Assembly: GCF_000725345.1 (NCBI RefSeq)
Contig: NZ_CP008852.1
Span: 1,827,693 to 1,891,692 of the forward strand
Source of the DNA: Pelosinus sp. UFO1
GTDB lineage: Bacteria > Bacillota > Negativicutes > DSM-13327
Direction of reading: 5' to 3'
Length of the DNA: 64,000 nt
Shown: positions 1-64,000 of the stretch, one piece after another
Numbering within the stretch: the stretch's first letter is position 1
How the letters are laid out: each line of letters opens with the position of its first letter
Notes under the pieces: generated by a model
What the model saw: the letters and a program-made list of their open reading frames with translations, nothing else
The model's database searches: none
Told to the model about the DNA's origin: nothing
Program-made: the position numbers and the translations under genes

Positions 1-1
1 A

Positions 2-85
2 ATTTTTGATAGGGAAAAGCAGTTACTTGTAAAAGCGCGAGCTACTTTTTTCGTTACAGGTATGTTTGAAGAAGAAAAAGAATAG
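2..85 (+). CDS. C-terminal end of an unidentified protein (partial)
   Basis: The reading frame enters from the left edge and stops at TAG 83-85 after about 27 codons, ending in an acidic tail (MFEEEKE). The segment with KARATFFVTG resembles the last strand of hotdog-fold thioesterases of the PaaI type, but this is too short to be sure. A terminator follows 8 bases after the stop, which supports a real gene end here. Confidence 0.4.
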   Translation: MFDREKQLLVKARATFFVTGMFEEEKE

Positions 86-93
86 AAAAAAAG

Positions 94-120
94 ACGCCTA
101 TCTTTAGTGATAGGCGTTTA
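94..120 (+). terminator. Intrinsic terminator
   Basis: A 9-bp stem (ACGCCTATC / GATAGGCGT, 94-102 with 109-117) with a 6-base loop is preceded by an A-run and followed by TTATTT. It closes the partial gene at the left edge. Confidence 0.8.
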
Positions 121-250
121 TTTGTTAAAATGTCTGAAATTCTCTTTACAAGAACGTTTGTTTGCTTTAGTATAAAAAGGCAAACTAATGTTCGTAATGT
201 TTTCGCTACGCTAAACGATACTGCATAAGTCGTACTACACAATGAAATAG

Positions 251-589
251 GTGATTATTTTCAATTGGGCGATACATATTATTATTGGTCTTTTTTTTAG
301 CATGGAATTCGCCAATCAGCCAACGGATATTCTTTTTATCATGATTGGTAGCTTGTTGCCGGATATTGATCACCGCAGGTCGATGGTGGGTAGGTTGAAT
401 ATCTTTGTGAAATTTATGAGTCATCGAGGTTTTTGTCACACACTAGTAGGGTGTATTGTACTGTCTCTTCCTTTTTTATTGATTCAAGGCGCGGCGCCTT
501 ATGTTTTCTTAGGGGGAGTTTCTCATCTGTTCGGAGATCGGTTGCAATCTGCATATAGTTCAAAAATGTTTAGAATTAAAGGTTGGTAA
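251..589 (+). CDS. Membrane-bound DUF457/YdjM-family metal-dependent hydrolase-like protein
   Basis: A 112-residue, strongly hydrophobic protein with three or four membrane segments. It carries SLLPDIDH (residues 35-42) and a second histidine block, SHRGFCHT (57-64), which together are the signature of the DUF457/YdjM family of membrane-bound hydrolase-like proteins; GGVSHLFGD (92-100) adds another conserved His/Asp pair. An in-frame TAG sits directly before the GTG start, so the start cannot be further upstream, although the ribosome binding site is poor. The protein is shorter than many family members (about 150-180 aa). Its substrate is unknown. Confidence 0.65.
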   Translation: MIIFNWAIHIIIGLFFSMEFANQPTDILFIMIGSLLPDIDHRRSMVGRLNIFVKFMSHRGFCHTLVGCIVLSLPFLLIQGAAPYVFLGGVSHLFGDRLQSAYSSKMFRIKGW

Positions 590-601
590 ATTCATAAATT
601 T

Positions 602-778
602 TTATTGAGGAAATAGGATACTATAAATAAGAATAATTGCAATAGCTAGTCCAGAAAGGGAAAATAAAATTGCCTTTCTAGTTTGGTGCTGCTGATAGTT
701 ATACATTCCGACCCAAAGCAGGGTTAGAGATAATAATAGTCCACCTAACATGGAAGAGTAATAAATTAATGTTTCCAA
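602..778 (-). CDS. Small two-helix membrane protein
   Basis: About 58 residues made almost entirely of two hydrophobic helices, joined by a short basic loop (YNYQQHQTRK). I do not recognise a family. The frame also has an ATG at 785-787, but GGAAAGG lies immediately before that codon, whereas it is 9 bases from TTG at 776-778, so TTG is the better start. The gene is convergent with the DUF457 gene and has no visible partner. Confidence 0.5.
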   Translation of the reverse strand: METLIYYSSMLGGLLLSLTLLWVGMYNYQQHQTRKAILFSLSGLAIAIILIYSILFPQ

Positions 779-994
779 TATAAACATCCTTTCCGTACTA
801 ATATAGGAATTATGAATACGTGCATCTATTATTTTCTCATTTTACACTGTTAGCGTCAATCTTTTAATCAATATCGCATATAGTATTGTCGTGGTGTTTC
901 TATCGATACTTGCTAAAAATATGCATATTGCAGGACGTTTTTCCGGTTATAACGAATATCTATAGGAATGAAATTTTTGAAAAGAGGTAATGGC

Positions 995-3919
995 ATGGAT
1001 TTGATAAAAGGAAATCTGTATAACGGCTTTCGTTTAGAAGAAGAAAAGAAGCTTGATGATATAAATTCGCTAGCCAGGACATTTTATCACGAAAAAAGTG
1101 GCGCGCGGTTATTATACTTGCAAAATGATGATGATAATAAGGTATTTTCTATTACGTTTCGCACCCCGCCAGAAGATAGTACTGGGGTTGCTCATATAAT
1201 AGAACATTCTGTATTGTGTGGATCTCGTAAATTTCCCTTAAAGGAACCATTTGTTGAATTAATAAAAGGTTCATTAAATACGTATCTAAATGCGATGACT
1301 TTTCCTGATAAGACCATGTATCCTGTTGCTAGCCGTAATGCCAAGGATTTTCGCAATTTAATGGATGTATATATGGATGCCGTGTTTTATCCAAATATAT
1401 ACAAAACTCCAGAAACTTTAATGCAGGAAGGGTGGCATTATGAACTAGAGGATAAAGATGGTGAAGTGACTTATAAGGGCGTTGTCTATAACGAGATGAA
1501 AGGTGTTTTTTCCTCGCCTGATGCCATTTTAGAAAAGAAAAATTTTGAATCCTTGTTTCCTGATACAGCCTATGGAGTAGAATCTGGTGGTGATCCTGAG
1601 TTCATTCCTGAACTAACACAAGAAAAATTCATTGATTTTCACAAAAAGTATTATCATCCATCTAATGGCTATATCTTTTTATATGGTGATATGGACATTC
1701 TTGATAATCTTAAATTTATTGATGAAGCCTATTTGCAAAACTTTGAAAAGATCCAAATCAATTCTGAGATTGCAATGCAGAGTGCTTTCCCTCAAAGGGT
1801 AGAAAAAACTTTTGAGTATTCTATTGCCCCTAGTGAAACTACAGAAGATAAAACATTTATTAGTAGGAACTTTGTCTTAGGGAAAGCAACGAATTCTGAA
1901 ATAAGCTTGGCCTTTCAAGTATTAGAGTACTTGCTTTTAGAAACTCCAGCAGCTCCCCTGAGAAATGCGTTAATCGAGGCAGGATTAGGGAAAGATGTAG
2001 TAGGGAATTTTGTCAAAAGTATTTTGCAGCCTACATTTGGCATTGTTGTGACTGGCACAAATGAGCAGGAAAAAGAGAAATTCATTAAAGTTGTAGATGA
2101 TGAATTAAAACGGTTAGTAACTGAGGGAATTGATAAGAAGCTGATTGAGGCATGTATCAATATTTTCGAATTTACCTTACGTGAAGCGAATTATGGTTCC
2201 CGTCCAAAAGGACTGGTCTACAATATAAAATGCATGGACAGTTGGTTATACGATGCAAGTCCTTTCCTGTTATTAGGATACAAGCAAGACTTGGAAAAAA
2301 TAAAATCAGCTTTAAAAACCAATTATTTTGAGCAAATGATTGAAAAATATTTAATGAATAATACCCATCAATCTGTAGTGGTATTAAAACCGAAACCTGG
2401 ATTATCAGAGGAAAAAGATGAAGAGGTGCGTAAACAGTTAGCCGCATATAAAGCGTCTTTATCAGCAGAAGAAATAGATAAACTGGTAGAACAAACACTT
2501 AGATTAAAAGAACTGCAACAAGCCCCAGATTCGCCAGAAGCACTAGCTACCATCCCATTACTAACACTACAAGATATCGAAAAAAAGGCAGAAAAATTAG
2601 TACTCATTGAAAAAGAAGAGCTAGGGGTACCTATTTTACTTCACCCTCTTCAAACGAATGGTATTGCTTACGTGAATATGTACTTTGATACACGTCGTGT
2701 ACCGCAAGAATGTTTGCCGTATGTATATTTCTTAGCAGAAGTGCTGGCAAAAATTTCTACAGAAAAGTATGATTACACAGAGTTGTCAAACGAGATTGAT
2801 AGTAATACAGGTGGCATCGTTTTTGATGTGGCAGTATATACGGAAGATGCAAATGATTCTAAGTACGTACCTAAATTTTTAGTCAAAGGAAAATCTCTGG
2901 TAGAAAAGTTACCTCAACTTGTAAACTTGATTGAACAAATAATTGCCCATAGCCGTTTTGAGAACGATAAACGTATGAAGGAACTGATTCAAGAGATTAA
3001 ATCAAATTGGGATATGAACTTATTCCGTCGTGGTCAGCAACTTGCCACGAATCGAGTACTTTCCTATTTCTCACCCATTGCAAAATATAATGAAGTGGGA
3101 ATGTTAACGTTTTATGAGTTCATGGCTAGTTTAGAAAAAGAATTTACGGATCGATCTGAAGAAATCTATGGAAACCTTATGAAAGTAGCTAACTTGATTT
3201 TTAATAAGGAAAGTTTGCTGGTAAGTGTAACAGTAGAGGAAGAAAACTATCCTAACTTCCAAGATGCTTTTAAAAGCTTTTATTCTTGTCTCCCATCGAC
3301 AACTGAAAAACCTGTCCAATATAGTTTTGAAACTAAGCAGCAAAATGAAGGATTGATGACATCTGGAAAGGTGCAATATGTTGTAAAAGGGGCTAACTTC
3401 CGTAAACTAGGGTACTCTTATCATGGAAGCTTAAAAGTACTAGAAACCATTCTGCGTTATGATTATTTATGGACTCGGGTCCGGGTTCAAGGGGGAGCCT
3501 ATGGTGGCTTTGCGAGATTTGAGCGTAATGGAAATATGGTACTCGGTTCTTATCGAGATCCTAATCTAAAAGAAACTTTGGCGGTCTATAATGAGACAGC
3601 AACATACCTTAAGAGCTTCTCTGCAGATCAACGAGAAATGACCAAATATGTGATTGGTACCATGAGTCAATTGGATACACCTTTGACTTCGTCCCAAAGA
3701 GGGGAACGCGCGACAAATCATTATATTCGCAAGATTTCCCAAGACATGATCCAAAAAGAGCGGGATGAAATTTTGTCTACAAAGCAGGAAGATATTTGTA
3801 AATTGGCTGCTTTAATGGATGATGCTATGAAGGAAAATCATCTTTGTGTATTAGGAAATGAGCAAAAAATAAAAGAAAATAGTAATACTTTTCAGCATAT
3901 AACCAACATTCTAAAATGA
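995..3919 (+). CDS. M16C insulinase-family zinc peptidase (PreP/Cym1-like)
   Basis: This is a large peptidase of the presequence-protease branch of M16, expected to degrade unstructured peptides inside the cell. The inverted zinc motif HxxEH is seen as HIIEH near residue 67, followed by SVLCGSRKFP, typical of this branch. The length of 974 aa matches the two-lobed family (about 970), with the second, inactive M16 lobe in the C-terminal half (RVQGGAYGGFARF near 840). ATG 995 is chosen over ATG 968 because AAGAGG lies 7 bases before it. The gene stands alone: a strong bidirectional terminator follows at 3955-3989. Confidence 0.92.
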   Translation: MDLIKGNLYNGFRLEEEKKLDDINSLARTFYHEKSGARLLYLQNDDDNKVFSITFRTPPEDSTGVAHIIEHSVLCGSRKFPLKEPFVELIKGSLNTYLNAMTFPDKTMYPVASRNAKDFRNLMDVYMDAVFYPNIYKTPETLMQEGWHYELEDKDGEVTYKGVVYNEMKGVFSSPDAILEKKNFESLFPDTAYGVESGGDPEFIPELTQEKFIDFHKKYYHPSNGYIFLYGDMDILDNLKFIDEAYLQNFEKIQINSEIAMQSAFPQRVEKTFEYSIAPSETTEDKTFISRNFVLGKATNSEISLAFQVLEYLLLETPAAPLRNALIEAGLGKDVVGNFVKSILQPTFGIVVTGTNEQEKEKFIKVVDDELKRLVTEGIDKKLIEACINIFEFTLREANYGSRPKGLVYNIKCMDSWLYDASPFLLLGYKQDLEKIKSALKTNYFEQMIEKYLMNNTHQSVVVLKPKPGLSEEKDEEVRKQLAAYKASLSAEEIDKLVEQTLRLKELQQAPDSPEALATIPLLTLQDIEKKAEKLVLIEKEELGVPILLHPLQTNGIAYVNMYFDTRRVPQECLPYVYFLAEVLAKISTEKYDYTELSNEIDSNTGGIVFDVAVYTEDANDSKYVPKFLVKGKSLVEKLPQLVNLIEQIIAHSRFENDKRMKELIQEIKSNWDMNLFRRGQQLATNRVLSYFSPIAKYNEVGMLTFYEFMASLEKEFTDRSEEIYGNLMKVANLIFNKESLLVSVTVEEENYPNFQDAFKSFYSCLPSTTEKPVQYSFETKQQNEGLMTSGKVQYVVKGANFRKLGYSYHGSLKVLETILRYDYLWTRVRVQGGAYGGFARFERNGNMVLGSYRDPNLKETLAVYNETATYLKSFSADQREMTKYVIGTMSQLDTPLTSSQRGERATNHYIRKISQDMIQKERDEILSTKQEDICKLAALMDDAMKENHLCVLGNEQKIKENSNTFQHITNILK

Positions 3920-3954
3920 CCTAAAGAAGCTGCTATTTCCTTAAATGGGGAAAA

Positions 3955-3989
3955 AATTAAGAGGGTGGTTATAAACCACCCTCTTAATT
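3955..3989. terminator. Bidirectional intrinsic terminator
   Basis: A 16-bp perfect stem (3955-3970 with 3974-3989, loop ATA) flanked by an A-run on the left and TTTTAC on the right. It lies between the plus-strand peptidase gene and the minus-strand small gene that ends at 3990, so it can serve both. Confidence 0.85.
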
Positions 3990-4103
3990 TTACTTCTTCT
4001 CGTTTTTGTTTTTAGGGCAAATTTCTTTGGCAAATTCAGCAGAAGCTTTTTTTGATTTTTCTTTGTTGTTTTCTTTACAGCCCTGATTTTGACGTTTTTC
4101 CAT
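3990..4103 (-). CDS. Very small lysine-rich protein
   Basis: A 37-residue protein (MEKRQNQGCKENNKEKSK at the start) with two cysteines and about one third Lys/Glu/Asn. The start is fixed by TAGGAGGTGATATT immediately upstream of the ATG at 4101-4103; the frame extends further up but without a ribosome binding site. It has no recognisable domain. The excellent ribosome binding site and the shared terminator make it a believable small gene. Confidence 0.55.
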   Translation of the reverse strand: MEKRQNQGCKENNKEKSKKASAEFAKEICPKNKNEKK

Positions 4104-4235
4104 AATATCACCTCCTAGCCACTGTCGGATTAGAATGTACATGTAGAAAACAGGATCTTTCAATATTTTTGCCAAAAATTAAAATTATATGAAATATTAT
4201 TAAAAAAATAAAATAGTATATTTGGAGGACTAATT

Positions 4236-5582
4236 TTGTTGGAGAAGATGATTTATATACTGCTTGGGCTCAACGGAATTATGATTTTTCTTATTATTAT
4301 GATCATGATGCGTATCGGGAAGAATCAGCAGAAAGACTTTTTAGTGAATTTTGCAGCCATAGAAAAAGCCATCGAAAGAGTAGAACGTACCGTTAATGAT
4401 GAGATGGCGAAGAATCGTGGCGAGAATGGATTTAGTGCCAGAGCCTTACGAGAAGAAGTAGGCAATACATTAACCAAATTTACCGAGTCTGTTCTAAAAA
4501 GAATGAATGAAAATACAGCAGCGCAGCTTGCTCAATTAGAAACTTTCGCGCAACAATTGCAGGGGCTAACCCAAATGAATGAACAAAAACTAGAACGGAT
4601 GCGTGAAACAGTAGAAAAACAATTACATATGCTTCGTGAGGATAATGGAAATAAACTTGAAGAAATGAGAAAAACGGTAGACGAAAAGTTGAATCAAACG
4701 TTAGAAAAAAGGCTAGGAGAAAGCTTTAAACTCGTTAGTGAAAGACTGGAAATGGTGCATAGGGGCCTAGGGGAAATGCAGACACTTGCTTCTGGTGTAG
4801 GGGATTTAAAACGGGTATTATCAAATGTAAAAACCAGAGGTATATGGGGTGAGATTCAGCTTGAGAATTTACTCGAACAAATTCTAACAATTGAGCAATA
4901 TGCAAAAAATGTTGCTACGAAGCCTGGGAGTAATGATCGAGTAGAGTTTGCAATAAAACTTCCTGGTCGGGATACAGAAGAGAGTATCGTATGGTTACCG
5001 ATTGATGCAAAATTTCCACAAGAGGATTACCAACGTTTGTTAGAAGCCCAAGACCAAGCCGATGCTCCTTTAGCAGAAGAGGCAGCAAAGGCGTTAGAAA
5101 CTAGAATTAAGGGAGAAGCAAAAGATATCGCTACTAAATACATCAGTGTACCTCATACCACGGAATTTGCTATTTTATTTTTACCAATTGAAGGACTGTA
5201 TGCAGAAGTATTACGCCGTCCAGGATTGTGTGATAACATAATGAGGAATTACAAAATCCTTATTGCTGGTCCTACTACACTGTCAGCACTATTGAATAGT
5301 TTGCAGATGGGTTTTAGAACCTTAGCTGTTGAAAAACGTAGTTCTGAGGTATGGTCGTTACTCGGAGTAGTGAAGACAGAGTTTGGTAAATTCGGTGACT
5401 TGTTGGATAAGACGCATAAGAAGCTGCAAGAAGCTAGTAACTCTATTGATATAGCTGCTCGGAAGTCTCGTAATATTGAGAGAAAGCTTAAGAATGTACA
5501 AGAGTTACCGCAAGAAGAAGCCTTTAATTTATTAGATGTAGCAAGTAGTGCAGAAATAGCAGCAACAGTAGAAGAGGAATAA
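4236..5582 (+). CDS. rmuC: RmuC-family DNA recombination protein
   Basis: 448 residues. An N-terminal membrane anchor (residues 4-27) is followed by a long coiled coil (about 30-190), then the conserved RmuC nuclease-like domain with VKTRGIWGEIQLENLLEQIL, LPIDAKFPQEDY and FLPIEGLYAEV. RmuC limits inversions and other rearrangements at inverted repeats in E. coli; its fold is related to restriction-type nucleases. The start is TTG 4236 with GGAGG 7 bases upstream. It is monocistronic and ends in the long hairpin at 5591. Confidence 0.93.
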   Translation: MLEKMIYILLGLNGIMIFLIIMIMMRIGKNQQKDFLVNFAAIEKAIERVERTVNDEMAKNRGENGFSARALREEVGNTLTKFTESVLKRMNENTAAQLAQLETFAQQLQGLTQMNEQKLERMRETVEKQLHMLREDNGNKLEEMRKTVDEKLNQTLEKRLGESFKLVSERLEMVHRGLGEMQTLASGVGDLKRVLSNVKTRGIWGEIQLENLLEQILTIEQYAKNVATKPGSNDRVEFAIKLPGRDTEESIVWLPIDAKFPQEDYQRLLEAQDQADAPLAEEAAKALETRIKGEAKDIATKYISVPHTTEFAILFLPIEGLYAEVLRRPGLCDNIMRNYKILIAGPTTLSALLNSLQMGFRTLAVEKRSSEVWSLLGVVKTEFGKFGDLLDKTHKKLQEASNSIDIAARKSRNIERKLKNVQELPQEEAFNLLDVASSAEIAATVEEE

Positions 5583-5590
5583 AAATTCGC

Positions 5591-5660
5591 AACCTGTATG
5601 TAAGCGCCCAAAATTCAGCAGTGGAATGCTGGCTTTTGGGCACTTACATACAGGTTTTTG
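5591..5660 (+). terminator. Very long hairpin terminator after rmuC
   Basis: The left arm 5591-5613 and right arm 5634-5656 pair as 14 bp + one C/A mismatch + 8 bp, and the loop holds a further 5-bp stem (CAGCA 5616-5620 / TGCTG 5627-5631). A T-run follows. It serves as the rmuC terminator but is much longer than usual. Its inner arms read GCCCAAAA and TTTTGGGC, the same core as the proposed activator site at 5681. Confidence 0.75.
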
Positions 5661-5680
5661 TTTCTAAAATAAAATAGCCC

Positions 5681-5697
5681 GCCCAAAAATGGGCAAG
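5681..5697 (+). promoter_or_regulatory. Proposed upstream activator site 1 of the lysine operon
   Basis: GCCCAAAAATGGGCAAG contains the inverted repeat GCCC-N6-GGGC and starts 78 bp before the -24 element of the sigma-54 promoter at 5759. A 14/17 identical copy lies 77 bp before the second sigma-54 promoter (13274). The shared sequence and nearly identical spacing are seen directly; binding by the activator encoded at 8056 is inferred. Confidence 0.55.
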
Positions 5698-5758
5698 TTG
5701 GTGAATGACTTTAAAAATATAATGGTAAAAGTGCTGATTTAATAGATATATTGTGAGA

Positions 5759-5774
5759 TGGAACGGAATTTGCA
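5759..5774 (+). promoter_or_regulatory. Sigma-54 promoter of the kdd-kamDE-kal-kce unit
   Basis: TGGAACGGAATTTGCA fits the -24/-12 consensus TGGCACGNNNNTTGCA at every defined position except the fourth. Transcription would start near 5786, leaving a leader of about 160 bases before kdd. The leader (5786-5948) contains one 22-codon frame at 5812-5880 without a ribosome binding site; I see nothing else in it. Confidence 0.75.
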
Positions 5775-5948
5775 TAATAATCCTATTGTTAGAGAAGCAG
5801 AGTATCTTAGCATGAGCAAGTCTTTTATTTGGATATTGGGGGTGAGGTATTGTGGGGTGAACACGGTCGGATTAGTTTAGTTATGGAAAGATTTAAGCAT
5901 TAAAAGGATTATATTTGAAATTATAGAATATATTGGGGGTAGATTATT

Positions 5949-6989
5949 ATGACAAAAGTTGGTTGCGAGTATGGAACGCATCGCGTAGTAGAACCTCAAG
6001 GAGTTTTACCTCAGCCAGCATGGAGAATTGATAATATGATGGAAATCTACGATAATGAGCTGTTGATTGAAGTAGATACGTTGAATATTGATGCAGCTAG
6101 TTTTACGCAAATCAAGAAAGAAGCCAATAAAGATCTGGAAGTAATGGAAAGAATTATGCTTGAAACGGTGGAAAAACGGGGCAAACATCATAATCCGGTT
6201 ACTGGCTCCGGAGGAATGCTGATGGGGACTGTTACTAAAATTGGCCCTGCTTGGACTGGTAAAACTCCGGTAAAAGTGGGTGACAGGATTGTTACCTTAG
6301 TGTCTTTATCATTGACTCCTTTAAAAATTCATAAAATTAAAAAAATTCACTTAGAAAAAGAGCAAGTAGAAGTAGAGGCTCAGGCAATTTTGTTTAGCAG
6401 CGGCATTTATGCCGTACTGCCTTCAGATATGTCACCATCTTTGGCGTTAGCTGTATTGGATGTAGCGGGGGCACCAGCGCAAACTGCCCACCTTGTGCGT
6501 CCAGGACAAAGCGTACTCATCATTGGTGGAGGTGGTAAATCGGGAATGCTATGTCTCTATGAGGCTAAGAAGAGAGCTGGCGTAACAGGTAAAGTCATTG
6601 GTTTAGGATCAAGTAAAGGTAGTTGTGACAGAATGCGGCAATTAGGGTATGCAGATGAAGTTCTTCAAGTGGATGCTACTGATCCTATTAAAATTATGAA
6701 AGCTGTATTGGAGGTTACAAATGGCCAGATGGTGGATGTCACCATAAATTGTGTTAATATACCCGGTACAGAAATGGGCTCGATTATGGCGACAAAAGAT
6801 GGGGGTACGGTATATTTCTTTAGTATGGCTACCAGCTTTACAGGCGCGGCTCTTGGGGCTGAGGGAATAGGCAAGGATGTGACCATGTTGATTGGCAATG
6901 GGTATTGTCGGAATCACGCGGTGGTTGCATTAGAAACAGTCAGAGAATGTCCGATTCTTTGGAAAATATTCCAAGAACTTTACGCATAA
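5949..6989 (+). CDS. kdd: L-erythro-3,5-diaminohexanoate dehydrogenase
   Basis: Catalyses the NAD(P)-dependent oxidative deamination of 3,5-diaminohexanoate to 5-amino-3-oxohexanoate in lysine fermentation. 346 residues, the normal length for Kdd. It is a zinc-less relative of medium-chain dehydrogenases, with a Rossmann segment GQSVLIIGGGGKSGMLCLYE in the middle and the family opening GTHRVVEPxGVLPQPAWRID. It is the first gene of the sigma-54 unit, with GGGGGT 8 bases before the ATG. Placement directly with kamDE, kal and kce makes the assignment firm. Confidence 0.93.
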   Translation: MTKVGCEYGTHRVVEPQGVLPQPAWRIDNMMEIYDNELLIEVDTLNIDAASFTQIKKEANKDLEVMERIMLETVEKRGKHHNPVTGSGGMLMGTVTKIGPAWTGKTPVKVGDRIVTLVSLSLTPLKIHKIKKIHLEKEQVEVEAQAILFSSGIYAVLPSDMSPSLALAVLDVAGAPAQTAHLVRPGQSVLIIGGGGKSGMLCLYEAKKRAGVTGKVIGLGSSKGSCDRMRQLGYADEVLQVDATDPIKIMKAVLEVTNGQMVDVTINCVNIPGTEMGSIMATKDGGTVYFFSMATSFTGAALGAEGIGKDVTMLIGNGYCRNHAVVALETVRECPILWKIFQELYA

Positions 6990-6994
6990 AAGAA

Positions 6995-8011
6995 ATGTTA
7001 ACTTGGAGTGATTTTTGTGGAGTACCTCCCTCAGTTGTAACAATTGTTGGCATGGCCAAAAATGTAGGGAAGACTGTAACTTTAAATTATATACAAAGGG
7101 TTTTATATAATCAGGGGTTGATCTTAGGATTGACTTCAATCGGACGGGATGGAGAAAGCTTTGATGCTTTGACAAACATATCTAAACCCTCAATTGTTGT
7201 GCAGCCGCAAGCAATAGTGGCTACTGCTGAGAAAGTAGTTGCGAATCCGAATCTATGGGATTATCTGCAAAAAACAGATATAGTGACCCCGCTTGGCAAT
7301 GTAGTCATTCTTAGGGCAAAAGCTGTAAGTAAGGTTGTTTTAGCTGGGCCAAGTAAAAATCAAGAAGTAAAAAGACTACTACAGTATTTATCTGGTTTTG
7401 GAACGAATTGCATACTAATTGATGGTGCTTTTGATCGACAGAGTTCAGCTGATCCCTTGGTTAGCAATCAAGTAGTGTTGGCTAGTGGGGCAACTTTGAG
7501 TCGTGATTTGGAGCAATTAATATATATAACTAAGAGTCGAGTGGAACAATTGACGTTACCTAAGTGTGATGATTTTTACCTTACGCTATGTAAGCAATCT
7601 AAGTCTAAAGTGGTGTTGGCTGGTAATAGTGGGTTGCGTGAAATAGTTGCAGATACCTCTCTTTTAAGCACGACAGAGTGGGCAAAATTGCTTTGTGACG
7701 ATTGCTCTGTCGTGCTTATCAAAGGGGCAGTAGGAGATGGTTTAGCGCATGCTTTACTAGAAAAACGGCATACTCCAGCTGTAATTGTTCAAGACGGCAG
7801 TAAAATTTTTATCACGCCATTTCTGTGGAGGCAGCTTAAAGTCCGAAATGTAAAGTTTCAGGTTGTGCAGCCTATTTCTTTGTTGGGAGTAACCATCAAC
7901 CCATCCTATCCAGGAGGAAATGGCTTTGACCCAGATGTTTTGCTTCAAGGAATGGGCAAGGCATTAGCACCTTTGCCGATAATTGATGTGGTGCGTGAGG
8001 TGAAATTTTAG
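6995..8011 (+). CDS. KamB-like P-loop protein of lysine-fermentation clusters
   Basis: About 338 residues with a Walker A motif near the N-terminus (GMAKNVGKT), a likely Walker B (NCILIDGAF) and a C-terminal region ending in PLPIIDVVREVKF. Proteins of this type sit beside the aminomutase genes in lysine-fermenting bacteria. A role in reactivating the B12-dependent lysine 5,6-aminomutase has been suggested, which would fit an ATPase, but I cannot show it from sequence. Neither possible start (ATG 6995, or ATG 6947 inside kdd) has a convincing ribosome binding site, so it may be translated by coupling to kdd. The MutS-like partner (KamC) often found next to it is absent here; the regulator gene follows instead. 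Confidence 0.65.
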   Translation: MLTWSDFCGVPPSVVTIVGMAKNVGKTVTLNYIQRVLYNQGLILGLTSIGRDGESFDALTNISKPSIVVQPQAIVATAEKVVANPNLWDYLQKTDIVTPLGNVVILRAKAVSKVVLAGPSKNQEVKRLLQYLSGFGTNCILIDGAFDRQSSADPLVSNQVVLASGATLSRDLEQLIYITKSRVEQLTLPKCDDFYLTLCKQSKSKVVLAGNSGLREIVADTSLLSTTEWAKLLCDDCSVVLIKGAVGDGLAHALLEKRHTPAVIVQDGSKIFITPFLWRQLKVRNVKFQVVQPISLLGVTINPSYPGGNGFDPDVLLQGMGKALAPLPIIDVVREVKF

Positions 8012-8055
8012 TGGAGTGTTTTGAAAGAGGCTTTTAGGTATTGGGGGGAAGTAGA

Positions 8056-9534
8056 TTGTTTAATTGGTTAGATGGCAGTGACAGTTGTCTTGATTTAGTG
8101 CTGGATCATCTTGACCAAGCGGTGCATGTAATAAATTGTGAAGGAATAACGGTTTATTATAATCAGACAGCGGCTGAAGTAGAAGGGTTGCAGGTAGTTG
8201 ATGTTGTTGGAAAACATTTTCTCCAGGTATATCCTTCATTAACCCTTGAAACGAGCAGTTTGATGAAGGTTTTAACTACTGGAAAGCCAGTATTGAATCA
8301 GCAACAAACGATAGTGAGCAGGAAAGGGAGGATTATCACAATTCATTACTCTACTTTCCCGCTTTATCGGGATGGGATATTAGTTGGTGCCTGTGATATG
8401 TCGCGGGATATAACAAAAATAAAAGAATTGTCAGATCGGGTGATGGATTTGCAGGCTGAACTTTTAGATACCAAATCCAGTGGCTGTAAGAACTCTAAAA
8501 AAACGGAAGTTAGTTTTGCAAAGTACACTTTTAACGATATTATTGGCAGTCATGATTTGATAGTTAAACTCAAAGTACTAGGCCAGCGGGTGGCATCAAC
8601 ATCTTCTCCTGTTTTGGTGATTGGTGAAACAGGAGCAGGCAAAGAATTAGTAGTGCAATCCATTCATAATGCTTCATCACGTAAAGAAAGACCTTTTGTG
8701 GCGCAAAACTGTGCGGCCTTTCCAGCGACACTATTGGAAAGTATTTTATTTGGCACTGTTAAGGGAAGTTTTACCGGAGCAGAAGACCGGCCAGGGTTAT
8801 TCGAACTTGCTGATGGAGGAACCTTGTTTTTGGATGAAATCAATTCCATGCCAATGGAACTGCAAAGTAAATTGCTCAGAGTGTTGCAAGATGGGACTTT
8901 TCGTCGTCTAGGTGATAATAAATTGCGAGAAGTAGATACCAGGGTTATTGCCTGTACCAATGTAGATCCACAAGAAGCAGTACGAAAAAAGGAACTGCGT
9001 GTTGATTTATATTATCGGCTGAATGTTGTTGCTTTGAAAGTACCTTCTCTCCGGGAACGAAAAAGTGATATTTCTTCCTTGGTGGAACATTTTATCATAA
9101 TGTATAATGCCAAAATGGGTCGCTCGGTGAAAAAAATCAGTGGGGAAGTGAATCAGGCCTTCTTACATTATTCGTGGCCAGGTAATGTTCGGGAATTGCA
9201 GCATGCAATTGAGCATGCCATGAATATCGTCTCGGGTCTGGTCATTGAAATGGAACATGTTCCTGAACATCTACTTAAATATGATGAGGAACCAGATAAT
9301 GAAAAAGGTTGGAGTCACTTGGGCGGAAAGGGTCTACCCGAAGTACTTCAAAATGTTGAAAAAAGCGCCCTCATACAAGCGTTAGAAAGAAGTGAGGGAA
9401 ATATATCAAGAGCAGCGCTGTCTTTAGGTATTCCTCGTCAAACCATACAATATAAGTTAAAAATATATGGATTAGTTGAAAAAGACAAAAAAAGCAACTC
9501 TTTAACAAGGGGGGATTATATTGAAAAAACTTAA
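8056..9534 (+). CDS. Sigma-54-dependent activator (PAS-AAA+-Fis)
   Basis: A 492-residue enhancer-binding protein. A PAS domain (about residues 12-120) could sense a ligand. The AAA+ domain (about 158-385) has Walker A GETGAGKE, the sigma-54 contact loop as GSFTGA (A to S change in the usual GAFTGA) and Walker B GGTLFLDE. A C-terminal Fis-type helix-turn-helix follows (NISRAALSLGIPRQTIQYKL). It has no phospho-receiver domain. TTG 8056 is preferred over TTG 8041 because GGGGGG lies 7 bases before it. Its place between kamB-like and kamD, and two sigma-54 promoters with a shared upstream site, make it the likely local regulator of lysine fermentation. Confidence 0.9.
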   Translation: MFNWLDGSDSCLDLVLDHLDQAVHVINCEGITVYYNQTAAEVEGLQVVDVVGKHFLQVYPSLTLETSSLMKVLTTGKPVLNQQQTIVSRKGRIITIHYSTFPLYRDGILVGACDMSRDITKIKELSDRVMDLQAELLDTKSSGCKNSKKTEVSFAKYTFNDIIGSHDLIVKLKVLGQRVASTSSPVLVIGETGAGKELVVQSIHNASSRKERPFVAQNCAAFPATLLESILFGTVKGSFTGAEDRPGLFELADGGTLFLDEINSMPMELQSKLLRVLQDGTFRRLGDNKLREVDTRVIACTNVDPQEAVRKKELRVDLYYRLNVVALKVPSLRERKSDISSLVEHFIIMYNAKMGRSVKKISGEVNQAFLHYSWPGNVRELQHAIEHAMNIVSGLVIEMEHVPEHLLKYDEEPDNEKGWSHLGGKGLPEVLQNVEKSALIQALERSEGNISRAALSLGIPRQTIQYKLKIYGLVEKDKKSNSLTRGDYIEKT

Positions 9535-11083
9535 CTTGGATCAGGGCACCATTGGGCGTGGACGGGAGTTAGCTAAGCTGATTGTGGATAAGGTGCAAGA
9601 ACACATTGATGCTCATAGTACAGTTGCGGTTGAGCGATCTGTTTTAAGATTGCTGGGTATAGATGGAATAGACCAAGCAGGGGTGCCTGTAGTTAATAGG
9701 GTGATCGAAGACCTATATGCAGCAGGAGTATTAGGAAAAGGGGCTATGTATTGGCTCGTCAATGCTATGCTTAATACCCAATTATCTCCACAACAAGTTG
9801 CGGAGTATGTTGTAAATGGAGAGATTAATTTAGTGGAATTACCTATAAAATCAGATCAGGAGATAGAGAAATTAGCCGATCAACTTGCTATCTCAGCATT
9901 ACATAAAATTCAAGATCGCCGTGAAGAAAGAGAAAGGCTGATTGCTGATTTAGGCAAGGGGCCAGAGCCTATGCTTTATGTAATTGTAGCGACCGGAAAT
10001 GTTTATGAGGATGTCATTCAAGCTCAGGCTGCAGCTAGGCAAGGGGCAGACATCATTGCTGTAATTCGTACTACAGGACAAAGTTTGTTGGATTATGTTC
10101 CTTATGGACCTACTACTACTGGGTTTGGCGGTACGTATGCTACTCAGGCTAATTTTAAAATCCTGCGGGAAGCGCTGGATGAAGTGGGGCAAGAAGTAAA
10201 CCGGTATATTTATCTGACAAATTATTGTTCGGGGTTATGTATGCCTGAGATTGCGGTGATGGGGGCCCTGGAGCGTCTGGATGTTATGCTCAATGACTCT
10301 ATGTACGGTATTATTTTCAGGGATATAAATATGAAGCGTACCTTTGTTGACCAATTCTTTTCTCGTTTAATTAATGGCTATGCTGGTATTATCATCAATA
10401 CTGGTGAAGATAATTACTTAACAACGGCTGATGCCATGGAAAGCGGTCATACTGTGCTGGCTTCTGAATTGATCAATGAACAGTTTGCCTTCCGGTGTGG
10501 TATGGTTTCAGAGCAACTTGGTCTTGGGCATGCTTTTGAAATTGATCCCAAAACACCCAATGGTTTTCTCTATGAATTAGCTCAGGCTCAACTGGTCAGG
10601 GAGGTTTTTCCACATAGTCCGATCAAGTATATGCCGCCGACTAAATTTATGACAGGAAATATCTTTAAAGGTCATGTACAGGATACCCTCTTTAATGTGT
10701 GCTCGATTATGACAGGACAGAGTTTACATCTCTTAGGCATACTGACAGAGGCAATTCACACACCTCTTATTCAAGACAGGTTTTTGAGTATAGAGTCAGC
10801 CCGCTATGTTTTTGATAATATGCGAGGACTTGCCGATGAAATTTCCTTTAAGAAAGATGGAGTTATCCAGCAACGGGCAAGTGAAGTATTAGAAAAGGCT
10901 GTTATATTGTTGGAAGAAATCGCTGAAATAGGATTAATGCAGGCTTTAGCTGCAGGATATTTTGCTGATATAGCACGTACTCCAGAAGGCGGGAAAGGCT
11001 TAAATGGAGTCATTGTACGTGAAAATGGCTATCTTAATCCCTTTATTCCCCTAATGTTTAAAGGAGGAAGAAGGAATGGTTGA
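9521..11083 (+). CDS. kamD: Lysine 5,6-aminomutase, alpha subunit
   Basis: With KamE, moves the terminal amino group of L-beta-lysine (or D-lysine) from C6 to C5, using adenosylcobalamin and PLP. 520 residues, standard for the family, with the conserved stretches PYGPTTTGFGGTYATQANFK and YLTNYCSGLCMPEIAVMGA. The start TTG 9521 has AAGGGGGG 6 bases upstream, inside the end of the regulator gene (14-base overlap), and the next gene overlaps by 8 bases, so the subunits are translationally coupled. Confidence 0.95.
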   Translation: MKKLNLDQGTIGRGRELAKLIVDKVQEHIDAHSTVAVERSVLRLLGIDGIDQAGVPVVNRVIEDLYAAGVLGKGAMYWLVNAMLNTQLSPQQVAEYVVNGEINLVELPIKSDQEIEKLADQLAISALHKIQDRREERERLIADLGKGPEPMLYVIVATGNVYEDVIQAQAAARQGADIIAVIRTTGQSLLDYVPYGPTTTGFGGTYATQANFKILREALDEVGQEVNRYIYLTNYCSGLCMPEIAVMGALERLDVMLNDSMYGIIFRDINMKRTFVDQFFSRLINGYAGIIINTGEDNYLTTADAMESGHTVLASELINEQFAFRCGMVSEQLGLGHAFEIDPKTPNGFLYELAQAQLVREVFPHSPIKYMPPTKFMTGNIFKGHVQDTLFNVCSIMTGQSLHLLGILTEAIHTPLIQDRFLSIESARYVFDNMRGLADEISFKKDGVIQQRASEVLEKAVILLEEIAEIGLMQALAAGYFADIARTPEGGKGLNGVIVRENGYLNPFIPLMFKGGRRNG

Positions 11084-11813
11084 TTTACAGAATGTCAAAC
11101 CTTATGGAGATACCTTGGATGATGGTATGGTGCAGCTATCGTTTACATTGCCTGTATCTTTATCGAGTGTATCTAAAGAAGCAGCGAGGCAATTGGTTGC
11201 CAGTATGGGATTAGAAGAGCCAGCAGTTGCTCATGCAGAGGCGATAAGTGATACGTTTAGTTTTTTTATTGTCTATGCAAAATGTAAGCATGGGATAGAT
11301 ATTGCAGGGATTGTTGTGCCGGAAGTTGATTTAGAGGTGTTGTCTAAAAAAGAAATCGATGACTTCATTAGTACACATCTAGGGCGGAAACTCAATATAG
11401 TAGGAGCCTGTATTGAAAGCGATGCTCATACTGTTGGTATTGATGCCATCATGAACATAAAAGGATTTAATGGACATAAAGGTCTAGAAAGTTATCATGA
11501 AATCAATGCTGTGAATATGGGGGCGCAGGTTACTTGTGAGGACGTAATTCGCAAGGCCTATGAGATCAAGGCCGATGCCATTTTAATATCTCAAGTGGTA
11601 ACTCAGAAAAATATTCATATTACCAATCTTACAAAACTGGTAGATATGCTTGAGGCAGAAGGATTGCGGGATAAAGTAACGTTAGTTGTGGGTGGGCCGC
11701 GAATTAGTCATGAACTGGCGAAAGAATTGGGATATGATGCTGGCTTTAGTTCGAATACTTATGCAGAACACGTGGCTTCTTTTCTTGTGCAGGAAGTAAA
11801 GGGGAAAAATTAG
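11076..11813 (+). CDS. kamE: Lysine 5,6-aminomutase, beta (B12-binding) subunit
   Basis: 245 residues. The cobalamin-binding DxHxxG motif is DAHTVG with His118, and Lys129 (MNIKG), 11 residues later, corresponds to the lysine that holds PLP in the characterised enzyme. The rest is the Rossmann-like B12 domain, ending in the conserved VVGGPRISHELAKELGYDAGF. It overlaps kamD by 8 bases. The 104-base gap to kal contains no terminator. Confidence 0.95.
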   Translation: MVDLQNVKPYGDTLDDGMVQLSFTLPVSLSSVSKEAARQLVASMGLEEPAVAHAEAISDTFSFFIVYAKCKHGIDIAGIVVPEVDLEVLSKKEIDDFISTHLGRKLNIVGACIESDAHTVGIDAIMNIKGFNGHKGLESYHEINAVNMGAQVTCEDVIRKAYEIKADAILISQVVTQKNIHITNLTKLVDMLEAEGLRDKVTLVVGGPRISHELAKELGYDAGFSSNTYAEHVASFLVQEVKGKN

Positions 11814-11917
11814 CGGGATATAGTAGAGGGACTGGTAAAAAAATTCAGATGCTAGGCTGAACTGCTTATGGCAAAGGTGAAGCGAGCGACTGGAGAAAGA
11901 AAAAAAGAGGGAAGAAT

Positions 11918-12316
11918 ATGGAAGAATCATTAATACGTATACGAATGAGTGAACATGATGCTCATTATGCCGGAGGATTAGTCAATGGATCGCGAATGTT
12001 GGATTTATTTGGTGATGTGGCAACAGAATTGTTAATCCGTAGTGATGGTGATGAAGGTCTGTTTGTTGCATATGATAATGTGGAATTTAAAGAACCTGTT
12101 TATGCTGGTGATTTTATCGAGGCCAGGGGGAAAATTGTAAAGATAGGTAATACATCACGACGGATGGAATTTACCGCTATGAAAGTTATCACATTAGATC
12201 AAATTGCCCCACATGATTCTTCGGCATCTGTACTGATTGAACCAGTGCTTGTTTGCACGGCTAGCGGAACATGTGTCGTTCCTAAAGAAAAGCAAAGAGG
12301 TGGAGAATTTGGATAA
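11918..12316 (+). CDS. kal: 3-aminobutyryl-CoA ammonia-lyase
   Basis: Removes ammonia from L-3-aminobutyryl-CoA to give crotonyl-CoA. 132 residues with a hotdog fold; the N-terminus ([20 protein letters not shown]) and length match Kal. Start ATG 11918 has GAGGGAAG upstream. Its last codons overlap the start of kce, so the two are coupled. Confidence 0.9.
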
Positions 12317-13139
12317 GCTCATCATTACGGTTGCACTAGTCGGGGCTGAAACCTCCCGAAAAGAAAATCCTAATTTACCACTTACGCCTAGGGAAATTGC
12401 TGATGAGGCAATACATTGTGCTGAAAAAGGAGCTTCTATTATTCATCTTCATGTTAGAGATAAAGAGGGAAATGCCACTCAGTCTAAATCCATTTTTAAA
12501 GAGACAATGGATTTGATCAAAAAGGATAGTAATGTAATTATTCAAACATCCACTGGCGGAGCGTCATGGATGACAGCGGAGGAACGTTTACAACCGGTAG
12601 AACTAAGACCAGAGATGGCAACATTAACTACAGGTACAGTTAATTTTGGTGAAGAAATATTTTCAAATTCCATGTTAAACATTGAAACATTTGCCCAAGC
12701 AATGGTAGAGCAGGGGGTAAAACCGGAAATTGAGGTATTTGAGGTTGGTATGGTTAATAATGCTTTACAGTTGGTTAAAAAGGGAATTTTGCAGCTGCCC
12801 CTTCATTTTGACTTTGTGATGGGAGTCCCTGGAGGTATAACGGGAGAGCCTAGGAATTTACTGTATCTGGTTGAGTCTCTACCACCAGGATGCACTTGGA
12901 CGGTGGCTGGAATCGGGCGCAGTGAATTGCCGCTAGCGACAATGGGTATTGTAATGGGCGGACATGTTCGTGTCGGCTTTGAGGATAATGTGTATTATAC
13001 AAAAGGAGTATTAGCTGACAGTAATGCCCAATTAGTAGAACGAGTTGTACGAATTGCTGGAGAGTTGGGACGGGGAATTGCTACACCTGATCAAGCTAGG
13101 GAAATTTTGGGGTTGCATGGGAGAAGTAGAGCGGTTTAG
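12309..13139 (+). CDS. kce: 3-keto-5-aminohexanoate cleavage enzyme
   Basis: Condenses 5-amino-3-oxohexanoate with acetyl-CoA and cleaves it to 3-aminobutyryl-CoA and acetoacetate. 276 residues, a zinc-dependent TIM-barrel enzyme; the metal ligands are visible as HLHVRD and the C-terminal part has [10 protein letters not shown] and GMEDN-like GFEDN. The frame extends upstream, but TTG 12309 has AGGTGGAG at the correct distance and gives the family length. It is the last gene of the first unit; a terminator follows. Confidence 0.94.
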
Positions 13140-13165
13140 TCATTGGATAAAGAAGTAGGTTTCCT

Positions 13166-13199
13166 AAAAAATCCGGCAGTAGATACTGCCGGATTTTTT
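13166..13199 (+). terminator. Terminator of the first lysine unit
   Basis: An 11-bp stem (AATCCGGCAGT 13170-13180 with 13185-13195), loop AGAT, followed by TTTTTT. It separates kce from the second sigma-54 unit. The remaining intergenic sequence (13200-13498) holds the proposed activator site, the sigma-54 promoter and the leader; I see nothing else in it. Confidence 0.9.
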
Positions 13200-13273
13200 G
13201 CACCTGCTGAATTTTAGGCGATTAATAAAAAGCTATAAATTAGAGTAAGTTAGCCATTTTGTTTTAACACAGT

Positions 13274-13290
13274 GCCCAAAAATAGTCAGG
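13274..13290 (+). promoter_or_regulatory. Proposed upstream activator site 2 of the lysine operon
   Basis: GCCCAAAAATAGTCAGG matches the site at 5681 in 14 of 17 positions and starts 77 bp before the -24 element at 13351 (78 bp in the first unit). Consensus of the two: GCCCAAAAATRGKCARG. Function is inferred from repetition and spacing. Confidence 0.55.
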
Positions 13291-13350
13291 AGTAGAGGCT
13301 GATACTCTGTGGGGGTACTATAAGTATGTCATTGACGAGGATTCTACTGT

Positions 13351-13366
13351 TGGCATGTTTATTGCA
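13351..13366 (+). promoter_or_regulatory. Sigma-54 promoter of the permease-kamA-atoDA unit
   Basis: TGGCATGTTTATTGCA fits the -24/-12 consensus TGGCAYGNNNNTTGCA exactly. The start of transcription would be near 13378, about 120 bases before the permease gene. Confidence 0.8.
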
Positions 13367-13498
13367 ACTCATTTGTAATGCAAGGTATTGGTGCCCTAGA
13401 AATCTTCGATGTTACAGCAATTGAATTTATTGAAAATTGAAAATTGTTTTACATTTACTGAAGCGTTCTTAAGCTGAATATAAAAAGGAGTGAATCGA

Positions 13499-14992
13499 AT
13501 GAACGCCGACCTAGAGAAGGGGAAAAACTTAAGTATAAGGGAGACTGGTATTGGGGATAAAGAGGAGCTAAAGCGAAGTTTAAAAGCCCGTCACATGAAT
13601 ATGATAGCACTTGGAGGTGCTATCGGTACTGGTTTGTTTTTGGCTAGCGGTGCATCAGTTAGTACTGCCGGCCCGGGCGGAGCGCTAGTGGCTTATGGAG
13701 TTATTGGCATTATGGTTTACTTTCTAATGACGAGTTTAGGAGAAATGGCAACCTATTTACCTGTTCCAGGATCCTTCGGAACATATGCGGCGAGGTTTGT
13801 CGATCCGGCCTTAGGGTTTGCAATAGGTTGGAACTATTGGTTAAACTGGGCTACTTGTATAGCGGCAGAGTTAGTGGCAGGAGCTATCATTATGAAGTTT
13901 TGGTTCCCTGATATCCCAGGTTATTACTGGAGTGGGCTATTTTTAGTCATTTTATTTACACTTAATTTTTTGTCAACACGAGCTTATGGTGAGAGTGAAT
14001 ATTGGTTTGCTGGCGCTAAGGTTGTAACTGTAATGATATTTTTATTGGTAGGTACTTTGATGATTTTAGGGATGGGGAGCCCCTCGCCTGGATTTGCTAA
14101 TTGGCACATTGAGGAGGCACCTTTCGTCGGCGGATTAAGCTCTATACTGGCGATTTTCATGATTGCTGGCTTTTCTTTTCAAGGTACTGAGCTGGTTGGT
14201 ATTGCGGCTGGTGAAAGTCAGAATCCTGAAAAAGATGTGCCAAAAGCAATTAATACGGTGTTCTGGCGTATTCTCCTATTTTATATTGGTGCTCTAATAA
14301 TTATTGGTTTTATACTACCTTATACTGACGAAAATTTATTGAAAAGCGATGTGGAAAATGTTGCCGTTAGTCCCTTTACTCTTGTATTTAGCCGTGCTGG
14401 TTTTAGCGCAGCGGCTTCCCTGATGAATGCAATCATTCTCACGTCAGTACTATCTTGTGCTAATTCAGGACTCTATGCTTCAACTCGTATGCTTTATGCG
14501 ATGGCAAAAGAAGGAAAAGCACCGAAGGTATTTGGTAAGGTTAATAAACGTGGTGTCCCAGTTAATTCTCTATATATTACGTCTGCTATTGGATTTCTTG
14601 CCTTTCTTTCCTCGCTAGTTGGTGAAGGCACTGCTTATACCTGGTTACTTAACATTACTGGTATGATCGGATTTATAGCTTGGTTGGGTATTGCCATTAG
14701 CCACTACCGTTTTCGGAAGGCATTTATCAAACAAGGGTTTGATTTAAATGAACTCAAGTATAAAGCAAAATGGTTCCCCTTTGGACCTATATTCGCTATG
14801 GTACTTTGTTTCTTTGTAATTATTGGGCAGAACTATAACGCATTTTTAGGCGGGGAAGTGGATTGGTATGGCATAGTCGTTTCCTATGTGGGTATTCCAA
14901 TCTTCTTGGCAACTTATATTGGATATAAGTTTTCGAAGAAGAGCAAGTTAATTGCTTTGGAAGAAGTAGACTTAAGTAAGAATGCTATCTGA
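13499..14992 (+). CDS. APC-family amino acid permease, probably lysine-specific (LysP-like)
   Basis: 497 residues with about 12 membrane segments. The first segment has the APC signature HMNMIALGGAIGTGLFLASG and the next has GPGGALVAYGVIGIMVYFLMTSL. A mid-protein GFSFQGTELVGIAAGES is typical of the basic amino acid/LysP-type group. Sitting first in a unit with kamA strongly suggests lysine as the substrate, but that is context. ATG 13499 (AAAGGAG 8 bases upstream) is chosen over GTG 13490. A small CCCC-AAAAT-GGGG inverted repeat lies between it and kamA without a T-run, so transcription probably continues. Confidence 0.85.
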   Translation: MNADLEKGKNLSIRETGIGDKEELKRSLKARHMNMIALGGAIGTGLFLASGASVSTAGPGGALVAYGVIGIMVYFLMTSLGEMATYLPVPGSFGTYAARFVDPALGFAIGWNYWLNWATCIAAELVAGAIIMKFWFPDIPGYYWSGLFLVILFTLNFLSTRAYGESEYWFAGAKVVTVMIFLLVGTLMILGMGSPSPGFANWHIEEAPFVGGLSSILAIFMIAGFSFQGTELVGIAAGESQNPEKDVPKAINTVFWRILLFYIGALIIIGFILPYTDENLLKSDVENVAVSPFTLVFSRAGFSAAASLMNAIILTSVLSCANSGLYASTRMLYAMAKEGKAPKVFGKVNKRGVPVNSLYITSAIGFLAFLSSLVGEGTAYTWLLNITGMIGFIAWLGIAISHYRFRKAFIKQGFDLNELKYKAKWFPFGPIFAMVLCFFVIIGQNYNAFLGGEVDWYGIVVSYVGIPIFLATYIGYKFSKKSKLIALEEVDLSKNAI

Positions 14993-15063
14993 TTGCAAGT
15001 TCCACCCCAAAATGGGGATAACAGATTGTAAAAATCAAGTGAATTCCGAAGGGAGTACATAAA

Positions 15064-16350
15064 ATGCGTGATTATCGTGATATCCCCTTGTGGGCGAATG
15101 TTAAGGAAGAAGAGTGGCAAGACTGGCGGTGGCAGGTAGCTAATCGTATAACTTCAATGACAGTATTGAAGCAGGTTGTTCCATTAGCTCGTGAGGAAGA
15201 AGAAGGAATAGTCAATTGTTTACAAAGTTTAAGAATGGCGATTACTCCTTATTATGCAACATTAATTGATGCTGATAACTTGAATTGCCCAGTTCGCAAG
15301 CAAGCTGTTCCGACAACGGCTGAATTAGAGTTTGGCCAATTTGATATGGCTGATCCTCTGCATGAAGATAAGGACTCGCCTGTTCCTGGACTAACTCATA
15401 GATATCCTGATCGGGTACTGTTTTTAGTTACTGACCAATGTTCCATGTATTGCCGTCATTGTACTAGAAGGCGCATAGCGGGAGTCTGTGACCAAGCGCG
15501 TTCAAAAGAACAAATTGATCGTTGTATCCAGTATATACGCGAAACAACCGTAGTCAGGGATGTAGTTTTGTCTGGCGGTGATGCCTTTTTAATAAGCGAT
15601 GAGTTGATTGAGTATATTTTACAAGAATTACGGCAAATAAAGCATGTAGAAATTATCCGTTTTGGTACTCGTACGCCGGTAGTTTTGCCGCAACGAATTA
15701 CTCCTGCCCTGTGTGCTATTCTGAAACGCTATCATCCGATTTATGTAAATGTTCATTTTAACCATCCGAAAGAAATTACAACAGCTGCTAAAGAGGCTTG
15801 TGCTCGTCTGGCTGATGCTGGAGTGCCGCTTGGCAATCAAGCTGTCCTCTTAAAAGGCGTCAATGATTGTCCGGAATTAATAAAAAAATTGATGCAACAA
15901 TTACTAATGATAAGGGTAAAGCCTTACTATATTTATCAATGTGATATGTCACAAGGCATACAACATTTTAGGACTCCAATTAGTTCAGGGATTCAAGCGA
16001 TTGAGTATTTAAGGGGGCATACTTCAGGTTTAGCAGTTCCCACTTATGTGGTTGATGCACCAGGCGGTGGCGGTAAAATTCCTGTTATGCCTCAATATAT
16101 GGTTTCCCAAAATTCCAGTAAAACTGTTTTGCGGAACTATGAGGGCATCTTCACAACCTATACTGAACCAAAGCACTGCGTAGATCCAGAAGCGCCGTGC
16201 GAAGTATGCGGTGGTTACCATCATGATACAACGGTGGGATTGGCTGGATTACTTAGTGGTGATCATTGTTCCTTGACATCGACGCAATCGGTGTTGAGAA
16301 ACACAGAAAAATTAGGAAACGAGGAGCCTGCTTTGCTTATAGCAAAATAG
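15064..16350 (+). CDS. kamA: L-lysine 2,3-aminomutase (radical SAM)
   Basis: Converts L-lysine to L-beta-lysine, the first step of the pathway. 428 residues. The radical SAM cluster motif is CSMYCRHC (Cys126, Cys130, Cys133). The PLP lysine lies in the family signature DAPGGGGKIP near residue 340. A C-terminal extension with further cysteines (CVDPEAPCEVCGGYHH) carries the zinc site seen in true lysine 2,3-aminomutases. Start ATG 15064 is supported by GAAGGGAG upstream. Confidence 0.95.
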   Translation: MRDYRDIPLWANVKEEEWQDWRWQVANRITSMTVLKQVVPLAREEEEGIVNCLQSLRMAITPYYATLIDADNLNCPVRKQAVPTTAELEFGQFDMADPLHEDKDSPVPGLTHRYPDRVLFLVTDQCSMYCRHCTRRRIAGVCDQARSKEQIDRCIQYIRETTVVRDVVLSGGDAFLISDELIEYILQELRQIKHVEIIRFGTRTPVVLPQRITPALCAILKRYHPIYVNVHFNHPKEITTAAKEACARLADAGVPLGNQAVLLKGVNDCPELIKKLMQQLLMIRVKPYYIYQCDMSQGIQHFRTPISSGIQAIEYLRGHTSGLAVPTYVVDAPGGGGKIPVMPQYMVSQNSSKTVLRNYEGIFTTYTEPKHCVDPEAPCEVCGGYHHDTTVGLAGLLSGDHCSLTSTQSVLRNTEKLGNEEPALLIAK

Positions 16351-16390
16351 CGTAGTGATGATTGGGGTTTTAGGAGGTGGAAGGTGGATT

Positions 16391-17044
16391 ATGGCAAGAT
16401 TTTGTACTGCTGAAGAGGCGGTAAAGGATATTTGTGAGGGAATGTCGATCATGATTGGTGGTTTTTTAGGTGTTGGTACGCCTGATAACTTGGTGCAGGC
16501 TCTGGTAAATCAAGGTACTAAAAACATAACCATCATTACGAATGATAGTGCTTTTCCTGGCGTAGGTGTTGGTAAGCTTCAAGACAGCAAACAAATTAAT
16601 GTATTATATACATCTTATATCGGCGGACATCCTGATAGTGGTAGTTGTATGGAAAATGGGGATATGCAGGTTGTTTTAACCCCTCAGGGAACTCTTGCCG
16701 AACAAATTCGGGCAGGTGGCGCTGGTTTGGGGGGAGTCTTAACTCCTACTGGTATTGGAACAGTTGTAGAAACCGGAAAACAAAAAATAGTTGTAGCAGA
16801 TAAAACATATTTGCTAGAAGAGCCGCTGAAAGCTGATATAGCTTTGATAAAAGCATATAAAGCCGATGTGAGTGGTAATTTAATCTATCGTTTTTCAGCC
16901 AGAAACTTTAATCCCTTGATGGCTATGGCTGCCAAGAGAGTTATTGTTGAAGTGGAGGAAATAGTGCCAGTAGGCTCGATTGAACCTGATTATGTGGCAA
17001 CGCCGGGAATATTTGTCGATTTGTTGGTCAAGGGGGGGGAATAG
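16391..17044 (+). CDS. atoD: Acetoacetate:butyrate CoA-transferase, alpha subunit
   Basis: With AtoA, transfers CoA to acetoacetate from a short acyl-CoA (butyryl-CoA in this pathway), recycling acetoacetate made by Kce. 217 residues; family I CoA-transferase alpha subunit with GMSIMIGGFLGVGTPDNLV at residues 17-35. ATG 16391 follows GGAGGTGGAAGGTGG; earlier in-frame ATGs would add a non-conserved N-terminus. AtoA starts one base after its stop. Confidence 0.92.
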   Translation: MARFCTAEEAVKDICEGMSIMIGGFLGVGTPDNLVQALVNQGTKNITIITNDSAFPGVGVGKLQDSKQINVLYTSYIGGHPDSGSCMENGDMQVVLTPQGTLAEQIRAGGAGLGGVLTPTGIGTVVETGKQKIVVADKTYLLEEPLKADIALIKAYKADVSGNLIYRFSARNFNPLMAMAAKRVIVEVEEIVPVGSIEPDYVATPGIFVDLLVKGGE

Positions 17045-17045
17045 T

Positions 17046-17705
17046 ATGCCGGAAGTGGATAAGCGAACTCGCATTGCAATGCGGGTAGCCAAGGAATTGC
17101 ATGATGGCGATGTGGTAAATTTGGGGATTGGTATGCCCACTCTAGTGGCAAATTATCTGCCCAGTGGAGTTTCTATTATCTTGCATTCGGAAAATGGATT
17201 CTTAGGAATTGGACCAGAACCGCAAAAAGGCTCGGAAGATAAAGATTTAGTAAATGCGGGAGGAAAGCCAGTGACCATTCAAGAGAATGGATGCTGTTTT
17301 GATAGTGCTATGTCATTTGCCATAATTCGGGGAGGGCATGTTGATACTACGGTGTTAGGCGCATTGGAAGTAGATGAACAAGGGAATCTAGCTAACTGGA
17401 TGGTTCCGGGAAAAAGAATTTCGGGTATGGGCGGCGCCATGGACTTAGTTGTGGGCGCAAAAAAAATCATTATTGCCATGGAACATACAAATAAAGATGG
17501 CTCTCCTAAAATAGTAAAGAAGTGTTCTTTGCCGCTTACAGCTCAAGCTGAGGTTGATCTAATTGTTACAGATATGGCGGTTATCGCAGTTCGCCCAGAG
17601 GGACTACATCTCATTGAAATAGCCGAAGATACCACATTAGAAGAAGTAGTTGCTGCTACTGCTGGGCAATTATTTTATTCTACTGAAAACATTGGAACGT
17701 TTTAA
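17046..17705 (+). CDS. atoA: Acetoacetate:butyrate CoA-transferase, beta subunit
   Basis: 219 residues. The catalytic glutamate that forms the CoA thioester lies in SENGFLGIGP. Other family landmarks are VVNLGIGMPTLVANYLP near the N-terminus and GGAMDLVVGAKK. ATG 17046 has a GGGGGGG tract upstream. It is the last intact gene of the second lysine unit; no terminator follows directly, only the etfA remnant. Confidence 0.92.
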   Translation: MPEVDKRTRIAMRVAKELHDGDVVNLGIGMPTLVANYLPSGVSIILHSENGFLGIGPEPQKGSEDKDLVNAGGKPVTIQENGCCFDSAMSFAIIRGGHVDTTVLGALEVDEQGNLANWMVPGKRISGMGGAMDLVVGAKKIIIAMEHTNKDGSPKIVKKCSLPLTAQAEVDLIVTDMAVIAVRPEGLHLIEIAEDTTLEEVVAATAGQLFYSTENIGTF

Positions 17706-17731
17706 TTTTAGTTAGTCAAGCATACAAATAG

Positions 17732-17971
17732 TGCCAACTATACTTTGCCTGCGGCATATCAGGAGCTATCCAGCACTTGGCAGGCATGTCCTCTTCGGAC
17801 ATTATCATTGCTATTAACAAAGATGCCGATGCTCCAATTTTCAAATTGGATAATTATGGTATTGTTGGTGATGTAATCGAAATTATTCCGTTTTTGATAG
17901 AAGCGTTCAGTTCAGTAAAAATAAATATGAGTGTATTTAATAAAAATAACTCATTTAATGTAACGAAATAG
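17732..17971 (+). pseudogene. C-terminal remnant of electron transfer flavoprotein alpha subunit (etfA)
   Basis: In frame from 17732, just after a TAG, the sequence encodes [17 protein letters not shown] and [20 protein letters not shown], the FAD-binding end of EtfA, then degenerates into a non-conserved tail. There is no start codon or ribosome binding site and about three quarters of the gene is missing. EtfAB partners butyryl-CoA dehydrogenase, which consumes the crotonyl-CoA made by Kal, so the operon probably once continued with those genes. Confidence 0.85.
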
Positions 17972-18017
17972 ACCATTAATCTAGAAAAATGTATTTTTAA
18001 AAAGTAAGTTAAATATC

Positions 18018-18045
18018 TAGACAAAAGTCATTTTTGTGCTATAAT
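18018..18045 (+). promoter_or_regulatory. Sigma-A promoter of glnN
   Basis: TAGACA (18018-18023), 16 bp, TATAAT (18040-18045). Transcription from about 18052 would begin just before the hairpin leader. Confidence 0.7.
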
Positions 18046-18067
18046 AATACTATAACTGAAAAATAAT

Positions 18068-18120
18068 GGGTCAACGAAGACTCCTATCACTGAACAAGTG
18101 GTGGGGTCTGTTTTTTTTTA
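18068..18120 (+). promoter_or_regulatory. Attenuator leader of glnN with ANTAR-type hexaloop hairpin
   Basis: A hairpin GGGTC-AACGAA-GACTC (18068-18083) has a six-base loop with A at position 1 and G at position 4, the signature bound by ANTAR-domain antiterminators (compare the AGCAANGRRGCU motif). Its 3' arm is also the base of an intrinsic terminator (18079-18108, loop GAACA, then a T-run 18111-18119), so the two structures exclude each other. A second hexaloop hairpin, normally present, is not obvious. Control of nitrogen genes by such leaders is known; the assignment here is inferred. Confidence 0.5.
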
Positions 18121-18229
18121 GGGATTGTGGTACCATTATTGGAAAAACTAAAGTGTAAACGTTTTTAATGAGAAAAGAATTGCTTTCTGTTTAATGTCAA
18201 ATAATGAAAAGATGAGAGGGGTTTTTTTG

Positions 18230-20323
18230 ATGAGCAAGTTAGGTCAAATTTTTGGTTCAAATGTATTTAATGATGCCGTTATGAAAGAGAGTCTTCCTAA
18301 AGCTACATATAAAGCTTTAAAAAAGACGATTGAAGGTGGTCTTCCTTTAGATCCAGCAGTAGCAGATGTAGTAGCTACCGCTATGAAAGATTGGGCTCTT
18401 GAAAAAGGCGCAACCCATTTTACTCATTGGTTCCAACCTATGACAGGTATCACTGCTGAAAAACATGATGCCTTTATATCACCAACTGATGATGGTAAAG
18501 CTATTATGGAGTTCTCAGGCAAAGAATTAATTAAGGGAGAACCGGATGCTTCTTCATTCCCTTCTGGTGGTCTTAGAGCTACTTTTGAAGCTAGAGGATA
18601 TACTGCATGGGATTGTACATCACCAGCATTTGTAAAAGACGGTTCATTATGTATACCAACGGCTTTTTGTTCTTATACTGGAGAGGCTTTGGACAAGAAA
18701 ATTCCGCTATTATCTTCAATGGAAGCGTTATCCAAACAAGCATTACGTGTATTAAAAGCGCTTGGAAATACAACATCTAAGAAAGTTATAACAACCGTTG
18801 GACCAGAACAAGAATACTTTATTGTTGATAAAAAAATATATGATCAAAGAAAAGATTTAAAATTTACAGGAAGAACACTTTTTGGTGCTAAACCTCCTAA
18901 GGGCCAAGAATTAGATGATCATTATTTTGGTTCAATTAAAGAAAGAATTTCTAATTACATGAAGGAATTAGATGAAGAACTTTGGAAACTTGGGATTTCG
19001 GCAAAGAGCAAACATAACGAAGTGGCTCCTGCGCAACATGAGTTAGCTCCAATATATACTACGACAAATATAGCGACAGATCACAACCAACTTACTATGG
19101 ATACAATGAAGAAAGTTGCTTTAAGACAAGGTCTTGTTTGCTTGTTGCATGAAAAACCATTCGCTGGAATTAATGGTTCCGGTAAGCATAATAACTGGTC
19201 TATGGGAACAGATGATGGAATGAATTTACTAGAACCAGGTAAGACTCCTCATGATAATAGACAGTTCCTTGTATTCTTATGTTCTGTTATAAAAGCCGTT
19301 GATGTTTATTCAGATTTATTAAGAGTATCGGCTGCAAATCCAGGAAATGATCATAGGTTAGGTGCTAATGAAGCTCCTCCAGCTATCATCTCAATATTCT
19401 TAGGAGAGCAATTACAAGATATTCTAGAGCAAATTGAAAACGGCGGAGCTACAAGCTCTAAAACTGGCGGTAACATGGAGATTGGTGTTACTACGTTGCC
19501 TGTATTGCCAAAAGATGCAACTGACAGAAACAGAACTTCCCCATTCGCATTTACCGGTAATAAGTTTGAGTTTAGAATGTGCCCATCTTCAGCTTCCATT
19601 GCTGAACCAAATATAACTTTAAATACGATTGTAGCTGAAATACTGGACGAAGTTGCTAGTCGATTGGAAAAGGCTAAGGATGTAAATGCCGAAGTCAAAG
19701 CAATTCTTGCTGAATATGTTAGCAAGCATAAAAGAGTGGTATTTAACGGAAATGGATATTCAGATGAATGGGTTGTTGAAGCTGAAAAGAGAGGTCTTCC
19801 AAACTTAAAAACTACAGTTGAATCCATTAAAGCTCTTATTTCTGAAAAGAACATAGCTGTAATGGAAAAACATGGTGTATTGAGCAGATTGGAAATGGAA
19901 TCTCGTTATGAAATAGCTCTTGAAAATTATATCAAAACAATTAACATTGAAGCGCTGACAATGATAGAAATGGCTAAGAGAGAAATAATGCCTGCTGTTA
20001 TCAAGTCTGCTACAGGTCTTGCTGCTTCAATCAATACAATCAAAGCTACAGGTGTAGCGGTTGACTTAACCGCTCAAACTGAATTGTTAACAGAAATTTC
20101 TTCATTAACTGGGGCATTAAAGAAAGCTATTACGGTTCTTGAAGAAACTGTAGAAAAAGCCTCAAATGCTCATGGAGACATATATGAACAAGCTTCATTA
20201 TACCGTTTTGATGTATTTGAGAAAATGGCAACACTACGTGAAGTTGTTGATACACTTGAAACTTTAGTAGATAAAGATGTATGGCCAATGCCAACTTATG
20301 GTGAACTATTATTCAACATATAA
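18230..20323 (+). CDS. glnN: Glutamine synthetase, type III
   Basis: Makes glutamine from glutamate, ammonia and ATP; large GSIII class (697 residues, against about 470 for GSI). Landmarks: [26 protein letters not shown] (metal ligand region), [27 protein letters not shown] and the conserved [17 protein letters not shown] 18230 is chosen over ATG 18194 because GAGAGGG lies 9 bases before it. Codon use leans to AGA for arginine, unlike the CGT-rich second glutamine synthetase, which may reflect different ancestry. A terminator follows. Confidence 0.95.
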
Positions 20324-20337
20324 TCTATTAATTAAAT

Positions 20338-20370
20338 ATCCTGGCTGTACAAGCCAGGATTTTAATTTTT
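20338..20370 (+). terminator. Terminator after glnN
   Basis: A 9-bp stem (ATCCTGGCT 20338-20346 with AGCCAGGAT 20352-20360) followed by TTTAATTTTT. Confidence 0.9.
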
Positions 20371-20389
20371 GTATACAGGCGCTTACTTG

Positions 20390-20418
20390 TTGACGTCAGT
20401 CAATCTGGGGAGTACAAT
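20390..20418 (+). promoter_or_regulatory. Sigma-A promoter of the second glutamine synthetase
   Basis: TTGACG (20390-20395), 17 bp, TACAAT (20413-20418). It lies 31 bases before the start codon, leaving a very short leader with no hairpin, unlike the glnN leader. Confidence 0.6.
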
Positions 20419-20448
20419 TATACTTAAAATATGTAAGAGGTGATGCAA

Positions 20449-22350
20449 ATGATAAATGAATTGCTTTATGTGATTCCAGCTGGAAAATATGACAAAAGCG
20501 AATTGGTTGAGCTATTAAAACAACATTCAGAGATTAAGTTTGTTTCATTAGTGGGTATTGACCTTGCTGGTAATGACACTGATGAGAAAATTCCAATGGG
20601 AATATTCCTTAAAGATATGGATGATTTCTTTAGAGGAAGCGCAGTACAAACAGATGGTTCTTCTGTAGTACTTACAGGTATTGCTACTTTGAATAATGCA
20701 AAAGTAGATATGCCTGCCGATGCTAATGTAAATTGGTTTGTTGATTATAATTATGATAATATTGATGAAGCAACTGGCAAACCTACTGGTACACTTCGTA
20801 TTCCAGCATTCCTTGTTCATGATGGATTGCGTGTTGATTCCCGTGCGGTATTAGCTGATAGTCTCGCTTACATAAAATCAGAACTGAAAAGTTTATTCAA
20901 AAAATATCCTAAAGTTGCTGGCCTTGAACATATCAATGGGGAAGACATTGAGGATATTGTTTTTACATCAGGAACGGAACTTGAGTTTTGGGTTAAGACA
21001 CCAGTTGATAAAGCTGAAGTTGCAGAATTGTCAGCATCCCAGACTTTGCAAGAACAATACTGGCAACGTACCCGTGGCTCTGTGCGTACTGCATTAGAAC
21101 AAACGGTTGTGATGTTAGATAATTACGGTTTGAAAACTGAAATGGGCCATAAAGAAGTTGGTGGGATTAAAGCCACTATTGATGAAGCTGGTAATTTGAC
21201 TCATGTTTGCGAACAGCTAGAAATTGACTGGCGTTTCGCGGATGCTATGCAAGCAGCCGATAATGAATTACAAGCTCGTATTGTTGTAAGAGAAGTATTT
21301 AGAGCGAATGGTCTTGAAGTAACCTTTAAGGCAAAACCAATCATTGGTGTAGCTGGTAATGGTGAACATACTCATGTAGGTTTCGCTGCTAAAATGAAAT
21401 CAGGCAAATTAGTGAACTTGTTTGCTCCTACTGACATGAAAGCTGATTTTATGAGTGCCGTTGGTTACGGTTCTATCATGGGTTTACTTAAAAACTATGA
21501 AGCGATCAACCCATTTATTTCTTCAACAAACGATGCATTGAATCGTTTGAAACCAGGTTTTGAAGCACCAGTTTGTATCGTAACTTCCCTTGGACATACG
21601 CCAGAAATTCCTTCACGTAATCGTACGATCCTTGCAGGCTTGGTACGTGACGTAAATAATCCATTAGCTACTCGTTTTGAAGTTCGTGCAGCGAATCCTT
21701 ATACAAATACGTATGTTGCCTTATCTGCTATTTACTTAAGCATGCTTGACGGGGTTAAAGGGATTGTGGAGTCCGGTAAAAATACAAAAGAAATATTGGC
21801 TGAGTTGTCTAAAGAAGCAGGCGTTCCTGGGTTCTATTTAGAAAAGGACCGTGCTTATCGCAGCGAACATGATGTATTCGAAGATTATACAGAAGAAGAA
21901 CGTAATAAATTATTTAGTAAACCTCCTGCTACTGTTTGGGAAAACATGGAGAACCTTAAAAAGTATCCAGAAAAAACCCAAGTAATTAAAACGGGTAATA
22001 TTTTGCGTCAAGAAATTATTGATGCTTTCGTTGCAGGTGCTTTAATCCGTTGGTCAACAGAATTGGTTAAGAGAATTATTCCTGAAAACCTTGCTATTGT
22101 TAAAGCTACAAAACCTTTGCACGATGCAGAAACTGCAGTTGATTACGACTTATACCTTTGGGATAAAGTGAACGCCTTACGTGTAGAGTTGGCTAAAGAT
22201 ACTGTAGCTCACAAGGGTATTTTTACTCGTATTGCTAATGCCATTGCATCAGGCGATTATGACACTGCTTCTACTCTTCAAGTTGAAATGTATGGCAAAG
22301 TAGAAGAGTTGAAAGCTGTATACGCTCAATACAAATCTAACATTATTTAA
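20449..22350 (+). CDS. Large glutamine synthetase-family enzyme (clostridial 630-aa type)
   Basis: 633 residues. The catalytic half has TSGTELEFWVKTP (glutamate/metal site), KAKPIIGVAGNGEHTHVGF (nucleotide and His metal ligand) and RNRTILAGLVRD. It differs from glnN next door in sequence and size and belongs to the extended GS family common in clostridia and Negativicutes. The usual GS reaction is likely but not certain. Start ATG 20449 has AAGAGG 8 bases upstream. Confidence 0.85.
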   Translation: MINELLYVIPAGKYDKSELVELLKQHSEIKFVSLVGIDLAGNDTDEKIPMGIFLKDMDDFFRGSAVQTDGSSVVLTGIATLNNAKVDMPADANVNWFVDYNYDNIDEATGKPTGTLRIPAFLVHDGLRVDSRAVLADSLAYIKSELKSLFKKYPKVAGLEHINGEDIEDIVFTSGTELEFWVKTPVDKAEVAELSASQTLQEQYWQRTRGSVRTALEQTVVMLDNYGLKTEMGHKEVGGIKATIDEAGNLTHVCEQLEIDWRFADAMQAADNELQARIVVREVFRANGLEVTFKAKPIIGVAGNGEHTHVGFAAKMKSGKLVNLFAPTDMKADFMSAVGYGSIMGLLKNYEAINPFISSTNDALNRLKPGFEAPVCIVTSLGHTPEIPSRNRTILAGLVRDVNNPLATRFEVRAANPYTNTYVALSAIYLSMLDGVKGIVESGKNTKEILAELSKEAGVPGFYLEKDRAYRSEHDVFEDYTEEERNKLFSKPPATVWENMENLKKYPEKTQVIKTGNILRQEIIDAFVAGALIRWSTELVKRIIPENLAIVKATKPLHDAETAVDYDLYLWDKVNALRVELAKDTVAHKGIFTRIANAIASGDYDTASTLQVEMYGKVEELKAVYAQYKSNII

Positions 22351-22366
22351 TAATTGTTAATAACAA

Positions 22367-22399
22367 AAGCCCCTTATCTACGGATAAGGGGCTTCTTTG
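22367..22399 (+). terminator. Terminator after the second glutamine synthetase
   Basis: A 12-bp perfect stem (AAGCCCCTTATC 22367-22378 with 22383-22394) with loop TACG, then TCTTTG. It may also act for the convergent tpx gene. Confidence 0.9.
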
Positions 22400-22456
22400 T
22401 GCTGGTTTTTTACATGAAAATAGCAGCACACTATATGTGGCCGCTATTTTTAAAAT

Positions 22457-22969
22457 TTATATGTACTGCTTTACAACGGCCATTACTTTATCGTAATCAG
22501 GCTGATCACCAATATTAGCAACATACTCTACGTGACGTACAATGTCATTTTTATCAATGACCACTGTACCGCGGGATAAAAGACGTAATTCTTCAATAAC
22601 AAATCCATATTTAAGACCAAAATCAAGATCCTTGTGATCAGAGATAGTTTTTATGGTGGCGATATCTTTTGCAGCACAATATTTTTTCAAGGCAAAAGGT
22701 AAGTCAACGCTGATTGATAAAACCGTTAAGCCATCAATTTTAGCAGCCTCTTCATTAAACCAGCGAGTTTGAATATCGCAAACAGATGTATCTATGGAAG
22801 GTACAACGCTAATTACGCGAACCTTACTTTTTGTATCACTAAGTGAAAGAGGAGATAGATCTGGAGATAATGCAGTGAACTCAGGAGCCTTATCACCGAT
22901 CTTTACTTCCGTACCAATTAGTGTCACTGGATTGCCACCGAATTTTACAACATCACTACGTTTACTCAT
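22457..22969 (-). CDS. tpx: Thiol peroxidase (Tpx)
   Basis: An atypical 2-Cys peroxiredoxin that reduces hydroperoxides with thioredoxin. 170 residues. The peroxidatic cysteine lies in VPSIDTSVCDIQT and the resolving cysteine in LKKYCAAKD, the Tpx pattern. The start ATG has AGGAGGCGTTCCCTA upstream. It stands alone on the minus strand, in keeping with an inducible oxidative-stress gene in an anaerobe. Confidence 0.95.
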   Translation of the reverse strand: MSKRSDVVKFGGNPVTLIGTEVKIGDKAPEFTALSPDLSPLSLSDTKSKVRVISVVPSIDTSVCDIQTRWFNEEAAKIDGLTVLSISVDLPFALKKYCAAKDIATIKTISDHKDLDFGLKYGFVIEELRLLSRGTVVIDKNDIVRHVEYVANIGDQPDYDKVMAVVKQYI

Positions 22970-23182
22970 TAGGGAACGCCTCCTTGTTTAAATGTGATCA
23001 TATATATATGGTAACATGTGTCAGAAAGAATGTAAATAATAATTATTATTAAATAGTTTAAAATTTTATCTTAAAGAATGAGAGAAGAAGTCAGTATTTG
23101 TAGTAGCTTTGCAGGAGTTTAGTAGAGATTGTTGAAGTATTAGAAAAGATATAATAGTATTTTTACTTGAGGGGGCATATAA

Positions 23183-23680
23183 ATGGATGTAAAATTATTT
23201 AGTGATCTTGAAGGCTTACGAATTGCGATGGATATAGAAGAGCAGGGGCGTGATTTTTATCAACAAGCTTTCGATATAGCAAAAGAAGATGCCCATAAAG
23301 ATCTATTCTGTTTATTGAAAAACGAAGAAATTATTCATTTTGAAACATTTAGTAAAATTTTTGATACAGTAAATAAAAATAAAGAGGCGGCATCAGAGGA
23401 ATACTTGTTTGATCCCGAGACTTCTCGTTATCTTACTGTGCTGGCAGAAGGTCATATATTCCCAACAGCAGCCAATGCGAAAGTTAAAATTGCCGAAGTG
23501 ACAACAGTTCGCGAAATTTTACAAATGGCCATTCAAGCTGAAAAAGATTCTATATTGTTTTATGATGAATTAGCAACTAAATCAAAATTCGAAGAAGCTA
23601 AGAAAATTTTTACAACTCTTAAAGCAGAAGAACAAACTCATGTAGTTAAATTACGTAAAATTCTCGATACCTTAGCTTAA
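23183..23680 (+). CDS. Rubrerythrin-like diiron (ferritin-like) protein
   Basis: 165 residues, all helical, with paired Glu/His ligands of a ferritin-like diiron site: EEQGRDFYQQAF and NEEIIHFETF in the first half, and AIQAEKDSILFYDELA and KAEEQTHVVKL in the second. The C-terminal rubredoxin domain of classical rubrerythrin is missing, so it must use another electron donor. Probable role in peroxide or oxygen defence. A terminator follows directly. Confidence 0.8.
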   Translation: MDVKLFSDLEGLRIAMDIEEQGRDFYQQAFDIAKEDAHKDLFCLLKNEEIIHFETFSKIFDTVNKNKEAASEEYLFDPETSRYLTVLAEGHIFPTAANAKVKIAEVTTVREILQMAIQAEKDSILFYDELATKSKFEEAKKIFTTLKAEEQTHVVKLRKILDTLA

Positions 23681-23701
23681 GTAAATATATTATCCTCACC
23701 A

Positions 23702-23737
23702 GAATAATCGCGGCATAGTTTCCGCGATTATTCTTTT
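23702..23737 (+). terminator. Terminator after the rubrerythrin-like gene
   Basis: A 12-bp perfect stem (GAATAATCGCGG 23702-23713 with 23722-23733) followed by TTTT. Confidence 0.9.
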
Positions 23738-23849
23738 ACCAATAAGTCTTAAAGATTCTACTTTTCAGCAGGAAATATTCTGAAAATAGGGAATTATATA
23801 TATACTGGAATATAGCCTATCATATAGAAAGGTAGGAGGGGGTTACGTA

Positions 23850-23984
23850 GTGACTAAAGGAATGGGAAAACGTGCTCATCACAGACAGGACATGAAAAAG
23901 TTAAATCAAACTGCACTTACGATTGGTGGTGTGTTAGGAGCTATTTGCTTAATAGCGGTCATCGTCTCTCTTTTGTATAAGTGA
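23850..23984 (+). CDS. Small single-span membrane protein
   Basis: 44 residues: a basic, His/Lys-rich cytoplasmic head (KRAHHRQDMKK) and one membrane helix (IGGVLGAICLIAVIVSLLY). GTG 23850 has TAGGAGGGGG 7 bases upstream, and a perfect-palindrome terminator follows within a few bases of the stop, so it looks like an autonomous small gene. I do not recognise a family. Confidence 0.6.
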   Translation: MTKGMGKRAHHRQDMKKLNQTALTIGGVLGAICLIAVIVSLLYK

Positions 23985-23987
23985 TAC

Positions 23988-24010
23988 AAAGTGCCTTAAG
24001 GCACTTTTCT
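23988..24010 (+). terminator. Terminator after the small membrane protein
   Basis: AAAGTGCCTT/AAGGCACTTT is a 10-bp palindrome with hardly any loop, followed by TCTTTT. A tight loop must open for it to form. Confidence 0.7.
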
Positions 24011-24139
24011 TTTGTGTATAAGAAGAGTAAAAAGAAAAGAATGCTACCTAAAAATTATATGTAGGTAAGAGATGGAAATATTGTCGAGATAGGGTTATAC
24101 TGTTTATATAGAAAGAAACGTTATAAGGGGGCGGGGCTG

Positions 24140-25369
24140 ATGATTAAAGATAAAGAATGGGTAATAAATGAAATAGAGAAAATTGCCTGTTTTGGAAAGG
24201 GACCTCGCGGCATAACTCGCTTAGCTTTTAGCCAAACCGCTGTAGAATCGCAAGAATACATAATAAGCTTAATGAAGCAGGAAGGCCTAGTCGTCACAGT
24301 CGATCAAATTGGCAATATTATTGGTCGTCTAGAGGGCAAAGATAATACATTACCAGCAGTAGCTACGGGTTCCCATTTGGATACAGTACCAGAGGGGGGC
24401 AAGTATGACGGTGTACTTGGAGTAATTGGCGGATTAGCAGCGATGCGTCGTTTAAAAGATAGAGGGGGCTTAACACACCCAGTTGAGCTGATCGTTTTTG
24501 CTTCTGAAGAATCAAGTCGCTTTGGTTTTGCTACAATAGGAAGTAAAACTATGGTGGGATTAGCCAATAGCATTGCTTGGAGTAAGGCTAAAGACCAAGA
24601 TGGCAGGAGTTTTCCAGAAGTAATGTTAGAGAATCAATATGATCTAGAGCATCTCAGCGCTGCAGCACGTAGTAGTGAAGACATAAAGGCTTTTATTGAA
24701 CTTCATATTGAGCAAGGAAGAGTGCTAGAAAAGGAGGGAAGAACGATAGGGATAGTGGAAGCCATCGCTGCTCCTACACGTCTTAAGATTATAGTAGAGG
24801 GTGTAGCTGCTCATTCAGGCTCTACTCCTATGGAAGAGCGACAAGATGCCCTAGTAAGTGCTTCTATGATTGTGCTGGCTATACAAGAGATCGGACTCGA
24901 ACAATCAAGCTACGGTACAGTAGCTACGGTAGGCATGCTCAAAGTCCACCCAGGTTCTATAAATGTTATTCCTGGTGTGGTGGAAATGCATGTAGACATT
25001 CGCGGCATAGATCATGAAAGTATTATTGAATGTTTACAGGATATTAAGGATGCGATTAGTGCAATTGCGGAAGAGCAAGAAACTGGGGTTTCCATCGTAA
25101 TGCTTTCAGCAGAAAAACCTGTAAAAATGAATAAAGAAATTATGAGTCTTATTAAGAAGGTTTGTAATGAAAAAAATGTGTCTTACCAATTTTTACATAG
25201 CCGAGCAGGTCATGATGCTATGAATCTATCTCGCTTGGCACCAACGGGTATGATCTTTGTTCCTTCCAAAGATGGAGTCAGTCACAATCCAGATGAGTAC
25301 ACGAAGGATGACGATATAATGGTAGGAATTGATATTCTGACGGAAACGTTATATCAATTGGCAAAGTAG
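24140..25369 (+). CDS. M20-family amidohydrolase (allantoate / N-carbamoyl-amino-acid hydrolase type)
   Basis: 409 residues of the AllC/HyuC group of M20 metal-dependent amidases. The metal ligands are visible as GSHLDTVPEGGKYDG, ASEESSRFG and FIELHIEQG; the C-terminal ligand is in SRAGHDAMNLS. The group releases ammonia or CO2 plus ammonia from allantoate, ureidoglycolate or N-carbamoyl amino acids; which one cannot be told here, and no purine or hydantoin genes flank it. Start ATG 24140 follows AAGGGGG. Confidence 0.85.
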   Translation: MIKDKEWVINEIEKIACFGKGPRGITRLAFSQTAVESQEYIISLMKQEGLVVTVDQIGNIIGRLEGKDNTLPAVATGSHLDTVPEGGKYDGVLGVIGGLAAMRRLKDRGGLTHPVELIVFASEESSRFGFATIGSKTMVGLANSIAWSKAKDQDGRSFPEVMLENQYDLEHLSAAARSSEDIKAFIELHIEQGRVLEKEGRTIGIVEAIAAPTRLKIIVEGVAAHSGSTPMEERQDALVSASMIVLAIQEIGLEQSSYGTVATVGMLKVHPGSINVIPGVVEMHVDIRGIDHESIIECLQDIKDAISAIAEEQETGVSIVMLSAEKPVKMNKEIMSLIKKVCNEKNVSYQFLHSRAGHDAMNLSRLAPTGMIFVPSKDGVSHNPDEYTKDDDIMVGIDILTETLYQLAK

Positions 25370-25412
25370 ACTCATGGTTTTGGTCATAATGAAATATTGA
25401 AAAAATCAGCAG

Positions 25413-25444
25413 TAGAGCGGTCTTAGGGCCGCTCTATTTTTTTT
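25413..25444 (+). terminator. Terminator after the M20 amidohydrolase
   Basis: An 8-bp stem (TAGAGCGG 25413-25420 with 25429-25436) followed by TTTTTTTT. Confidence 0.9.
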
Positions 25445-25536
25445 AGGCAGTTATTACCGTTACTAATTATGTAAACAATATGGTAAAATGACAGGGACAG
25501 GACTTATCCATGACGTATTTTGAAAGGGGATTTTGA

Positions 25537-26262
25537 ATGAAAAAATTAATTGCCAGTATATGTGCAGTTGTGGCAGTTCACTTCTTTTCTCCTGCCATGC
25601 CAGTTCATGCTGCAGCCTTAGATGAGCAGTTGGCACAGTTGGTTGCGCAAAATGCTAGTGTTGATCGCATACAACAGCTGTTGCTATTAAAGAAAGAATG
25701 GGAGCAGGGAAATAAACAGGGACTAATAGAAAACTTGGCGAAAGCGGCTATAAACCAATCAAGTCAAGTGAGCGCTGCCAATGCCTTAGTGCAAGGTAAT
25801 GTAAATCAAGTAGTAAGCAATGCTTTACGCCAACAGGTTGAGCAAAAGATTACAGATCAAGCAATTCCTTATGGAAAAGAATTAGCGGCGTTTGCTGCAT
25901 TATTTAATAATCAGTCCTTAGCACCGAAAGCTGTCCAAGAGAATAATTCTCTGACAGCAGCACCTCAAAATTATAAGAGAGTATTAAATATGACTTCTAC
26001 GGCCTATGCGCCTGGGCCATTAGATAATGGTAAATGGGGTTATAAAACCTATGTAGGTGGCGCTGTGCGCCCAGGAGTGGCCGCAGTAGATCCTAACGTC
26101 ATTCCAATGGGAACCAAATTATGGGTAGAAGGTTATGGGGAAGCTGTCGCAGATGATCAAGGCAGCGCAATTAAAGGCAATCGTATTGATCTAGTCTTTA
26201 ACAATCGTCAAGATGCTCTTGATTATGGAATTAAGAACGTAAAAGTATACGTATTAAATTAA
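25537..26262 (+). CDS. Secreted 3D-domain cell-wall protein
   Basis: 241 residues. A signal peptide (about 1-26, ending PVHA-A) is followed by a Gln/Ala-rich helical spacer, then a C-terminal 3D (Asp-Asp-Asp) domain: TSTAYAPGPLDNGKWG, GVAAVDPNVIPMGTKLWVEG, GEAVADDQGSAIKGNRIDLV. The three conserved aspartates match the double-psi barrel of MltA/Rpf-type peptidoglycan lytic enzymes. It is a paralogue of the 3D protein at 28619 but lacks the PG-binding repeat and the riboswitch. Confidence 0.85.
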   Translation: MKKLIASICAVVAVHFFSPAMPVHAAALDEQLAQLVAQNASVDRIQQLLLLKKEWEQGNKQGLIENLAKAAINQSSQVSAANALVQGNVNQVVSNALRQQVEQKITDQAIPYGKELAAFAALFNNQSLAPKAVQENNSLTAAPQNYKRVLNMTSTAYAPGPLDNGKWGYKTYVGGAVRPGVAAVDPNVIPMGTKLWVEGYGEAVADDQGSAIKGNRIDLVFNNRQDALDYGIKNVKVYVLN

Positions 26263-26264
26263 TC

Positions 26265-26319
26265 AAAAAACTGGCTCTAGTGAGTAACTATAAGTTACAT
26301 GCTAGAGCCAGTTTTTTTG
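26265..26319 (+). terminator. Terminator after the 3D-domain gene
   Basis: The arms AAAAAACTGGCTCTAG (26265-26280) and CTAGAGCCAGTTTTTTT (26302-26318) pair; the loop contains a further GTAACT/AGTTAC stem. Strong in both directions, so it may also serve the minus-strand gene that ends at 26358. Confidence 0.9.
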
Positions 26320-26357
26320 TTATTTGATAACCTATGAAATATAGCGGTTACAGGTTC

Positions 26358-27569
26358 CTACAATTGTTTCCGTATGTTTTCTCTTGCTAACGTAAGTGCG
26401 GCAGGGAGCTCGCCAATCTGACTGCCGCCTCCTTGAGCAGATTGCTCATTTCCGCCACCTTTTCCATCCAATAGAGGGAGTATCTTTTTTACTTCTTGAC
26501 CCATGTGAAGAGCAACATCCGATGAAGCTGAAAAAACAAGGTGAACTTTAGTTTGTTCTTGATTTATCCCCGCGATAAGGGCGATGGTATAGGGGTTACT
26601 ACTCAGTTCCTTGGCGATATAATTCACCTCGTTAGGGCTAGCGTCTGTGAGAGTATGTACAATTAATTTATGATGATTAATTACTTCTCCCTGTTGATAA
26701 AGAGTAATTGAGAGATTGCGGTGTAATTCTTGCTTTAATAAGGCTAATTCTTTGGTAGTAGTCTCTAACTTCTGCAATTGTTTTTCGACGCCATTAAGAA
26801 TCTTCGGAATAGGCAATGATAGGCAACTTGCAAGTTGATGCAGAATTGTATTCTTTTGCTGATAGTCGGTGAGACCGCGCCAGCCACAGACAAAATCAAC
26901 CCGCACGCCATTTTTCTTACGCTCCCAGCTGAGGATTTTAATGCAGCTAATTTCTCCTGTATTGGCGACATGAGTACCACAGCAAGCAGAGTAGTCAAAA
27001 TTAGCGATTTCCACTAGTCGTATTTCAGAAAAGTCCTTTGCAGGAGGTTTGCGTAAGGGGAAGCTTTGCAGGTTAGCTTGATTCAACCAGTGAGTATGTA
27101 CGGCTTGTGCTTGGATAACAACTTGATTGGCTGCTACTTCTACGGATTCTAGATTTTCAGGCGTTAGAACTTCAATATCCAAATCAATTTGGCTGGATTC
27201 TTTGCCTAAATGAAAGCCGACAGTATTTGCTTTTAGTATAGAGTAAAATGCACCAGAGAGAATATGTTGACCGCTATGTTGCTGCATATGATCAAAACGC
27301 CTCTCCCAGTTAATCCGTCCCTGTACACTGCGAGTAATTGGTTCTGCTTCAAGGATATGAACGACATTCTCGCCATCTTCCTGGACTTCGATAACAGCCA
27401 GATCGTCAAGATAGCCAAGGTCAAAGGGTTGTCCGCCTGATTCTGGATAAAAAGCAGTTCGGTCTAAGATGACAGCCCACCTATTATTAGGTAAGGAGCT
27501 AACCTGTATGATATTGGCATTAAATTCTTTTATATAAGCATTTTCGTGGTAAAGTTTTGTAGTTGTCAA
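26358..27569 (-). CDS. Alanyl-tRNA editing protein (AlaX-L type)
   Basis: A free-standing editing protein that hydrolyses mischarged Ser- or Gly-tRNA(Ala). 403 residues: an N-terminal fragment with FYPESGGQPFDLG, the zinc-binding editing site HMQQHSGQH plus CCGTH, and a C-terminal DHHA1-type domain with the Gly-rich GGKGGGNEQSAQGGG. The aminoacylation core of AlaRS is absent. TTG start with AGGAGG 7 bases upstream. Confidence 0.9.
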   Translation of the reverse strand: MTTTKLYHENAYIKEFNANIIQVSSLPNNRWAVILDRTAFYPESGGQPFDLGYLDDLAVIEVQEDGENVVHILEAEPITRSVQGRINWERRFDHMQQHSGQHILSGAFYSILKANTVGFHLGKESSQIDLDIEVLTPENLESVEVAANQVVIQAQAVHTHWLNQANLQSFPLRKPPAKDFSEIRLVEIANFDYSACCGTHVANTGEISCIKILSWERKKNGVRVDFVCGWRGLTDYQQKNTILHQLASCLSLPIPKILNGVEKQLQKLETTTKELALLKQELHRNLSITLYQQGEVINHHKLIVHTLTDASPNEVNYIAKELSSNPYTIALIAGINQEQTKVHLVFSASSDVALHMGQEVKKILPLLDGKGGGNEQSAQGGGSQIGELPAALTLARENIRKQL

Positions 27570-27677
27570 GAAGATACCTCCTATAATAAATGGTTTTGAT
27601 AAGCTATAGATACTATTATACTATTTTTTCTTTCTTGCACATATATTTTTGGGAGAGGTTGTGTAGGGGGAATTGGT

Positions 27678-28385
27678 GTGACAATTTTAAAGGTAAAAAA
27701 AACACAAATTTTTTATAGTGTAGCTATTTTGCTTCTTATGAGTCTTATCTTTGGGATGCTTGGTTTTGAGTATATGGATGAACAGGAACTAGCAGCTATT
27801 GAAAATCAGCCTGTTACTGCGCCGATAGGAGCAGTCAGCATTGTTGTTAAAGTCTCGCAGCGAGTCTTGGAAGTATATAGTGATGGAAACCTACATAAAA
27901 CATACCGAATTGCGGTTGGTAAGAGTGGAACTCCGACACCCATTGGAGAATGGAATGTCGTATGGAAAGACTATAATTGGGGAACTGGATTTGGTACTCG
28001 TTGGATAGGGATTAATGTGCCCTGGGGAATTTATGGTATTCATGGTACAAACAAACCTTGGTCCATCGGACAATTTGCGAGCCACGGTTGTATTCGCATG
28101 CGGAATAAGGATGTGGAAGAATTATTTGAATGGGTGCCGATTAATACTCCTGTGCGCATTGAAGGTCGTAAGATAAAGGTAGAGCGCACGTTGAAATTTC
28201 AGATGTCCGGCTCGGATGTTGCTTTATTACAAATGAAATTAAAAGAGTTCGGTTACTTTAACGGACGGGCAGATGGAATCTTTGGGAGCATTACGAAACA
28301 GGCCATTGAAACCTATCAAGCAGAACATAATCTAGAAGTTACGGGTATAGTAACGAAGCAAATGGCAGAAATATTGGGCATTTAA
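27678..28385 (+). CDS. L,D-transpeptidase (YkuD) with C-terminal peptidoglycan-binding domain
   Basis: 235 residues. An N-terminal membrane anchor (about 12-30) and a YkuD catalytic domain with GIHGTN and the catalytic SHGCIRM are followed by a PG-binding-1 repeat (GSDVALLQMKLKEFGYFNGR). It forms 3-3 cross-links or attaches proteins to peptidoglycan outside the membrane. The start is GTG with GGGGGAA upstream. It is followed by the c-di-AMP riboswitch unit, another cell-wall gene. Confidence 0.92.
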   Translation: MTILKVKKTQIFYSVAILLLMSLIFGMLGFEYMDEQELAAIENQPVTAPIGAVSIVVKVSQRVLEVYSDGNLHKTYRIAVGKSGTPTPIGEWNVVWKDYNWGTGFGTRWIGINVPWGIYGIHGTNKPWSIGQFASHGCIRMRNKDVEELFEWVPINTPVRIEGRKIKVERTLKFQMSGSDVALLQMKLKEFGYFNGRADGIFGSITKQAIETYQAEHNLEVTGIVTKQMAEILGI

Positions 28386-28396
28386 AACCTTGTTTT

Positions 28397-28425
28397 TTGA
28401 CTAATTGCTAAAAATATAGTATAAT
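28397..28425 (+). promoter_or_regulatory. Sigma-A promoter of the riboswitch transcript
   Basis: TTGACT (28397-28402), 17 bp, TATAAT (28420-28425): a near-consensus promoter just ahead of the riboswitch. Confidence 0.8.
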
Positions 28426-28434
28426 CTCTACAAT

Positions 28435-28600
28435 GCCGAATCCATAACAGGTACGGGGGAACCAATACATATACAGGGGATAATCCGCAAATGCGGAGGG
28501 GCGCGTTCTCAATTCTCTCTTTTCCCTATCCCGACAGCTAACCCCGGAGGCTGACGAATTCTGAGCTAATAGTTACTAATTAACTATCTCAGGGTCGTTT
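28435..28600 (+). ncRNA. c-di-AMP riboswitch (ydaO-yuaA type)
   Basis: The leader has the conserved blocks of the ydaO motif in order: AACAGGTACGGGGGAACCAA, GGGGATAATCC and CCCGACAGCTAACCCCGGAGG. The class turns off cell-wall hydrolase and osmolyte genes when c-di-AMP is high. The downstream gene is a 3D-domain cell-wall protein, the expected target. Boundaries are approximate. Confidence 0.88.
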
Positions 28601-28618
28601 AAAAGAGAGGTGGACAAA

Positions 28619-29209
28619 TTGAAAAAATTCCATGTATTAGCAGCATTGATTTTTTGTATGCTGCTAAGTAACGTTGTCGCTTTTGCCGCACCAGGGGACA
28701 AGCTTATTAAGCTAGGTATGCGCGGTGAAGATGTACAAATGGTACAAAAATCACTTTTAGAAAAAGGTTTCTACGTCGGTGAGATTGATGGTGTTTTTGG
28801 TAACGCAACACTAAAGGCAATAAGAGATTTTCAAATTAGCAATGGATTAGTAGCAGACGGAGTTGTTGGTAAGGAAACCTTACTGTATTTAGGGCGTCCT
28901 GGTAGCGCTGAAGGTAACCCAAGCAGATTTGGTAGATCACTTACTATGAGTGCATCTGGCTATAGTGCTTATGATGATGGAAACTCTAATCATACATATG
29001 GCGGTAATTTAGTTCGTAAAGGACTTGTAGCAGTTGATCCAGGGGTCATTCCCCTTGGAACCCGGTTATTTATACCCGGTTATGGCTACGCAATAGCAGA
29101 TGATATTGGCGGCGCCATAAGAGGAGATAAGATCGATTTAGCATTTGATAGTCATGGGGAAGCCATGCAGTTTGGTAGACAACGGGTAACAGTATACATC
29201 GTGGATTAG
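28619..29209 (+). CDS. Secreted PG-binding / 3D-domain protein under riboswitch control
   Basis: 196 residues: signal peptide (ending VAFAA), one PG-binding-1 repeat (MRGEDVQMVQKSLLEKGFYV), then a 3D domain with MSASGYSAYDDG, VAVDPGVIPLGTRLFIPG and AIADDIGGAIRGDKIDLAF. This is a SleB/YocH-like architecture of autolysin-type proteins. TTG 28619 is preferred over GTG 28610, which overlaps the ribosome binding site AGAGAGG. A terminator overlaps the stop codon. Confidence 0.88.
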   Translation: MKKFHVLAALIFCMLLSNVVAFAAPGDKLIKLGMRGEDVQMVQKSLLEKGFYVGEIDGVFGNATLKAIRDFQISNGLVADGVVGKETLLYLGRPGSAEGNPSRFGRSLTMSASGYSAYDDGNSNHTYGGNLVRKGLVAVDPGVIPLGTRLFIPGYGYAIADDIGGAIRGDKIDLAFDSHGEAMQFGRQRVTVYIVD

Positions 29210-29236
29210 CAGGTGGTTGCCTGCTACTTTTTTTTG
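29208..29236 (+). terminator. Terminator after the 3D gene
   Basis: AGCAGG/CCTGCT stem (29208-29213 with 29220-29225) followed by ACTTTTTTTT. The left arm begins inside the stop codon. Confidence 0.85.
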
Positions 29237-29348
29237 CGTAAAAATTTTATTATTATAACAGATAGCTTGTATAGAAAGATATATCAAATAGGATACTACC
29301 TTTATAAAGAATAGAGAAAATACGGTTTCTCATTGAGGAGTGTAAGAT

Positions 29349-29798
29349 TTGGATATATCAGGGAACTTACTTGCATTATCATTGGCCTTTATCTCGGGTA
29401 TTCTTATGGCAGTACAAGGATCACTCAACACTGGACTAAGTAAAGTGGTTGGTCTCTTAGAAACAACATTTATTGTACATATTACAGGGACGATCTTGCT
29501 ACTGATACTACTTTTTGCTTTCCAGATGGGAAAAGGCAATTTATCTCTTTTAAGTGAAGCACCTTGGTATGCTTACCTAGGTGGAGTGGTTGGCGTGGGT
29601 ATTATCTATTTGGTGGCGGCTAGTATACCACAGGTAGGGGTTGCCAATGCTACAACGGCAATTATTATTGGACAAGTATTAACTGCCATTGTCATCGACC
29701 ATTTTGGCGCATTTGGCTTGGTGCAGATGGCCTATGGTTGGAATCAAATAGTAGGTCTTATCTTATTGGCAATTGGTGGGAAGTTACTATTAAGTTAA
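29349..29798 (+). CDS. YdcZ/DUF606-family DMT membrane transporter
   Basis: 149 residues with five hydrophobic helices. The half-size drug/metabolite transporter family DUF606 is recognised by GILMAVQGSLNTGLSKVVG near the N-terminus and WYAYLGGVVGVGIIYLV plus ANATTAIIIGQVLTAIVIDHFG further on. Such half-size transporters work as dimers. Start TTG with GAGGAG 8 bases upstream. Substrate unknown; a terminator follows. Confidence 0.85.
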   Translation: MDISGNLLALSLAFISGILMAVQGSLNTGLSKVVGLLETTFIVHITGTILLLILLFAFQMGKGNLSLLSEAPWYAYLGGVVGVGIIYLVAASIPQVGVANATTAIIIGQVLTAIVIDHFGAFGLVQMAYGWNQIVGLILLAIGGKLLLS

Positions 29799-29838
29799 GT
29801 GATACTGCATTTTTTATTAAGAACTTAATGATCTCTTT

Positions 29839-29868
29839 AGCCTCATGTTAGAAACATAAGGCTTTTTT
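29839..29868 (+). terminator. Terminator after the YdcZ-like gene
   Basis: AGCCTCATGTT with AACATAAGGCT (one mismatch), loop of 3, then TTTTTT. Confidence 0.85.
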
Positions 29869-29974
29869 GTCTGTCAGGGTACTTTCAAATTTCTAATGAT
29901 ACAAAGAGGAATTACAGAAACAATAGTCGAAATATCAGTAGTTATTTTTAAAATGGTAATCGGAGGAATGCTAA

Positions 29975-30514
29975 GTGAAAGTTTTTGACAATGATAATAG
30001 AGAAGGTTTATTGAATCGGCCGGGAAAAAGTTATTCATTAACCTTTGGCGAAGAAAAAACAAGTCATGAAGGGCTTGATGATATCTATCTAGAAATTGAA
30101 GAACGGATATTAGAAGCCATTAAAATAGGCGAGCCATTTACTTTCGATGGGATAAACGAGCGGGGAAATTTATATTACACGATTGAACGTACTGAAGAAG
30201 ACTATATTCTAAGCGTGAAGGAAATTACAGAGGAAACAGGAGAACTGATCAAAAGTACCTTAGAAAGTGTTAAGAAATTAGGCAAAGAGAAAATGGAAGA
30301 GATCATGGAAATCATGATTTTAGAAGATATAGACATTGATATCAAAAAAACAATGGTTTTACCTCTAGAATCAAGCTATGAAGGTTTAATTGCAACCCTT
30401 CAAGAACTCAGAGAAACAGCAAATGAAGATCTTATAGATAATTTAAAACGTCTCCAAGAAATCGTTGAAGAATACGAAGAAGAAGATGAAGAAGAGTATG
30501 ACGACGAATTTTAA
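29975..30514 (+). CDS. Acidic cytoplasmic protein of unknown function
   Basis: 179 residues, strongly acidic, ending in a run of Glu/Asp (EEYEEEDEEEYDDEF). The middle is predicted helical; the N-terminal third looks like a beta-rich domain with FGEEKTSHEGLDDIYLEIEE. No cysteines, no membrane segment. I do not recognise the family. GTG start with CGGAGGA upstream. It is the last host protein gene before tRNA-Val. Confidence 0.6.
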   Translation: MKVFDNDNREGLLNRPGKSYSLTFGEEKTSHEGLDDIYLEIEERILEAIKIGEPFTFDGINERGNLYYTIERTEEDYILSVKEITEETGELIKSTLESVKKLGKEKMEEIMEIMILEDIDIDIKKTMVLPLESSYEGLIATLQELRETANEDLIDNLKRLQEIVEEYEEEDEEEYDDEF

Positions 30515-30574
30515 TAAGGGATGGTAAAACACTCCTTTAGTCATAATAGAATTACATAAAATTTATAAATATAC

Positions 30575-30603
30575 TTGCAAAGATTCGAGCAATACTCTAT
30601 AAT
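30575..30603 (+). promoter_or_regulatory. Sigma-A promoter of tRNA-Val
   Basis: TTGCAA (30575-30580), 17 bp, TATAAT (30598-30603). Confidence 0.7.
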
Positions 30604-30661
30604 ATAAAGAGTGCTCCACCATCTAAGTCTCAAAGATATTAGTAGTGGAAAAACATAATAA

Positions 30662-30738
30662 GGGGTTATAGCTCAGTTGGTTAGAGCGCTTCGTTGACAT
30701 CGAAGAGGTCTGCGGTTCGAGTCCGCCTAACCCCACCA
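30662..30738 (+). tRNA. tRNA-Val (anticodon GAC)
   Basis: A full cloverleaf can be drawn: acceptor GGGGTTA/TAACCCC, D-loop AGCTCAGTTGGTTAGAGC, anticodon arm CTTCG-TTGACAT-CGAAG, T-arm GCGGTTCGAGTCCGC, and an encoded CCA. The anticodon GAC reads valine. The 3' end is the likely phage attachment site, since the integrase gene lies 120 bases away and points toward it. Confidence 0.96.
30714..30738. other. Probable left attachment site (attL) in tRNA-Val
   Basis: Integrases of tailed phages often use the T-arm to CCA end of a tRNA as the core site. The integrase gene follows directly and ends facing the tRNA, and everything to the right is phage. The exact core cannot be fixed because the right end lies outside the window. 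Confidence 0.5.
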
Positions 30739-30746
30739 GTAAATTC

Positions 30747-30780
30747 AAGCCTTCGCGGTACGCGGGGGCTTTTCTTATTT
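30747..30780 (+). terminator. Terminator after tRNA-Val
   Basis: AAGCC-TT-CGCG-GTA-CGCG-GG-GGCTT hairpin followed by TTCTTATTTTT. It may belong to the phage side of the junction. Confidence 0.75.
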
Positions 30781-30859
30781 TTGCCTTGCACCTTATGTTG
30801 CCCCTTGAAGCGTTTTAATATGGACATTTTTATAAAATGTTCGCTGTGTGAGGACTGGC

Positions 30860-32068
30860 TTATTTAGCATGTTTTTTTTGACTTTTTATACTACTTAAGA
30901 CATTTTGCATGACTGAGGCTGTTTCATCTTCGATAGTTTCAATGGTGTGAATATAGGTATCAAGGGTAAAGGATTTTTTTGAATGTCCTAAGCTTTTACT
31001 TACTGCTGCAATATCCATACCATTACGTAAAAGGTAAGAACCGTGTAAGTGTCTTAGTAAATGCGGTGTAAAGTTAAATAAATCATGTTCAAAGCAGAAT
31101 TTCTTCAGGAATGAATTCAATGCGTGTGGGTGACCAATACTTCCATCTGGTTGAGAAAAGAGCCACTTATCACTACTGATAGGATCATCTAGAAGGACTA
31201 CTTTATTACGTTTTGCTCTTCGCATAGCAAGGGCTTTTATTTCCGCATTATAACTCTCTCTTAATTTCATAACCGAGATTGGGAGAGATATAGTTCTTTC
31301 GCTGTTATTTGTTTTAGTTAACCCTATATGTATTCCTTCTCCTGGAATGTATGTCGCTGCTCGTTCAATCTTTGCGGTATTTTTTTCAGCATTAAAATCA
31401 CCCTGCTTTAGTGCCGAAAGTTCTTCTCGTCTTAATCCACCAGCAAAGGCTAGCATACACATCAATTGACTCTTTAATGGTGCTTTACTTAGGCAATCAA
31501 AGAATTTAACAACTTCTTCTTGAGTGGGTATTTCTTTTTGTTTCTTCCTCGTGCGGGGTTTGTCTAATTTTTCTAACGGGTTAGAGGTAGTGAGCTCCCA
31601 CTTTAGGGCAGAAGAAAAGAGTAATTGTAATAACTCTCGATATTTAGCGATACTTCGATCAGTGAACGGTGTATCGTTATTTTTTGCGTCCTGTTTAGAA
31701 AGCTGAGCAAAGAAATCAACCAACTGAATAGGCTTAATCTTATCTATTCGCAAATGTCCTAATGCGGCATTTATACGAACAAACACCTGGTTATAACAAG
31801 CCATTGTTGTTTTTGCATAACGTGCAATAGCAAATTTTTCTTTCCAGTAATCATAAAACTGGCTAAGTGTCATTTTTTCAATACTTGATGCAAGAACTTT
31901 ACCTTGCACACAATCACGAAGAAATAAGTCATAGAGCGCTTTAGCTTCTGTCTGGTTGGAGGCGGTGACAGTTTTGATGAAACCTTGCTGCTTACCAGTA
32001 GCGTCATACCCATTTGGTACAAAAAATTGATAATTGTTGTTGCCGCGATTCCTAATTTTAGACGGCAT
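30860..32068 (-). CDS. Prophage tyrosine integrase
   Basis: 402 residues. An N-terminal AP2-like arm-binding domain (about 1-60) and SAM-like core-binding domain (65-165) are followed by the catalytic domain, with Arg in AGGLRREEL, HxxR as HLLRH and Tyr in SFTLDTYIH. It integrates and excises the prophage, most likely at tRNA-Val. A second, decayed integrase gene lies at 48.0-48.4 kb. The start ATG has GAGGTGATATT upstream. Confidence 0.95.
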   Translation of the reverse strand: MPSKIRNRGNNNYQFFVPNGYDATGKQQGFIKTVTASNQTEAKALYDLFLRDCVQGKVLASSIEKMTLSQFYDYWKEKFAIARYAKTTMACYNQVFVRINAALGHLRIDKIKPIQLVDFFAQLSKQDAKNNDTPFTDRSIAKYRELLQLLFSSALKWELTTSNPLEKLDKPRTRKKQKEIPTQEEVVKFFDCLSKAPLKSQLMCMLAFAGGLRREELSALKQGDFNAEKNTAKIERAATYIPGEGIHIGLTKTNNSERTISLPISVMKLRESYNAEIKALAMRRAKRNKVVLLDDPISSDKWLFSQPDGSIGHPHALNSFLKKFCFEHDLFNFTPHLLRHLHGSYLLRNGMDIAAVSKSLGHSKKSFTLDTYIHTIETIEDETASVMQNVLSSIKSQKKHAK

Positions 32069-32133
32069 AATATCACCTCAATTTAATTATTAGTAAAGAC
32101 ACAGCTTGTCCATCATAGTGGGGCTGTGTCTTT

Positions 32134-32553
32134 CTATGTATCTTTTAAATGTATTAATTTAGTGGGGATTCCTACTGACTTTCCTAAATTAAATACACTA
32201 TGATCAGCGTGTTCCTGTAATAGTTTATCGGGCAATAGTAGTTCTACAGCAAAGGTATTGGCTTCACGTTCAACCTTATCAACTGAAAATAGTGTATGAC
32301 GTTTTAAGAATGGAGTATTAACATCTGGATGATAGATAGCATGTCCGAGTTCATGAGCACATGTAAAAATACTTTCTTTTTCATTAAGAGATTGATTAAT
32401 ATGAATAAACTTAAATCTAAAATCCTTACTAAAGTATCCCATAGTGCTTCCCAAATCTTCATATAAGATATTAATATTCAAATTTTTAGCTAGTGTGAAT
32501 GGACAATTTGTTTTATGCTTTTCTATTAACTTTTCAACAATTGCTTTTATCAT
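32134..32553 (-). CDS. ImmA/IrrE-family metallopeptidase
   Basis: 139 residues with the zinc motif HELGHAIYH. In ICEBs1 and phages such proteins cleave the partner repressor to trigger induction. It lies directly downstream of the repressor gene and is co-transcribed with it, the usual pairing. Confidence 0.9.
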   Translation of the reverse strand: MIKAIVEKLIEKHKTNCPFTLAKNLNINILYEDLGSTMGYFSKDFRFKFIHINQSLNEKESIFTCAHELGHAIYHPDVNTPFLKRHTLFSVDKVEREANTFAVELLLPDKLLQEHADHSVFNLGKSVGIPTKLIHLKDT

Positions 32554-32574
32554 TTATGAAATCCTCCCTTGAGG

Positions 32575-33027
32575 CTATTTCTTAAATTTTTTAGGTGTAA
32601 ATTTCTGCTTTGCCATTTGTTTTGCTAGGCGCATTGTATTTTCAAGGGAGATACGAAGTAATTCTTTGTCTTCGTCACTCATTGGTTCATCACCGTCATA
32701 GTACGCAAGAGCGCTATCCGGCATAAGGTCATTTAAAACAGATTCTAATTTTTTCTTTATGCTTCGTTCGTCTCTGGGGGTGAGAGGTGGGAGGGACGAC
32801 GGCTTTTTAGTGTTATCATCTTCATCAATTCCAACTATTAGAAGTGGGGATATCTCCAATGCTTTAGCTAAGAGGGCTATCTTATCTCTCTTCATATTAT
32901 CTATATCCCCTGATTCCCATCGAGATATGGTTGCTTCGCTTACTCCGACCCTTTTTGCAACTTCAAGCATCGTTAAACCTAATTGTAATCGTCGTTCTTT
33001 TAAATAAGATTTATCCACTAGCTGCAC
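32575..33027 (-). CDS. XRE-family phage repressor (CI-like)
   Basis: 150 residues. An N-terminal helix-turn-helix (residues 10-65: LGLTMLEVAKRVGVSEATISRWESG) is followed by a short helical C-terminal part; there is no LexA-type peptidase, in keeping with control by ImmA. It is divergent from the Cro-like gene, with operator repeats in between. Confidence 0.9.
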   Translation of the reverse strand: MQLVDKSYLKERRLQLGLTMLEVAKRVGVSEATISRWESGDIDNMKRDKIALLAKALEISPLLIVGIDEDDNTKKPSSLPPLTPRDERSIKKKLESVLNDLMPDSALAYYDGDEPMSDEDKELLRISLENTMRLAKQMAKQKFTPKKFKK

Positions 33028-33052
33028 CTCTTTATTTTATAATTGCATCCCT

Positions 33053-33081
33053 ATTCTACATTAATTCTTGCGTATTTGCAA
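33053..33081 (-). promoter_or_regulatory. Promoter of the repressor gene
   Basis: On the minus strand, TTGCAA (33081-33076), 17 bp, TAGAAT (33058-33053). A degenerate half operator (TTGCGTA, 33068-33074) lies between the two boxes, which would allow the repressor to control itself. Confidence 0.6.
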
Positions 33082-33106
33082 TAATTTTTTATAAAAACGA
33101 TCGAAT

Positions 33107-33126
33107 AACTTGCGTAAACGTATTGA
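33107..33126. promoter_or_regulatory. Operator O1 of the lysis-lysogeny switch
   Basis: AACTTGCGTAAACGTATTGA, copy 1 of a 20-bp near-palindrome with ideal form AACTTGCGTAAACGTAAGTT. It overlaps the -35 box of the rightward promoter. Confidence 0.75.
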
Positions 33127-33151
33127 CTAAGAAAAATAGATATGTTAATAT
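33123..33151 (+). promoter_or_regulatory. Rightward early promoter (cro side)
   Basis: TTGACT (33123-33128), 17 bp, TAATAT (33146-33151). It is bracketed by O1 and O2, so a repressor bound there would block it. Confidence 0.7.
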
Positions 33152-33152
33152 G

Positions 33153-33172
33153 AACTTGCGTAAACGTAATAA
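33153..33172. promoter_or_regulatory. Operator O2
   Basis: AACTTGCGTAAACGTAATAA, sharing its first 16 bases with O1; it begins right behind the -10 box. Confidence 0.75.
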
Positions 33173-33190
33173 ATGGAGGGGTGATCTTTA

Positions 33191-33394
33191 TTGTTCAATA
33201 AGCATAAATTTAAAGCTAGCATAATTGCTGCAGGAATGAATATGGAGGATGTAGCTAATTTTTTAGGGCTTAATACCTCGACATTATATCGAAAGATTAA
33301 TGGTTCAAGTGACTTTACACGTATTGAAATAAAAAAAATACAAGATTTATTAAATCTTGATATGTGTAAAATAGGGGAAATTTTTTTTACTTAA
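33191..33394 (+). CDS. Small Cro-like HTH protein
   Basis: 67 residues, nearly all helix-turn-helix (MEDVANFLGLNTSTLYRKING). TTG 33191 has GGAGGGG upstream. It is the first gene of the rightward early operon and the expected opponent of the repressor. Confidence 0.8.
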   Translation: MFNKHKFKASIIAAGMNMEDVANFLGLNTSTLYRKINGSSDFTRIEIKKIQDLLNLDMCKIGEIFFT

Positions 33395-33395
33395 T

Positions 33396-33415
33396 AACTT
33401 ACGTTTACGCAAGTT
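33396..33415. promoter_or_regulatory. Operator O3, inverted
   Basis: AACTTACGTTTACGCAAGTT is the best palindrome of the three and lies between the Cro-like gene and the next gene, in the opposite orientation to O1/O2. Confidence 0.7.
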
Positions 33416-33451
33416 ATGATTAATGTGAATCAGAAAATGAGGTGAAGTCAA

Positions 33452-33703
33452 ATGCAAACCGTCCAAGACTTTGCAAAAACAAAAAATATATCAAAGGCAA
33501 TAGTAGATACTTGGATATATCGTCATGGTTTGCCGGTCATTCAAATCGGTAGGCGAGTATACATTGAGTTAAGCGATTATGAAGCATGGAAATCCGAGCA
33601 TAAAAAAATAGTGGCCGAAAGACCACAAAAATCACTCAAGATGGCAATACCGAAACAATGCAGAAAATCGGGGATTGCTGCTAAAATGCAAAAAATTTAC
33701 TAA
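33452..33703 (+). CDS. Excisionase/MerR-like HTH protein
   Basis: 83 residues. A winged helix-turn-helix of the excisionase type (VQDFAKTKNISKAIVDTWIYR ... GRRVYIELSDYEAW) with a basic C-terminal tail. It could direct excision or act as an early regulator. ATG with GAGGTGAAG upstream. Confidence 0.7.
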   Translation: MQTVQDFAKTKNISKAIVDTWIYRHGLPVIQIGRRVYIELSDYEAWKSEHKKIVAERPQKSLKMAIPKQCRKSGIAAKMQKIY

Positions 33704-33795
33704 TGTATTTTTTTATCAGCGAAAACCACGTAGACTTTCCCAGGTTAGTATATGCGTATGTATTCGGTATTATGCGTAGGGGGGTGAAAATATAA
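33703..33795 (+). CDS. 30-residue ORF, copy A of a small repeated family
   Basis: ATG overlaps the previous stop (TAATG) and the frame ends one base before the next ATG. The product contains ISENHVDFPRLVYAYVFGIM, similar to DENSADYPSLVYAHAANFM in the ORF at 36004. It may be a real coupled peptide or only the C-terminal relic of a longer gene. Confidence 0.4.
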   Translation: MYFFISENHVDFPRLVYAYVFGIMRRGVKI

Positions 33796-33921
33796 ATGAG
33801 TGAGCAAACAATATCGCTACAGGCGCTAAGCACATTAAGTTGGAGCTTCATGGGAATGGCGCTTAGCTTTTACTGGATCATTAAAACTATACATGTAATT
33901 AAGGAGAAAAAGAAAAATTGA
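33796..33921 (+). CDS. Small phage membrane protein
   Basis: 41 residues with one membrane helix (LSWSFMGMALSFYWIIKTI) and a lysine-rich end. GGGGGTGAAAA lies upstream. Its TGA overlaps the next ATG. Confidence 0.5.
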   Translation: MSEQTISLQALSTLSWSFMGMALSFYWIIKTIHVIKEKKKN

Positions 33922-34028
33922 TGGATACTATTTTGCATATTATAACTTTTATTTGCATGTCGGCAATAGTAATACCCCTAAGATGTTATGAATTGTTGGA
34001 TGAAATTCTAAATGATAAGAAAGCGTAA
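33921..34028 (+). CDS. Small phage membrane protein
   Basis: 35 residues with one membrane helix (ILHIITFICMSAIVIPL), coupled to the previous gene through ATGA. No recognised family. Confidence 0.45.
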   Translation: MDTILHIITFICMSAIVIPLRCYELLDEILNDKKA

Positions 34029-34063
34029 ATCATTGGCAGACGAAATACGGCTTTCAAATTCAA

Positions 34064-34813
34064 TCATTCTTTTTTCGTACCCGTAAGTATAAAAGCAATT
34101 GTCATTTGACAGAGAGCATAAACAATAACAGTTAAGATTTGTTTTCTAGATTCATTTGTTTCAATAGAAGCAAGAGTTGCAAATACATTCAGCAAACTTT
34201 CAATATTTGGTTGCGTTATTTTCTCGGAAATAGAATTTGTTAATACAAACACATAATTTCGTACTTCGTCTGATGCTTTTTCCCAGAAGACATCAGAATG
34301 AAAAATATCATCATCTTCCAATGTTTCTATATTGTCTATTTCCTGTTGAAGAACTTTCTTAACTGCAATCGGAGTTTCATTTATTATTTCGAATGTAGGT
34401 TGTAAGTCGTACAAGCAGTCTTGAATGTGTGGTAACATCTGTGCAAAGTTTGGCGGCAAAGCATTTTGCATCATGGTAGCCTGCTGATGAAATATGCTCA
34501 TTGCAGATGATATATCCACAGAAAAAGAAGGCATGGCTAACTGGCTTATTTGGATTGGAGAAATTAAACGATTATAGTGTGACAGTGCCTGCATAGCCGG
34601 CTGCATTGCGGTAGAAATGGTGCTGATAGTAGCCCAATGATTGTTTACAGTAGCAGTCTGGTAGGCCCACTGTATAGCAGGATTGGAAAAGTCGGCTTGT
34701 ACCGCTTTTGACTGATAGCTAAGCTTTTCAGCCATACTTGCAAATTCATGTAGTCTTCTAAATTGATTAGCCATTTTATTCATTCTTTTAATTGAATCTT
34801 TGATGGTTGCCAA
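34064..34813 (-). CDS. Phage early-region protein with C-terminal membrane helix, unknown function
   Basis: About 249 residues, mostly helical, Gln/Met/Ala-rich in the first half, with an acidic middle (NIETLEDDDIFHSD) and a hydrophobic C-terminal helix (ILTVIVYALCQMTIAFIL). GTG 34822 overlaps the ribosome binding site AAAGAGG, so TTG 34813 is the better start. It is on the opposite strand to the early operon, as lysogen-expressed genes often are. A TGTCGAA element lies 28 bases upstream. A role in superinfection exclusion is possible but unsupported. Confidence 0.55.
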   Translation of the reverse strand: MATIKDSIKRMNKMANQFRRLHEFASMAEKLSYQSKAVQADFSNPAIQWAYQTATVNNHWATISTISTAMQPAMQALSHYNRLISPIQISQLAMPSFSVDISSAMSIFHQQATMMQNALPPNFAQMLPHIQDCLYDLQPTFEIINETPIAVKKVLQQEIDNIETLEDDDIFHSDVFWEKASDEVRNYVFVLTNSISEKITQPNIESLLNVFATLASIETNESRKQILTVIVYALCQMTIAFILTGTKKE

Positions 34814-34884
34814 TAATATCACCTCTTTCTAAATTAACAATTCGACAAAAACCATAAATTCCCTATATAAGGAGGTGAAAATAA

Positions 34885-35130
34885 ATGTCAACACAAAAAG
34901 AAAACGCCACTATTGGTAATAGTGACGATAGGGAAATAAGAACGTGTCCATCGTGTAGTAAAGAATATAGTTCCGGTAATTTCTGCTCTTATTGTGGTCA
35001 AAAAGTGGTTGAAGAATGTGACTGTTGGAAATTAAATCGACGGTTTAATTGTGGGCATAACGAATGCCCTACAACAGGAGCATTAATTAGCAAATTTGGT
35101 TATGAATTATTTCCATCCCAAGTAGGATAG
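34885..35130 (+). CDS. Small zinc-ribbon protein
   Basis: 81 residues with two CxxC knuckles (CPSCSKEYSSGNFCSYCG) and a further Cys/His set (CDCWKLNRRFNCGHNECP). It probably binds zinc; target unknown. GGAGGTGAAAATAA precedes the ATG. Confidence 0.6.
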   Translation: MSTQKENATIGNSDDREIRTCPSCSKEYSSGNFCSYCGQKVVEECDCWKLNRRFNCGHNECPTTGALISKFGYELFPSQVG

Positions 35131-35175
35131 GGCAGCACCTGCTATTATCTATTGAATGGTAATCCAAAAATGATG

Positions 35176-35303
35176 GCGGAAATCAAGTGTTGCTTCCAAG
35201 ATGCAGAGGATTTATTAATTTTTTTATCATCGAAAACTCCGCAAACTTCCCCATCATATCATCCCCATATTCCTCAGAAATTATACTAAAGAGGTGAAAA
35301 TAA
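35176..35303 (+). pseudogene. Relic, copy B of the small repeated family
   Basis: One frame encodes FFIIENSANFPIISS, matching FFISENHVDFPRLVY of copy A, but has no good start. Another frame (35173-35292) is open from ATG without a ribosome binding site. Otherwise I see no gene between 35131 and 35345, only the CCAGCAAG/CTTGCTGG hairpin near 35320, which lacks a T-run. Confidence 0.3.
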
Positions 35304-35345
35304 AGAAACCAGCAAGCAATTTATACTTGCTGGAATAAAGCAGAC

Positions 35346-35492
35346 TTATTGTTTAACGGATTTACTTGATTTTATTACAGCTGCCAAAGCCATTGATGCT
35401 AGCTTATCTGCATCACTAGAACTTGCTCCATTTTTTATAGCTTGACTTCTAACTTCATTTTTAAATTTTCGTTCATCAAAATCAATAATCAT
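35346..35492 (-). CDS. Small phage protein, unknown
   Basis: 48 residues (MIIDFDERKFKNEVRSQAIK at the start), helical, with an Ala/Ser-rich second half. A perfect AAAGGAGGTGATACT precedes the ATG, and a TGTCGAA element lies 26 bases upstream of the start. Confidence 0.55.
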   Translation of the reverse strand: MIIDFDERKFKNEVRSQAIKNGASSSDADKLASMALAAVIKSSKSVKQ

Positions 35493-35575
35493 AGTATCAC
35501 CTCCTTTAGGGTGGCACTTCGACAAAAAGGAATAAATATCCTTGTAATAATTTGTAAGGTTAGGAGGTGAAGCAT

Positions 35576-35740
35576 TTGTCCTGCAACCGTGAAGCCAGAA
35601 TTCAGTATTACTTTGAAAGGAAGGTGGTCCACAACCTGAAATTAATTTACGGTCGAAAGCCTAGTGATGAAGTCAGTCGTATGATCGCAAAGCATACCAG
35701 AAAGATGGACGGGCTTGCAGCCTGCATCAAAAGGAGGTGA
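35576..35740 (+). CDS. Small basic phage protein
   Basis: 54 residues, strongly basic (RKVVHNLKLIYGRKPSDEV; ends CIKRR). TTG with TAGGAGGTGAAGCAT upstream. Its last codons form the ribosome binding site of the next ORF. Confidence 0.55.
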   Translation: MSCNREARIQYYFERKVVHNLKLIYGRKPSDEVSRMIAKHTRKMDGLAACIKRR

Positions 35741-35745
35741 GGAAA

Positions 35746-35913
35746 ATATTACAACAACGTAAAGTAGTTAATATAGGTGAATATCGGCAGGTAAATAGAG
35801 TAGCGCCACCAGACAAACAGCAAACCGTTTTAACTGAAATCAAAGATTTAGTATTAGGACTTTTAGCTGTTGTGAGCTTTGTTACTGGTTTTGTCCTTGC
35901 GCTTGGAAAATGA
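35746..35913 (+). CDS. Small membrane protein with apparent ATA start (duplicate of 36827 gene)
   Basis: 55 residues: ILQQRKVVNIGEYRQVNR, then a membrane helix (LVLGLLAVVSFVTGFVLAL). The paralogue at 36827 begins MLQQRRVIN with GTG exactly where this one has ATA. AAAAGGAGG lies 8 bases before the ATA; the only in-frame alternative (GTG 35737) overlaps the ribosome binding site. So either ATA is used or the gene has lost its start. Confidence 0.5.
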   Translation: MLQQRKVVNIGEYRQVNRVAPPDKQQTVLTEIKDLVLGLLAVVSFVTGFVLALGK

Positions 35914-36003
35914 AAAAAGACACCTTTGCAGAGGTGTCCTTAAGAAAATTTGAGTTAATAAAATTGTAGCATATCGCATAATGGCGGTCAAGGAGGGTGC
36001 TTA

Positions 36004-36207
36004 ATACGTATTCAATCTGTAACTGTCACCACTACATTAGGTAAAAAATATACGGTTGGCCACACGGTCAATGATATGGTGATTGATGATATTATCCAAA
36101 ATAAAGATAGTGGCGCTGTGTTTTGCTATGACGAAAATAGCGCAGACTATCCCAGCCTAGTATATGCGCATGCAGCAAACTTTATGCAAAGAAAGGAGTG
36201 CGGGTAG
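36004..36207 (+). CDS. 67-residue phage protein, copy C, no canonical start
   Basis: The frame reads IRIQSVTVTTTLGKKYTVGH and ends DENSADYPSLVYAHAANFM-QRKECG. AAGGAGGG lies 6 bases before ATA 36004, and no ATG/GTG/TTG exists until codon 24. Its stop abuts the next ATG (TAGATG). The best full-length member of the small family also seen at 33703, 35176 and 36767. Confidence 0.45.
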   Translation: MRIQSVTVTTTLGKKYTVGHTVNDMVIDDIIQNKDSGAVFCYDENSADYPSLVYAHAANFMQRKECG

Positions 36208-36480
36208 ATGGAAGAGAGTAAAAAAATAATTGATAATGAGCTGCGAACTCAAAACCAATTAAAAAATCAAAAAGCAGAATTTAAAAAGCAATATATGATT
36301 GGTGAAGAAGTCGTGAATATGTTTTTTAAAGACGAAGCTTTTGGCGAAGTACACGAACAATTAAGCTTAATTTCTGATGTTGTAAAGTTCCTAACAGAGA
36401 AATACAGCATAGAAAATGTACAGGACTTTAAGGAAATAATTGCGTTGGCAAAAGTCTATGCTACACATGCAAAAAATTAA
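36208..36480 (+). CDS. Small helical phage protein
   Basis: 90 residues, charged and helical (KKIIDNELRTQNQLKNQKAE); no recognised domain. AAAGGAG lies 7-13 bases upstream. Its stop overlaps the stop of the convergent minus-strand gene (TTAA). Confidence 0.6.
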   Translation: MEESKKIIDNELRTQNQLKNQKAEFKKQYMIGEEVVNMFFKDEAFGEVHEQLSLISDVVKFLTEKYSIENVQDFKEIIALAKVYATHAKN

Positions 36481-36710
36481 TCGAATGAAACGCCTACGAG
36501 CACATCATGTTCGTCATTATCATCGTCAAGGCGATGCATTTTTAAATGACCAGCCTTAGCAAGTTCTTTTAGTTTAACTTCTAACAGGTCTTTATTGTCA
36601 AAACCGTTTCGATTTTTCAAACCAGTAAAAATTTTATCAAAAGTAACCATAGAACCTCTGTTTGTAAAAGTTTCTAATGGTAATGTTTTAATAAATGCCA
36701 AAAGATCCAT
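36477..36710 (-). CDS. Small phage protein, unknown
   Basis: 77 residues, MDLLAFIKTLPLETFTNRG at the start; a winged-helix-like pattern (LLEVKLKELAKAGHLKMHRL) suggests DNA binding but is weak evidence. ATG 36710 has AAAGGAGG 8 bases upstream, and a variant TTTGACGAA element 28 bases upstream. Confidence 0.55.
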   Translation of the reverse strand: MDLLAFIKTLPLETFTNRGSMVTFDKIFTGLKNRNGFDNKDLLEVKLKELAKAGHLKMHRLDDDNDEHDVLVGVSFD

Positions 36711-36766
36711 AAGTATCACCTCCTTTTAATAACATATTTCGTCAAAGAGGTAAAAGTTTCCTGTAA

Positions 36767-36802
36767 GTCAGTCCATACTTCTCCAGTCTAGAGTATGCCT
36801 AT
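36767..36802 (+). pseudogene. Relic, copy D of the small repeated family
   Basis: Twelve codons reading YFSSLEYAYAS then stop, matching DYPSLVYAHAA of the ORF at 36004, directly after an in-frame stop and directly before the duplicated small membrane gene. Confidence 0.3.
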
Positions 36803-36826
36803 GCATCTTAAAGGAGGTGATACAAA

Positions 36827-37003
36827 GTGTTACAACAGCGAAGAGTGATTAATGTCGCTAACTGTGGGGTGATTAGGCAGGTTTGTAAGCCCGTAGAAGA
36901 ACCGAGTAAATGGGGATTCTTTAAAACGTTGTGGGATATGTTATTGCGAATTATAGCAGTTGCATGTTTTTTAATCGGTGCGTGTTTAGCTTTTGGGGTA
37001 TAA
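36827..37003 (+). CDS. Small membrane protein (duplicate of 35746 ORF)
   Basis: 58 residues: MLQQRRVINVANCGVIRQV, then a membrane helix (LLRIIAVACFLIGACLAFGV). GTG with AAGGAGG 9 bases upstream. The hairpin and flank after its stop (GACCACTTTGCAGAGTGGCCCTTAAGAAA region) also repeat the sequence after 35913, so a whole segment was duplicated. Confidence 0.6.
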   Translation: MLQQRRVINVANCGVIRQVCKPVEEPSKWGFFKTLWDMLLRIIAVACFLIGACLAFGV

Positions 37004-37088
37004 AAAAAGACCACTTTGCAGAGTGGCCCTTAAGAAATCAGTTAATTGGATTGTATCACACCGTATTTCTACAGTCAATGGAGGGTGT

Positions 37089-37205
37089 ATGAAAGTGGAA
37101 TTAGTTTTATCAGTTCAGCAACGTCCACCAGCTCCAGCATGGGATAAGAAGAAAAAAGTATTAAAGGGTTTAGAAAAGTATTGGAAGATACAATTCGGAA
37201 AGTGA
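37089..37205 (+). CDS. Small basic phage protein
   Basis: 38 residues (MKVELVLSVQQRPPAPAWDK, then lysine-rich). GGAGGG precedes it; ATG 37089 is close (3 bases), GTG 37095 is at a normal distance. Function unknown. Confidence 0.45.
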   Translation: MKVELVLSVQQRPPAPAWDKKKKVLKGLEKYWKIQFGK

Positions 37206-37210
37206 TAAAA

Positions 37211-37245
37211 AACGCTTACAACTACGGCAAATAGTTGTAAGCGTT
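37211..37245 (+). terminator. Strong hairpin at the end of the small-gene block
   Basis: A 14-bp perfect stem (37211-37224 with 37232-37245), loop CGGCAAA, without a long T-run. A second hairpin (AACGGCTCTCGAAGCCGT, about 37323) follows. They lie in the 255-base gap before the replication gene and could be a terminator or part of a replication origin. Confidence 0.55.
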
Positions 37246-37460
37246 TCCTAAAAAGATCGTTTGTAGATATAAAATCATCTTGCTTTAATTATACTCTACA
37301 TACGACAAAAACTCAATAAAAAACGGCTCTCGAAGCCGTAATAAACTTGATAAAACTAATTAATCTTAGGACAAAACTATACCATTTCTATTAGTAGTAT
37401 ATTTCATAATCAATAAAATATACCTAATTGAAAAATATAGTTAGAAATGGGAGAAATTAC

Positions 37461-38528
37461 ATGTCGTATAAGAAGAAAACAATGAAAGCTGGAAAGGTAA
37501 TAGACACTACCAAGTATCACACAGTTAGAAATAACTCAACAAAAAGACCAAGAAGAGAAAATCAAAATCCTACACCAGCACCACAAGCAAAATGCAATGA
37601 AAGAAGGGCATATGAAAAACTATATTATCTCATAAGTGCCAACTTCAATGCTGACGATCTTTACCTAACCTGCACATATGGGAAAGAAATGGAAGAACCA
37701 AAACCAGAAGAAGCCAAAAAACATCTAAGCAAATATCTTGATAAATTACGTTGCCTTTGGAAAAAGGCGGGAGCCGTACTAAAATACATAGCAGTCACCG
37801 AGTATAAAAAAGGTCGCATACATCATCACATATTAATCAATAACATTGGGCTAAGCGTTAAATACGTTAAAAAGTATTGGGATTTAGGATTTATGAAAAT
37901 GCAAACATTCATAGGAGAACCAGAAGATTGCGAACGACTAGCCAGTTATTTTATCAAAGAAAGCAACAATACTTTCAACACTGATGATAAAGTACATGGC
38001 CTACGGTGGACCAGCAGCAAAAACTTAATCCATCCAGTACCAGAAATAAAAACAGTATCCGCTAGTAGCTGGCTCAAAGAACCAAAACCGATTAAGGGGT
38101 ATTACATAGCATTTATAAAACGTGGAACAACAGAAAGCAATTACCCGTACCTATTTTACCGCATGATAAAAATACCAGATAAAAATAGTCAAATAACTTG
38201 CAGAGGGGCTAGAGTCATGAAATGCATACCAGGACCTACCACAAGAGACTATTGCCTAAAATGCAACGGCAAGGGGCGGGTAGTTGATTATATAAGACCA
38301 ATGGTAAAAATGGAATGTCAGGAATGTGGTGTAATCTGGCGTACATTATCATCACATTGCGAAATTTGCAAAAGACCAAGCGAAACCCCTTACTATACTG
38401 ATTGTGCATTTTGTAAGGGCAAGAAAAAAGGAGGCGAAAAATTTGAACAAAGTAATTATAGTCGGGCGACTAACCCGCGATCCCGAAGTCAGATATACCC
38501 AAACGGGCAAAGCAGTAGCTTCTTTTAG
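37461..38528 (+). CDS. HUH-endonuclease replication initiator (rolling-circle type) with zinc-ribbon C-terminus
   Basis: 355 residues. An HUH domain shows motif 1 (DDLYLTCTYG), the metal motif GRIHHHILI and the nicking tyrosine in LASYFIKE (YxxKE). This enzyme would nick one strand at the origin to start replication. The C-terminal third has several CxxC pairs (CLKCNGKG, CQECG, CEIC, CAFCKGKK) like a DnaJ-type zinc ribbon. The gene is unusually A-rich. Its last 86 bases overlap ssb in another frame, so the end of the protein may be unconstrained. ATG 37461 has GGGAG 8 bases upstream. Confidence 0.85.
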   Translation: MSYKKKTMKAGKVIDTTKYHTVRNNSTKRPRRENQNPTPAPQAKCNERRAYEKLYYLISANFNADDLYLTCTYGKEMEEPKPEEAKKHLSKYLDKLRCLWKKAGAVLKYIAVTEYKKGRIHHHILINNIGLSVKYVKKYWDLGFMKMQTFIGEPEDCERLASYFIKESNNTFNTDDKVHGLRWTSSKNLIHPVPEIKTVSASSWLKEPKPIKGYYIAFIKRGTTESNYPYLFYRMIKIPDKNSQITCRGARVMKCIPGPTTRDYCLKCNGKGRVVDYIRPMVKMECQECGVIWRTLSSHCEICKRPSETPYYTDCAFCKGKKKGGEKFEQSNYSRATNPRSRSQIYPNGQSSSFF

Positions 38529-38838
38529 TGTAGCCGTAGACACAGGCTATGGAGAGAATAAACGAGCCGATTTTATACCTGTAGTAGTTTGGGACAAGTT
38601 AGCCGAAGTTTGCGGTAACAATCTTACAAAAGGTCGTAGGGTATTGGTAGAAGGCCGCCTTCAGATCCGTGACTATGAAAAGGATGGAGTAAAACGGAGA
38701 GCTGCGGACGTAGTAGCTCAGAACATAGAATTTCTAGATACAAAGAACCCATCCAGTAACACTGCCACAACTAGCAAGCAAAGTCCAATGGATGGGTTTG
38801 GATATGAAATACATCCTGAGGAAGAAATCCCTTTTTAG
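38443..38838 (+). CDS. ssb: Single-stranded DNA-binding protein
   Basis: 131 residues. An OB fold beginning MNKVIIVGRLTRDPEVRYTQ and the acidic tail ending EEEIPF, which recruits partner proteins. TTG 38443 has AGGAGG upstream inside the end of the HUH gene. Its pairing with the HUH initiator fits replication through single strands. Confidence 0.95.
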   Translation: MNKVIIVGRLTRDPEVRYTQTGKAVASFSVAVDTGYGENKRADFIPVVVWDKLAEVCGNNLTKGRRVLVEGRLQIRDYEKDGVKRRAADVVAQNIEFLDTKNPSSNTATTSKQSPMDGFGYEIHPEEEIPF

Positions 38839-38939
38839 GTAAGCCCTCACGAAAGAGGAATATAAACAAAGCAAAGAAGCTCATGCGGCGGGGGCGTGAT
38901 AGTTAAACATTACTACTAGGAGTGGACTACTAATACAAG

Positions 38940-39458
38940 CTAGATGGGTTTCAATGTATTCAGAATGGCTTCGATGGCATAGTTAGCATATTCATAGTCA
39001 TCCTTCTTGCAGGAGAATATCAACAGAAAAATTTTCTTATCTCCATACAATGAGTATATTAGCATGTAATCCATGGGTTGCCCCTTAGGAATTAATAATT
39101 CACATGATTTGCCGTCCAAATTGCCAACGTGGATTTGTTTAATACTTCTGACGGTTGTTCCTGTGCCTATAGGTTCAAAACGTGCTCTTCGCATCGAATC
39201 ATTGTCATTAAAAAGAAGTATTGAACAATCAAGAATTGCCAGAGATGAATCTATTGATTTAAAGGTTTTTCCATCAAAATTCCAATCTGAGGGAACTAAT
39301 ATTTGAAATCCGTTATCAACAGTTATAAGGTTAGCAGATTTATTCAATACTGTGTCTTCAGAAGGGGATACCATTAATTGTGTTGTTCCTGCATGAGTGA
39401 TGCTTGGAAAAATTAGAAGAAGCAATGAGAGTATAAGCGTGCGAAGCAATTTGAACAC
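38940..39458 (-). CDS. Secreted protein of unknown function (moron-like)
   Basis: About 170 residues. A signal peptide (LILSLLLLIFPSITHA-G) precedes a soluble domain resembling the PsbP-like fold of the two other secreted proteins nearby (NGFQILVPSDWNFDG; Cys pair). The start may be GTG 39458 or TTG 39449. It belongs to a four-gene minus-strand set (38.9-41.3 kb) that interrupts the rightward phage operon. Confidence 0.6.
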   Translation of the reverse strand: MFKLLRTLILSLLLLIFPSITHAGTTQLMVSPSEDTVLNKSANLITVDNGFQILVPSDWNFDGKTFKSIDSSLAILDCSILLFNDNDSMRRARFEPIGTGTTVRSIKQIHVGNLDGKSCELLIPKGQPMDYMLIYSLYGDKKIFLLIFSCKKDDYEYANYAIEAILNTLKPI

Positions 39459-39571
39459 ATCCTTTTGTTTTTACCTCGAGTTTGTTGAGGTTGCTTATAA
39501 ATTGCAATGTAAGCAGATTGTATGGTAAGAGAGAAGTTATATTGGGGAGGGCGGGATAGATCAATTTGAGT

Positions 39572-40084
39572 CTATATCAAGTTATTCTTCATTGGTAGTT
39601 GTTCCACAGAAAGACCGGATCTGCTATTAGGAAGATATTTAACGCGATAATTTTTCCCCTCTTTCATGGTAGAAGTAAAAGGAAACTCAATATTTAATCC
39701 GTTTATTTGGACATATTCAGTAAAACTTTTACTCTTATGCCAGATCTTTTGAGGAGTTCCTTCAATATACTCGTAATTTCCAGTTATCAAAACGGGAATA
39801 TCTTTTATATAGGGGATACTAACCTCAATCATAAGAAAAACAAAAGCAACAGCTAAAAATAGGCTTATGGCCCGAAATGTTTTTGTCTGAAAAATTGGTG
39901 CTGGTTCTGCTGTCTTGTGATAACCAAAAATCGGCAATGTGTTAGCAGAGGGAATACGCATGAGCTTCTTATTGCCTCGCATACTTTCATTTCTGTTAAT
40001 GAATAACCAGAGACTTATTCCTACGTAAAAAATGGGTGTGCATAAAAACCATACGATATAAAGTAATTTCAACAACTGGGGCAT
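39572..40084 (-). CDS. Membrane protein, DUF3592-like
   Basis: 170 residues with two membrane helices (about 8-28 and 70-90) and a C-terminal extracytoplasmic beta domain with YEYIEGTPQKIWHKSKSFTE and YRVKYLPNSRSGLSVE, reminiscent of DUF3592. It lies between the secreted-protein genes, so it may belong with them. Confidence 0.55.
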   Translation of the reverse strand: MPQLLKLLYIVWFLCTPIFYVGISLWLFINRNESMRGNKKLMRIPSANTLPIFGYHKTAEPAPIFQTKTFRAISLFLAVAFVFLMIEVSIPYIKDIPVLITGNYEYIEGTPQKIWHKSKSFTEYVQINGLNIEFPFTSTMKEGKNYRVKYLPNSRSGLSVEQLPMKNNLI

Positions 40085-40186
40085 CTCCTTTTCGCATTAA
40101 GTTACTTATAGAGAGAAATAGTATGATCTTGTATTTCGAATACTCGAATGATAGCGGATCTTAAAAAGAAAAAAAGATAAATATCT

Positions 40187-40750
40187 TTATTGCACAAACT
40201 CAAAGGAGTTTAAAATCAATTCCATAATTTTTCGATTGTTATTTAAGTCATCGAGTGTTCCGCAAATACTAATATCATAACGGTTAGAGTTATGAAAAAG
40301 AACGTATCGTTCCTCAACAAATTTACTGTCGCTTAGTAAGGGCATAAGTACGGTTGCTCTAATAAAAATAGCTTTTTTATCTTTTAGGTGTGTAACAAAA
40401 TAATCAGCAACTATTATATCGGCCGATATTTTTTTACTTAAAGGATCTTCCTGAAAGTCTTTAATTAATTTATTAACAGATTGACTTGAAAAGACTTCAT
40501 CACTATTTATTGGATACTTTTGAACATCTACTTCAAAAGTAGGTATTGATGAATTGAGGGGATCTTTTCTTAAAGGGCTTAGTCCAATAATAGAAAGATT
40601 TTCAATTTTAAGTTGACTTACTTTCCAATCAGAGGGATGAGAAAATTTAAAATGGTAATCGTTGTTTTCGTACACGGTCATATCGGATGCAAAGGCATAC
40701 GGTAAACTAAAAGTTATAAGAATTAACACTAGAAATAATATGCGTTTCAA
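40187..40750 (-). CDS. Secreted PsbP-like protein (moron-like)
   Basis: 187 residues: a signal peptide ending YAFAS, then YHFKFSHPSDWKVSQ, the opening of many secreted PsbP/DUF1795-like proteins. No lipobox. It resembles the gene at 40768 in layout and follows it by 17 bases, so the two are one operon. Confidence 0.65.
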   Translation of the reverse strand: MKRILFLVLILITFSLPYAFASDMTVYENNDYHFKFSHPSDWKVSQLKIENLSIIGLSPLRKDPLNSSIPTFEVDVQKYPINSDEVFSSQSVNKLIKDFQEDPLSKKISADIIVADYFVTHLKDKKAIFIRATVLMPLLSDSKFVEERYVLFHNSNRYDISICGTLDDLNNNRKIMELILNSFEFVQ

Positions 40751-40767
40751 ATAAGAGCCTCCTCAGG

Positions 40768-41280
40768 TTACTTTAGTATTTTAATGCTAGATACTATCTT
40801 ATCAATAATCTCCTTTTCAGCTTTTATTTCATTATAGTCTCCAGAGTAATCGCCAGAAACATCCACGCGATAGTAATATTGAGAACTATTGACGTAATAG
40901 CTAAGATAGAATCTTTTTCTAGAAATACTAGTATATAAATCCCACCTAGCGTCTCTATTATCAATATAAGTTGCTCCGCATTCTTCTAATATAAGATCTT
41001 TTATATGGACTTTCAAATATGAGGTGTGTTTTTGAGCATTCAGCATCACATCGTCTATATTCTGGTGCCATATAGGTAACTTCTCGATCGTTATAATCGG
41101 GTAACCGTGTTGCCGCCTAGCAAGTAAGAATCCTTGTTTGCCGTCGTTAGATATTATCCATTCTTCTCCAGGAAAAGTAACGGTAAAATAATCCCCATTA
41201 TAAGTAGTTTCCTCTTGAGCAAATGTAGTAGGTGATAATAAAAATAGTAAGGCCAATATAAATAAGGCAATACGTTTCAA
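40768..41280 (-). CDS. Secreted PsbP-like protein (moron-like)
   Basis: 170 residues: a signal peptide ending TTFAQ, then YFTVTFPGEEWIISNDGKQG, again the PsbP-like opening. First gene of the minus-strand set; AAAGGAGATG lies upstream. Export from the cell suggests an action at the envelope of the lysogen. Confidence 0.65.
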   Translation of the reverse strand: MKRIALFILALLFLLSPTTFAQEETTYNGDYFTVTFPGEEWIISNDGKQGFLLARRQHGYPIITIEKLPIWHQNIDDVMLNAQKHTSYLKVHIKDLILEECGATYIDNRDARWDLYTSISRKRFYLSYYVNSSQYYYRVDVSGDYSGDYNEIKAEKEIIDKIVSSIKILK

Positions 41281-41344
41281 ATTAACATCTCCTTTTTAAT
41301 CCATTATAGCCAATAATCACCATAAATAATAGGAGGCGAGCATA

Positions 41345-41572
41345 ATGACTAAAGAAGAACTAGCGGAGATTCGTGGGCGGGGGGATAATTTGGCTCATAG
41401 TAGACAAGATATTCCAGCCTTACTGGACGAAATAGAACGTCTACAGAAAATAGAAGTTAAAGCAAAAGAAGTAATCAAGGTTATGCAGCCATGGTATTGC
41501 CAGATAGGTAAACAAATGCCTGAACCTATGGTAGTAGTAGAGACACTAAGTAATTTAGCAAGAGTGATCTAA
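41345..41572 (+). CDS. Small phage protein, unknown
   Basis: 75 residues, helical (ALLDEIERLQKIEVKAKEVI). AGGAGGCGAGCATA precedes the ATG. A GGGAGG/CCTCCC hairpin without a T-run follows at 41580-41602. Confidence 0.55.
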   Translation: MTKEELAEIRGRGDNLAHSRQDIPALLDEIERLQKIEVKAKEVIKVMQPWYCQIGKQMPEPMVVVETLSNLARVI

Positions 41573-41665
41573 TTTATAAAGGGAGGCTAAGACCTCCCTA
41601 TAGGTGTTTAATAAACACAGTCTTTGGAATGTAATAAAGTGAATAATGATGTGGGGGTATAAGAC

Positions 41666-42121
41666 ATGGATTGTATTAAGGAGGCAGAAAACTACTTACG
41701 ATATTACAGGGAACTACACCAAAGCATAGAACATGCGGATTATATGATTAGCAAGTTAGTAAACCAAACAGCACCTAATGATATGTCTGCTGTGTCTATG
41801 GATATTACAGGAATACGGGCAGGTAAGCCGTGCAATACACTGAATCAAATGTATCAATTACAGGTGTGGCAAGAAATGAAAGAGCGGACAATGGAAGAAA
41901 TTGCGAAGGTAGATAATGTACTTGATACTATTAGTCAGGACACAGGTTGTGAGATATACAGGAATTTATTATATATGTGGTATGTTGAAAAGAAGGTTAA
42001 GCAAAAGATTGCAGAAGAGTTGGGATATAGCCATAAGCAATCAGTGTATGAAATAAAAAATAAAGCAATTAAAAAATTTGCAGTGGCATTATTTGGTGTT
42101 TCAGCATTGGAAGCAATATAG
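41666..42121 (+). CDS. Phage late regulator, ArpU/RinA/DUF1492-like
   Basis: 151 residues. Helical, with a C-terminal sigma-factor-like helix-turn-helix (VKQKIAEELGYSHKQSVYEIKNKAIKKF). Such proteins switch on packaging and structural genes and normally sit just before the terminase. Here the 10-kb cargo region separates them. Confidence 0.7.
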   Translation: MDCIKEAENYLRYYRELHQSIEHADYMISKLVNQTAPNDMSAVSMDITGIRAGKPCNTLNQMYQLQVWQEMKERTMEEIAKVDNVLDTISQDTGCEIYRNLLYMWYVEKKVKQKIAEELGYSHKQSVYEIKNKAIKKFAVALFGVSALEAI

Positions 42122-42142
42122 ATTACACATACTCTATACGTA

Positions 42143-42180
42143 AAAAAGAGACGGTTTCGATCCGCCTCTTTTTGTTTTTT
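42143..42180 (+). terminator. Terminator after the late regulator
   Basis: AAAGAGACGG with CCGCCTCTTT, then TTGTTTTTT; it closes the rightward operon before the cargo region and also works for the minus-strand nuclease-like gene. Confidence 0.8.
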
Positions 42181-42233
42181 ATAGTGTTGTATTAATTCGA
42201 ATGGAAATTCCAGGGGGGGCCTTAGATATAGTT

Positions 42234-43529
42234 CTATGCGAAAACGTCCCTAATACTTATAGTAATAGGTTGTAGCTTAGATGGTGCAAGGCCTGACAAA
42301 TCTATAATATGAAAATGATAAGTTGTATTGTTATATTCCACATAGTCTTTATCAAGTTTAAACGGTACCCTGGATATACCAATAATATAAATATCAGTTA
42401 GTAAAGCAGGATAACCTGCCAAACGGTCTTTGTAGAGGTGTGATTGCGTCACGGCATGCTTTAGTTTTTCAATAAGTTTAGATTGGTTCATTTTCCCTAA
42501 GGACTCGCTACCGAATCCTATTTGTTTGAGTTCGCATAGAAAAGATTGATCTGGTGTAGTTAAGAGGGTATCAATCCGTGCGCCATTGAGTTGGGCTTCT
42601 GATATAGGATATAGACCGTGTAAAAAGGAAAACCGTTCAAACTCTTTCTGAAAAAATTTCTCGGAATATTTATCATTTTCTAAAATGGAATCCTCCCGAG
42701 AATAAAGCTCCATATAAGTGATAAAACGCTTAATTACAGCCTGCTTACTTAGATGAGTACTCATTTTGTGTTTGAGATAATTATATAAAATATCACAATT
42801 TCTAATGCATTCTTGTAAATCAATCTTAAATCCAGTGAATTCTTTATTAATATACCAATCGTAAATAGTTGCTAAATATTCAACTGATTTACTACCGCCA
42901 AAGCTATGTTCAAATAATTCTATTTTTTCGAGTTCATTTACTGATTTAGTCACTAATGAAACGGCTTCACCGAACGGTGGAGTATTCCAGTCTGCTTCAG
43001 GACATATTCCCTCTTTAATTATGCCTGGTATGCCTTGACCGTTGCCCAATAGATTACCCTTTATCCTAGACAATATTCGATAATCAAATCTTTTTATATT
43101 AGAACAATCTTTACAAAGATGTAAGAATTGTTCTATTTGCATAAAATTAAAATAATCTTTTTCATGGGGGCTCGGTAGCCTCCAACTATTTGTATCTAGT
43201 TCCCGGATCTTATTCATATACTCAGAGTTTTCCAAGAAAAAATTCCCGATTATCTGTAATGCTTCTTTTATTTTAACAATATTATTATTGAGGTATTCTG
43301 CTCTTTTTTGTTCGGTGATTCCTAATAATAAATCAAACTCAGCCCTCAATTCTGAGGTTGTAAGAATATAATGAACAAAGAAAATGACAGCCTCAATAAA
43401 GTGTTTTCCTTCTTCTTGCTTAAAATAAAAAGATGATTCTTGGATTAAAGTAGCTTCTTTCTCTATGCGCAAATAATGAAAATCTAGCTGGTTAATAAGT
43501 TGATTTATATATGATGTAATTGGCAACAT
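42234..43529 (-). CDS. Probable PD-(D/E)XK nuclease-domain protein, orphan cargo
   Basis: 431 residues. The C-terminal quarter has GARIDTLL, 10-12 residues, FLCELKQIG, the D...ExK arrangement of PD-(D/E)XK nucleases, followed by a helix with Lys/Gln. The N-terminal 300 residues are helical and unrecognised. ATG 43529 (GGGAGG 7 bases upstream) is preferred to the longer frame. TGTCGAAG lies 31 bases upstream. It is a single minus-strand gene between terminators, a typical arrangement for prophage defence cargo; activity is not proven. Confidence 0.6.
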   Translation of the reverse strand: MLPITSYINQLINQLDFHYLRIEKEATLIQESSFYFKQEEGKHFIEAVIFFVHYILTTSELRAEFDLLLGITEQKRAEYLNNNIVKIKEALQIIGNFFLENSEYMNKIRELDTNSWRLPSPHEKDYFNFMQIEQFLHLCKDCSNIKRFDYRILSRIKGNLLGNGQGIPGIIKEGICPEADWNTPPFGEAVSLVTKSVNELEKIELFEHSFGGSKSVEYLATIYDWYINKEFTGFKIDLQECIRNCDILYNYLKHKMSTHLSKQAVIKRFITYMELYSREDSILENDKYSEKFFQKEFERFSFLHGLYPISEAQLNGARIDTLLTTPDQSFLCELKQIGFGSESLGKMNQSKLIEKLKHAVTQSHLYKDRLAGYPALLTDIYIIGISRVPFKLDKDYVEYNNTTYHFHIIDLSGLAPSKLQPITISIRDVFA

Positions 43530-43662
43530 GAAAAATCCTCCCGAGTAGTTTCTTTTATCTTCGACATATAAAGAAAAAAACCTGTTATAGGAGCTACTCA
43601 ATAAGGAGGCTGTTCATTAAATCATACAATTCTTAACAAGGCGAAAAACTGGCGACGTTTTT

Positions 43663-43733
43663 TTGACTTTACCTGTGATAAAATGATAATAAGTTAAAAA
43701 AGATTAAGCCGCTTGTGATGGGCGGCTTTTTGC
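43663..43733 (+). promoter_or_regulatory. Promoter immediately followed by a terminator
   Basis: TTGACT (43663-43668), 16 bp, GATAAT (43685-43690), and only about 15 bases after the expected start a hairpin AAGCCGC/GGCGGCTTTTT (43711-43733). Either an attenuator for the gene at 43795 or a terminator of a lost gene. Confidence 0.45.
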
Positions 43734-43739
43734 ATTGCA

Positions 43740-43787
43740 GGGAAGTAATCCTTTTTGTAGAAGTATGTATGAAAATGGAAAAGGGGT
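43740..43787 (+). repeat. Cassette leader repeat R1
   Basis: GGAAGTAATCCTTTTTGTAG then AAGTATGTATGAAAATGGAA; diverged copy of the leader shared with R2-R4 (46020, 46524, 47289). Core TGTAGAA is 33 bases before the start codon. Confidence 0.55.
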
Positions 43788-43794
43788 TACTTAT

Positions 43795-44355
43795 ATGAAA
43801 GATAAAATATATGCATTATTAGCGATTAGCATTTTTGCAATATGTTTATGGTATTTTTATCAAGCTGCCATTTATGTTATTAATATCTTCGTTGGTTTGC
43901 CGAAAGAAATAATAGCTCCTATAATTGCAGGTATTTCAGTTGTTCTTGCAAGTTTGATTACTGTTATTTTGGGAAAATATTTTGAAAGAAAATATATAGT
44001 CAGTCAAGAACAACGAGTTAAAAGAACTCCGATGTATCAAGAACTTATTACTTTTATTTTTAAGTTGTTACCTGAAAAAGAAGAAGAAAGACTTTCAGAA
44101 AGTGAGCAAGTAGAATTTATTCGGAAATTTACAGAGATGGTCTTGCTTTGGGGATCAAATGAAGTTATTAAAGAATGGTCCTTATTTAGAACAAATATTA
44201 TGAAGTCCAGCCAATCAACAGATAATTTATTTCTTTTGGAAAATGTTCTTATTGCTATTCGTAATGATTTAGGACATAAATCGTCAGGAATAAAAAAAGG
44301 AGATATATTACGCTTGTTTATTAATGATATAGATGATTATTTGATTAAAAAATGA
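43795..44355 (+). CDS. Cargo membrane protein, unknown
   Basis: 186 residues: two membrane helices (about 7-27 and 42-62), then a helical cytoplasmic domain (KRTPMYQELITFIFKLLPEK ... ENVLIAIRNDLGHKSSGI). The RNDLGH segment resembles the HEPN-like end of some abortive-infection proteins, but weakly. AAGGGG precedes ATG 43795. A terminator follows. Confidence 0.55.
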   Translation: MKDKIYALLAISIFAICLWYFYQAAIYVINIFVGLPKEIIAPIIAGISVVLASLITVILGKYFERKYIVSQEQRVKRTPMYQELITFIFKLLPEKEEERLSESEQVEFIRKFTEMVLLWGSNEVIKEWSLFRTNIMKSSQSTDNLFLLENVLIAIRNDLGHKSSGIKKGDILRLFINDIDDYLIKK

Positions 44356-44367
44356 GTATAAAAATTA

Positions 44368-44393
44368 GAGCATCCCTTTGTGGGATGCTTTTC
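44368..44393 (+). terminator. Terminator
   Basis: GAGCATCCC/GGGATGCTTTT hairpin after the cargo membrane gene. Confidence 0.85.
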
Positions 44394-44535
44394 TTATGCC
44401 CAATTATACTTCCCCGTTTAAATATCATTATCACAAGAATGTATATCAGTGAAACCGATATACAGGAAACACAAAATTAATAATAAGAGTTCTTTAGCTA
44501 TATTGGATTTAAAAATAATTAAAGGAGATGTTTAA

Positions 44536-45114
44536 ATGTCTAGAACAGTAAATATCACAGAAGAAATCATTGTAGTGTCAGAAGGTAAAAAGGATATTGG
44601 TAAACTTGCATTTTTAGGCAATGACGGTAAATTTGATCCGAGTGTTATTCCAATGCAAAGTGTAAGTATGTCTCAATGTGGAGTGAATATGTCTGCTGAT
44701 TTATCGATACCTAATATTGCTTGGACAAATGTTACATGGGGGAAGAAGGAATATGATTCAGCGCAAATCTGTAATAGCGATCAAACAGGCTTTACAGTAG
44801 ATGCAGATGGACTGTATTTAATCGAGGCATCTGTTTGTTTTGAAATAAATGCAACAGGTGTAAGATATATTGGAATTACTAAAAATGGTTCTTTTATAGC
44901 AAACCAAGATCTACTAGCGGCACCTCAGCTATATTATAGTTACCTTCCCGTACAATATGTAGGTAGACTTAAAAAAGGTGATGTACTGAAAGCTTACGTG
45001 TATCAATCATCAGGTGGGGCGCTTAATGTTTTATCTTCTCCTCTTGGTGGCGTAGATCAAACACATCCCGGTTGTGCTCAACCTCGATTTACTTTAACTC
45101 AATTAAGTAATTAA
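44536..45114 (+). CDS. C1q/TNF-like jelly-roll protein
   Basis: 192 residues. The C-terminal 140 residues look like a C1q-like beta jelly roll: WTNVTWGKKEYDSA, GFTVDADGLYLIEASVCFE, RYIGITKNGSFIA, VQYVGRLKKGDVLKAYVYQS. Such domains occur in phage tail or capsid decorations and exosporium proteins. Its distance from the tail genes suggests a decoration or cargo role. AAAGGAGATGTTTAA precedes the ATG and a terminator follows. Confidence 0.6.
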   Translation: MSRTVNITEEIIVVSEGKKDIGKLAFLGNDGKFDPSVIPMQSVSMSQCGVNMSADLSIPNIAWTNVTWGKKEYDSAQICNSDQTGFTVDADGLYLIEASVCFEINATGVRYIGITKNGSFIANQDLLAAPQLYYSYLPVQYVGRLKKGDVLKAYVYQSSGGALNVLSSPLGGVDQTHPGCAQPRFTLTQLSN

Positions 45115-45122
45115 GAAGAATG

Positions 45123-45152
45123 GGAGTGAAGAGAAATCTTCACTCTTTTTAT
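45123..45152 (+). terminator. Terminator after the C1q-like gene
   Basis: GAGTGAAGA/TCTTCACTC hairpin followed by TTTTTA. Confidence 0.85.
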
Positions 45153-45188
45153 TTTTTGTAATTTACCATATGGAATTGAGGTGAAACC

Positions 45189-45353
45189 ATGATTTGCTTC
45201 ACAACCTGCGCCTGTAATATAAGCAATGATTGCATAAGAGCAACCTTGCATACTAAGTCTGCAAGGTGCAGAGATAGGACGGTGCCCAAGGATGTTAGAA
45301 AAAAAGAAAAGAGTAGTAGACCCAAAAGGGATGAAAAAAGTAAAAGCCATTGA
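45189..45353 (+). CDS. Small Cys-rich, Lys/Arg-rich protein overlapping the HNH gene
   Basis: 54 residues with five cysteines in the first half (ICFTTCACNISNDC) and a very basic end (RPKRDEKSKSH). GAGGTGAAACC precedes the ATG. It overlaps the start of the HNH gene by 62 bases. May be a zinc-binding phage peptide or a leader peptide. Confidence 0.4.
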   Translation: MICFTTCACNISNDCIRATLHTKSARCRDRTVPKDVRKKEKSSRPKRDEKSKSH

Positions 45354-45648
45354 CCACTGCGAAAAATGCGGCAGGATGTCAAATGGCTTTTATAATTTAG
45401 AAGTGGCTCATGTAAAAGGTAAAGGATGTAGTGGACCGGATATTAAGGAAAATTGTTTAAAACTATGTGGACCTGCATCTATGAGTATGGGGTGTCATGG
45501 TGCTGATCACAGGGGCGAGATTACTGACGATGAATTATTTGAAATTATAGCAAGGCGTGAGGGTAAGCCATTAGAGGTTATTCAAGAGGTCGTTCAGAAG
45601 GCATGGAGATTTAGAGAATATCGGCGGGTGATGAAAAATGACGTATGA
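45292..45648 (+). CDS. HNH-type endonuclease-like protein
   Basis: 118 residues. A CxxC knuckle (HCEKCGRM), then LEVAHVKGKGCSGPDIKEN, LKLC and GCHGADH, matching the His-Asn-His metal and catalytic pattern. HNH proteins assist packaging near terminase genes or act as homing/defence nucleases; terminase is 7 kb away here. The following pseudogene overlaps its end. Confidence 0.7.
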   Translation: MLEKKKRVVDPKGMKKVKAIDHCEKCGRMSNGFYNLEVAHVKGKGCSGPDIKENCLKLCGPASMSMGCHGADHRGEITDDELFEIIARREGKPLEVIQEVVQKAWRFREYRRVMKNDV

Positions 45649-46024
45649 CCCTAAGATGTTACCTGAATATATATCAGAGGACCTAGAAGCACCACACTAT
45701 TTAATTTAAGTTGTAAATTATGAAGAAGCAAGGGTGTCTAAAGTTGTGGGTGGTTATGAAGTCGGCTTTAAATCAGCAGAATGAAACTATAAGAAAGCAC
45801 TAGCTAAAGCTATGGTGATGCATAAGGATTTTAAAGTAGCAACTATTGTAAAGGCTATGGCTGAAAACGAACTATATGTGATAGAACAAGCTTCTCTACT
45901 AGAACAAGCAGAAGTATTATTGATTATGGGTAAAGCGGAGTTAGAAGGGCGGGACAAACAATATCAAGGTATAAAGAAATTAATTGATCTTGAGGTTCAG
46001 GAGCTAAGAACTTCTAGAGGATAA
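45638..46024 (+). pseudogene. Gene broken by two in-frame stop codons
   Basis: One frame of 129 codons starts MTYDPKMLPEYISEDLEAPH, overlaps the HNH stop, and runs to a TAA at 46022-46024, but is cut by TAA (45707-45709) and TGA (45782-45784). The last 80 codons are a helical domain (MVMHKDFKVATIVKAMAENE). No frameshift is needed, so the decay is recent, or the stops are sequencing errors. Confidence 0.6.
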
Positions 46025-46067
46025 TATTACCTTTTGCCGAAATGTGTATAAATTTGGTAAAAAGGAA
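46020..46067 (+). repeat. Cassette leader repeat R2
   Basis: GATAATATTACCTTTTGCCG then AAATGTGTATAAATTTGGTA. Nearly the same as R3 and R4. The core TGCCGAA (46035-46041) is 36 bases before the start codon. Confidence 0.65.
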
Positions 46068-46076
46068 GTGTGTTTT

Positions 46077-46478
46077 ATGGAATTAGATACTAAACAAAAA
46101 GTACTAATAGCAATTTACACTGAGTATCAAAAAGATATACCAGATATGGCATCAATTACATCTAGTAATTTAGGGATTGATCACGATATATTTAAAATTG
46201 CCTTAGATAAATTAGATAATGAGGGGTTAGTTAATGGATTAAATATTCTTAAAGGCGGATATCGTAGTATTCCAAAACAAGTAATAATTCATCATGCAAA
46301 AATGAGCAGCTATGGGATAAATTACGTTGAAACTAAATTAAACATCCAACCATCTTTAAGTAATAAAGAAAAAGTAAAGGTCGTTATAGATCGTTCTACT
46401 GAATGGGGATGGGAGCAACTTAAAGATATTGGTTCAAAGGTTTTATCGGAAGTAATTAAATCCCATGCGGGTATTTAA
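46077..46478 (+). CDS. Winged-helix-like cargo protein (YjcQ-like)
   Basis: 133 residues. The first 75 look like a winged helix (KQKVLIAIYTEYQKD ... FKIALDKLDNEGLVNGL), similar to the phage YjcQ family; the rest is helical. ATG 46077 follows AAAGGAAG. A terminator (46488) follows, so it is a one-gene unit. Confidence 0.55.
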   Translation: MELDTKQKVLIAIYTEYQKDIPDMASITSSNLGIDHDIFKIALDKLDNEGLVNGLNILKGGYRSIPKQVIIHHAKMSSYGINYVETKLNIQPSLSNKEKVKVVIDRSTEWGWEQLKDIGSKVLSEVIKSHAGI

Positions 46479-46487
46479 AATATTACT

Positions 46488-46511
46488 AAGCGTCCTACGG
46501 GGCGCTTTTTC
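46488..46511 (+). terminator. Terminator
   Basis: AAGCGTCC/GGGGCGCTT hairpin then TTTT; a related hairpin ends the next gene. Confidence 0.8.
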
Positions 46512-46523
46512 TGATATTTTAAA

Positions 46524-46571
46524 GGATAATATTACCTTTTGCCGAAGTATGTAGGAAATGGTAAAAAGGGA
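46524..46571 (+). repeat. Cassette leader repeat R3
   Basis: GATAATATTACCTTTTGCCG then AAGTATGTAGGAAATGGTAA. The first 20 bases equal R2 exactly. Confidence 0.65.
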
Positions 46572-46572
46572 G

Positions 46573-47232
46573 ATGGTTATCATACCTACTGTAAAGGATC
46601 CGGACGGAAGCAATCAAGAGGCAGACAAGATTCCCGAAATATGCCCACATTGTCAATCAAGTATTTCGGTAAAACATATTATTAGTAAACATATAAAGAT
46701 TGAATCAATATTTTATCTGCAAGTAGTTTATTCTTGCCCTAATCAAAAATGTAAGGAGATCATAGTTGCGACATACGAATATAATAGCGGTCAATATTAC
46801 TTGCAAAAGATTGAGCCACAAAAATTTGTTGTTAGTAATTTTCAAAAAGAAATAAGCGATTTATCACCGCAATTTGTTAAAATATATAACGAAGCTTATA
46901 ATGCTGAAACGTTTGGTTTGTTAGAAATTTGTGGACCTGGATATCGTAAAGCCCTTGAGTTTCTAATAAAAGATTATCTTATAGAAAATAATCCTGATAA
47001 TGAAAATGATATAAAAACAAAAATGCTATCTCCTTGTATAAACACATATATATCTGATGTAAATATAAAGTTCTGTGCAGAACGTGCTGCTTGGGTAGGT
47101 AATGACGAAACACATTATGTTCGACGTTGGGATAATAAAGATTTGCAGGATTTAAAAATGTTAATTCAGTTAACAGTTAATTGGATTATGAATGAAATTT
47201 TTACCGAAAAATTTCGAAGTGAAATGCCATAA
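46573..47232 (+). CDS. DUF4145-domain protein
   Basis: 219 residues. An N-terminal zinc ribbon (CPHCQSS ... CPNQKC) is followed by a helical DUF4145 domain (LLEICGPGYRKALEFLIKDY ... VGNDETHYVRRW). DUF4145 is a HEPN-related domain often found in restriction and other defence loci. The start is uncertain: ATG 46573 is only 2 bases after AAAGGG and ATG 46558 lies inside the repeat. Confidence 0.75.
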   Translation: MVIIPTVKDPDGSNQEADKIPEICPHCQSSISVKHIISKHIKIESIFYLQVVYSCPNQKCKEIIVATYEYNSGQYYLQKIEPQKFVVSNFQKEISDLSPQFVKIYNEAYNAETFGLLEICGPGYRKALEFLIKDYLIENNPDNENDIKTKMLSPCINTYISDVNIKFCAERAAWVGNDETHYVRRWDNKDLQDLKMLIQLTVNWIMNEIFTEKFRSEMP

Positions 47233-47249
47233 ATAAGGGTTGTATGCTC

Positions 47250-47277
47250 TAAGCGTCCCAACTACGAGGCGCTTTAT
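47250..47277 (+). terminator. Terminator
   Basis: AAGCGTCCC/GAGGCGCTTTATTAT hairpin directly after the DUF4145 gene; same family as 46488. Confidence 0.7.
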
Positions 47278-47288
47278 TATATTCTGCA

Positions 47289-47336
47289 GGATAATACTTC
47301 CTTTTGTAGAACTGTGTATAAAATGGTAAAAGGATA
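47289..47336 (+). repeat. Cassette leader repeat R4
   Basis: GATAATACTTCCTTTTGTAG then AACTGTGTATAAAATGGTAA. Same layout as R2/R3: element, GGTAAAA, ribosome binding site, ATG. Confidence 0.65.
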
Positions 47337-47351
47337 AAGGAGATATGCTTT

Positions 47352-47696
47352 ATGGGAAATAGAATAGCTGTTGTAACAATTGCTGTAGAATTTAAAAATG
47401 GCCATAATTACACAGATGCTATCAATGAAATAGGTCAAAAGAAGAATAAGTTTTCGCTTCCTCCTATCGATATAAAACGGACTGAGAGGTTTCATGTTTT
47501 TGATGGTTTGGGTTTTGATAGTGGCATAAAAGCTACTTTAAATCTTTTTTTTAAAGACAACGGTAATGGTGGGAGTGTTGCAGTACATCTTCCTAATATC
47601 CAACATGAGTTGGAGAATTTAGAGTCAAAAACATATAATTTAATCGCCATAAGCGAATCCTTATTTTGGTACCATACTTATGATACAAACCGCTAA
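47352..47696 (+). CDS. Cargo protein, unknown
   Basis: 114 residues, alpha/beta, no cysteines, with NLFFKDNGNGGSVAVHLPN. No recognised family. AAAGGAGATATGCTTT precedes the ATG, and it stands alone between R4 and a terminator (47743). Confidence 0.5.
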   Translation: MGNRIAVVTIAVEFKNGHNYTDAINEIGQKKNKFSLPPIDIKRTERFHVFDGLGFDSGIKATLNLFFKDNGNGGSVAVHLPNIQHELENLESKTYNLIAISESLFWYHTYDTNR

Positions 47697-47739
47697 AACC
47701 GAAATGATAAGATATTATTTATTATATTTTATAAAATAA

Positions 47740-47771
47740 AAATAGCGTCACTTCGGTGGCGTTTTTCTTTT
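47740..47771 (+). terminator. Terminator
   Basis: AGCGTCAC-TTCG-GTGGCGTTTTTC hairpin. From here to 48014 I see no gene: only an orphan AAGGAGGT with no reading frame and an AT-rich stretch. Confidence 0.8.
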
Positions 47772-48014
47772 ACCTAAAACTAAGGAGGTACACCATACAT
47801 ATAGGCAGAAATGGTGATTAACTATACGCGCTCGCGCCATTACCCGCCTGCCTTTGAGACTGTTTTTACGATAAAACAAGTCTAGATATATAATATACAT
47901 TATACGATGGGGTTAATATAATTAACTATATATAATAGGCGTTTATGGGTTGATTATCCATATAAAATCTTGTCGTATAATGGCTGATGGCATGTTTAGT
48001 GATTACCATCTGTA

Positions 48015-48404
48015 TTGAAGGCAATTGGTGGTAAGAGTGAGCAAACACCTAAAAATTATCGTTCACAGCTTAATAAACTTATGGAATGGTTTAAAAATAA
48101 CGGTGGTACAGGTGATCCTAAGAGATAACTTCGATTGATGCCGTTGAGTATCGAACTTATTCGCAGGAGGTAAGGAAGCTAAAGCCTGCTAGTATTAATA
48201 CTGCACTGGCAGCAATTGAATCCGTTTGTGTTTGGCTGATAGAAGAAGGGCATAACATACTGTCACGACTTAGTCAGTAAAGGGGTGTTTATTGAATTGG
48301 TAGCGAAGTTAGCCGGTCATGCTAAGATTGAGGCGACTATGATCTATACTCAACTAGGTGAGCAGGAGATGCAGGCTGTGGTGGAGAAGCTGGGGTTTAG
48401 CTAA
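48015..48404 (+). pseudogene. Decayed second tyrosine integrase
   Basis: Pieces of one integrase in changing frames: LKAIGGKSEQTPKNYRSQLN (N-terminal arm), ITSIDAVEYRTYSQEVRKLK and VCVWLIEEGHN (core-binding domain), then, after loss of the catalytic middle, HDLVSKGVFIELVAKLAGHA and MIYTQLGEQEMQAVVEKLGFS-stop (catalytic Tyr region and tail). Its 3' end is the first and longest of four integrase tails in this region. Confidence 0.85.
48348..48404 (+). repeat. Integrase-tail repeat T1
   Basis: Encodes YTQLGEQEMQAVVEKLGFS-stop. It ends 23 bases before the start of the next cargo gene. Confidence 0.75.
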
Positions 48405-48427
48405 TTACAGATTAGGAGGCGAATATT

Positions 48428-49120
48428 TTGTTAAATACAGATTCAATGTACATTGAACTTAAAGGTGATTCGGGAAGAATCGAGCAGTATAAAGAGTTTG
48501 CTGGCGAAGGTAATATTGAGATTGTTAAAGATGCGCAAAGTTATTACATAACATCACCAGAACTTCAGGCAATGTCATCTGACGTCGAATCATATAAAAA
48601 AGGGCAAGAACTGCTAGATTTGCTTCATGGCATTTCTGCTGTTATTTATGGTGGACCATTTGGTATTTCTCTCGGAACAGTAAATCGCACTCCTGGGATG
48701 CAACGCGGGTCTGGAAGTAGCTTTATTAGTGCTAGGGCAACTATAGTCAAAGCACCAAGTGAGGATTTATCACTAGCTGCAAAGAATCTTATCAGTGCAG
48801 CTAAAAATGTGCCTGTAATTTTAGAGTGTTTAAGATACTTTTGTTTAGGACATCCATCAATTTTTGATATGTATAAAATATATGAGATAATTCGAACTGA
48901 CTGCGGTGGGCATGATGAAGTTCATAAGCGTGGCTATATCGATAAAACAATCTTAAATGATTTATGCAGTAATATTAATCATTCTAAGCTACAGGGAGAA
49001 CAAGCTCGCCATGCTAGAATGCCAGGCCGTGATCCCAAGCCTGAAAGTTATATGCCAATTGAGGAAATGCAACGTACTGTAATTATGATATTCAATAAAT
49101 GGGTGAACGATAAAGTTTAA
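48428..49120 (+). CDS. Cargo protein, unknown
   Basis: 230 residues. A middle with GGPFGISLGTVNRTPGMQRG and a helical C-terminal part with SKLQGEQARHARMPGRDPKP, recalling the ARHA... motif found at the end of some HEPN-like or abortive-infection proteins; I do not recognise the family firmly. TTG 48428 follows TTAGGAGGCGAATATT. It is the first of four genes placed behind integrase tails. Confidence 0.55.
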   Translation: MLNTDSMYIELKGDSGRIEQYKEFAGEGNIEIVKDAQSYYITSPELQAMSSDVESYKKGQELLDLLHGISAVIYGGPFGISLGTVNRTPGMQRGSGSSFISARATIVKAPSEDLSLAAKNLISAAKNVPVILECLRYFCLGHPSIFDMYKIYEIIRTDCGGHDEVHKRGYIDKTILNDLCSNINHSKLQGEQARHARMPGRDPKPESYMPIEEMQRTVIMIFNKWVNDKV

Positions 49121-49180
49121 TTTCGGGATCTTTTCTTATGATCCTATAGACAGGTGTAAGGATGATTAGGTGAATAATAG

Positions 49181-49216
49181 CTACTGGTAGCAGTGGAAAA
49201 GTTGAGGTTTAGTTAA
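49181..49216 (+). repeat. Integrase-tail repeat T2
   Basis: GTAGCAGTGGAAAAGTTGAG then GTTTAGTTAA encodes VAVEKLRFS-stop, the shortest and most diverged tail. It is followed after about 75 bases by the cargo gene at 49291. Confidence 0.6.
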
Positions 49217-49290
49217 ATAAAGTTATGATTTTGTAGTAGGTAAATGTATTTTTTTTGTAGAATAAATCAAATAAAAAAGGAGTTGATTAT

Positions 49291-49875
49291 TTGATTTATG
49301 AAAAAACCTTAAAAAAGTGTATGCTAATGCTAAAGGCAATTTTGTTTATGCTTATTGAATTTGTCATTTCCCTATTTTCTATATTATCGAAACTAACCTT
49401 TTTGGATTATATAGTTATGAGATTAATTTGTAGTGCCCGAAGAATGTTTACCCCTATCAACAAAGCACTAATTAAAAGCAGACTTTTTAGTCAACTTTCT
49501 ATGTCCATTTCATTTCAAGAGCTACAAGCCATTCGGGATAATAATAGCATATCAGAAGGATATAGAAGCTTAATAAAACTAATTACTTTGTTTACTGATA
49601 TAAATGACATTGAAAATTATAAGGGTGAAAAATTTTACACCGATACTAACCAAATAATTTATGGATTTATTAGTAATAAAAGAAGAAATCCTTTGCTTAA
49701 GCATATGAAAATCGAGGTTACTGGTATATACAAAGGAATTCAACCATGTGAAAAATTAAATTTGATGCATTCTAGGACGTTTGTCCGTAGTGTTTTTAGT
49801 AAAAAGATCATTAGATTGGTTCAGTTTATCTATAGAGTAGAAACAATGTATGTTTTAGAGATAGAAATAATATAA
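49291..49875 (+). CDS. Cargo membrane-associated protein, unknown
   Basis: 194 residues, basic. N-terminal hydrophobic helices (LMLKAILFMLIEFVISLFSI) and a basic soluble domain. TTG 49291 follows AAAAGGAG at 8 bases. It ends in a terminator at 49874. No family recognised. Confidence 0.5.
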   Translation: MIYEKTLKKCMLMLKAILFMLIEFVISLFSILSKLTFLDYIVMRLICSARRMFTPINKALIKSRLFSQLSMSISFQELQAIRDNNSISEGYRSLIKLITLFTDINDIENYKGEKFYTDTNQIIYGFISNKRRNPLLKHMKIEVTGIYKGIQPCEKLNLMHSRTFVRSVFSKKIIRLVQFIYRVETMYVLEIEII

Positions 49876-49898
49876 GAGCCGTAAGGGCTCTTTCTTTT
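49874..49898 (+). terminator. Terminator
   Basis: AAGAGCC/GGCTCTT hairpin followed by TCTTTTT; the left arm lies on the stop codon. Confidence 0.85.
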
Positions 49899-49904
49899 TA
49901 ACTT

Positions 49905-49984
49905 AAAAACAGAAGTAATTGAATATTACACTCAGCCAGCGAACAGGAAATGCAGGCTGTGGTGGAGAAGTTAATTTTAGTTAA
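49905..49984 (+). repeat. Integrase-tail repeat T3
   Basis: In two frames it encodes TEVIEYYTQP and SEQEMQAVVEKL, a different integrase allele from T1 though the stretch GAAATGCAGGCTGTGGTGGA is nearly the same. The next gene starts 24 bases later. Confidence 0.75.
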
Positions 49985-50007
49985 TCAGCAGAGTAGGAAG
50001 TGATAGT

Positions 50008-50940
50008 ATGCCATCAATTGTATTAGAATTTCAGAATGAGATAATTATGTCAAACAGCCGATTGACGGACTTATTACGAAAAGGATTACTTATTGCTAAA
50101 AAATTAAAACTAAGCGAATTTGAAAATTGGATAATTAATGAACTGGATGGATATAAGTCAATGGAGTATTTGCCGGAGTATAGGAAGTTGCAAGGACTTT
50201 TATATTTTAGCAATCCATATACAGGTACTCGTCCAGTAGGCATTTCAAACGGAGACTTAGAAAAAACAATAACTACACGACCTATGTTTTACTCAGTATC
50301 AGAACTAGAAGCAATGTCGAAAAAACAGAAAGAAGATGGTGGAAGTTTTGAAGTTGTATTTCCAGGTGGGATGCAATTAAAGTTGCAGGAGATGTGCGGA
50401 TGTTCCTCGGACTATCGATTTGTGTTACATCTTCAAATTTATCAGATAGAGGGAATTGTTGATGCTGTTAGGAATACTTTACTAAAATGGGCGCTCCAAC
50501 TTGGAGAAGATGGAATTTTGGGAGATGGTATCGTGTTCTCAGACAAAGAAAAAGAGGCTGCTGCTTTGCCTAGGTACAGCACTGTTAATTATTTCTATGC
50601 ACCAGTTCAAAATTCTCAAATCCAGCAACAGACCCAGGGATCTACACAGTCATTAACTGTAGAACAGGTGGATTTTGAGAAAATTAAGGAAACAGTTCAA
50701 GACATATTGACTAAACTTGATACTTTAGGGGTGGAGGGTAGTCAGAAAGAGGATTTAGGGGTTGAATTGCAAACGATGTTTTCTCAACTTAAATCTTCTA
50801 ATCCTAAAATTGGCGTTTTGAGAGAATGCTGGGCGAGTGCAAGAAACATATTAGAAGGAGTAACCGGAGGTTTAATAGCAAGTGGGCTTGCGGTTAAGAT
50901 TCAGTGGTTATCCGAATTACTGAAAAGCAAACCCGGTTAA
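50008..50940 (+). CDS. AbiTii-domain abortive infection-type protein
   Basis: 310 residues. The N-terminal AbiTii domain is recognised by LTDLLRKGLLIAKKLKLSEF, ENWIINELDGY and EYRKLQGLLYFSNPYTG. A Gln-rich linker (about 203-222) leads to a helical C-terminal domain. AbiTii domains occur in genes tied to abortive infection. ATG 50008 follows AGGAAGTGATAGT. Confidence 0.8.
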   Translation: MPSIVLEFQNEIIMSNSRLTDLLRKGLLIAKKLKLSEFENWIINELDGYKSMEYLPEYRKLQGLLYFSNPYTGTRPVGISNGDLEKTITTRPMFYSVSELEAMSKKQKEDGGSFEVVFPGGMQLKLQEMCGCSSDYRFVLHLQIYQIEGIVDAVRNTLLKWALQLGEDGILGDGIVFSDKEKEAAALPRYSTVNYFYAPVQNSQIQQQTQGSTQSLTVEQVDFEKIKETVQDILTKLDTLGVEGSQKEDLGVELQTMFSQLKSSNPKIGVLRECWASARNILEGVTGGLIASGLAVKIQWLSELLKSKPG

Positions 50941-50967
50941 CAATGGGTTTGCATTAAACAATAGAAT

Positions 50968-50993
50968 AAGAGCCTTTGGGCTCTTTTCTTTTT
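50968..50993 (+). terminator. Terminator
   Basis: AAGAGCC-TTTG-GGCTCTT hairpin then TTCTTTTT. Confidence 0.85.
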
Positions 50994-51014
50994 ATTCTAA
51001 AGAAAGGTGTAACT

Positions 51015-51080
51015 GATAATCTACATTCAGACAGGAGCAGGAGTTGAGGGCGATGGTGGAGAAGTTGGGATTTAGCTAGT
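51015..51080 (+). repeat. Integrase-tail repeat T4
   Basis: Encodes IIYIQT then, after a one-base shift, EQELRAMVEKLGFS-stop. The next gene starts 27 bases later. Confidence 0.75.
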
Positions 51081-51106
51081 AAATATTATTTAGGCGGTGT
51101 ATTATT

Positions 51107-52000
51107 TTGGGTAGTAACGCTGATAATGAAGTCGGATTAAAGGAACAAGAAAAAAAGAAATGCTTTATTATAACGCCAGTTGGTCCGAATCACTCGGATA
51201 TAAGAAGAGCTGCAGATGGTGTAATACAATCAGGTATAATTCCAATACTAGAAGAGTTAAATTTTCAAGCAGATATTCCACATCAACTATCCGAATCGGG
51301 GTCAATAACAAAGAGTGTTATTAATAAGATAATTGATAATGATTTAGTGATTGCTAATCTTACTGGGCTTAATCCTAATGTGATGTATGAGCTTGGTATA
51401 AGGCATGCTGCTAGAAAACCAATAGTTCATATTTGCGATCAAAATACCAAGCTACCTTTTGATATTGCACCTGAAAGAACACTTTTTTATATTGATGATA
51501 TGTTAGGGATACAAGAATTTAAACCAGAATTAAAAAAATATATTCAAGCTGCTTTGGCTGAATCTGAACCAAGTAATCCAGTATATGATGCAATCCAAGC
51601 AAAATCTATAATGAAAAGTATTGAAATTAGCGATCCCTTAAGATTTGTCTTAAAAGCTATTGAAGATTTAAAAACTAAGCTTTCTAGAGAAGATAACATT
51701 AGAGATATTGATTTGCATGAAAGAGCTAGGCATAGAAATCTGATGAAAATAAATGCTCAGAAACTCGATGCTAGTTTTCAGATAATAGAATTTACTATAC
51801 AAGCACCTGATATTGTTCCCGAAATATTGGAAGGTTTGGAAGATATACTTACTAAATCTTGCCCTTGGATACAAGTGAGCTTGGAGTATAATATTAATAG
51901 CTGTAAACTTATAATTAAAATCCCACTAGAAACTAATGCAGTGCCTATTTATAATCTTGTAAAAAAATATATGATTGAAAACAACTTAGAAATAGAGTGA
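51107..52000 (+). CDS. TIR-like / nucleoside deoxyribosyltransferase-fold protein
   Basis: 297 residues. The N-terminal half has KCFIITPVGPNHSDIRRAAD, VINKIIDNDLVIANLTGLNP, NVMYELGIRHAARKP and IVHICDQ, the pattern of TIR-like and deoxyribosyltransferase-like domains that cleave NAD or nucleotides in bacterial defence. The C-terminal half is helical then beta, perhaps a sensor. TTG 51107 has a weak site (GGCGGTG). It is the last cargo gene before the packaging genes. Confidence 0.75.
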   Translation: MGSNADNEVGLKEQEKKKCFIITPVGPNHSDIRRAADGVIQSGIIPILEELNFQADIPHQLSESGSITKSVINKIIDNDLVIANLTGLNPNVMYELGIRHAARKPIVHICDQNTKLPFDIAPERTLFYIDDMLGIQEFKPELKKYIQAALAESEPSNPVYDAIQAKSIMKSIEISDPLRFVLKAIEDLKTKLSREDNIRDIDLHERARHRNLMKINAQKLDASFQIIEFTIQAPDIVPEILEGLEDILTKSCPWIQVSLEYNINSCKLIIKIPLETNAVPIYNLVKKYMIENNLEIE

Positions 52001-52027
52001 AGTAGCTTATTGCTGCTTCTTTTTTTT
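52001..52027 (+). terminator. Terminator
   Basis: AGTAGC/GCTGCT hairpin followed by TCTTTTTTTT. Confidence 0.75.
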
Positions 52028-52052
52028 GCTATTGGAAGGAGGTGACATAGTT

Positions 52053-52367
52053 ATGGCAAAAGATATAAGAGGTGAATTTGACAATGAATTTCTAGCAGAA
52101 GTTAAATCAATGTCACCTCCACCAGTTCTAGATAATTCCCAGTTAATAACTGTACCATCAGAAGAAGCTCATAACGCACTGATCGCAAATCAGCAGCATG
52201 AACTAGCGCAGACCAAACGTGAATTAGCAGCCAACAAGCGTAAATCCTACCTCACTAGCGACGAGATTCCAGTCCGTCCCTGTACTAGCGACTGTCCTAA
52301 TCGTGATCGCTGTCGTGACTTCGTGAAAGGGCGAGTGTCTGATTGTGAACGAATCAGAAGGATATAA
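52053..52367 (+). CDS. Small Cys-rich phage protein before terminase
   Basis: 104 residues. A helical middle (HELAQTKRELAANKRKS) and a C-terminal Cys cluster (CTSDCPNRDRCRDF) that may bind zinc. ATG 52053 follows GGAAGGAGGTGACATAGTT. Function unknown. Confidence 0.6.
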   Translation: MAKDIRGEFDNEFLAEVKSMSPPPVLDNSQLITVPSEEAHNALIANQQHELAQTKRELAANKRKSYLTSDEIPVRPCTSDCPNRDRCRDFVKGRVSDCERIRRI

Positions 52368-52442
52368 GCGCGGTGAAAAGTGGGTTGGGAATTGAGATAT
52401 GAAGATTACCTAAGGTACTCCCAGGGGCATAAATGTCTTACG

Positions 52443-52485
52443 GGTCTAGCGAGCCCCAAAATTTCGCTAGCCGCAGACCGTTTTT
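52443..52485 (+). other. Candidate cos/packaging region hairpin
   Basis: A nested hairpin: GGTC/GACC outside and TAGCGA/TCGCTA inside around GCCCCAAAATT, followed by GTTTTT. It lies just before the terminase small subunit, where lambda-like phages carry cos. It may equally be a terminator. The 52368-52563 gap has no other gene. Confidence 0.4.
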
Positions 52486-52563
52486 ATCCATTTCGCTTTC
52501 GCATTATTCCTAAATGAGAATAGCAGTAGACATAAGAAAAAATAAGCGTTGGGAGGTGTTTTT

Positions 52564-53103
52564 ATGACTGACAAAATGCGAAATACAGTATCAACTTCAT
52601 TGCTGGCAGAAATTATTGGCGTAACGTCAAGGAGAGTGCAACAACTCACGAAAGAAATTCCATTAGAGCAAGTATCTCGTGGGACATATGATTTGCCGAT
52701 TACTGTACAAAAATATGTTGTCTGGATAAAGGATAGCGCTGCAGCTAGTAATGAAGGAGAGGCAAATTTACAGATAGAAAAAACCCTCCTAACGCGAGCT
52801 CAGCGAAAAAAGGCGGAACGGTTACTGCAGTTAATGGATGGCGAATTGCACAAAGCTGACGATGTTAAATTTATCGTAGGCAATATGGTTGCTACTGTAA
52901 GATCACGACTATTAGATATTCCTGCAAAGCTATCTCCTAAGATGATTGCCCAAAAAGATATTGATATTGTTCGTGCCATTATTCAAGATGAAATATACTT
53001 AGCCCTTGAAACATTATCTGACTACGATCCAGAGCCGTATAAACGGCGCAGTCGTGAGTACGTGGAAGCGGTGGCAGATGGCGAAGCACACGAACTCGAA
53101 TAG
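52564..53103 (+). CDS. Terminase small subunit (Nu1-like)
   Basis: 179 residues. An N-terminal helix-turn-helix (LLAEIIGVTSRRVQQLTKE) that would bind cos, and a helical assembly domain (TRAQRKKAERLLQLMDGEL). Typical of the small subunit paired with GpA-type large terminases. ATG 52564 follows TGGGAGGTGTTTTT. Confidence 0.85.
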   Translation: MTDKMRNTVSTSLLAEIIGVTSRRVQQLTKEIPLEQVSRGTYDLPITVQKYVVWIKDSAAASNEGEANLQIEKTLLTRAQRKKAERLLQLMDGELHKADDVKFIVGNMVATVRSRLLDIPAKLSPKMIAQKDIDIVRAIIQDEIYLALETLSDYDPEPYKRRSREYVEAVADGEAHELE

Positions 53104-54967
53104 CAAAAAAACTCTAAACCTAATTAAGAACATTGCAAGAGGATTCGCTCCACCACCGCAATTGACTGTTTCAGAATGGGCAGATAAAAATAGAATACTT
53201 CAATCATCATCTAGTTCGGAGCCTGGTCCTTGGAGGACAGACCGTGTACCTTACATGCGGGAGATAATGGACTGTTTATCTGCAAATAGTTTGGTACAAA
53301 ATGTTTGTCTAATGAAAGGGGCTCAGTTATCTGGGTCAGAATCAGGCAATAATTGGATAGGATATATAATTGATCAGGAACCTGGGCCTACTATGATAGT
53401 GCAGCCAACCATAGATCTAGCAAAAAAATATTCTAAACAACGGATATCGCCAATGATAACAGCTTGCCCTGTGCTATCTAATAAAATAAAGCCATCTCGG
53501 TCACGTGATGGTGATAACACAGTACTAACTAAAGAATTTCCTAACGGACTCTTAGTAATAACTGGTGCAAATAGTGCTGCGGGGTTACGCTCCATGCCAG
53601 CAAAGAATCTTTTTCTAGATGAGGTTGATGCATATAAGGATGATGTAGAAGGCGAGGGCGATCCAGTTGACTTAGTAATGGCCAGAACAAGAACCTTTAA
53701 TCGGCGCAAAGTTTTAAAAGTTTCAACTCCATTAGTCAAAGGTATTTCACGAATTGAAAATGATTATGAAGAAGGCGATCAGCGTAAATATTTCGTCCCA
53801 TGTCCTGAGTGCGGTCATATGCATGCATTGGAATGGGCTAATTTTATTATTCCTAAAGATGAAAATGGTAAAAGTATTCCTAAAGAAGCCCACATGGGTT
53901 GTCCTGATTGTGGCTCAGTTATAGAGGAACATCATAAACCGTACATGTTGCAGCATGGAAAATGGCGAATGACAGTGCCAGAGAATGCGAGTTCTATACG
54001 TAGGAGTTATCATATATCTACCTTATATAGTCCGCTAGGATGGTTTTCGTGGGCTGAGATTGCAGAGTTATGGACCAAGATTAACAAGAACAAAAAAAGG
54101 TTAAAATCATTTATTAATACGATTCTTGGAGAAACGTTTGGTGAAGAAGGAGAAAGCGTAGATCATGAAATATTGTATGAAAATCGCCGAACAGTGTATG
54201 AAGCAAGTTTGCCAGAAGGTGTTTTAGTCCTAACAGCCGCCGTAGATACACAAGATGATCGTCTTGAGTATGAATGTGTTGGATGGGGATTAAATAAAAA
54301 CAGTTGGGGGATTGAATATGGAGTATTTCATGGAGATCCACGCCAACAAGCAGTATGGGACGATTTAGATAAATGGTTATCCAAACAGTGGTCCTATGCG
54401 GATGGCAGTAAATTAAACATCTCATGTACATGCATAGATAGTGGTGGTCATGCTACATCTGAAGTATATAAATTTTGTAAGCCACGAGAGCAACGTCGAG
54501 TCTTTGCTATTAAAGGTAAAGGTGGTCCTGGTATTCCGATAGTTGGCAGACCATCGAGGAATAATAGATATAAAACACCGCTATTTACATTGGGCGTAGA
54601 TGCAGGGAAAGAGGCAGTTTATTCCAGATTGAAATTAGAGTCAGAAGAAGAACATGGTTTCTGTCTTTACCCAATGTCTGAAAATGGAGCAGCAATAAAA
54701 GGTTATGACCTTAAGTATTTCAAGTCCTTAACAGTAGAGAAAAGGGAGCTAAAATATATAAAAGGAAAACCACGTTATATATGGGTTAAGCCTTCAGGAG
54801 CAAGAAATGAGGCTCTTGATATTCGAAATTACGCTACAGCAGCCTTAGAAATATTAAATCCGAGTCTTGAAATATTAGATAAAATTCGCAATGAAAGAAA
54901 TGTAACACCAAAGAAAATACAGCAATCTAGGAAACGCCGAGTACTTAACTCAGGCGTTTCTGTTTAG
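53078..54967 (+). CDS. Terminase large subunit (lambda GpA family)
   Basis: 629 residues. ATPase with the deviant Walker A region LMKGAQLSGSESGNN and Walker B NLFLDEVDAY, a zinc-knuckle pair (CPECGHMH, CPDCGS), and the C-terminal nuclease part (TAAVDTQDDRLEYECVGWG, IDSGGHAT). It drives DNA into the prohead and cuts it. ATG 53078 overlaps the small subunit by 26 bases; the upstream frame extension has no ribosome binding site. Confidence 0.95.
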   Translation: MAKHTNSNSKKTLNLIKNIARGFAPPPQLTVSEWADKNRILQSSSSSEPGPWRTDRVPYMREIMDCLSANSLVQNVCLMKGAQLSGSESGNNWIGYIIDQEPGPTMIVQPTIDLAKKYSKQRISPMITACPVLSNKIKPSRSRDGDNTVLTKEFPNGLLVITGANSAAGLRSMPAKNLFLDEVDAYKDDVEGEGDPVDLVMARTRTFNRRKVLKVSTPLVKGISRIENDYEEGDQRKYFVPCPECGHMHALEWANFIIPKDENGKSIPKEAHMGCPDCGSVIEEHHKPYMLQHGKWRMTVPENASSIRRSYHISTLYSPLGWFSWAEIAELWTKINKNKKRLKSFINTILGETFGEEGESVDHEILYENRRTVYEASLPEGVLVLTAAVDTQDDRLEYECVGWGLNKNSWGIEYGVFHGDPRQQAVWDDLDKWLSKQWSYADGSKLNISCTCIDSGGHATSEVYKFCKPREQRRVFAIKGKGGPGIPIVGRPSRNNRYKTPLFTLGVDAGKEAVYSRLKLESEEEHGFCLYPMSENGAAIKGYDLKYFKSLTVEKRELKYIKGKPRYIWVKPSGARNEALDIRNYATAALEILNPSLEILDKIRNERNVTPKKIQQSRKRRVLNSGVSV

Positions 54968-54982
54968 TTAGGAGGTAAAAAA

Positions 54983-55204
54983 ATGGGGCTATACACAGTA
55001 GAACAAGCAAAGCAGCATTTAGACGCATGGCTAGAAGCTGATTTGGCGTTAACAACGGGAAAAGAGTACCGTATAGGAACAAGACTTTTGCAAAGATCCG
55101 ATGCGTCCGAAGTAAAAGAGCGAATCAGTTTTTGGTCAAGAGAATTAATTAAGGCACAAGGATCAGGGCGAAAAAAAACTAGGCGAGTGATTCCATATGA
55201 TTGA
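54983..55204 (+). CDS. gpW/DUF6148-like head-tail joining protein
   Basis: 73 residues in the gpW position between terminase and portal: LYTVEQAKQHLDAWLEADLA, then RISFWSRELIKAQ. It probably helps stabilise packaged heads. TTAGGAGG upstream. Confidence 0.75.
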   Translation: MGLYTVEQAKQHLDAWLEADLALTTGKEYRIGTRLLQRSDASEVKERISFWSRELIKAQGSGRKKTRRVIPYD

Positions 55205-56774
55205 TAGATTAATAAGTTATTTTGCACCGGAAACTGCATTAAAGCGAGCTGTAGCCCGCAAAAAAATGGATGCAATTAATACGGGATACTCTCACCACGG
55301 GGCGAGTGGCACTAAAAAATCAATGATTGGCTGGTCACATAGTGCGGGTAGTCCTGATGATGATATTACTCTAAATCTCGACGTACTCAGACCAAGAGCA
55401 AGAGATTTATACATGGGTAATCCGATTGCATGTGGTGCTCTTAAAACAGATAAAACCAATGTCGTTGGGTCTGGCCTTAAGTTAAATCCGCAAATTGATG
55501 CAGATTTTTTGGGACTAAGTGCAGATCAGGCTGACGAGTGGGAAAAAAATGTTAGTCGTGAGTTTGCTTTGTGGGCTGAGAACAAAGATTGTGATGCTGC
55601 TAGGATGCTTAATTTTTATCAATTACAGCAGTTAGCGTTTTTGTCTGCTCTTATGTCAGGTGATGTATTTGCACTATTACCAGTAATTCCGCGTAAAAAT
55701 AATATTTATGACCTTAGGGTTCAATTGGTTGAAGCTGACCGCGTATGTAATCCTTATAACGTGTTAAGCGATGACAAAGTTTTAGCTGGGATTGAAGTCG
55801 GGGATTATGGGGAGCCGGTTGCTTATCATATTGCTAAATACCATCCTCTTAGTTTATTAAACCAAAAGGCGAATACATGGACTAAAGTGCAGGCGTTTGG
55901 GACCCGTACCGGACGCAGGAATGTCATACATTTGCTTGAAATGGAACGTCCTGGTCATCGGCGCGGCAATCCTATGTTATCTCCCGTCATTGAAGCATTA
56001 AAACAATTAGGCAGATACAGTGAAGCCGAATTAATGGCCGCAGTAATTTCAGGATTGTTCACTGTAGCTATTACATCAGAAAGCCCTGAAGGGCCAGATA
56101 TTGGCGAAGATCACTTGCCAGGTATTGTATCAGGAACCTCCGTTGAAGATGATGTGCGAAATGATATAAAACTTGGTAATGGGACCATGATTGAGTTAGC
56201 CCCTGGGGAAAAAATAGAACCTATTAATCCCGGAAGGCCAAACGCTCTATTCGATCCATTTGTCACATCCATATTACGGCAAATAGGAGCTGCTCTTGAA
56301 ATACCCATGGAATTACTAGTAAAACATTTCACGGCTAGTTATTCAGCCAGTAGAGCCGCACTGCTCGAAGCATGGAAATTTTTTCGACGCCAAAGAGATT
56401 GGCTATCTAGTGATTTTAATCAGCCGATTTATGAGGAATGGCTATCTGAGGCAGTTGCAAAAGGTCGCGTAAAAGCTCCTGGATTCTTTAATGATTTAGC
56501 TGTTAGGAAAGCATATTGTAATGCAGAGTGGAATGGGCCTACGGCTGGACAACTTGATCCTGTTAAAGAAGCCAATGCATCTAAAATAAAAGTACAGGAA
56601 GGTTTTAGTACAAGGCAACGTGAGACAGCAGAACTAACTGGCGGCGACTGGAATCAGAATTACCGCCAACGTGTGAGGGAGGAAAGAATGATGCGTGAAG
56701 GTGGCTTGGTAACCGTTGAGATGGCTGCTCCCCAACAAATGAACAATGAGGTGAAAGGGGGTGAGGAAGATTAA
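55197..56774 (+). CDS. Portal protein (lambda gpB family)
   Basis: 525 residues. Conserved blocks RARDLYMGNPIACGALKTDK, VVGSGLKLNPQID, IHLLEMERPGHRRGNPMLS and GAALEIPMELLVKHFTASYS. Forms the dodecameric DNA channel. ATG overlaps the previous gene by 8 bases. Confidence 0.95.
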   Translation: MIDRLISYFAPETALKRAVARKKMDAINTGYSHHGASGTKKSMIGWSHSAGSPDDDITLNLDVLRPRARDLYMGNPIACGALKTDKTNVVGSGLKLNPQIDADFLGLSADQADEWEKNVSREFALWAENKDCDAARMLNFYQLQQLAFLSALMSGDVFALLPVIPRKNNIYDLRVQLVEADRVCNPYNVLSDDKVLAGIEVGDYGEPVAYHIAKYHPLSLLNQKANTWTKVQAFGTRTGRRNVIHLLEMERPGHRRGNPMLSPVIEALKQLGRYSEAELMAAVISGLFTVAITSESPEGPDIGEDHLPGIVSGTSVEDDVRNDIKLGNGTMIELAPGEKIEPINPGRPNALFDPFVTSILRQIGAALEIPMELLVKHFTASYSASRAALLEAWKFFRRQRDWLSSDFNQPIYEEWLSEAVAKGRVKAPGFFNDLAVRKAYCNAEWNGPTAGQLDPVKEANASKIKVQEGFSTRQRETAELTGGDWNQNYRQRVREERMMREGGLVTVEMAAPQQMNNEVKGGEED

Positions 56775-57864
56775 GAAAAATCGATCCGTGCTTAATTCAA
56801 TACCACTTGTGACCAATGCAACGCAAAAATCCATTGATATTAATATTTATGGTCCCGTTGTTGATTCATCTTGGTGGAATGAGGGGGTAGTCACTCCGAA
56901 ACAAATACAAGATGCTCTGCAATCGGCAAGTAATGTTAGCCAAATTAATGTACATATTAATTCGCCAGGAGGATCGGTATTTAGTGGACAAGCAATCTAT
57001 AACATGCTCAAACAGCATCCTGCAAATGTGACAGTGTATATTGATGGTCTAGCTGCTAGTATTGCATCCATTATAGCGATGGCTGGCAATAAAATCGTCA
57101 TGCCACCAGGTACAATGATGATGATACATAACCCGTTAGTTACTATGTATGGGTCTTACGAGGCAAGTGAGATGCGAGATACTGCTGATTTTCTAGATAA
57201 AATTAAAGAATCACTAGTCGCTACGTACACTTCAAGAAAAACAAATAAAACCAAAGATGAAATTATAGCATTAATGGATGCGACAACCTGGCTAACGGCT
57301 CAAAATGCAGTTGATATTGGTTTTGCTGATGAAGTCGAAGGCAGTACGCCAATTACGTCAAACCTATCTGGTAAAGTTCTCAATATTGCAGGCATGGCCT
57401 TTAACTTGGAGTCGTTTGATAACGTACCGCTAAACATTGCAAACAGTACTATGGACACCAATGAAAAACCAAATAACAAGGAGGAAAATATTTTGGATTT
57501 AAAAGAATTGCAATCGAAATTCCCTGATCTATATAACGAAATTACTGCTATGGGCGTAACCAAAGAACGCAATAGAATGAAAGCCCTCGACGAGGTGCAA
57601 ATTGGTGGATTTGAGGACATCGTAAATAAGGCCCGTTATGAAACTGGGGCTACTGCGGAGCAAGTGGCTATGCAAATTATTGCTGCTCAAAAGAAAGAGG
57701 GAACCGAATACCTGAAAAACAGAACAGAAGATGTGAATGATTCAAAGGCAAATGAAGTTCCAAGTGCAGCTGCTCCTGAAAATGAAGCCAAAGCGAGTGA
57801 AGAAAAGGAAGTAACGGGGCTGCTTGATCGCTTAGCAAATATGGTAAAGGCTGGTGAAATTTAA
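56761..57864 (+). CDS. ClpP-type head maturation protease with scaffold domain
   Basis: 367 residues. The ClpP-like protease half has HINSPGGSVFSGQAIY, the Ser in DGLAASIASIIAMAG and the His in MMMIHNPL. The C-terminal half is charged and helical, as in protease-scaffold fusions (lambda C/Nu3). GTG 56761 sits at the end of AAAGGGG and overlaps the portal gene by 14 bases, so the exact start is uncertain. Confidence 0.9.
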   Translation: MRKIKKNRSVLNSIPLVTNATQKSIDINIYGPVVDSSWWNEGVVTPKQIQDALQSASNVSQINVHINSPGGSVFSGQAIYNMLKQHPANVTVYIDGLAASIASIIAMAGNKIVMPPGTMMMIHNPLVTMYGSYEASEMRDTADFLDKIKESLVATYTSRKTNKTKDEIIALMDATTWLTAQNAVDIGFADEVEGSTPITSNLSGKVLNIAGMAFNLESFDNVPLNIANSTMDTNEKPNNKEENILDLKELQSKFPDLYNEITAMGVTKERNRMKALDEVQIGGFEDIVNKARYETGATAEQVAMQIIAAQKKEGTEYLKNRTEDVNDSKANEVPSAAAPENEAKASEEKEVTGLLDRLANMVKAGEI

Positions 57865-58235
57865 TGAATGAAAATCTAGCGATAACTACTACATCAATGA
57901 CGTATGACAATTTAATTGTCGCTGGTACGTTCCCGATTGTCACTGATGCGCTGACGACTGCGAGTGGTAATAGTTATAAGCGGGGAACAGTGCTGGGAGT
58001 GATCACTACTAGTGGAAAAGCTGTTAAAGTTGACTCTAGTAAAACTGACGGTAGTGAAACAGCTTATGCAATTTTATCGCAAGATGTTGATGCAACTTCT
58101 GCGGATACGGTAGCACCTGTATATCTAACTGGTGAATTTAACAGTGATGCTCTTATTTTTGGTGGCACTGATACGCAAGCAACCCATAAATCTGCTTTAC
58201 GTAAAATAGGTATTTTCATTAAAAAAGTAGTATAA
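57864..58235 (+). CDS. Head decoration protein (lambda D-like)
   Basis: 123 residues, beta-rich, with GNSYKRGTVLGVITTSGKAV and AYAILSQDVDATSADTVAPV, typical of D-like stabilising proteins. The ATG overlaps the protease stop (TAATG). Confidence 0.85.
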   Translation: MNENLAITTTSMTYDNLIVAGTFPIVTDALTTASGNSYKRGTVLGVITTSGKAVKVDSSKTDGSETAYAILSQDVDATSADTVAPVYLTGEFNSDALIFGGTDTQATHKSALRKIGIFIKKVV

Positions 58236-58249
58236 GGAGGAATATATAA

Positions 58250-59293
58250 ATGGCTATCGATTTATTTCAAACTCGTACCTTGTTAGGTGTTGTAAAACTA
58301 GTAAAACCTTCAAAGAGGTTTTTACTTAATACTTTTTTCTCAAAGGTAAACCCAATCATTACCGCTACAATTGATATTGACCTAGTGAAAGGAAAAAGAA
58401 CGTTGGCCCCATTCGTGTCTCAGCGTATTGGCAGTACCACTGTAGGAACGGATGGATTTACTACTCAGACTTACAAACCACCAATGATTGCTCCTGATTA
58501 TCCCTTTACAGGTGAGGACTTGCAAACTCGACTTCCTGGTGAAAATATTTATTCTGGAAACTCCCCTGATGATCGTCTAGCAGTATTAATTCTCAATAAA
58601 TTAAACAGTTTTGAGGATATGATTGCTCGCCGCGAAGAATGGATGGTAGCACAAGCACTATGTACTGGTAAAATTCCCGTGGTTGGCGAAGGAATTGACC
58701 AATTAATTGATTTTAGCTTTACCAATAAAGAAACGTTGACAGCGGCTAAAGCCAAGTGGAGTTATAAAGCAAGTGATTATACAGGTAATCCAATCAAAGA
58801 CTTAAAACGTTGGAAGCGAGCATTAGCGAAAGCTGGTTTTACTCCTACACATGTTATTATGGATACTGATGCTGCTGATGCATTCTTAGAACATCCTGAA
58901 ATTGTTAAACTGTTTAATACCCCTACGGCTAATCTTGCTACAATCGCTCCAAGAGAGAAAGATCCAGATGGAACGACTTTTATTTGCCGAATCAATGAAA
59001 TTGGTCTTGATATTTACAGTTACGAAGAATGGTATATTGATCCTACCGATAACGAAGAAAAACCACTCATACCATCTGGTACTGTAATTATGGCAAGTAA
59101 TGATAGTAATGCAACTGGTTTTACAATGGCATACGCGAGCATAACAGATGTTAATCGCGGAACATTTAATTTACCTCGTGTGCCTAAAACTTGGATGCAA
59201 GAAAAACCATCTGCTCGTTATTTAGCTTTGCAGTCACGCCCATTGCCAATCCCAACTATGGTTGATAGTTGGTTTGTTGGTACCGTTTTGTAG
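58250..59293 (+). CDS. Major capsid protein (lambda E-like)
   Basis: 347 residues. Conserved E-family blocks: FFSKVNPIITATIDIDLVKG, LAPFVSQRIGS, PDYPFTGEDLQTRLPGENIY and RARYLALQSRPLP-like SARYLALQSRPLP at the end. AAGGAGG lies 9 bases before the ATG. Confidence 0.95.
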   Translation: MAIDLFQTRTLLGVVKLVKPSKRFLLNTFFSKVNPIITATIDIDLVKGKRTLAPFVSQRIGSTTVGTDGFTTQTYKPPMIAPDYPFTGEDLQTRLPGENIYSGNSPDDRLAVLILNKLNSFEDMIARREEWMVAQALCTGKIPVVGEGIDQLIDFSFTNKETLTAAKAKWSYKASDYTGNPIKDLKRWKRALAKAGFTPTHVIMDTDAADAFLEHPEIVKLFNTPTANLATIAPREKDPDGTTFICRINEIGLDIYSYEEWYIDPTDNEEKPLIPSGTVIMASNDSNATGFTMAYASITDVNRGTFNLPRVPKTWMQEKPSARYLALQSRPLPIPTMVDSWFVGTVL

Positions 59294-59305
59294 GAGGCGT
59301 TCAAT

Positions 59306-59608
59306 ATGCCTAAACTAAAAGATTATCTTAATTCAGACTTAAAAGTTTTCTTGAATGCCGATGAATTCGCCACGGAACATAATATTGATGGACAAGACAT
59401 TCTTTGTGTAATTGACGAAGATAGAGCCATACCTAATGCAAATGACGGCGTATATGTTATACGCCGTCATTTATTTATCAGTCAAACAGATCTTGGGTAT
59501 ATACCAATACCCGATCAGAAGATTGAGGTCGATGGTAAATATTATTATGTAATTGATTGTATAAAGGAAGATCTTCTAGAGATTATTCTGGAGGCACGAG
59601 ATTCGTGA
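59306..59608 (+). CDS. Head-tail connector-type protein (gpFII/neck-like)
   Basis: 100 residues, beta-rich (YYYVIDCIKEDLLEIILEA at the end), in the position of the FII-type head-tail joining protein. It holds an unusual perfect inverted repeat in its middle (59440-59472). TAGGAGGCGTTCAAT precedes the ATG. Confidence 0.7.
   Translation: MPKLKDYLNSDLKVFLNADEFATEHNIDGQDILCVIDEDRAIPNANDGVYVIRRHLFISQTDLGYIPIPDQKIEVDGKYYYVIDCIKEDLLEIILEARDS
59440..59472. repeat. Perfect 15-bp inverted repeat inside a coding gene
   Basis: AAATGACGGCGTATA, loop TGT, TATACGCCGTCATTT. It lies wholly inside the connector gene and so also encodes protein (NDGVYVIRRHLFI). Confidence 0.9.
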
Positions 59609-60165
59609 TTGAATTTACTTCGGATCAAATCAGCAGGGGAGAAGCTCTATTGGGTGGGATTAAAGACGCTTTACCAAAAGCGCAAAGCAATGCTATTAAT
59701 CGTAGCCTAATCACGGCTAGAGCGGAAGCAATCCGTAGTGTGAGAGAACAATATATTGTGGACGCTAGTACTATAAGAAAAACAATGGTAATTAAAAATG
59801 CTAGTCTTAATAAACCATCTGGTTCTATATCATCTACAGGCAGTCCAATTGCTCTCTCAAAGTTTGATATAAGCCCTACTAGACCAAACAGTAAGCAAAG
59901 GATTCCTGTTACTGCAAGGGTTAAATTGGGGAGTAGTAAGAAAACCATAAAAAACGCATTTATAGCGCGAACATCAAACGGACACATAGGGGTGTTTATC
60001 CGTGCAGGTAAAAGCCGTTTTCCGATCAAGCAACTTTATGGTCCCAGTGTTCCGCAAATGTTAGGTGAAAAAAATGTGAGCAAAAAAATTGAAGAGAAAG
60101 CGGCTGAGACTCTTGATAAACGCCTTGAACATGAAATTAATCGAATTTTGGAGGGCCATTCATGA
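59605..60165 (+). CDS. Minor tail protein Z-like
   Basis: 186 residues of the lambda minor tail Z type (ALPKAQSNAINRSLITARAE, basic middle, KKIEEKAAETLDKRLEHEI at the end). It is thought to act at tail completion. GTG 59605 with GGAGG 10 bases upstream; the longer frame from 59557 lacks a site. Confidence 0.8.
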   Translation: MIEFTSDQISRGEALLGGIKDALPKAQSNAINRSLITARAEAIRSVREQYIVDASTIRKTMVIKNASLNKPSGSISSTGSPIALSKFDISPTRPNSKQRIPVTARVKLGSSKKTIKNAFIARTSNGHIGVFIRAGKSRFPIKQLYGPSVPQMLGEKNVSKKIEEKAAETLDKRLEHEINRILEGHS

Positions 60166-60647
60166 ATATTCCAATTATGATGAGTGAACTAATTAAAGCA
60201 GTTCAGCAGGCTACTGTCCATCTACAACTTGAAACTAAAAATAAAACCTGCCGGGCTCCGCAAGTCGTAGAGGGATATTTACCTCCTAAAAATCCAAAAG
60301 ATCCTCAAGGGATAGAGGATTTTCCTTACGTGATTGCCCGTTATTTAAGTGATGAAAGTCAAAGTGAAGGATCAATGGCACAAGTAAAATTAATTTGCGG
60401 GATTTATTCAGAAGATGATCAGCAAGGATGGCGTGATTTAGTAAATGCAATGGATGCTATAAAGACTCATTTACTAAGTAAACGGTTTTTCGGAGGATGC
60501 TTTGAAATTGAATTACCTCTTAAAAGGGTAATTCCCGAAGAACAAGGAGCACCTGAGTGGGTTGGATGGCTCACTCTCAACATATCAACACCAAATATAT
60601 TGGAGGTGACAGAAGATGTCAGAAGAATCCTTGAAGGAACCAAATAA
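60162..60647 (+). CDS. Tail completion/terminator-type protein (Gp37-like)
   Basis: 161 residues. FPYVIARYLSDESQSEGSMA and IYSEDDQQGWRDLVNAMDAI are typical of the small tail proteins that cap the tail before joining. The ATG overlaps the previous stop; its own end overlaps the next gene by 32 bases. Confidence 0.65.
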   Translation: MNIPIMMSELIKAVQQATVHLQLETKNKTCRAPQVVEGYLPPKNPKDPQGIEDFPYVIARYLSDESQSEGSMAQVKLICGIYSEDDQQGWRDLVNAMDAIKTHLLSKRFFGGCFEIELPLKRVIPEEQGAPEWVGWLTLNISTPNILEVTEDVRRILEGTK

Positions 60648-60915
60648 GGAGCCGGACAAAACAGCATCAAATGTAGATAGTAGTTTAATATATCTTGGCC
60701 CAAACCTACCTTCTATGCTTAATCGTTTTACCGTGTATAAGGGAGGAATGCCAAAACATTTAGATAAAATGGTAACTGATTGTCCAGAAATCGAAAGCAT
60801 GTTTGTACCAGTAGCGAAGCTGTCAGAAGTTATGGGGAAAATTAATCAAACAGGTACTCCTTATAACGTCTGGTATAACGCCATAATTGAGTTTATTAAG
60901 AAGGGAGTGAAATAA
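60616..60915 (+). CDS. Small tail-region protein, unknown
   Basis: 99 residues, with an acidic N-terminus and PSMLNRFTVYKGGMPKHLDK. Found between tail completion and sheath genes. GGAGGTGACAGAAG precedes the ATG. Function unknown. Confidence 0.65.
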   Translation: MSEESLKEPNKEPDKTASNVDSSLIYLGPNLPSMLNRFTVYKGGMPKHLDKMVTDCPEIESMFVPVAKLSEVMGKINQTGTPYNVWYNAIIEFIKKGVK

Positions 60916-60916
60916 T

Positions 60917-62377
60917 TTGTCATATAGACATGGAGTTTCTATTAGTGAAGTACCTACGTCAATTCTGCCGCCTGTAGAAGTGTCGGCAGGCTTGCCTGTT
61001 TTCATAGGGCGTGCGCCAATTAATTTAACGGGATCATCTGAATATGTGAATAAACCTTTATTGGCTTATTCCTATGATGAAGCTGTAAAGGCACTAGGCT
61101 ATACCAGCGATTTTGAAAACTATGAATTATGCGAAGCAATTAAAGTCATGTTTCAATTATTTGCTGTGAGTCCGATTGTTTTTATCAATGTATTAGATCC
61201 GGCCGTGCACAAAAAGACAGAAACCAATAAAACTGTAAACATTACTGCCGGGGAAGTGATATTAGCCCAGCAAGGAGTGTTACTTGATAGTTTGGCAGTG
61301 AGAAAAACATCTGCGGGACAACCTTTACAAAAAAATATAGATTATGCGGCTGCCTTTAATGATGGAGGGCAAGTGTTAATCAGTGTATTAGATGGTGGTG
61401 CCATTGATGCGAGTCAAACAACCTTAGTTGTATCCTATAACTATATCGATCCCGCGATGGTCACGGAAGAGGATATTATTGGCGGTGTTAGTGCAACGAC
61501 TGGGAAATTAACGGGCATGGAACTGATTAATCAAATTTTCCCTTTATTCCGTTTGGTACCGGGACAGATATTATCACCGGGATGGAGTCAAAGCCCAATG
61601 ATTGCCGCTATTATGAAAGCGAAAGTGCAAAATATTAATGGTTTATTTAAGGCAATTACGATATGTGATCTTGATTCTTCAGCGGAGGGGGCAGAATTGT
61701 ATACTGAAGCCCCCGCATGGAAAGAAAATAATAACTATACGGATAAAATGCAGATCAACTGCTGGCCTCTTGTAAAGCTCGGCAATGAAACATATCATCT
61801 GAGCACGCAATTAGCTGGAGTGATCTGCCGTGCTGATGCTGATAATAACGATATTCCTTATGTTAGTCCATCCAATCATAGCTTGCAGGTAAATGGAGCT
61901 ATTAATAAGGCTGGAGAAGAGATTTCACTTGGGCCTGATCAAGCCGCATATTTAAATGGTCAAGGAATTGTAACGGCTTTAAATTTTATCGGTGGCTGGA
62001 AAGCATGGGGGAATCGTACAGGCGTATTTCCCGGTGCGAGTGATCCAAAAGATAGTTGGATACCAGTGAGGAGAATGTTTAATTGGATTGGGAATGAACT
62101 TATTTTGACGTATTGGCAAAAGGTTGATAGCCCAATAAACAAGCGTTTAATACAAACAGTTGTAGATAGTTTTAATATTCGTCTCAATGGTCTTACTGCT
62201 AGAGGTGCTTTACTTGGTGGCCGGGTGGAGTTTCAGTCTGCTGAGAATCCAATCACAGATCTTATGAATGGGAAGGTTCGATTTCATGTTTACCAAACTC
62301 CACCAACTCCTGCAGAGGATCTAGAGTTTACACTTGAGTTTGATACCACATATTTAGAAAGTTTATTTAGTGAATAA
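60917..62377 (+). CDS. Contractile tail sheath protein
   Basis: 486 residues. SYRHGVSISEVPTSILPPVE is the typical sheath (gpFI/XkdK) opening, and the C-terminal part has DSFNIRLNGLTARGALLGGR and the last beta strand EFTLEFDTTYLESLF. It shows that the tail is contractile (myovirus). TTG start with AAGGGAG upstream. Confidence 0.93.
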   Translation: MSYRHGVSISEVPTSILPPVEVSAGLPVFIGRAPINLTGSSEYVNKPLLAYSYDEAVKALGYTSDFENYELCEAIKVMFQLFAVSPIVFINVLDPAVHKKTETNKTVNITAGEVILAQQGVLLDSLAVRKTSAGQPLQKNIDYAAAFNDGGQVLISVLDGGAIDASQTTLVVSYNYIDPAMVTEEDIIGGVSATTGKLTGMELINQIFPLFRLVPGQILSPGWSQSPMIAAIMKAKVQNINGLFKAITICDLDSSAEGAELYTEAPAWKENNNYTDKMQINCWPLVKLGNETYHLSTQLAGVICRADADNNDIPYVSPSNHSLQVNGAINKAGEEISLGPDQAAYLNGQGIVTALNFIGGWKAWGNRTGVFPGASDPKDSWIPVRRMFNWIGNELILTYWQKVDSPINKRLIQTVVDSFNIRLNGLTARGALLGGRVEFQSAENPITDLMNGKVRFHVYQTPPTPAEDLEFTLEFDTTYLESLFSE

Positions 62378-62391
62378 GGGAGGTGCGATGA

Positions 62392-62922
62392 ATGGACGGA
62401 ATTAATACAATTCCAGAAAGAATTGTAGGTCATCGGGTTTATCGGAATGGAAAAGATCTACTAGGTGTTGCTGATGTAGAGCTGCCGAAGATTCAATATA
62501 TTACCGAAACCTTAAAAGGGGCGGGTATCCTGGGAGAACTGGAAACACCGACGACAGGACAAACCAAAGCATTGAAGACGAAAATAAATTTTCGAACAAC
62601 TACGCCAGATATGATCAGTTTATTGGATTGTAGTGGCCATGATTTAGAATTTAGGGCTGCAATACAAAAATATGATGTTGCAAGTGGAGAACGAAGCTTT
62701 AATGCGGATCGGATTATAATTCGCGGTTTTCCTTCTGAAGGAGAACTAGGAAAATTGGAATCAGGGGCATCCGGCAATAGCTCTGTAGAACTAGAATGTG
62801 TGTACCTTAAATATGTAATCAATGATATAACGGTTCTTGAAATCGATAAATTAAATTATAAATATGTCGTAAATGGTGTAGATTCTTTAAGTGTGGTCCG
62901 TCAAGCATTGGGCCTATTATAA
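62392..62922 (+). CDS. Major tail tube protein (P2 FII-like)
   Basis: 176 residues. Matches the P2 tube family (ADVELPKIQYITETLKGAGI; RIIIRGFPSEGELGKLESGA). It directly follows the sheath gene as in P2. Confidence 0.9.
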   Translation: MDGINTIPERIVGHRVYRNGKDLLGVADVELPKIQYITETLKGAGILGELETPTTGQTKALKTKINFRTTTPDMISLLDCSGHDLEFRAAIQKYDVASGERSFNADRIIIRGFPSEGELGKLESGASGNSSVELECVYLKYVINDITVLEIDKLNYKYVVNGVDSLSVVRQALGLL

Positions 62923-62944
62923 AAAGGTTGGAGGAAGATTTAAG

Positions 62945-63253
62945 ATGAAACTTAATAAACCAATTACAAAAAATGGTGTTGAAATAGCGGAATTAAATTT
63001 TGATTTTAATAAAATCACTGGGAATCAAATTATAGCAGCCGAAAAAGAAGCTAGATTATTGGGAGATACTACTCCAGACTCTTGCTATAGCAAGACATTT
63101 CAAGCTATCATAGCTGCCAGAGCGGCAAACGAATCAGTTATTGTTGATGATATCTTGAATTTATCCGGTGCTGATTTCATACAAGCCACTACGGTGGCAG
63201 CAAATTTTTTGTTCGGATGGGCATTACCGGGCGCTCACCAGGAAAACTCATAA
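62945..63253 (+). CDS. Tail assembly chaperone, short form (P2 gpE-like)
   Basis: 102 residues. MKLNKPITKNGVEIAELNFD is the usual opening of gpE/phage tail assembly chaperones. TTGGAGGAAGATTTAAG precedes ATG 62945. Near its 3' end it carries the slippery sequence described for the long form. Confidence 0.85.
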   Translation: MKLNKPITKNGVEIAELNFDFNKITGNQIIAAEKEARLLGDTTPDSCYSKTFQAIIAARAANESVIVDDILNLSGADFIQATTVAANFLFGWALPGAHQENS

Positions 63254-63384
63254 GAAAAACAGCATTATCCTTAACTGAATATGAAAAAGTCTCGTATTGG
63301 ATGGAAATCCCCTTACGAGACTTTTTTGATTGGATTCAGGATGCTGTTGAATTGATGAAGGAAAGGAGGAAAAGAGAGAAGTGA
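62945..63384 (+). CDS. Tail assembly chaperone, long form by -1 frameshift (gpE+E'-like)
   Basis: At 63205-63211 the zero frame reads T TTT TTG (overlapping A AAT TTT at 63202-63208), a -1 slippery heptamer of the kind used by P2 gene E. Slipping leads into a frame that stays open to TGA 63382-63384 and ends KERRKREK. The downstream part has no start or ribosome binding site of its own. Tape measure starts at its stop. Well supported by position and family, not tested. Confidence 0.8.
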
Positions 63385-64000
63385 GTAAAGTGTTTCAAGT
63401 AGCCTTTGAAATTGCAGGTAAAATGGGATCTAGTTTTCAAAGCACCTTTTCCTCTGCCTCTGCTCAAATGAGAACCCTAGGGGCTCAGTCGGTTGCCCTT
63501 CGAGGTGATTTAAAGACTCTTGATGCTGCATATAAGTCGGGCGTAATCAATGTGGATAGCTATAAAAATGCTCAGGCTATGTTGAAAAATCAGCTTGAGC
63601 AAACCCAGTCAGCGCAATCAAGATTGATAGCAGCACAATCACAACAAAACGAAGCTAGTAAGCGGTCTTCACAAATTCGTGGTCGTATGGTCGATACAGC
63701 AATCACTGCAGCTCCATTATTGGCTGCTACAAAACAGGCTATTGACTTCGAAACCGCAATGGGCGGTGTAGCCAAACAGGTTCAGGGCGCTAGAGATGAT
63801 AATGGTGACCTAACCGATACGTATTATCAAATGCAGTCAAGTGTAATGCAACTCAGTAGAGATTTACGTATGTTGCCAGCTCCCGTAGCTGAAACAACAG
63901 CCGCTGCCGCCAGGATGGGTGTACAGGGAGTCGATGCACTGAATGATTTTGTCAAAATGTCTGTGCAAATGGGTGTAGCGTTTGATGGGAGTGGCGATCA
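63381..64000 (+). CDS. Tail tape measure protein (N-terminal part)
   Basis: At least 206 residues, open at the right edge. MSKVFQVAFEIAGKMGSSFQ is the usual start of P2-like tape measure proteins, followed by a long coiled coil (about 60-115) and ALLAATKQAIDFETAMGGVA, the conserved TMP core (TIGR01760-type). GTG overlaps the long chaperone stop by 4 bases; AAAGGAGGAAAAG lies upstream. Confidence 0.9.
   Translation, partial: MSKVFQVAFEIAGKMGSSFQSTFSSASAQMRTLGAQSVALRGDLKTLDAAYKSGVINVDSYKNAQAMLKNQLEQTQSAQSRLIAAQSQQNEASKRSSQIRGRMVDTAITAAPLLAATKQAIDFETAMGGVAKQVQGARDDNGDLTDTYYQMQSSVMQLSRDLRMLPAPVAETTAAAARMGVQGVDALNDFVKMSVQMGVAFDGSGD

Follow-up and report, generated by a model that had tools for sequence, protein, structure and literature searches.

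Introduction

The nuclease-related domain NERD belongs to the PD-(D/E)XK superfamily, and a domain of PD-(D/E)XK type is also carried by the defence protein Shedu (DUF4263). The motif QxxxY marks the RecB-type subset of the same superfamily. AbiN is a lactococcal Abi protein that is encoded by a prophage. It has been reported, in the portion of PMC10952713 used here, that NERD is listed among the domains of defence systems, namely Mokosh type I and Nhi-like. Prophages, along with other mobile elements, have been described as the main reservoir of defence genes in E. coli, and the P2 hotspots consist mostly of genes that are annotated as hypothetical (PMC9519451, in part). According to the same portion of that paper 12 of the 21 selected defence systems come from intact prophages. 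DNA-binding or cleavage-like parts are present in 11 of the 21, often as a distant PD-(D/E)XK similarity which is limited to a small region, and seven of these 11 act directly and not by abortive infection (PMC9519451, in part). PD-(D/E)XK domains were likewise found in 13 of the 31 newly validated DefensePredictor systems (PMC13092281, in part).

The present study concerns P0001, an orphan protein encoded in Pelosinus sp. UFO1 within a stretch of 64,000 nucleotides, which as a whole is called the window here. The closest described genes are the E. coli prophage defence genes with PD-(D/E)XK-like parts, i.e. the PD-T4/T7/lambda series (PMC9519451) and those of DefensePredictor (PMC13092281), which, as far as the portions of these papers used here describe them, share with P0001 the variable cargo position in a prophage and the short, distant PD-(D/E)XK similarity. 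P0001 differs from them in coming from another host group and in having no match in PADLOC-DB, a comparison made with family models and not with each protein. It also differs from Shedu, as there was no Shedu or DUF4263 model among the matches of the protein or its fragments. On the basis of its sequence and its location, we tentatively propose that P0001 may be a prophage cargo ('moron') gene for defence with a probable nuclease at its C-terminus.

Results

P0001 sits in a prophage. Its genes in the window begin with an integrase (about 30.9 kb) and go on with a repressor-like regulator, a Rep protein similar to those of rolling-circle type, SSB and the ArpU-like regulator; further along come the terminases (52.5-55.0 kb) and a portal (55.2 kb). 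An open frame lies on the minus strand exactly at 42234-43529, where the initial annotation had placed the gene. From the ATG at 43529 the ORF listing and the translation give 431 aa, which can be divided into an N-terminal part of about 280 residues and a C-terminal candidate PD-(D/E)XK domain (residues ~284-431). A GGGAGG ribosome-binding site stands directly 5' of this ATG; a longer start, TTG at 43601, 72 bases further up, is also open. The codon log-odds per codon is +0.11 in frame and negative in the remaining five frames, and it matches that of the neighbouring genes, while the G+C content is 32.8% as compared to 37.7% for the window. The gene had also been said to have its own terminator, and indeed a 12-bp hairpin followed by a U-run is found downstream of it on its strand (42136..42178, -15.1 kcal/mol, z -4.7), with 0 of 200 shuffles as good. 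The hairpin folds on both strands; the plus-strand form, which would serve as the terminator of the ArpU-like gene, is less stable (-11.6 kcal/mol). Because of the ribosome-binding site, the native-like codon use and the strong hairpin terminator, P0001 is judged to be a real gene. It is hardly credible that it is a decaying or non-functional reading frame. The absence of relatives in the searches made would suit such a frame, but an uninterrupted run of 431 codons, codon use in keeping with the neighbours, a ribosome-binding site and a terminator all speak against it.

The initial annotation had further ascribed to the gene an element of its own, and this part was not upheld. No promoter-like site was reported on the minus strand in the 130 bases upstream (43530-43660), and the promoter-like site (TTGACT-16-GATAAT) and hairpin at 43650-43735 are on the plus strand, upstream of the divergent AbiN-like gene; they precede the genes to the right and recur in the genus. 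Because P0001 has its own strand and its own terminator, it could be expressed independently of the lytic operon.

The plus-strand element is part of a leader of about 200 nt (43650-43705 and 44382-44535), which consists of the promoter-like site, the hairpin and a conserved stretch with an inverted repeat, TGTATATC...GATATACA. This leader recurs in the genus 5' of small genes which by eye look like those for surface or tail-collar proteins, and in the window its promoter part is separated from the remainder by the AbiN-like gene. The small gene after it (44536..45114, plus strand) matches PHROG 13989 'virion structural protein' (E 2e-17) and, below threshold, BclA_C (E 0.008) and TNF (E 0.15) in Pfam. 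Gene and leader together have a second copy in the chromosome, at G000:C1:4907104-4907894, with 93% identity. A search of 41000-46000 in Rfam at E 1 yielded four matches, none of which reached its gathering score; they are regarded as chance.

The interval in which P0001 is found is bordered on the left by a phage transcription regulator (41666..42121, plus strand; PHROG 36, E 5e-14, and PHROG 248), which we take to be ArpU-like, and on the right by an HNH-like gene (45292..45648, plus strand) with a weak match to PHROG 740 (E 0.001). P0001 is therefore on the opposite strand to the late regulator, as had been annotated. The earlier description of a gene standing alone between this regulator and other cargo overstated the isolation, since the 3.17 kb between regulator and HNH-like gene are shared with the divergent 186-aa AbiN-like protein and the small virion-/surface-protein-like gene.

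The size of the interval was compared in five loci, namely the window, G006, L092, L090 and G008. In G006, of the same genus, 0.35 kb with a 66-aa frame separate the ArpU-like gene (protein identity 66%) from the HNH-like gene (88%). The metagenomic contig L092 (regulator 79%, HNH-like protein 92%) has an interval of 1.65 kb containing two small plus-strand frames, by eye like the surface-type genes found elsewhere. In L090 (regulator 73%; 40% over part of the HNH-like protein) the interval does not exceed about 0.39 kb. In G008 the place of the regulator is taken by a 165-aa gene which has no tblastn match to it, and the gap is 0.22 kb. This set leaves out L094-L096 and L098, which have the HNH-like gene and no regulator match, the short L097 and L099, and L093. 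P0001 gave no tblastn match at E 0.001 in 11 related loci (L034, L035, L090 and L092-L099), of which L093 is an apparent duplicate of the G006 contig. The interval between regulator and HNH-like gene is a variable cargo slot between related prophages, because it ranges from 0.22 to 3.17 kb with differing content in the five loci and P0001 is present only in the window. P0001 is an accessory gene in a variable prophage locus.

Some other frames of the prophage deserve mention in their own right. Four minus-strand frames lie between SSB and the ArpU-like gene (38940-41280). Three of them have starts that by eye are like signal peptides, two of these sharing an 'SDW' region, and partial DNA copies of the stretch occur elsewhere in the genus. 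These frames are possibly lysogenic-conversion genes. The plus-strand frame 46558-47232 strongly matches PHROG 1305, a 'DNA binding protein' (E 2e-40), and has Zn-ribbon-like cysteines at its start.

Relatives of P0001 were searched for widely. The whole protein matched nothing in Pfam up to E 1, in PHROGs up to E 0.1, or in PADLOC, NCBIfam and the PDB up to E 10. In PADLOC-DB 2.0.0 it matched 0 families at E 10, so that it falls into none of the known defence families of that library, and four fragments of it gave a single weak match there, to Specificity_I (E 0.055). In its own genome (one contig of 5,115,410 bases) the only match was P0001 itself. No relatives were found in 10 genomes of the order, in 380 genomes of the class, in further classes of 82, 59 and 26 genomes (empty results without a positive control) or in GTDB contigs. 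These genome groups overlap, and the peptide-pattern scans that were used detect close relatives only. The phylum sample of 398 genomes gave 10 hits besides G000, at E 0.012-0.075; two of these were opened and were by eye in a glycosyltransferase gene and in MurG, and looked like chance. In IMG/VR each of four protein queries found only one 48-kb record, which is 100% identical to P0001 and presumably comes from the same genome, hence is not independent. A DNA-motif search of IMG/VR found this record again and one further match, which has a stop inside and was put down to chance. By tblastn against phages and plasmids the whole protein gave nothing at E 1, and the C-terminal domain gave two records in each collection at E 7-8. 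The phage hits (E 7) were in an unrelated PaaA gene; of the plasmid hits one is annotated as a nuclease-related-domain (NERD) protein and the other as AAA. Matches of P0001 fragments to PHROGs of unknown function (E 0.026-0.29), and of the domain to mL81 and an AP2 factor (three chains) in the PDB (E 0.13-0.65), were regarded as chance. In short the sequence of P0001 matches no library searched; its kind, if it is defence cargo carried by a prophage, is already known.

The candidate catalytic core of the C-terminal domain is D320...E333-L-K335 (residues 320-335; 42525..42572, minus strand), and it is followed by QSHLY (residues 362-366; 42432..42446, minus strand), a candidate for the RecB-type QxxxY motif. 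The full spacing is D320-x(12)-E333-L-K335-x(26)-QxxxY. The D...ELK core of the initial annotation is therefore present, in hydrophobic stretches and with Q362xxxY366 after the ExK strand, as letters. As an indication of a nuclease D...ELK alone is weak. The letters are in the right order, but D...[DE]xK in a hydrophobic context was by itself found in 2259 of 20000 shuffles of P0001 (11%). The longer pattern D...ExK...QxxxY occurred in 137 of 20000 shuffles (0.7%), and in 94 of 20000 when the upstream E was included.

Three fragments of the C-terminal domain were compared with Pfam to E 10 and found only two families, PDDEXK_9 (PF08011; E 0.03-0.08) and NERD (PF08378; E 0.10-0.15). The PDDEXK_9 match runs over the E...D...ELK region with 13.4-14.7 bits against a cut-off of 25.5, and the best NERD match has 13.6 bits where the cut-off is 22.1, so that no significant profile match to a PD-(D/E)XK member family was obtained with the domain. 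Control queries, namely six shuffled versions of the domain and its reverse, produced four weak hits, the best at E 0.031, none of them to PD-(D/E)XK families. Three fragments from the N-terminal part found three unrelated families (E 0.04-0.15), which were regarded as chance. The strength of the PDDEXK_9 and NERD hits is thus uninformative, since chance hits are as strong; what is suggestive is their identity, both being of the PD-(D/E)XK kind.

Profiles were made from class members, the NERD profile from 19 of 30 class loci and the PDDEXK_9 profile from eight of 10 loci, after removal of near duplicates, of matches that were short or partial and of loci with cut flanks. The hhalign controls were 150 shuffles and 162 chunks, the latter taken from 25 other window proteins together with seven chunks of the P0001 N-terminal part. 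The short core alignment to the NERD profile places D320, E333 and K335 of P0001 on the D, E and K of NERD. Its probability is only 1.3%, or 0.4% when the whole protein is used; 3 of the 150 shuffles and 7 of the 162 chunks equalled or surpassed it. The home-made PDDEXK_9 profile gave no signal: as good a score was reached by 52 of the 150 shuffles and by 76 of the 162 chunks. The NERD-annotated plasmid protein (E 7 in the collection search) is 33% identical to the P0001 core over 66 columns. P0001 thus resembles NERD proteins in its core but differs from them in its sub-threshold score, in containing no other known domain and in having a long N-terminal region of its own.

Structure prediction by AlphaFold was run without homologs, and the alignment was not padded with presumed nuclease relatives, as this would assume the answer. 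The mean pLDDT was 35 for whole P0001 and 49 for the C-terminal domain; models of this quality are unusable and speak neither for nor against the nuclease fold, so that the refuting result named in the initial annotation, a structure lacking that fold, was not obtained. One Foldseek search gave 37 matches, all at E >1 and none at E 0.001 or better. The core had been described as following a helical region of 300 residues, but what supports the word helical is a model with pLDDT <50 at 431 of 431 residues. It is our judgement, and not a computed value, that the C-terminal domain probably has the PD-(D/E)XK fold.

The divergent neighbour (43795..44355, plus strand; 186 aa from ATG) has hydrophobic N-terminal segments, which are candidate TM helices. 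It was searched as 43798-44352, without the first Met. It resembles AbiN of PADLOC over 97 residues at E 0.0045, but this score is weak, the hydrophobic segments are a point of difference, and its relative in G320 has no hit at E 0.001 in PADLOC, AbiN included. This relative, the only one at E 0.001 among the 380 class genomes, has 34% identity (E 1e-25). On one side of it is a GajA/GajB pair (E 4e-110 and 8e-47) and on the other a pair made up of a methyltransferase and a restriction enzyme of type II (E 5e-122 and 2e-126); HsdR of type I (E 3e-176) is close by. P0001 has no match within 13 kb around it (L100). At the edge of the G320 cluster (L100:594-12969) there are also two proteins, of 182 and 382 aa, without a PADLOC match at E 0.001. 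The link to defence is one of guilt by association for the neighbour, and for P0001 it is only indirect.

Discussion

The present study describes a real gene in a variable cargo slot of a prophage, the product of which probably ends in a PD-(D/E)XK domain. P0001 could instead be an orphan prophage cargo protein which is not a nuclease, with a coincidental D...ELK, and whose role may lie in superinfection exclusion, in regulation or in lysogenic conversion by other means. The frequency of D...ELK among shuffles would fit a coincidence, as would the lack of family or fold support above threshold and a PDDEXK_9 profile that performed no better than chance. However, both weak Pfam hits and the NERD alignment land on the same core, and QxxxY follows that core at a plausible spacing, so we consider a coincidence somewhat unlikely. 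If the domain is a nuclease, it could serve the phage itself, in recombination, host DNA degradation or DNA processing. The gene is encoded in a phage, beside the late regulator, as such an enzyme might be, but it runs antisense to the lytic genes next to it and ends at a terminator of its own. Moreover P0001 is unmatched in related loci with the same borders, and it is therefore probably dispensable for the phage cycle. A nuclease of the phage's own is for these reasons distinctly improbable.

The role of the neighbour has to be considered in the same context. P0001 and the divergent AbiN-like protein adjoin in one interval, neither gene is matched in related loci, and the relative of the neighbour is inside a defence cluster, all of which would be expected if the two formed a single system, for example of a nuclease effector and a membrane sensor. 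They are on opposite strands, however, the relative in G320 has no P0001 match within 13 kb, and the promoter-like element of the neighbour recurs before other genes as well. A two-gene system is thus very doubtful. It is unlikely, yet rather less so, that P0001 is the first member of a new defence family in which a long N-terminal sensor is fused to a PD-(D/E)XK effector, and which either has diverged too far to be detected by sequence or is limited to a single lineage of prophages. Such a protein might act alone or with the AbiN-like protein.

The reading that we tentatively prefer is that of a prophage-borne defence gene which could be active in the lysogen, and it agrees in part with the initial annotation, which had seen in the orphan PD-(D/E)XK protein a possible single-gene defence. 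The variable site and the defence-cluster relative of the neighbour are consistent with this idea, but the nuclease fold was not demonstrated by AlphaFold and Foldseek. As a defence protein, P0001 would probably protect the lysogen against other phages and thereby the prophage as well. The N-terminal region would sense the infection or regulate the activity of the protein. In the PD-(D/E)XK domain a metal would be held by D320 and E333, and K335 would be catalytic. The domain would then cut nucleic acid, either the invading DNA directly or in a suicidal response.

P0001 is a single sequence without relatives and by itself settles no open question. Since its end is nuclease-like and the cargo slot that holds it has been mapped, this orphan is a cheap candidate to test, and the slot between the ArpU-like regulator and the HNH-like gene is a place in which to seek more cargo in this bacterial group.

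Follow-up and report, generated by a model that had tools for sequence, protein, structure and literature searches.

A candidate accessory-gene slot between an Xer-like recombinase gene and the packaging genes of a temperate phage in Pelosinus sp. UFO1

Four consecutive single genes in Pelosinus sp. UFO1, each preceded by a short copy of the 3′ end of a tyrosine recombinase gene, probably fill an accessory (and probably defence) gene slot of a temperate phage, with an Xer-like recombinase gene on its left, packaging genes on its right, and a content that would turn over by recombination between phages, a reading to which we assign a probability of roughly 0.6. The window analyzed here is the whole stretch of 64,000 nt from NZ_CP008852.1 (1,827,693-1,891,692, forward strand), and all coordinates are window-based unless another record is named. 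The place directly behind a packaging-linked Xer-like recombinase gene may serve as an address for phage-borne defence genes, and the recombinase-gene ends left in the array without their gene body, here called orphan tails, would preserve rare physical evidence that genes were added singly. The features of the slot and its borders are collected in Table 1.

Table 1. Slot, tails, cargo genes and bordering genes in the window
Feature	Coordinates	Strand	Basis
Left edge of the slot: relic of a second Xer-like tyrosine recombinase gene	48015..48405	+	58% identity to Emery gp1
T1, 3′ end belonging to the relic itself (IYTQLGEQEMQAVVEKLGFS-stop)	48342..48404	+	Repeat family, degenerate pattern
Cargo 1, 230 aa, no known family	48428..49120	+	ORF; L056 homologue at corresponding place
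T2, degenerate orphan tail	49160..49215	+	Repeat family; weak alone
Cargo 2, 194 aa, no known family	49291..49875	+	ORF; family searches
Terminator-like site 3′ of cargo 2	49874..49892	+	
T3, orphan tail	49906..49984	+	Repeat family, pattern; nearest relative is the G001 orphan tail before AbiTii
Cargo 3, AbiTii-family protein, 310 aa	50008..50940	+	Pfam, PADLOC; 68% homologue in G001
Terminator-like site 3′ of cargo 3	50968..50985	+	
T4, orphan tail	51012..51079	+	Repeat family, degenerate pattern
Cargo 4, TIR/deoxyribosyltransferase-like N-terminal domain, 297 aa	51107..52000	+	PADLOC, Pfam, phrog_10872
Terminator-like site 3′ of cargo 4	51999..52019	+	
Right edge of the slot: truncated phrog_26872 gene, presumed to have encoded the small terminase of the original module	52053..52367	+	phrog_26872 1.2e-18
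Small terminase of a different packaging module, replacing the original	52549..53103	+	phrog_57 terminase small subunit 5.1e-30

The left edge of the slot is a damaged gene, in which ~79 N-terminal codons carrying frame damage are joined to the last 50 codons, with ~0.45 kb of the middle missing; its intact relatives are ~285 aa long. The stitched relic is 58% identical to gp1 of Brevibacillus phage Emery over 97% of the query, and the Emery protein is marked as an Xer-like tyrosine recombinase by its matches to PF00589 (Phage_integrase catalytic domain, 4.9e-29) and PF02899 (SAM-like N-terminal domain, 3e-10) and by its best PDB profile matches, which are XerC/XerA/XerD-type structures (4a8e, 5hxy, 1a0p). 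The relic is the second, short Xer-like tyrosine recombinase of the packaging region. The original prediction had spoken of an integrase 3′ end; both the relic and its 3′ end are real, while the identity has to be revised to an Xer-like, packaging-linked recombinase that is not the lysogeny integrase. A lysogeny integrase is ruled out here by another integrase gene at 30860-32068, beside tRNA-Val, and by the second recombinases of relatives, with Emery, L054, L055, L056, and L057 each encoding exactly two tyrosine recombinases, one long and one short and packaging-linked. In the Emery record (KC595516.1), gp1 (36-908) is the packaging-linked recombinase and gp47 (30675-31829) the longer one. 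The latter is more likely than gp1 to be the lysogeny integrase; the published temperate call for this phage cites gp1 (PMC4909266). As to the role of the short recombinase, its plasmid relatives suggest that it might act in multimer resolution.

Copies of this recombinase-gene end do stand before four consecutive genes, with tail-to-gene gaps of 23-75 nt, as had been proposed. A repeat finder recovered the family as four copies at 48360, 49172, 49941, and 51035 (100, 66, 73, and 84% to the reference copy), and T1, T3, and T4 are the exact and sole matches to the degenerate tail pattern in the 64 kb, where shuffles give an expectation of 0. T2 is the fourth-best match in the 64 kb (score 28 vs 23-26 for the best chance matches), and because it is decayed and scores barely over chance, its credibility rests mostly on its position. 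Length and placement before each cargo gene are roughly constant among the tails. Similarity among them is 68-81%, no closer than to their best matches in other phages (77-88%), which rejects a recent tandem duplication within the window, agrees with the earlier view that the tails are no recent copies of one sequence, and fits separate imports of the units. The nearest relative of T3 is a tail in another genome of the same genus (G001; 83%), a kinship that is suggestive only because its bootstrap is 55%.

A scan of IMG/VR for the tail returned L055, L056, and the record of the window itself and no others, and among 380 genomes of the class the tail was present only in the window's own genome and G001. 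Orphan tails are known from two phages and one prophage remnant only, tail-bearing units occur in three genomes, and stacking is seen in two (four units in the window, two in L056).

All four predicted cargo reading frames are present, and the terminators predicted for three of them can be recognized as terminator-like sites behind genes 2, 3, and 4, with none found 3′ of cargo 1. The assignment of cargo 3 to AbiTii is firm at the family level (Pfam 2.2e-50, PADLOC 3.6e-46), and the TIR-like assignment of cargo 4 is moderately supported by a PADLOC TIR effector match (6.1e-9) and a Pfam Nuc_deoxyrib_tr match below the cut-off (1.2e-5); its strongest match is to phrog_10872 (4.9e-60, function unknown). 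Cargo 1 and cargo 2 had no match in the family libraries tried, including Pfam, PADLOC, and phrog, so the proposed anti-phage type applies to at most two of the four genes. The predicted fold of cargo 1 (mean pLDDT 49) was unusable. Single-sequence scans of viral records with cargo 1, the AbiTii protein, and the TIR-like protein yielded nothing beyond the window's own record; among cellular genomes, AbiTii was found in G001 along with two distant matches (379 genomes of the class), and the TIR-like protein in the window's genome alone (300 genomes). The cargo probably shields the lysogen from other phages.

The same slot can be followed through the relatives of the recombinase, here called clade 1, of which the intact members carry the recombinase gene directly upstream of the packaging genes, in the order recombinase, slot, phrog_26872 gene, large terminase. 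The phrog_26872 gene, whose function is unknown by profile, is presumed from its place to encode the small terminase. Between these borders the slot is empty in Emery, G006 (same genus), L018, L054, L057, and other Brevibacillus, Alicyclobacillus, and metagenomic relatives. It holds one 267-aa gene in L055, and in L056 a cargo-1 homologue (59-60% identity) at the corresponding place, followed by a terminator, a degenerate second tail (~9633-9670) that is weak on sequence alone, a 39-residue gene remnant with no match among the window genes, another terminator, and the phrog_26872 gene. Inspection of the genes downstream of intact integrases, which had been proposed as a check, thus gives intact recombinase, cargo, and packaging genes in both L055 and L056. 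In the window there are four units, then a truncated phrog_26872 gene that matches the N-terminal portion of its full-length counterparts in G006 and L056 at 71-73% identity, and then a different packaging module. Clade 1 therefore presents the slot in empty, one-, two-, and four-unit states. Further clade-1 recombinases were sought in 398 genomes of the phylum, which returned only the contig of L019 and more distant relatives. Separately, window positions 52053-53103 form a mosaic joint, at which the truncated phrog_26872 gene is followed by a phrog_57-type small terminase gene.

Comparison of L055 with L056 gives 82% identity at the tail vs 52-72% elsewhere in the recombinase gene. At synonymous sites the jump falls short of significance (p = 0.13), which leaves a recent exchange at the tail unproven; nor is there a significant sign (p = 0.13) that the tail is constrained as DNA over and above the conservation of its protein.

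Outside the viral records, the tail in G001 lies directly before an AbiTii homologue 68% identical to that of the window, with no recombinase body. To judge from these sequences, tail and cargo travel together. A fixed set of four genes, which the original prediction had named as an outcome that would speak against it, is rejected, because cargo 1 is found without its three companions in L056, as is AbiTii in G001. The proposed modular unit (tail, one gene, and terminator, gained or exchanged beside an integrase gene) is borne out by L055, L056, and G001 as a unit; the part that is revised is the identity of the integrase. The G001 locus itself (C82 8185-20461; L090/L091) is a prophage remnant consisting of integrase and early genes only, after which come the tail and AbiTii, a small ORF, and a GNAT-like gene, with its end near tRNA-Arg; the cargo has been kept although the late genes are gone.

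A second group of short recombinases (clade 2), ~30% identical to clade 1, borders a comparable slot at a different place; here the order is small terminase, recombinase, slot, large terminase. Each of the nine clade-2 records tested has one short tyrosine recombinase, and seven of them have a large serine recombinase too; since the packaging-linked enzyme is the sole tyrosine one and a serine recombinase is present in 7/9, it is again a second recombinase. Across 30 clade-2 loci from IMG/VR (L095-L124), the slot is either empty (three loci, 141-150 nt) or carries one of ~14 cargo types, which were grouped by inspection with L116 left out, as no large terminase was seen there. These include PemK/MazF-like toxins, a SocA/Panacea pair, DUF1643, a GNAT protein, and a pyrimidine dimer glycosylase; most other cargo at this address has no known family. 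Differing cargo stands behind recombinase genes that are 90-95% identical, and an identical cargo type stands behind recombinase genes only 74-79% identical. About 100 nt 3′ of the recombinase gene are conserved before the sequence changes abruptly, and no clade-2 slot contains any tail. A motif, CAGTAGATGGYGTGGAAATTTTT, lies ~70 nt behind the recombinase gene in 30/30 of these loci, just before the variable part.

Under the hotspot-like reading favored here, units would enter when related phages share a cell and recombine, one crossover falling within the conserved recombinase-gene end and a second either within the terminator and packaging-gene leader or past them. In-register events would swap the cargo, off-register events would insert an extra unit with an orphan tail as the trace, and the tandem units probably arose by such off-register recombination at the conserved gene end. 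Later, the recombinase gene of the window would have decayed, and the acquisition of another packaging module would have truncated the presumed small-terminase gene. The tail itself may be a defined exchange site, or it may be a mere stretch of homology that hitch-hikes. The sequences just 5′ of T2, T3, T4, and the L056 tail are mutually related; in a comparison with the small-terminase leader, the recombinase body, and the upstream leader repeat, only that of L056 matched the leader repeat, and they were traced to neither of the partners that the off-register model expects.

Alternatively, the region between early and packaging genes, or beside the cos/pac ends, could simply be a permissive place for late-acquired genes, with the recombinase incidental and the tails being leftovers of illegitimate joins, which we consider unlikely, though worth weighing. 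Hotspots of P2 and P4 lie beside cos with no dedicated recombinase, and the authors of that study suggest that terminase-made ends drive the exchange (PMC9122126). Moreover, the three-gene stack directly upstream in the window (46019-47696) has a shared leader of other origin, so stacking here needs no recombinase tail. Against this, the pairing of recombinase and slot recurs in two clades that place it on opposite sides of the small terminase gene, and three orphan tails in the array plus those of L056 and G001 are many for unconnected illegitimate joins.

An integron-like process, in which the Xer-like recombinase inserts and excises cassettes of tail and gene at a site in or at its own gene end, and in which the tails are sites or scars, appears improbable. 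It would account for a recombinase gene bordering the slot in two clades only ~30% identical and with different lysogeny integrases, for tails of near-constant length and place before each cargo gene, and for the presence of the clade-2 motif just before the variable part in every locus. However, no dif-like dyad (11-nt arms) rose above shuffles in any tail, nor did one in the clade-2 flank; each clade-2 locus has a single copy of the motif, and none lies on the far side of the cargo; the tails lie 5′ of the genes, whereas integron attC sites lie 3′ of them; and the recombinase of the window is dead. The broader proposition, that unrelated temperate lineages keep a dedicated second Xer-like recombinase by the terminase to load and swap one-gene defence cassettes, as a phage counterpart of the integron with the orphan ends as sites or scars, would be a long shot. 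Finally, the recombinase-gene end is part of the cargo leader in L055 and L056, because their cargo begins 12-24 nt past the recombinase stop with no terminator between, and a 40-nt stretch is 90% identical between the tails T3 and that of G001, yet it is very improbable that the tail is kept as a leader (for transcript stability, translation coupling, or regulation) and not via recombination, given that T2 has decayed while its gene stays open, that promoter-like sites in the region are at chance level (30 found vs 29.1 expected), and that clade-2 cargo is exchanged without any tail.

Several described systems share parts of this layout. In integrons, promoter-poor single genes stand in a row behind a recombinase gene, all facing the same way and accompanied by a repeated sequence; the window likewise has a recombinase gene followed by same-orientation single genes with repeats, but here the repeats are pieces of the recombinase gene 5′ of the genes. 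Instead of an integron-type integrase with a working catalytic core, there is a dead Xer-like relic that lacks its middle, with short Xer-like intact relatives, and the dyad search in the tails gave nothing resembling a folded attC site per gene or an attI site by the integrase. In dif/pdif modules, toxin-antitoxin and accessory genes sit in exchangeable modules that are moved by the host XerCD. The exchangeable modules of this kind and the Xer-type recombinase are shared, whereas no pair of dif-like sites brackets the cargo in the slots described here (tails and clade-2 flank) and the recombinase is encoded beside the slot. Phage morons are single extra genes between conserved phage genes, often with their own terminator, as are the units described here, which differ by a common recombinase-derived tail, a fixed slot, and several units stacked in it.

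The layout is best read, from its sequence, as a variant of the phage defence-gene hotspot. Its position between conserved phage genes is constant within clade 1 and within clade 2, cargo turnover between close relatives is high (clade 2 at 90-95% recombinase identity, clade 1 in its unit counts), and known defence families are among the cargo (AbiTii and TIR-like proteins, and in clade 2 PemK and SocA/Panacea toxin-antitoxin parts). Among described systems, the cos-proximal defence hotspot of P2 and P4, reported in 2022, comes closest, which, as set out in that report, shares a fixed place by packaging functions, fast turnover of short modules, and defence and toxin-antitoxin content (PMC9122126). 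In place, the likeness is one of nearness to the packaging genes. The difference is that here an Xer-like recombinase gene borders the slot and the clade-1 units carry a recombinase 3′ end and can stack in tandem; in the main text of that report the word "recombinase" is absent, and we found no mention there of an Xer-like edge or of recombinase-tail units (PMC9122126). We found no description of a recombinase-edged arrangement of tail units in open-licence full texts. The orphan tails make gene exchange at a hotspot testable within one phage family, a question raised and left unanswered in the P2/P4 report (PMC9122126).

A third placement of such recombinase genes in a packaging module is seen in a Parageobacillus phage (L140, CP063417.1 3453-4286), where a related gene, in the opposite orientation, separates the small terminase gene from the large one. 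In the window, the upstream stack at 46019-47696 consists of three more unrelated genes, each after a common ~50-nt leader (AGGATAATATTACCTTTTGCCGAA...) that differs from the slot tails and contains TTTTGCCGAA, resembling a Spo0A box, and each ending near a terminator-like hairpin. One such leader is also present in G006, where it stands before a different gene (L075 7085-7145).
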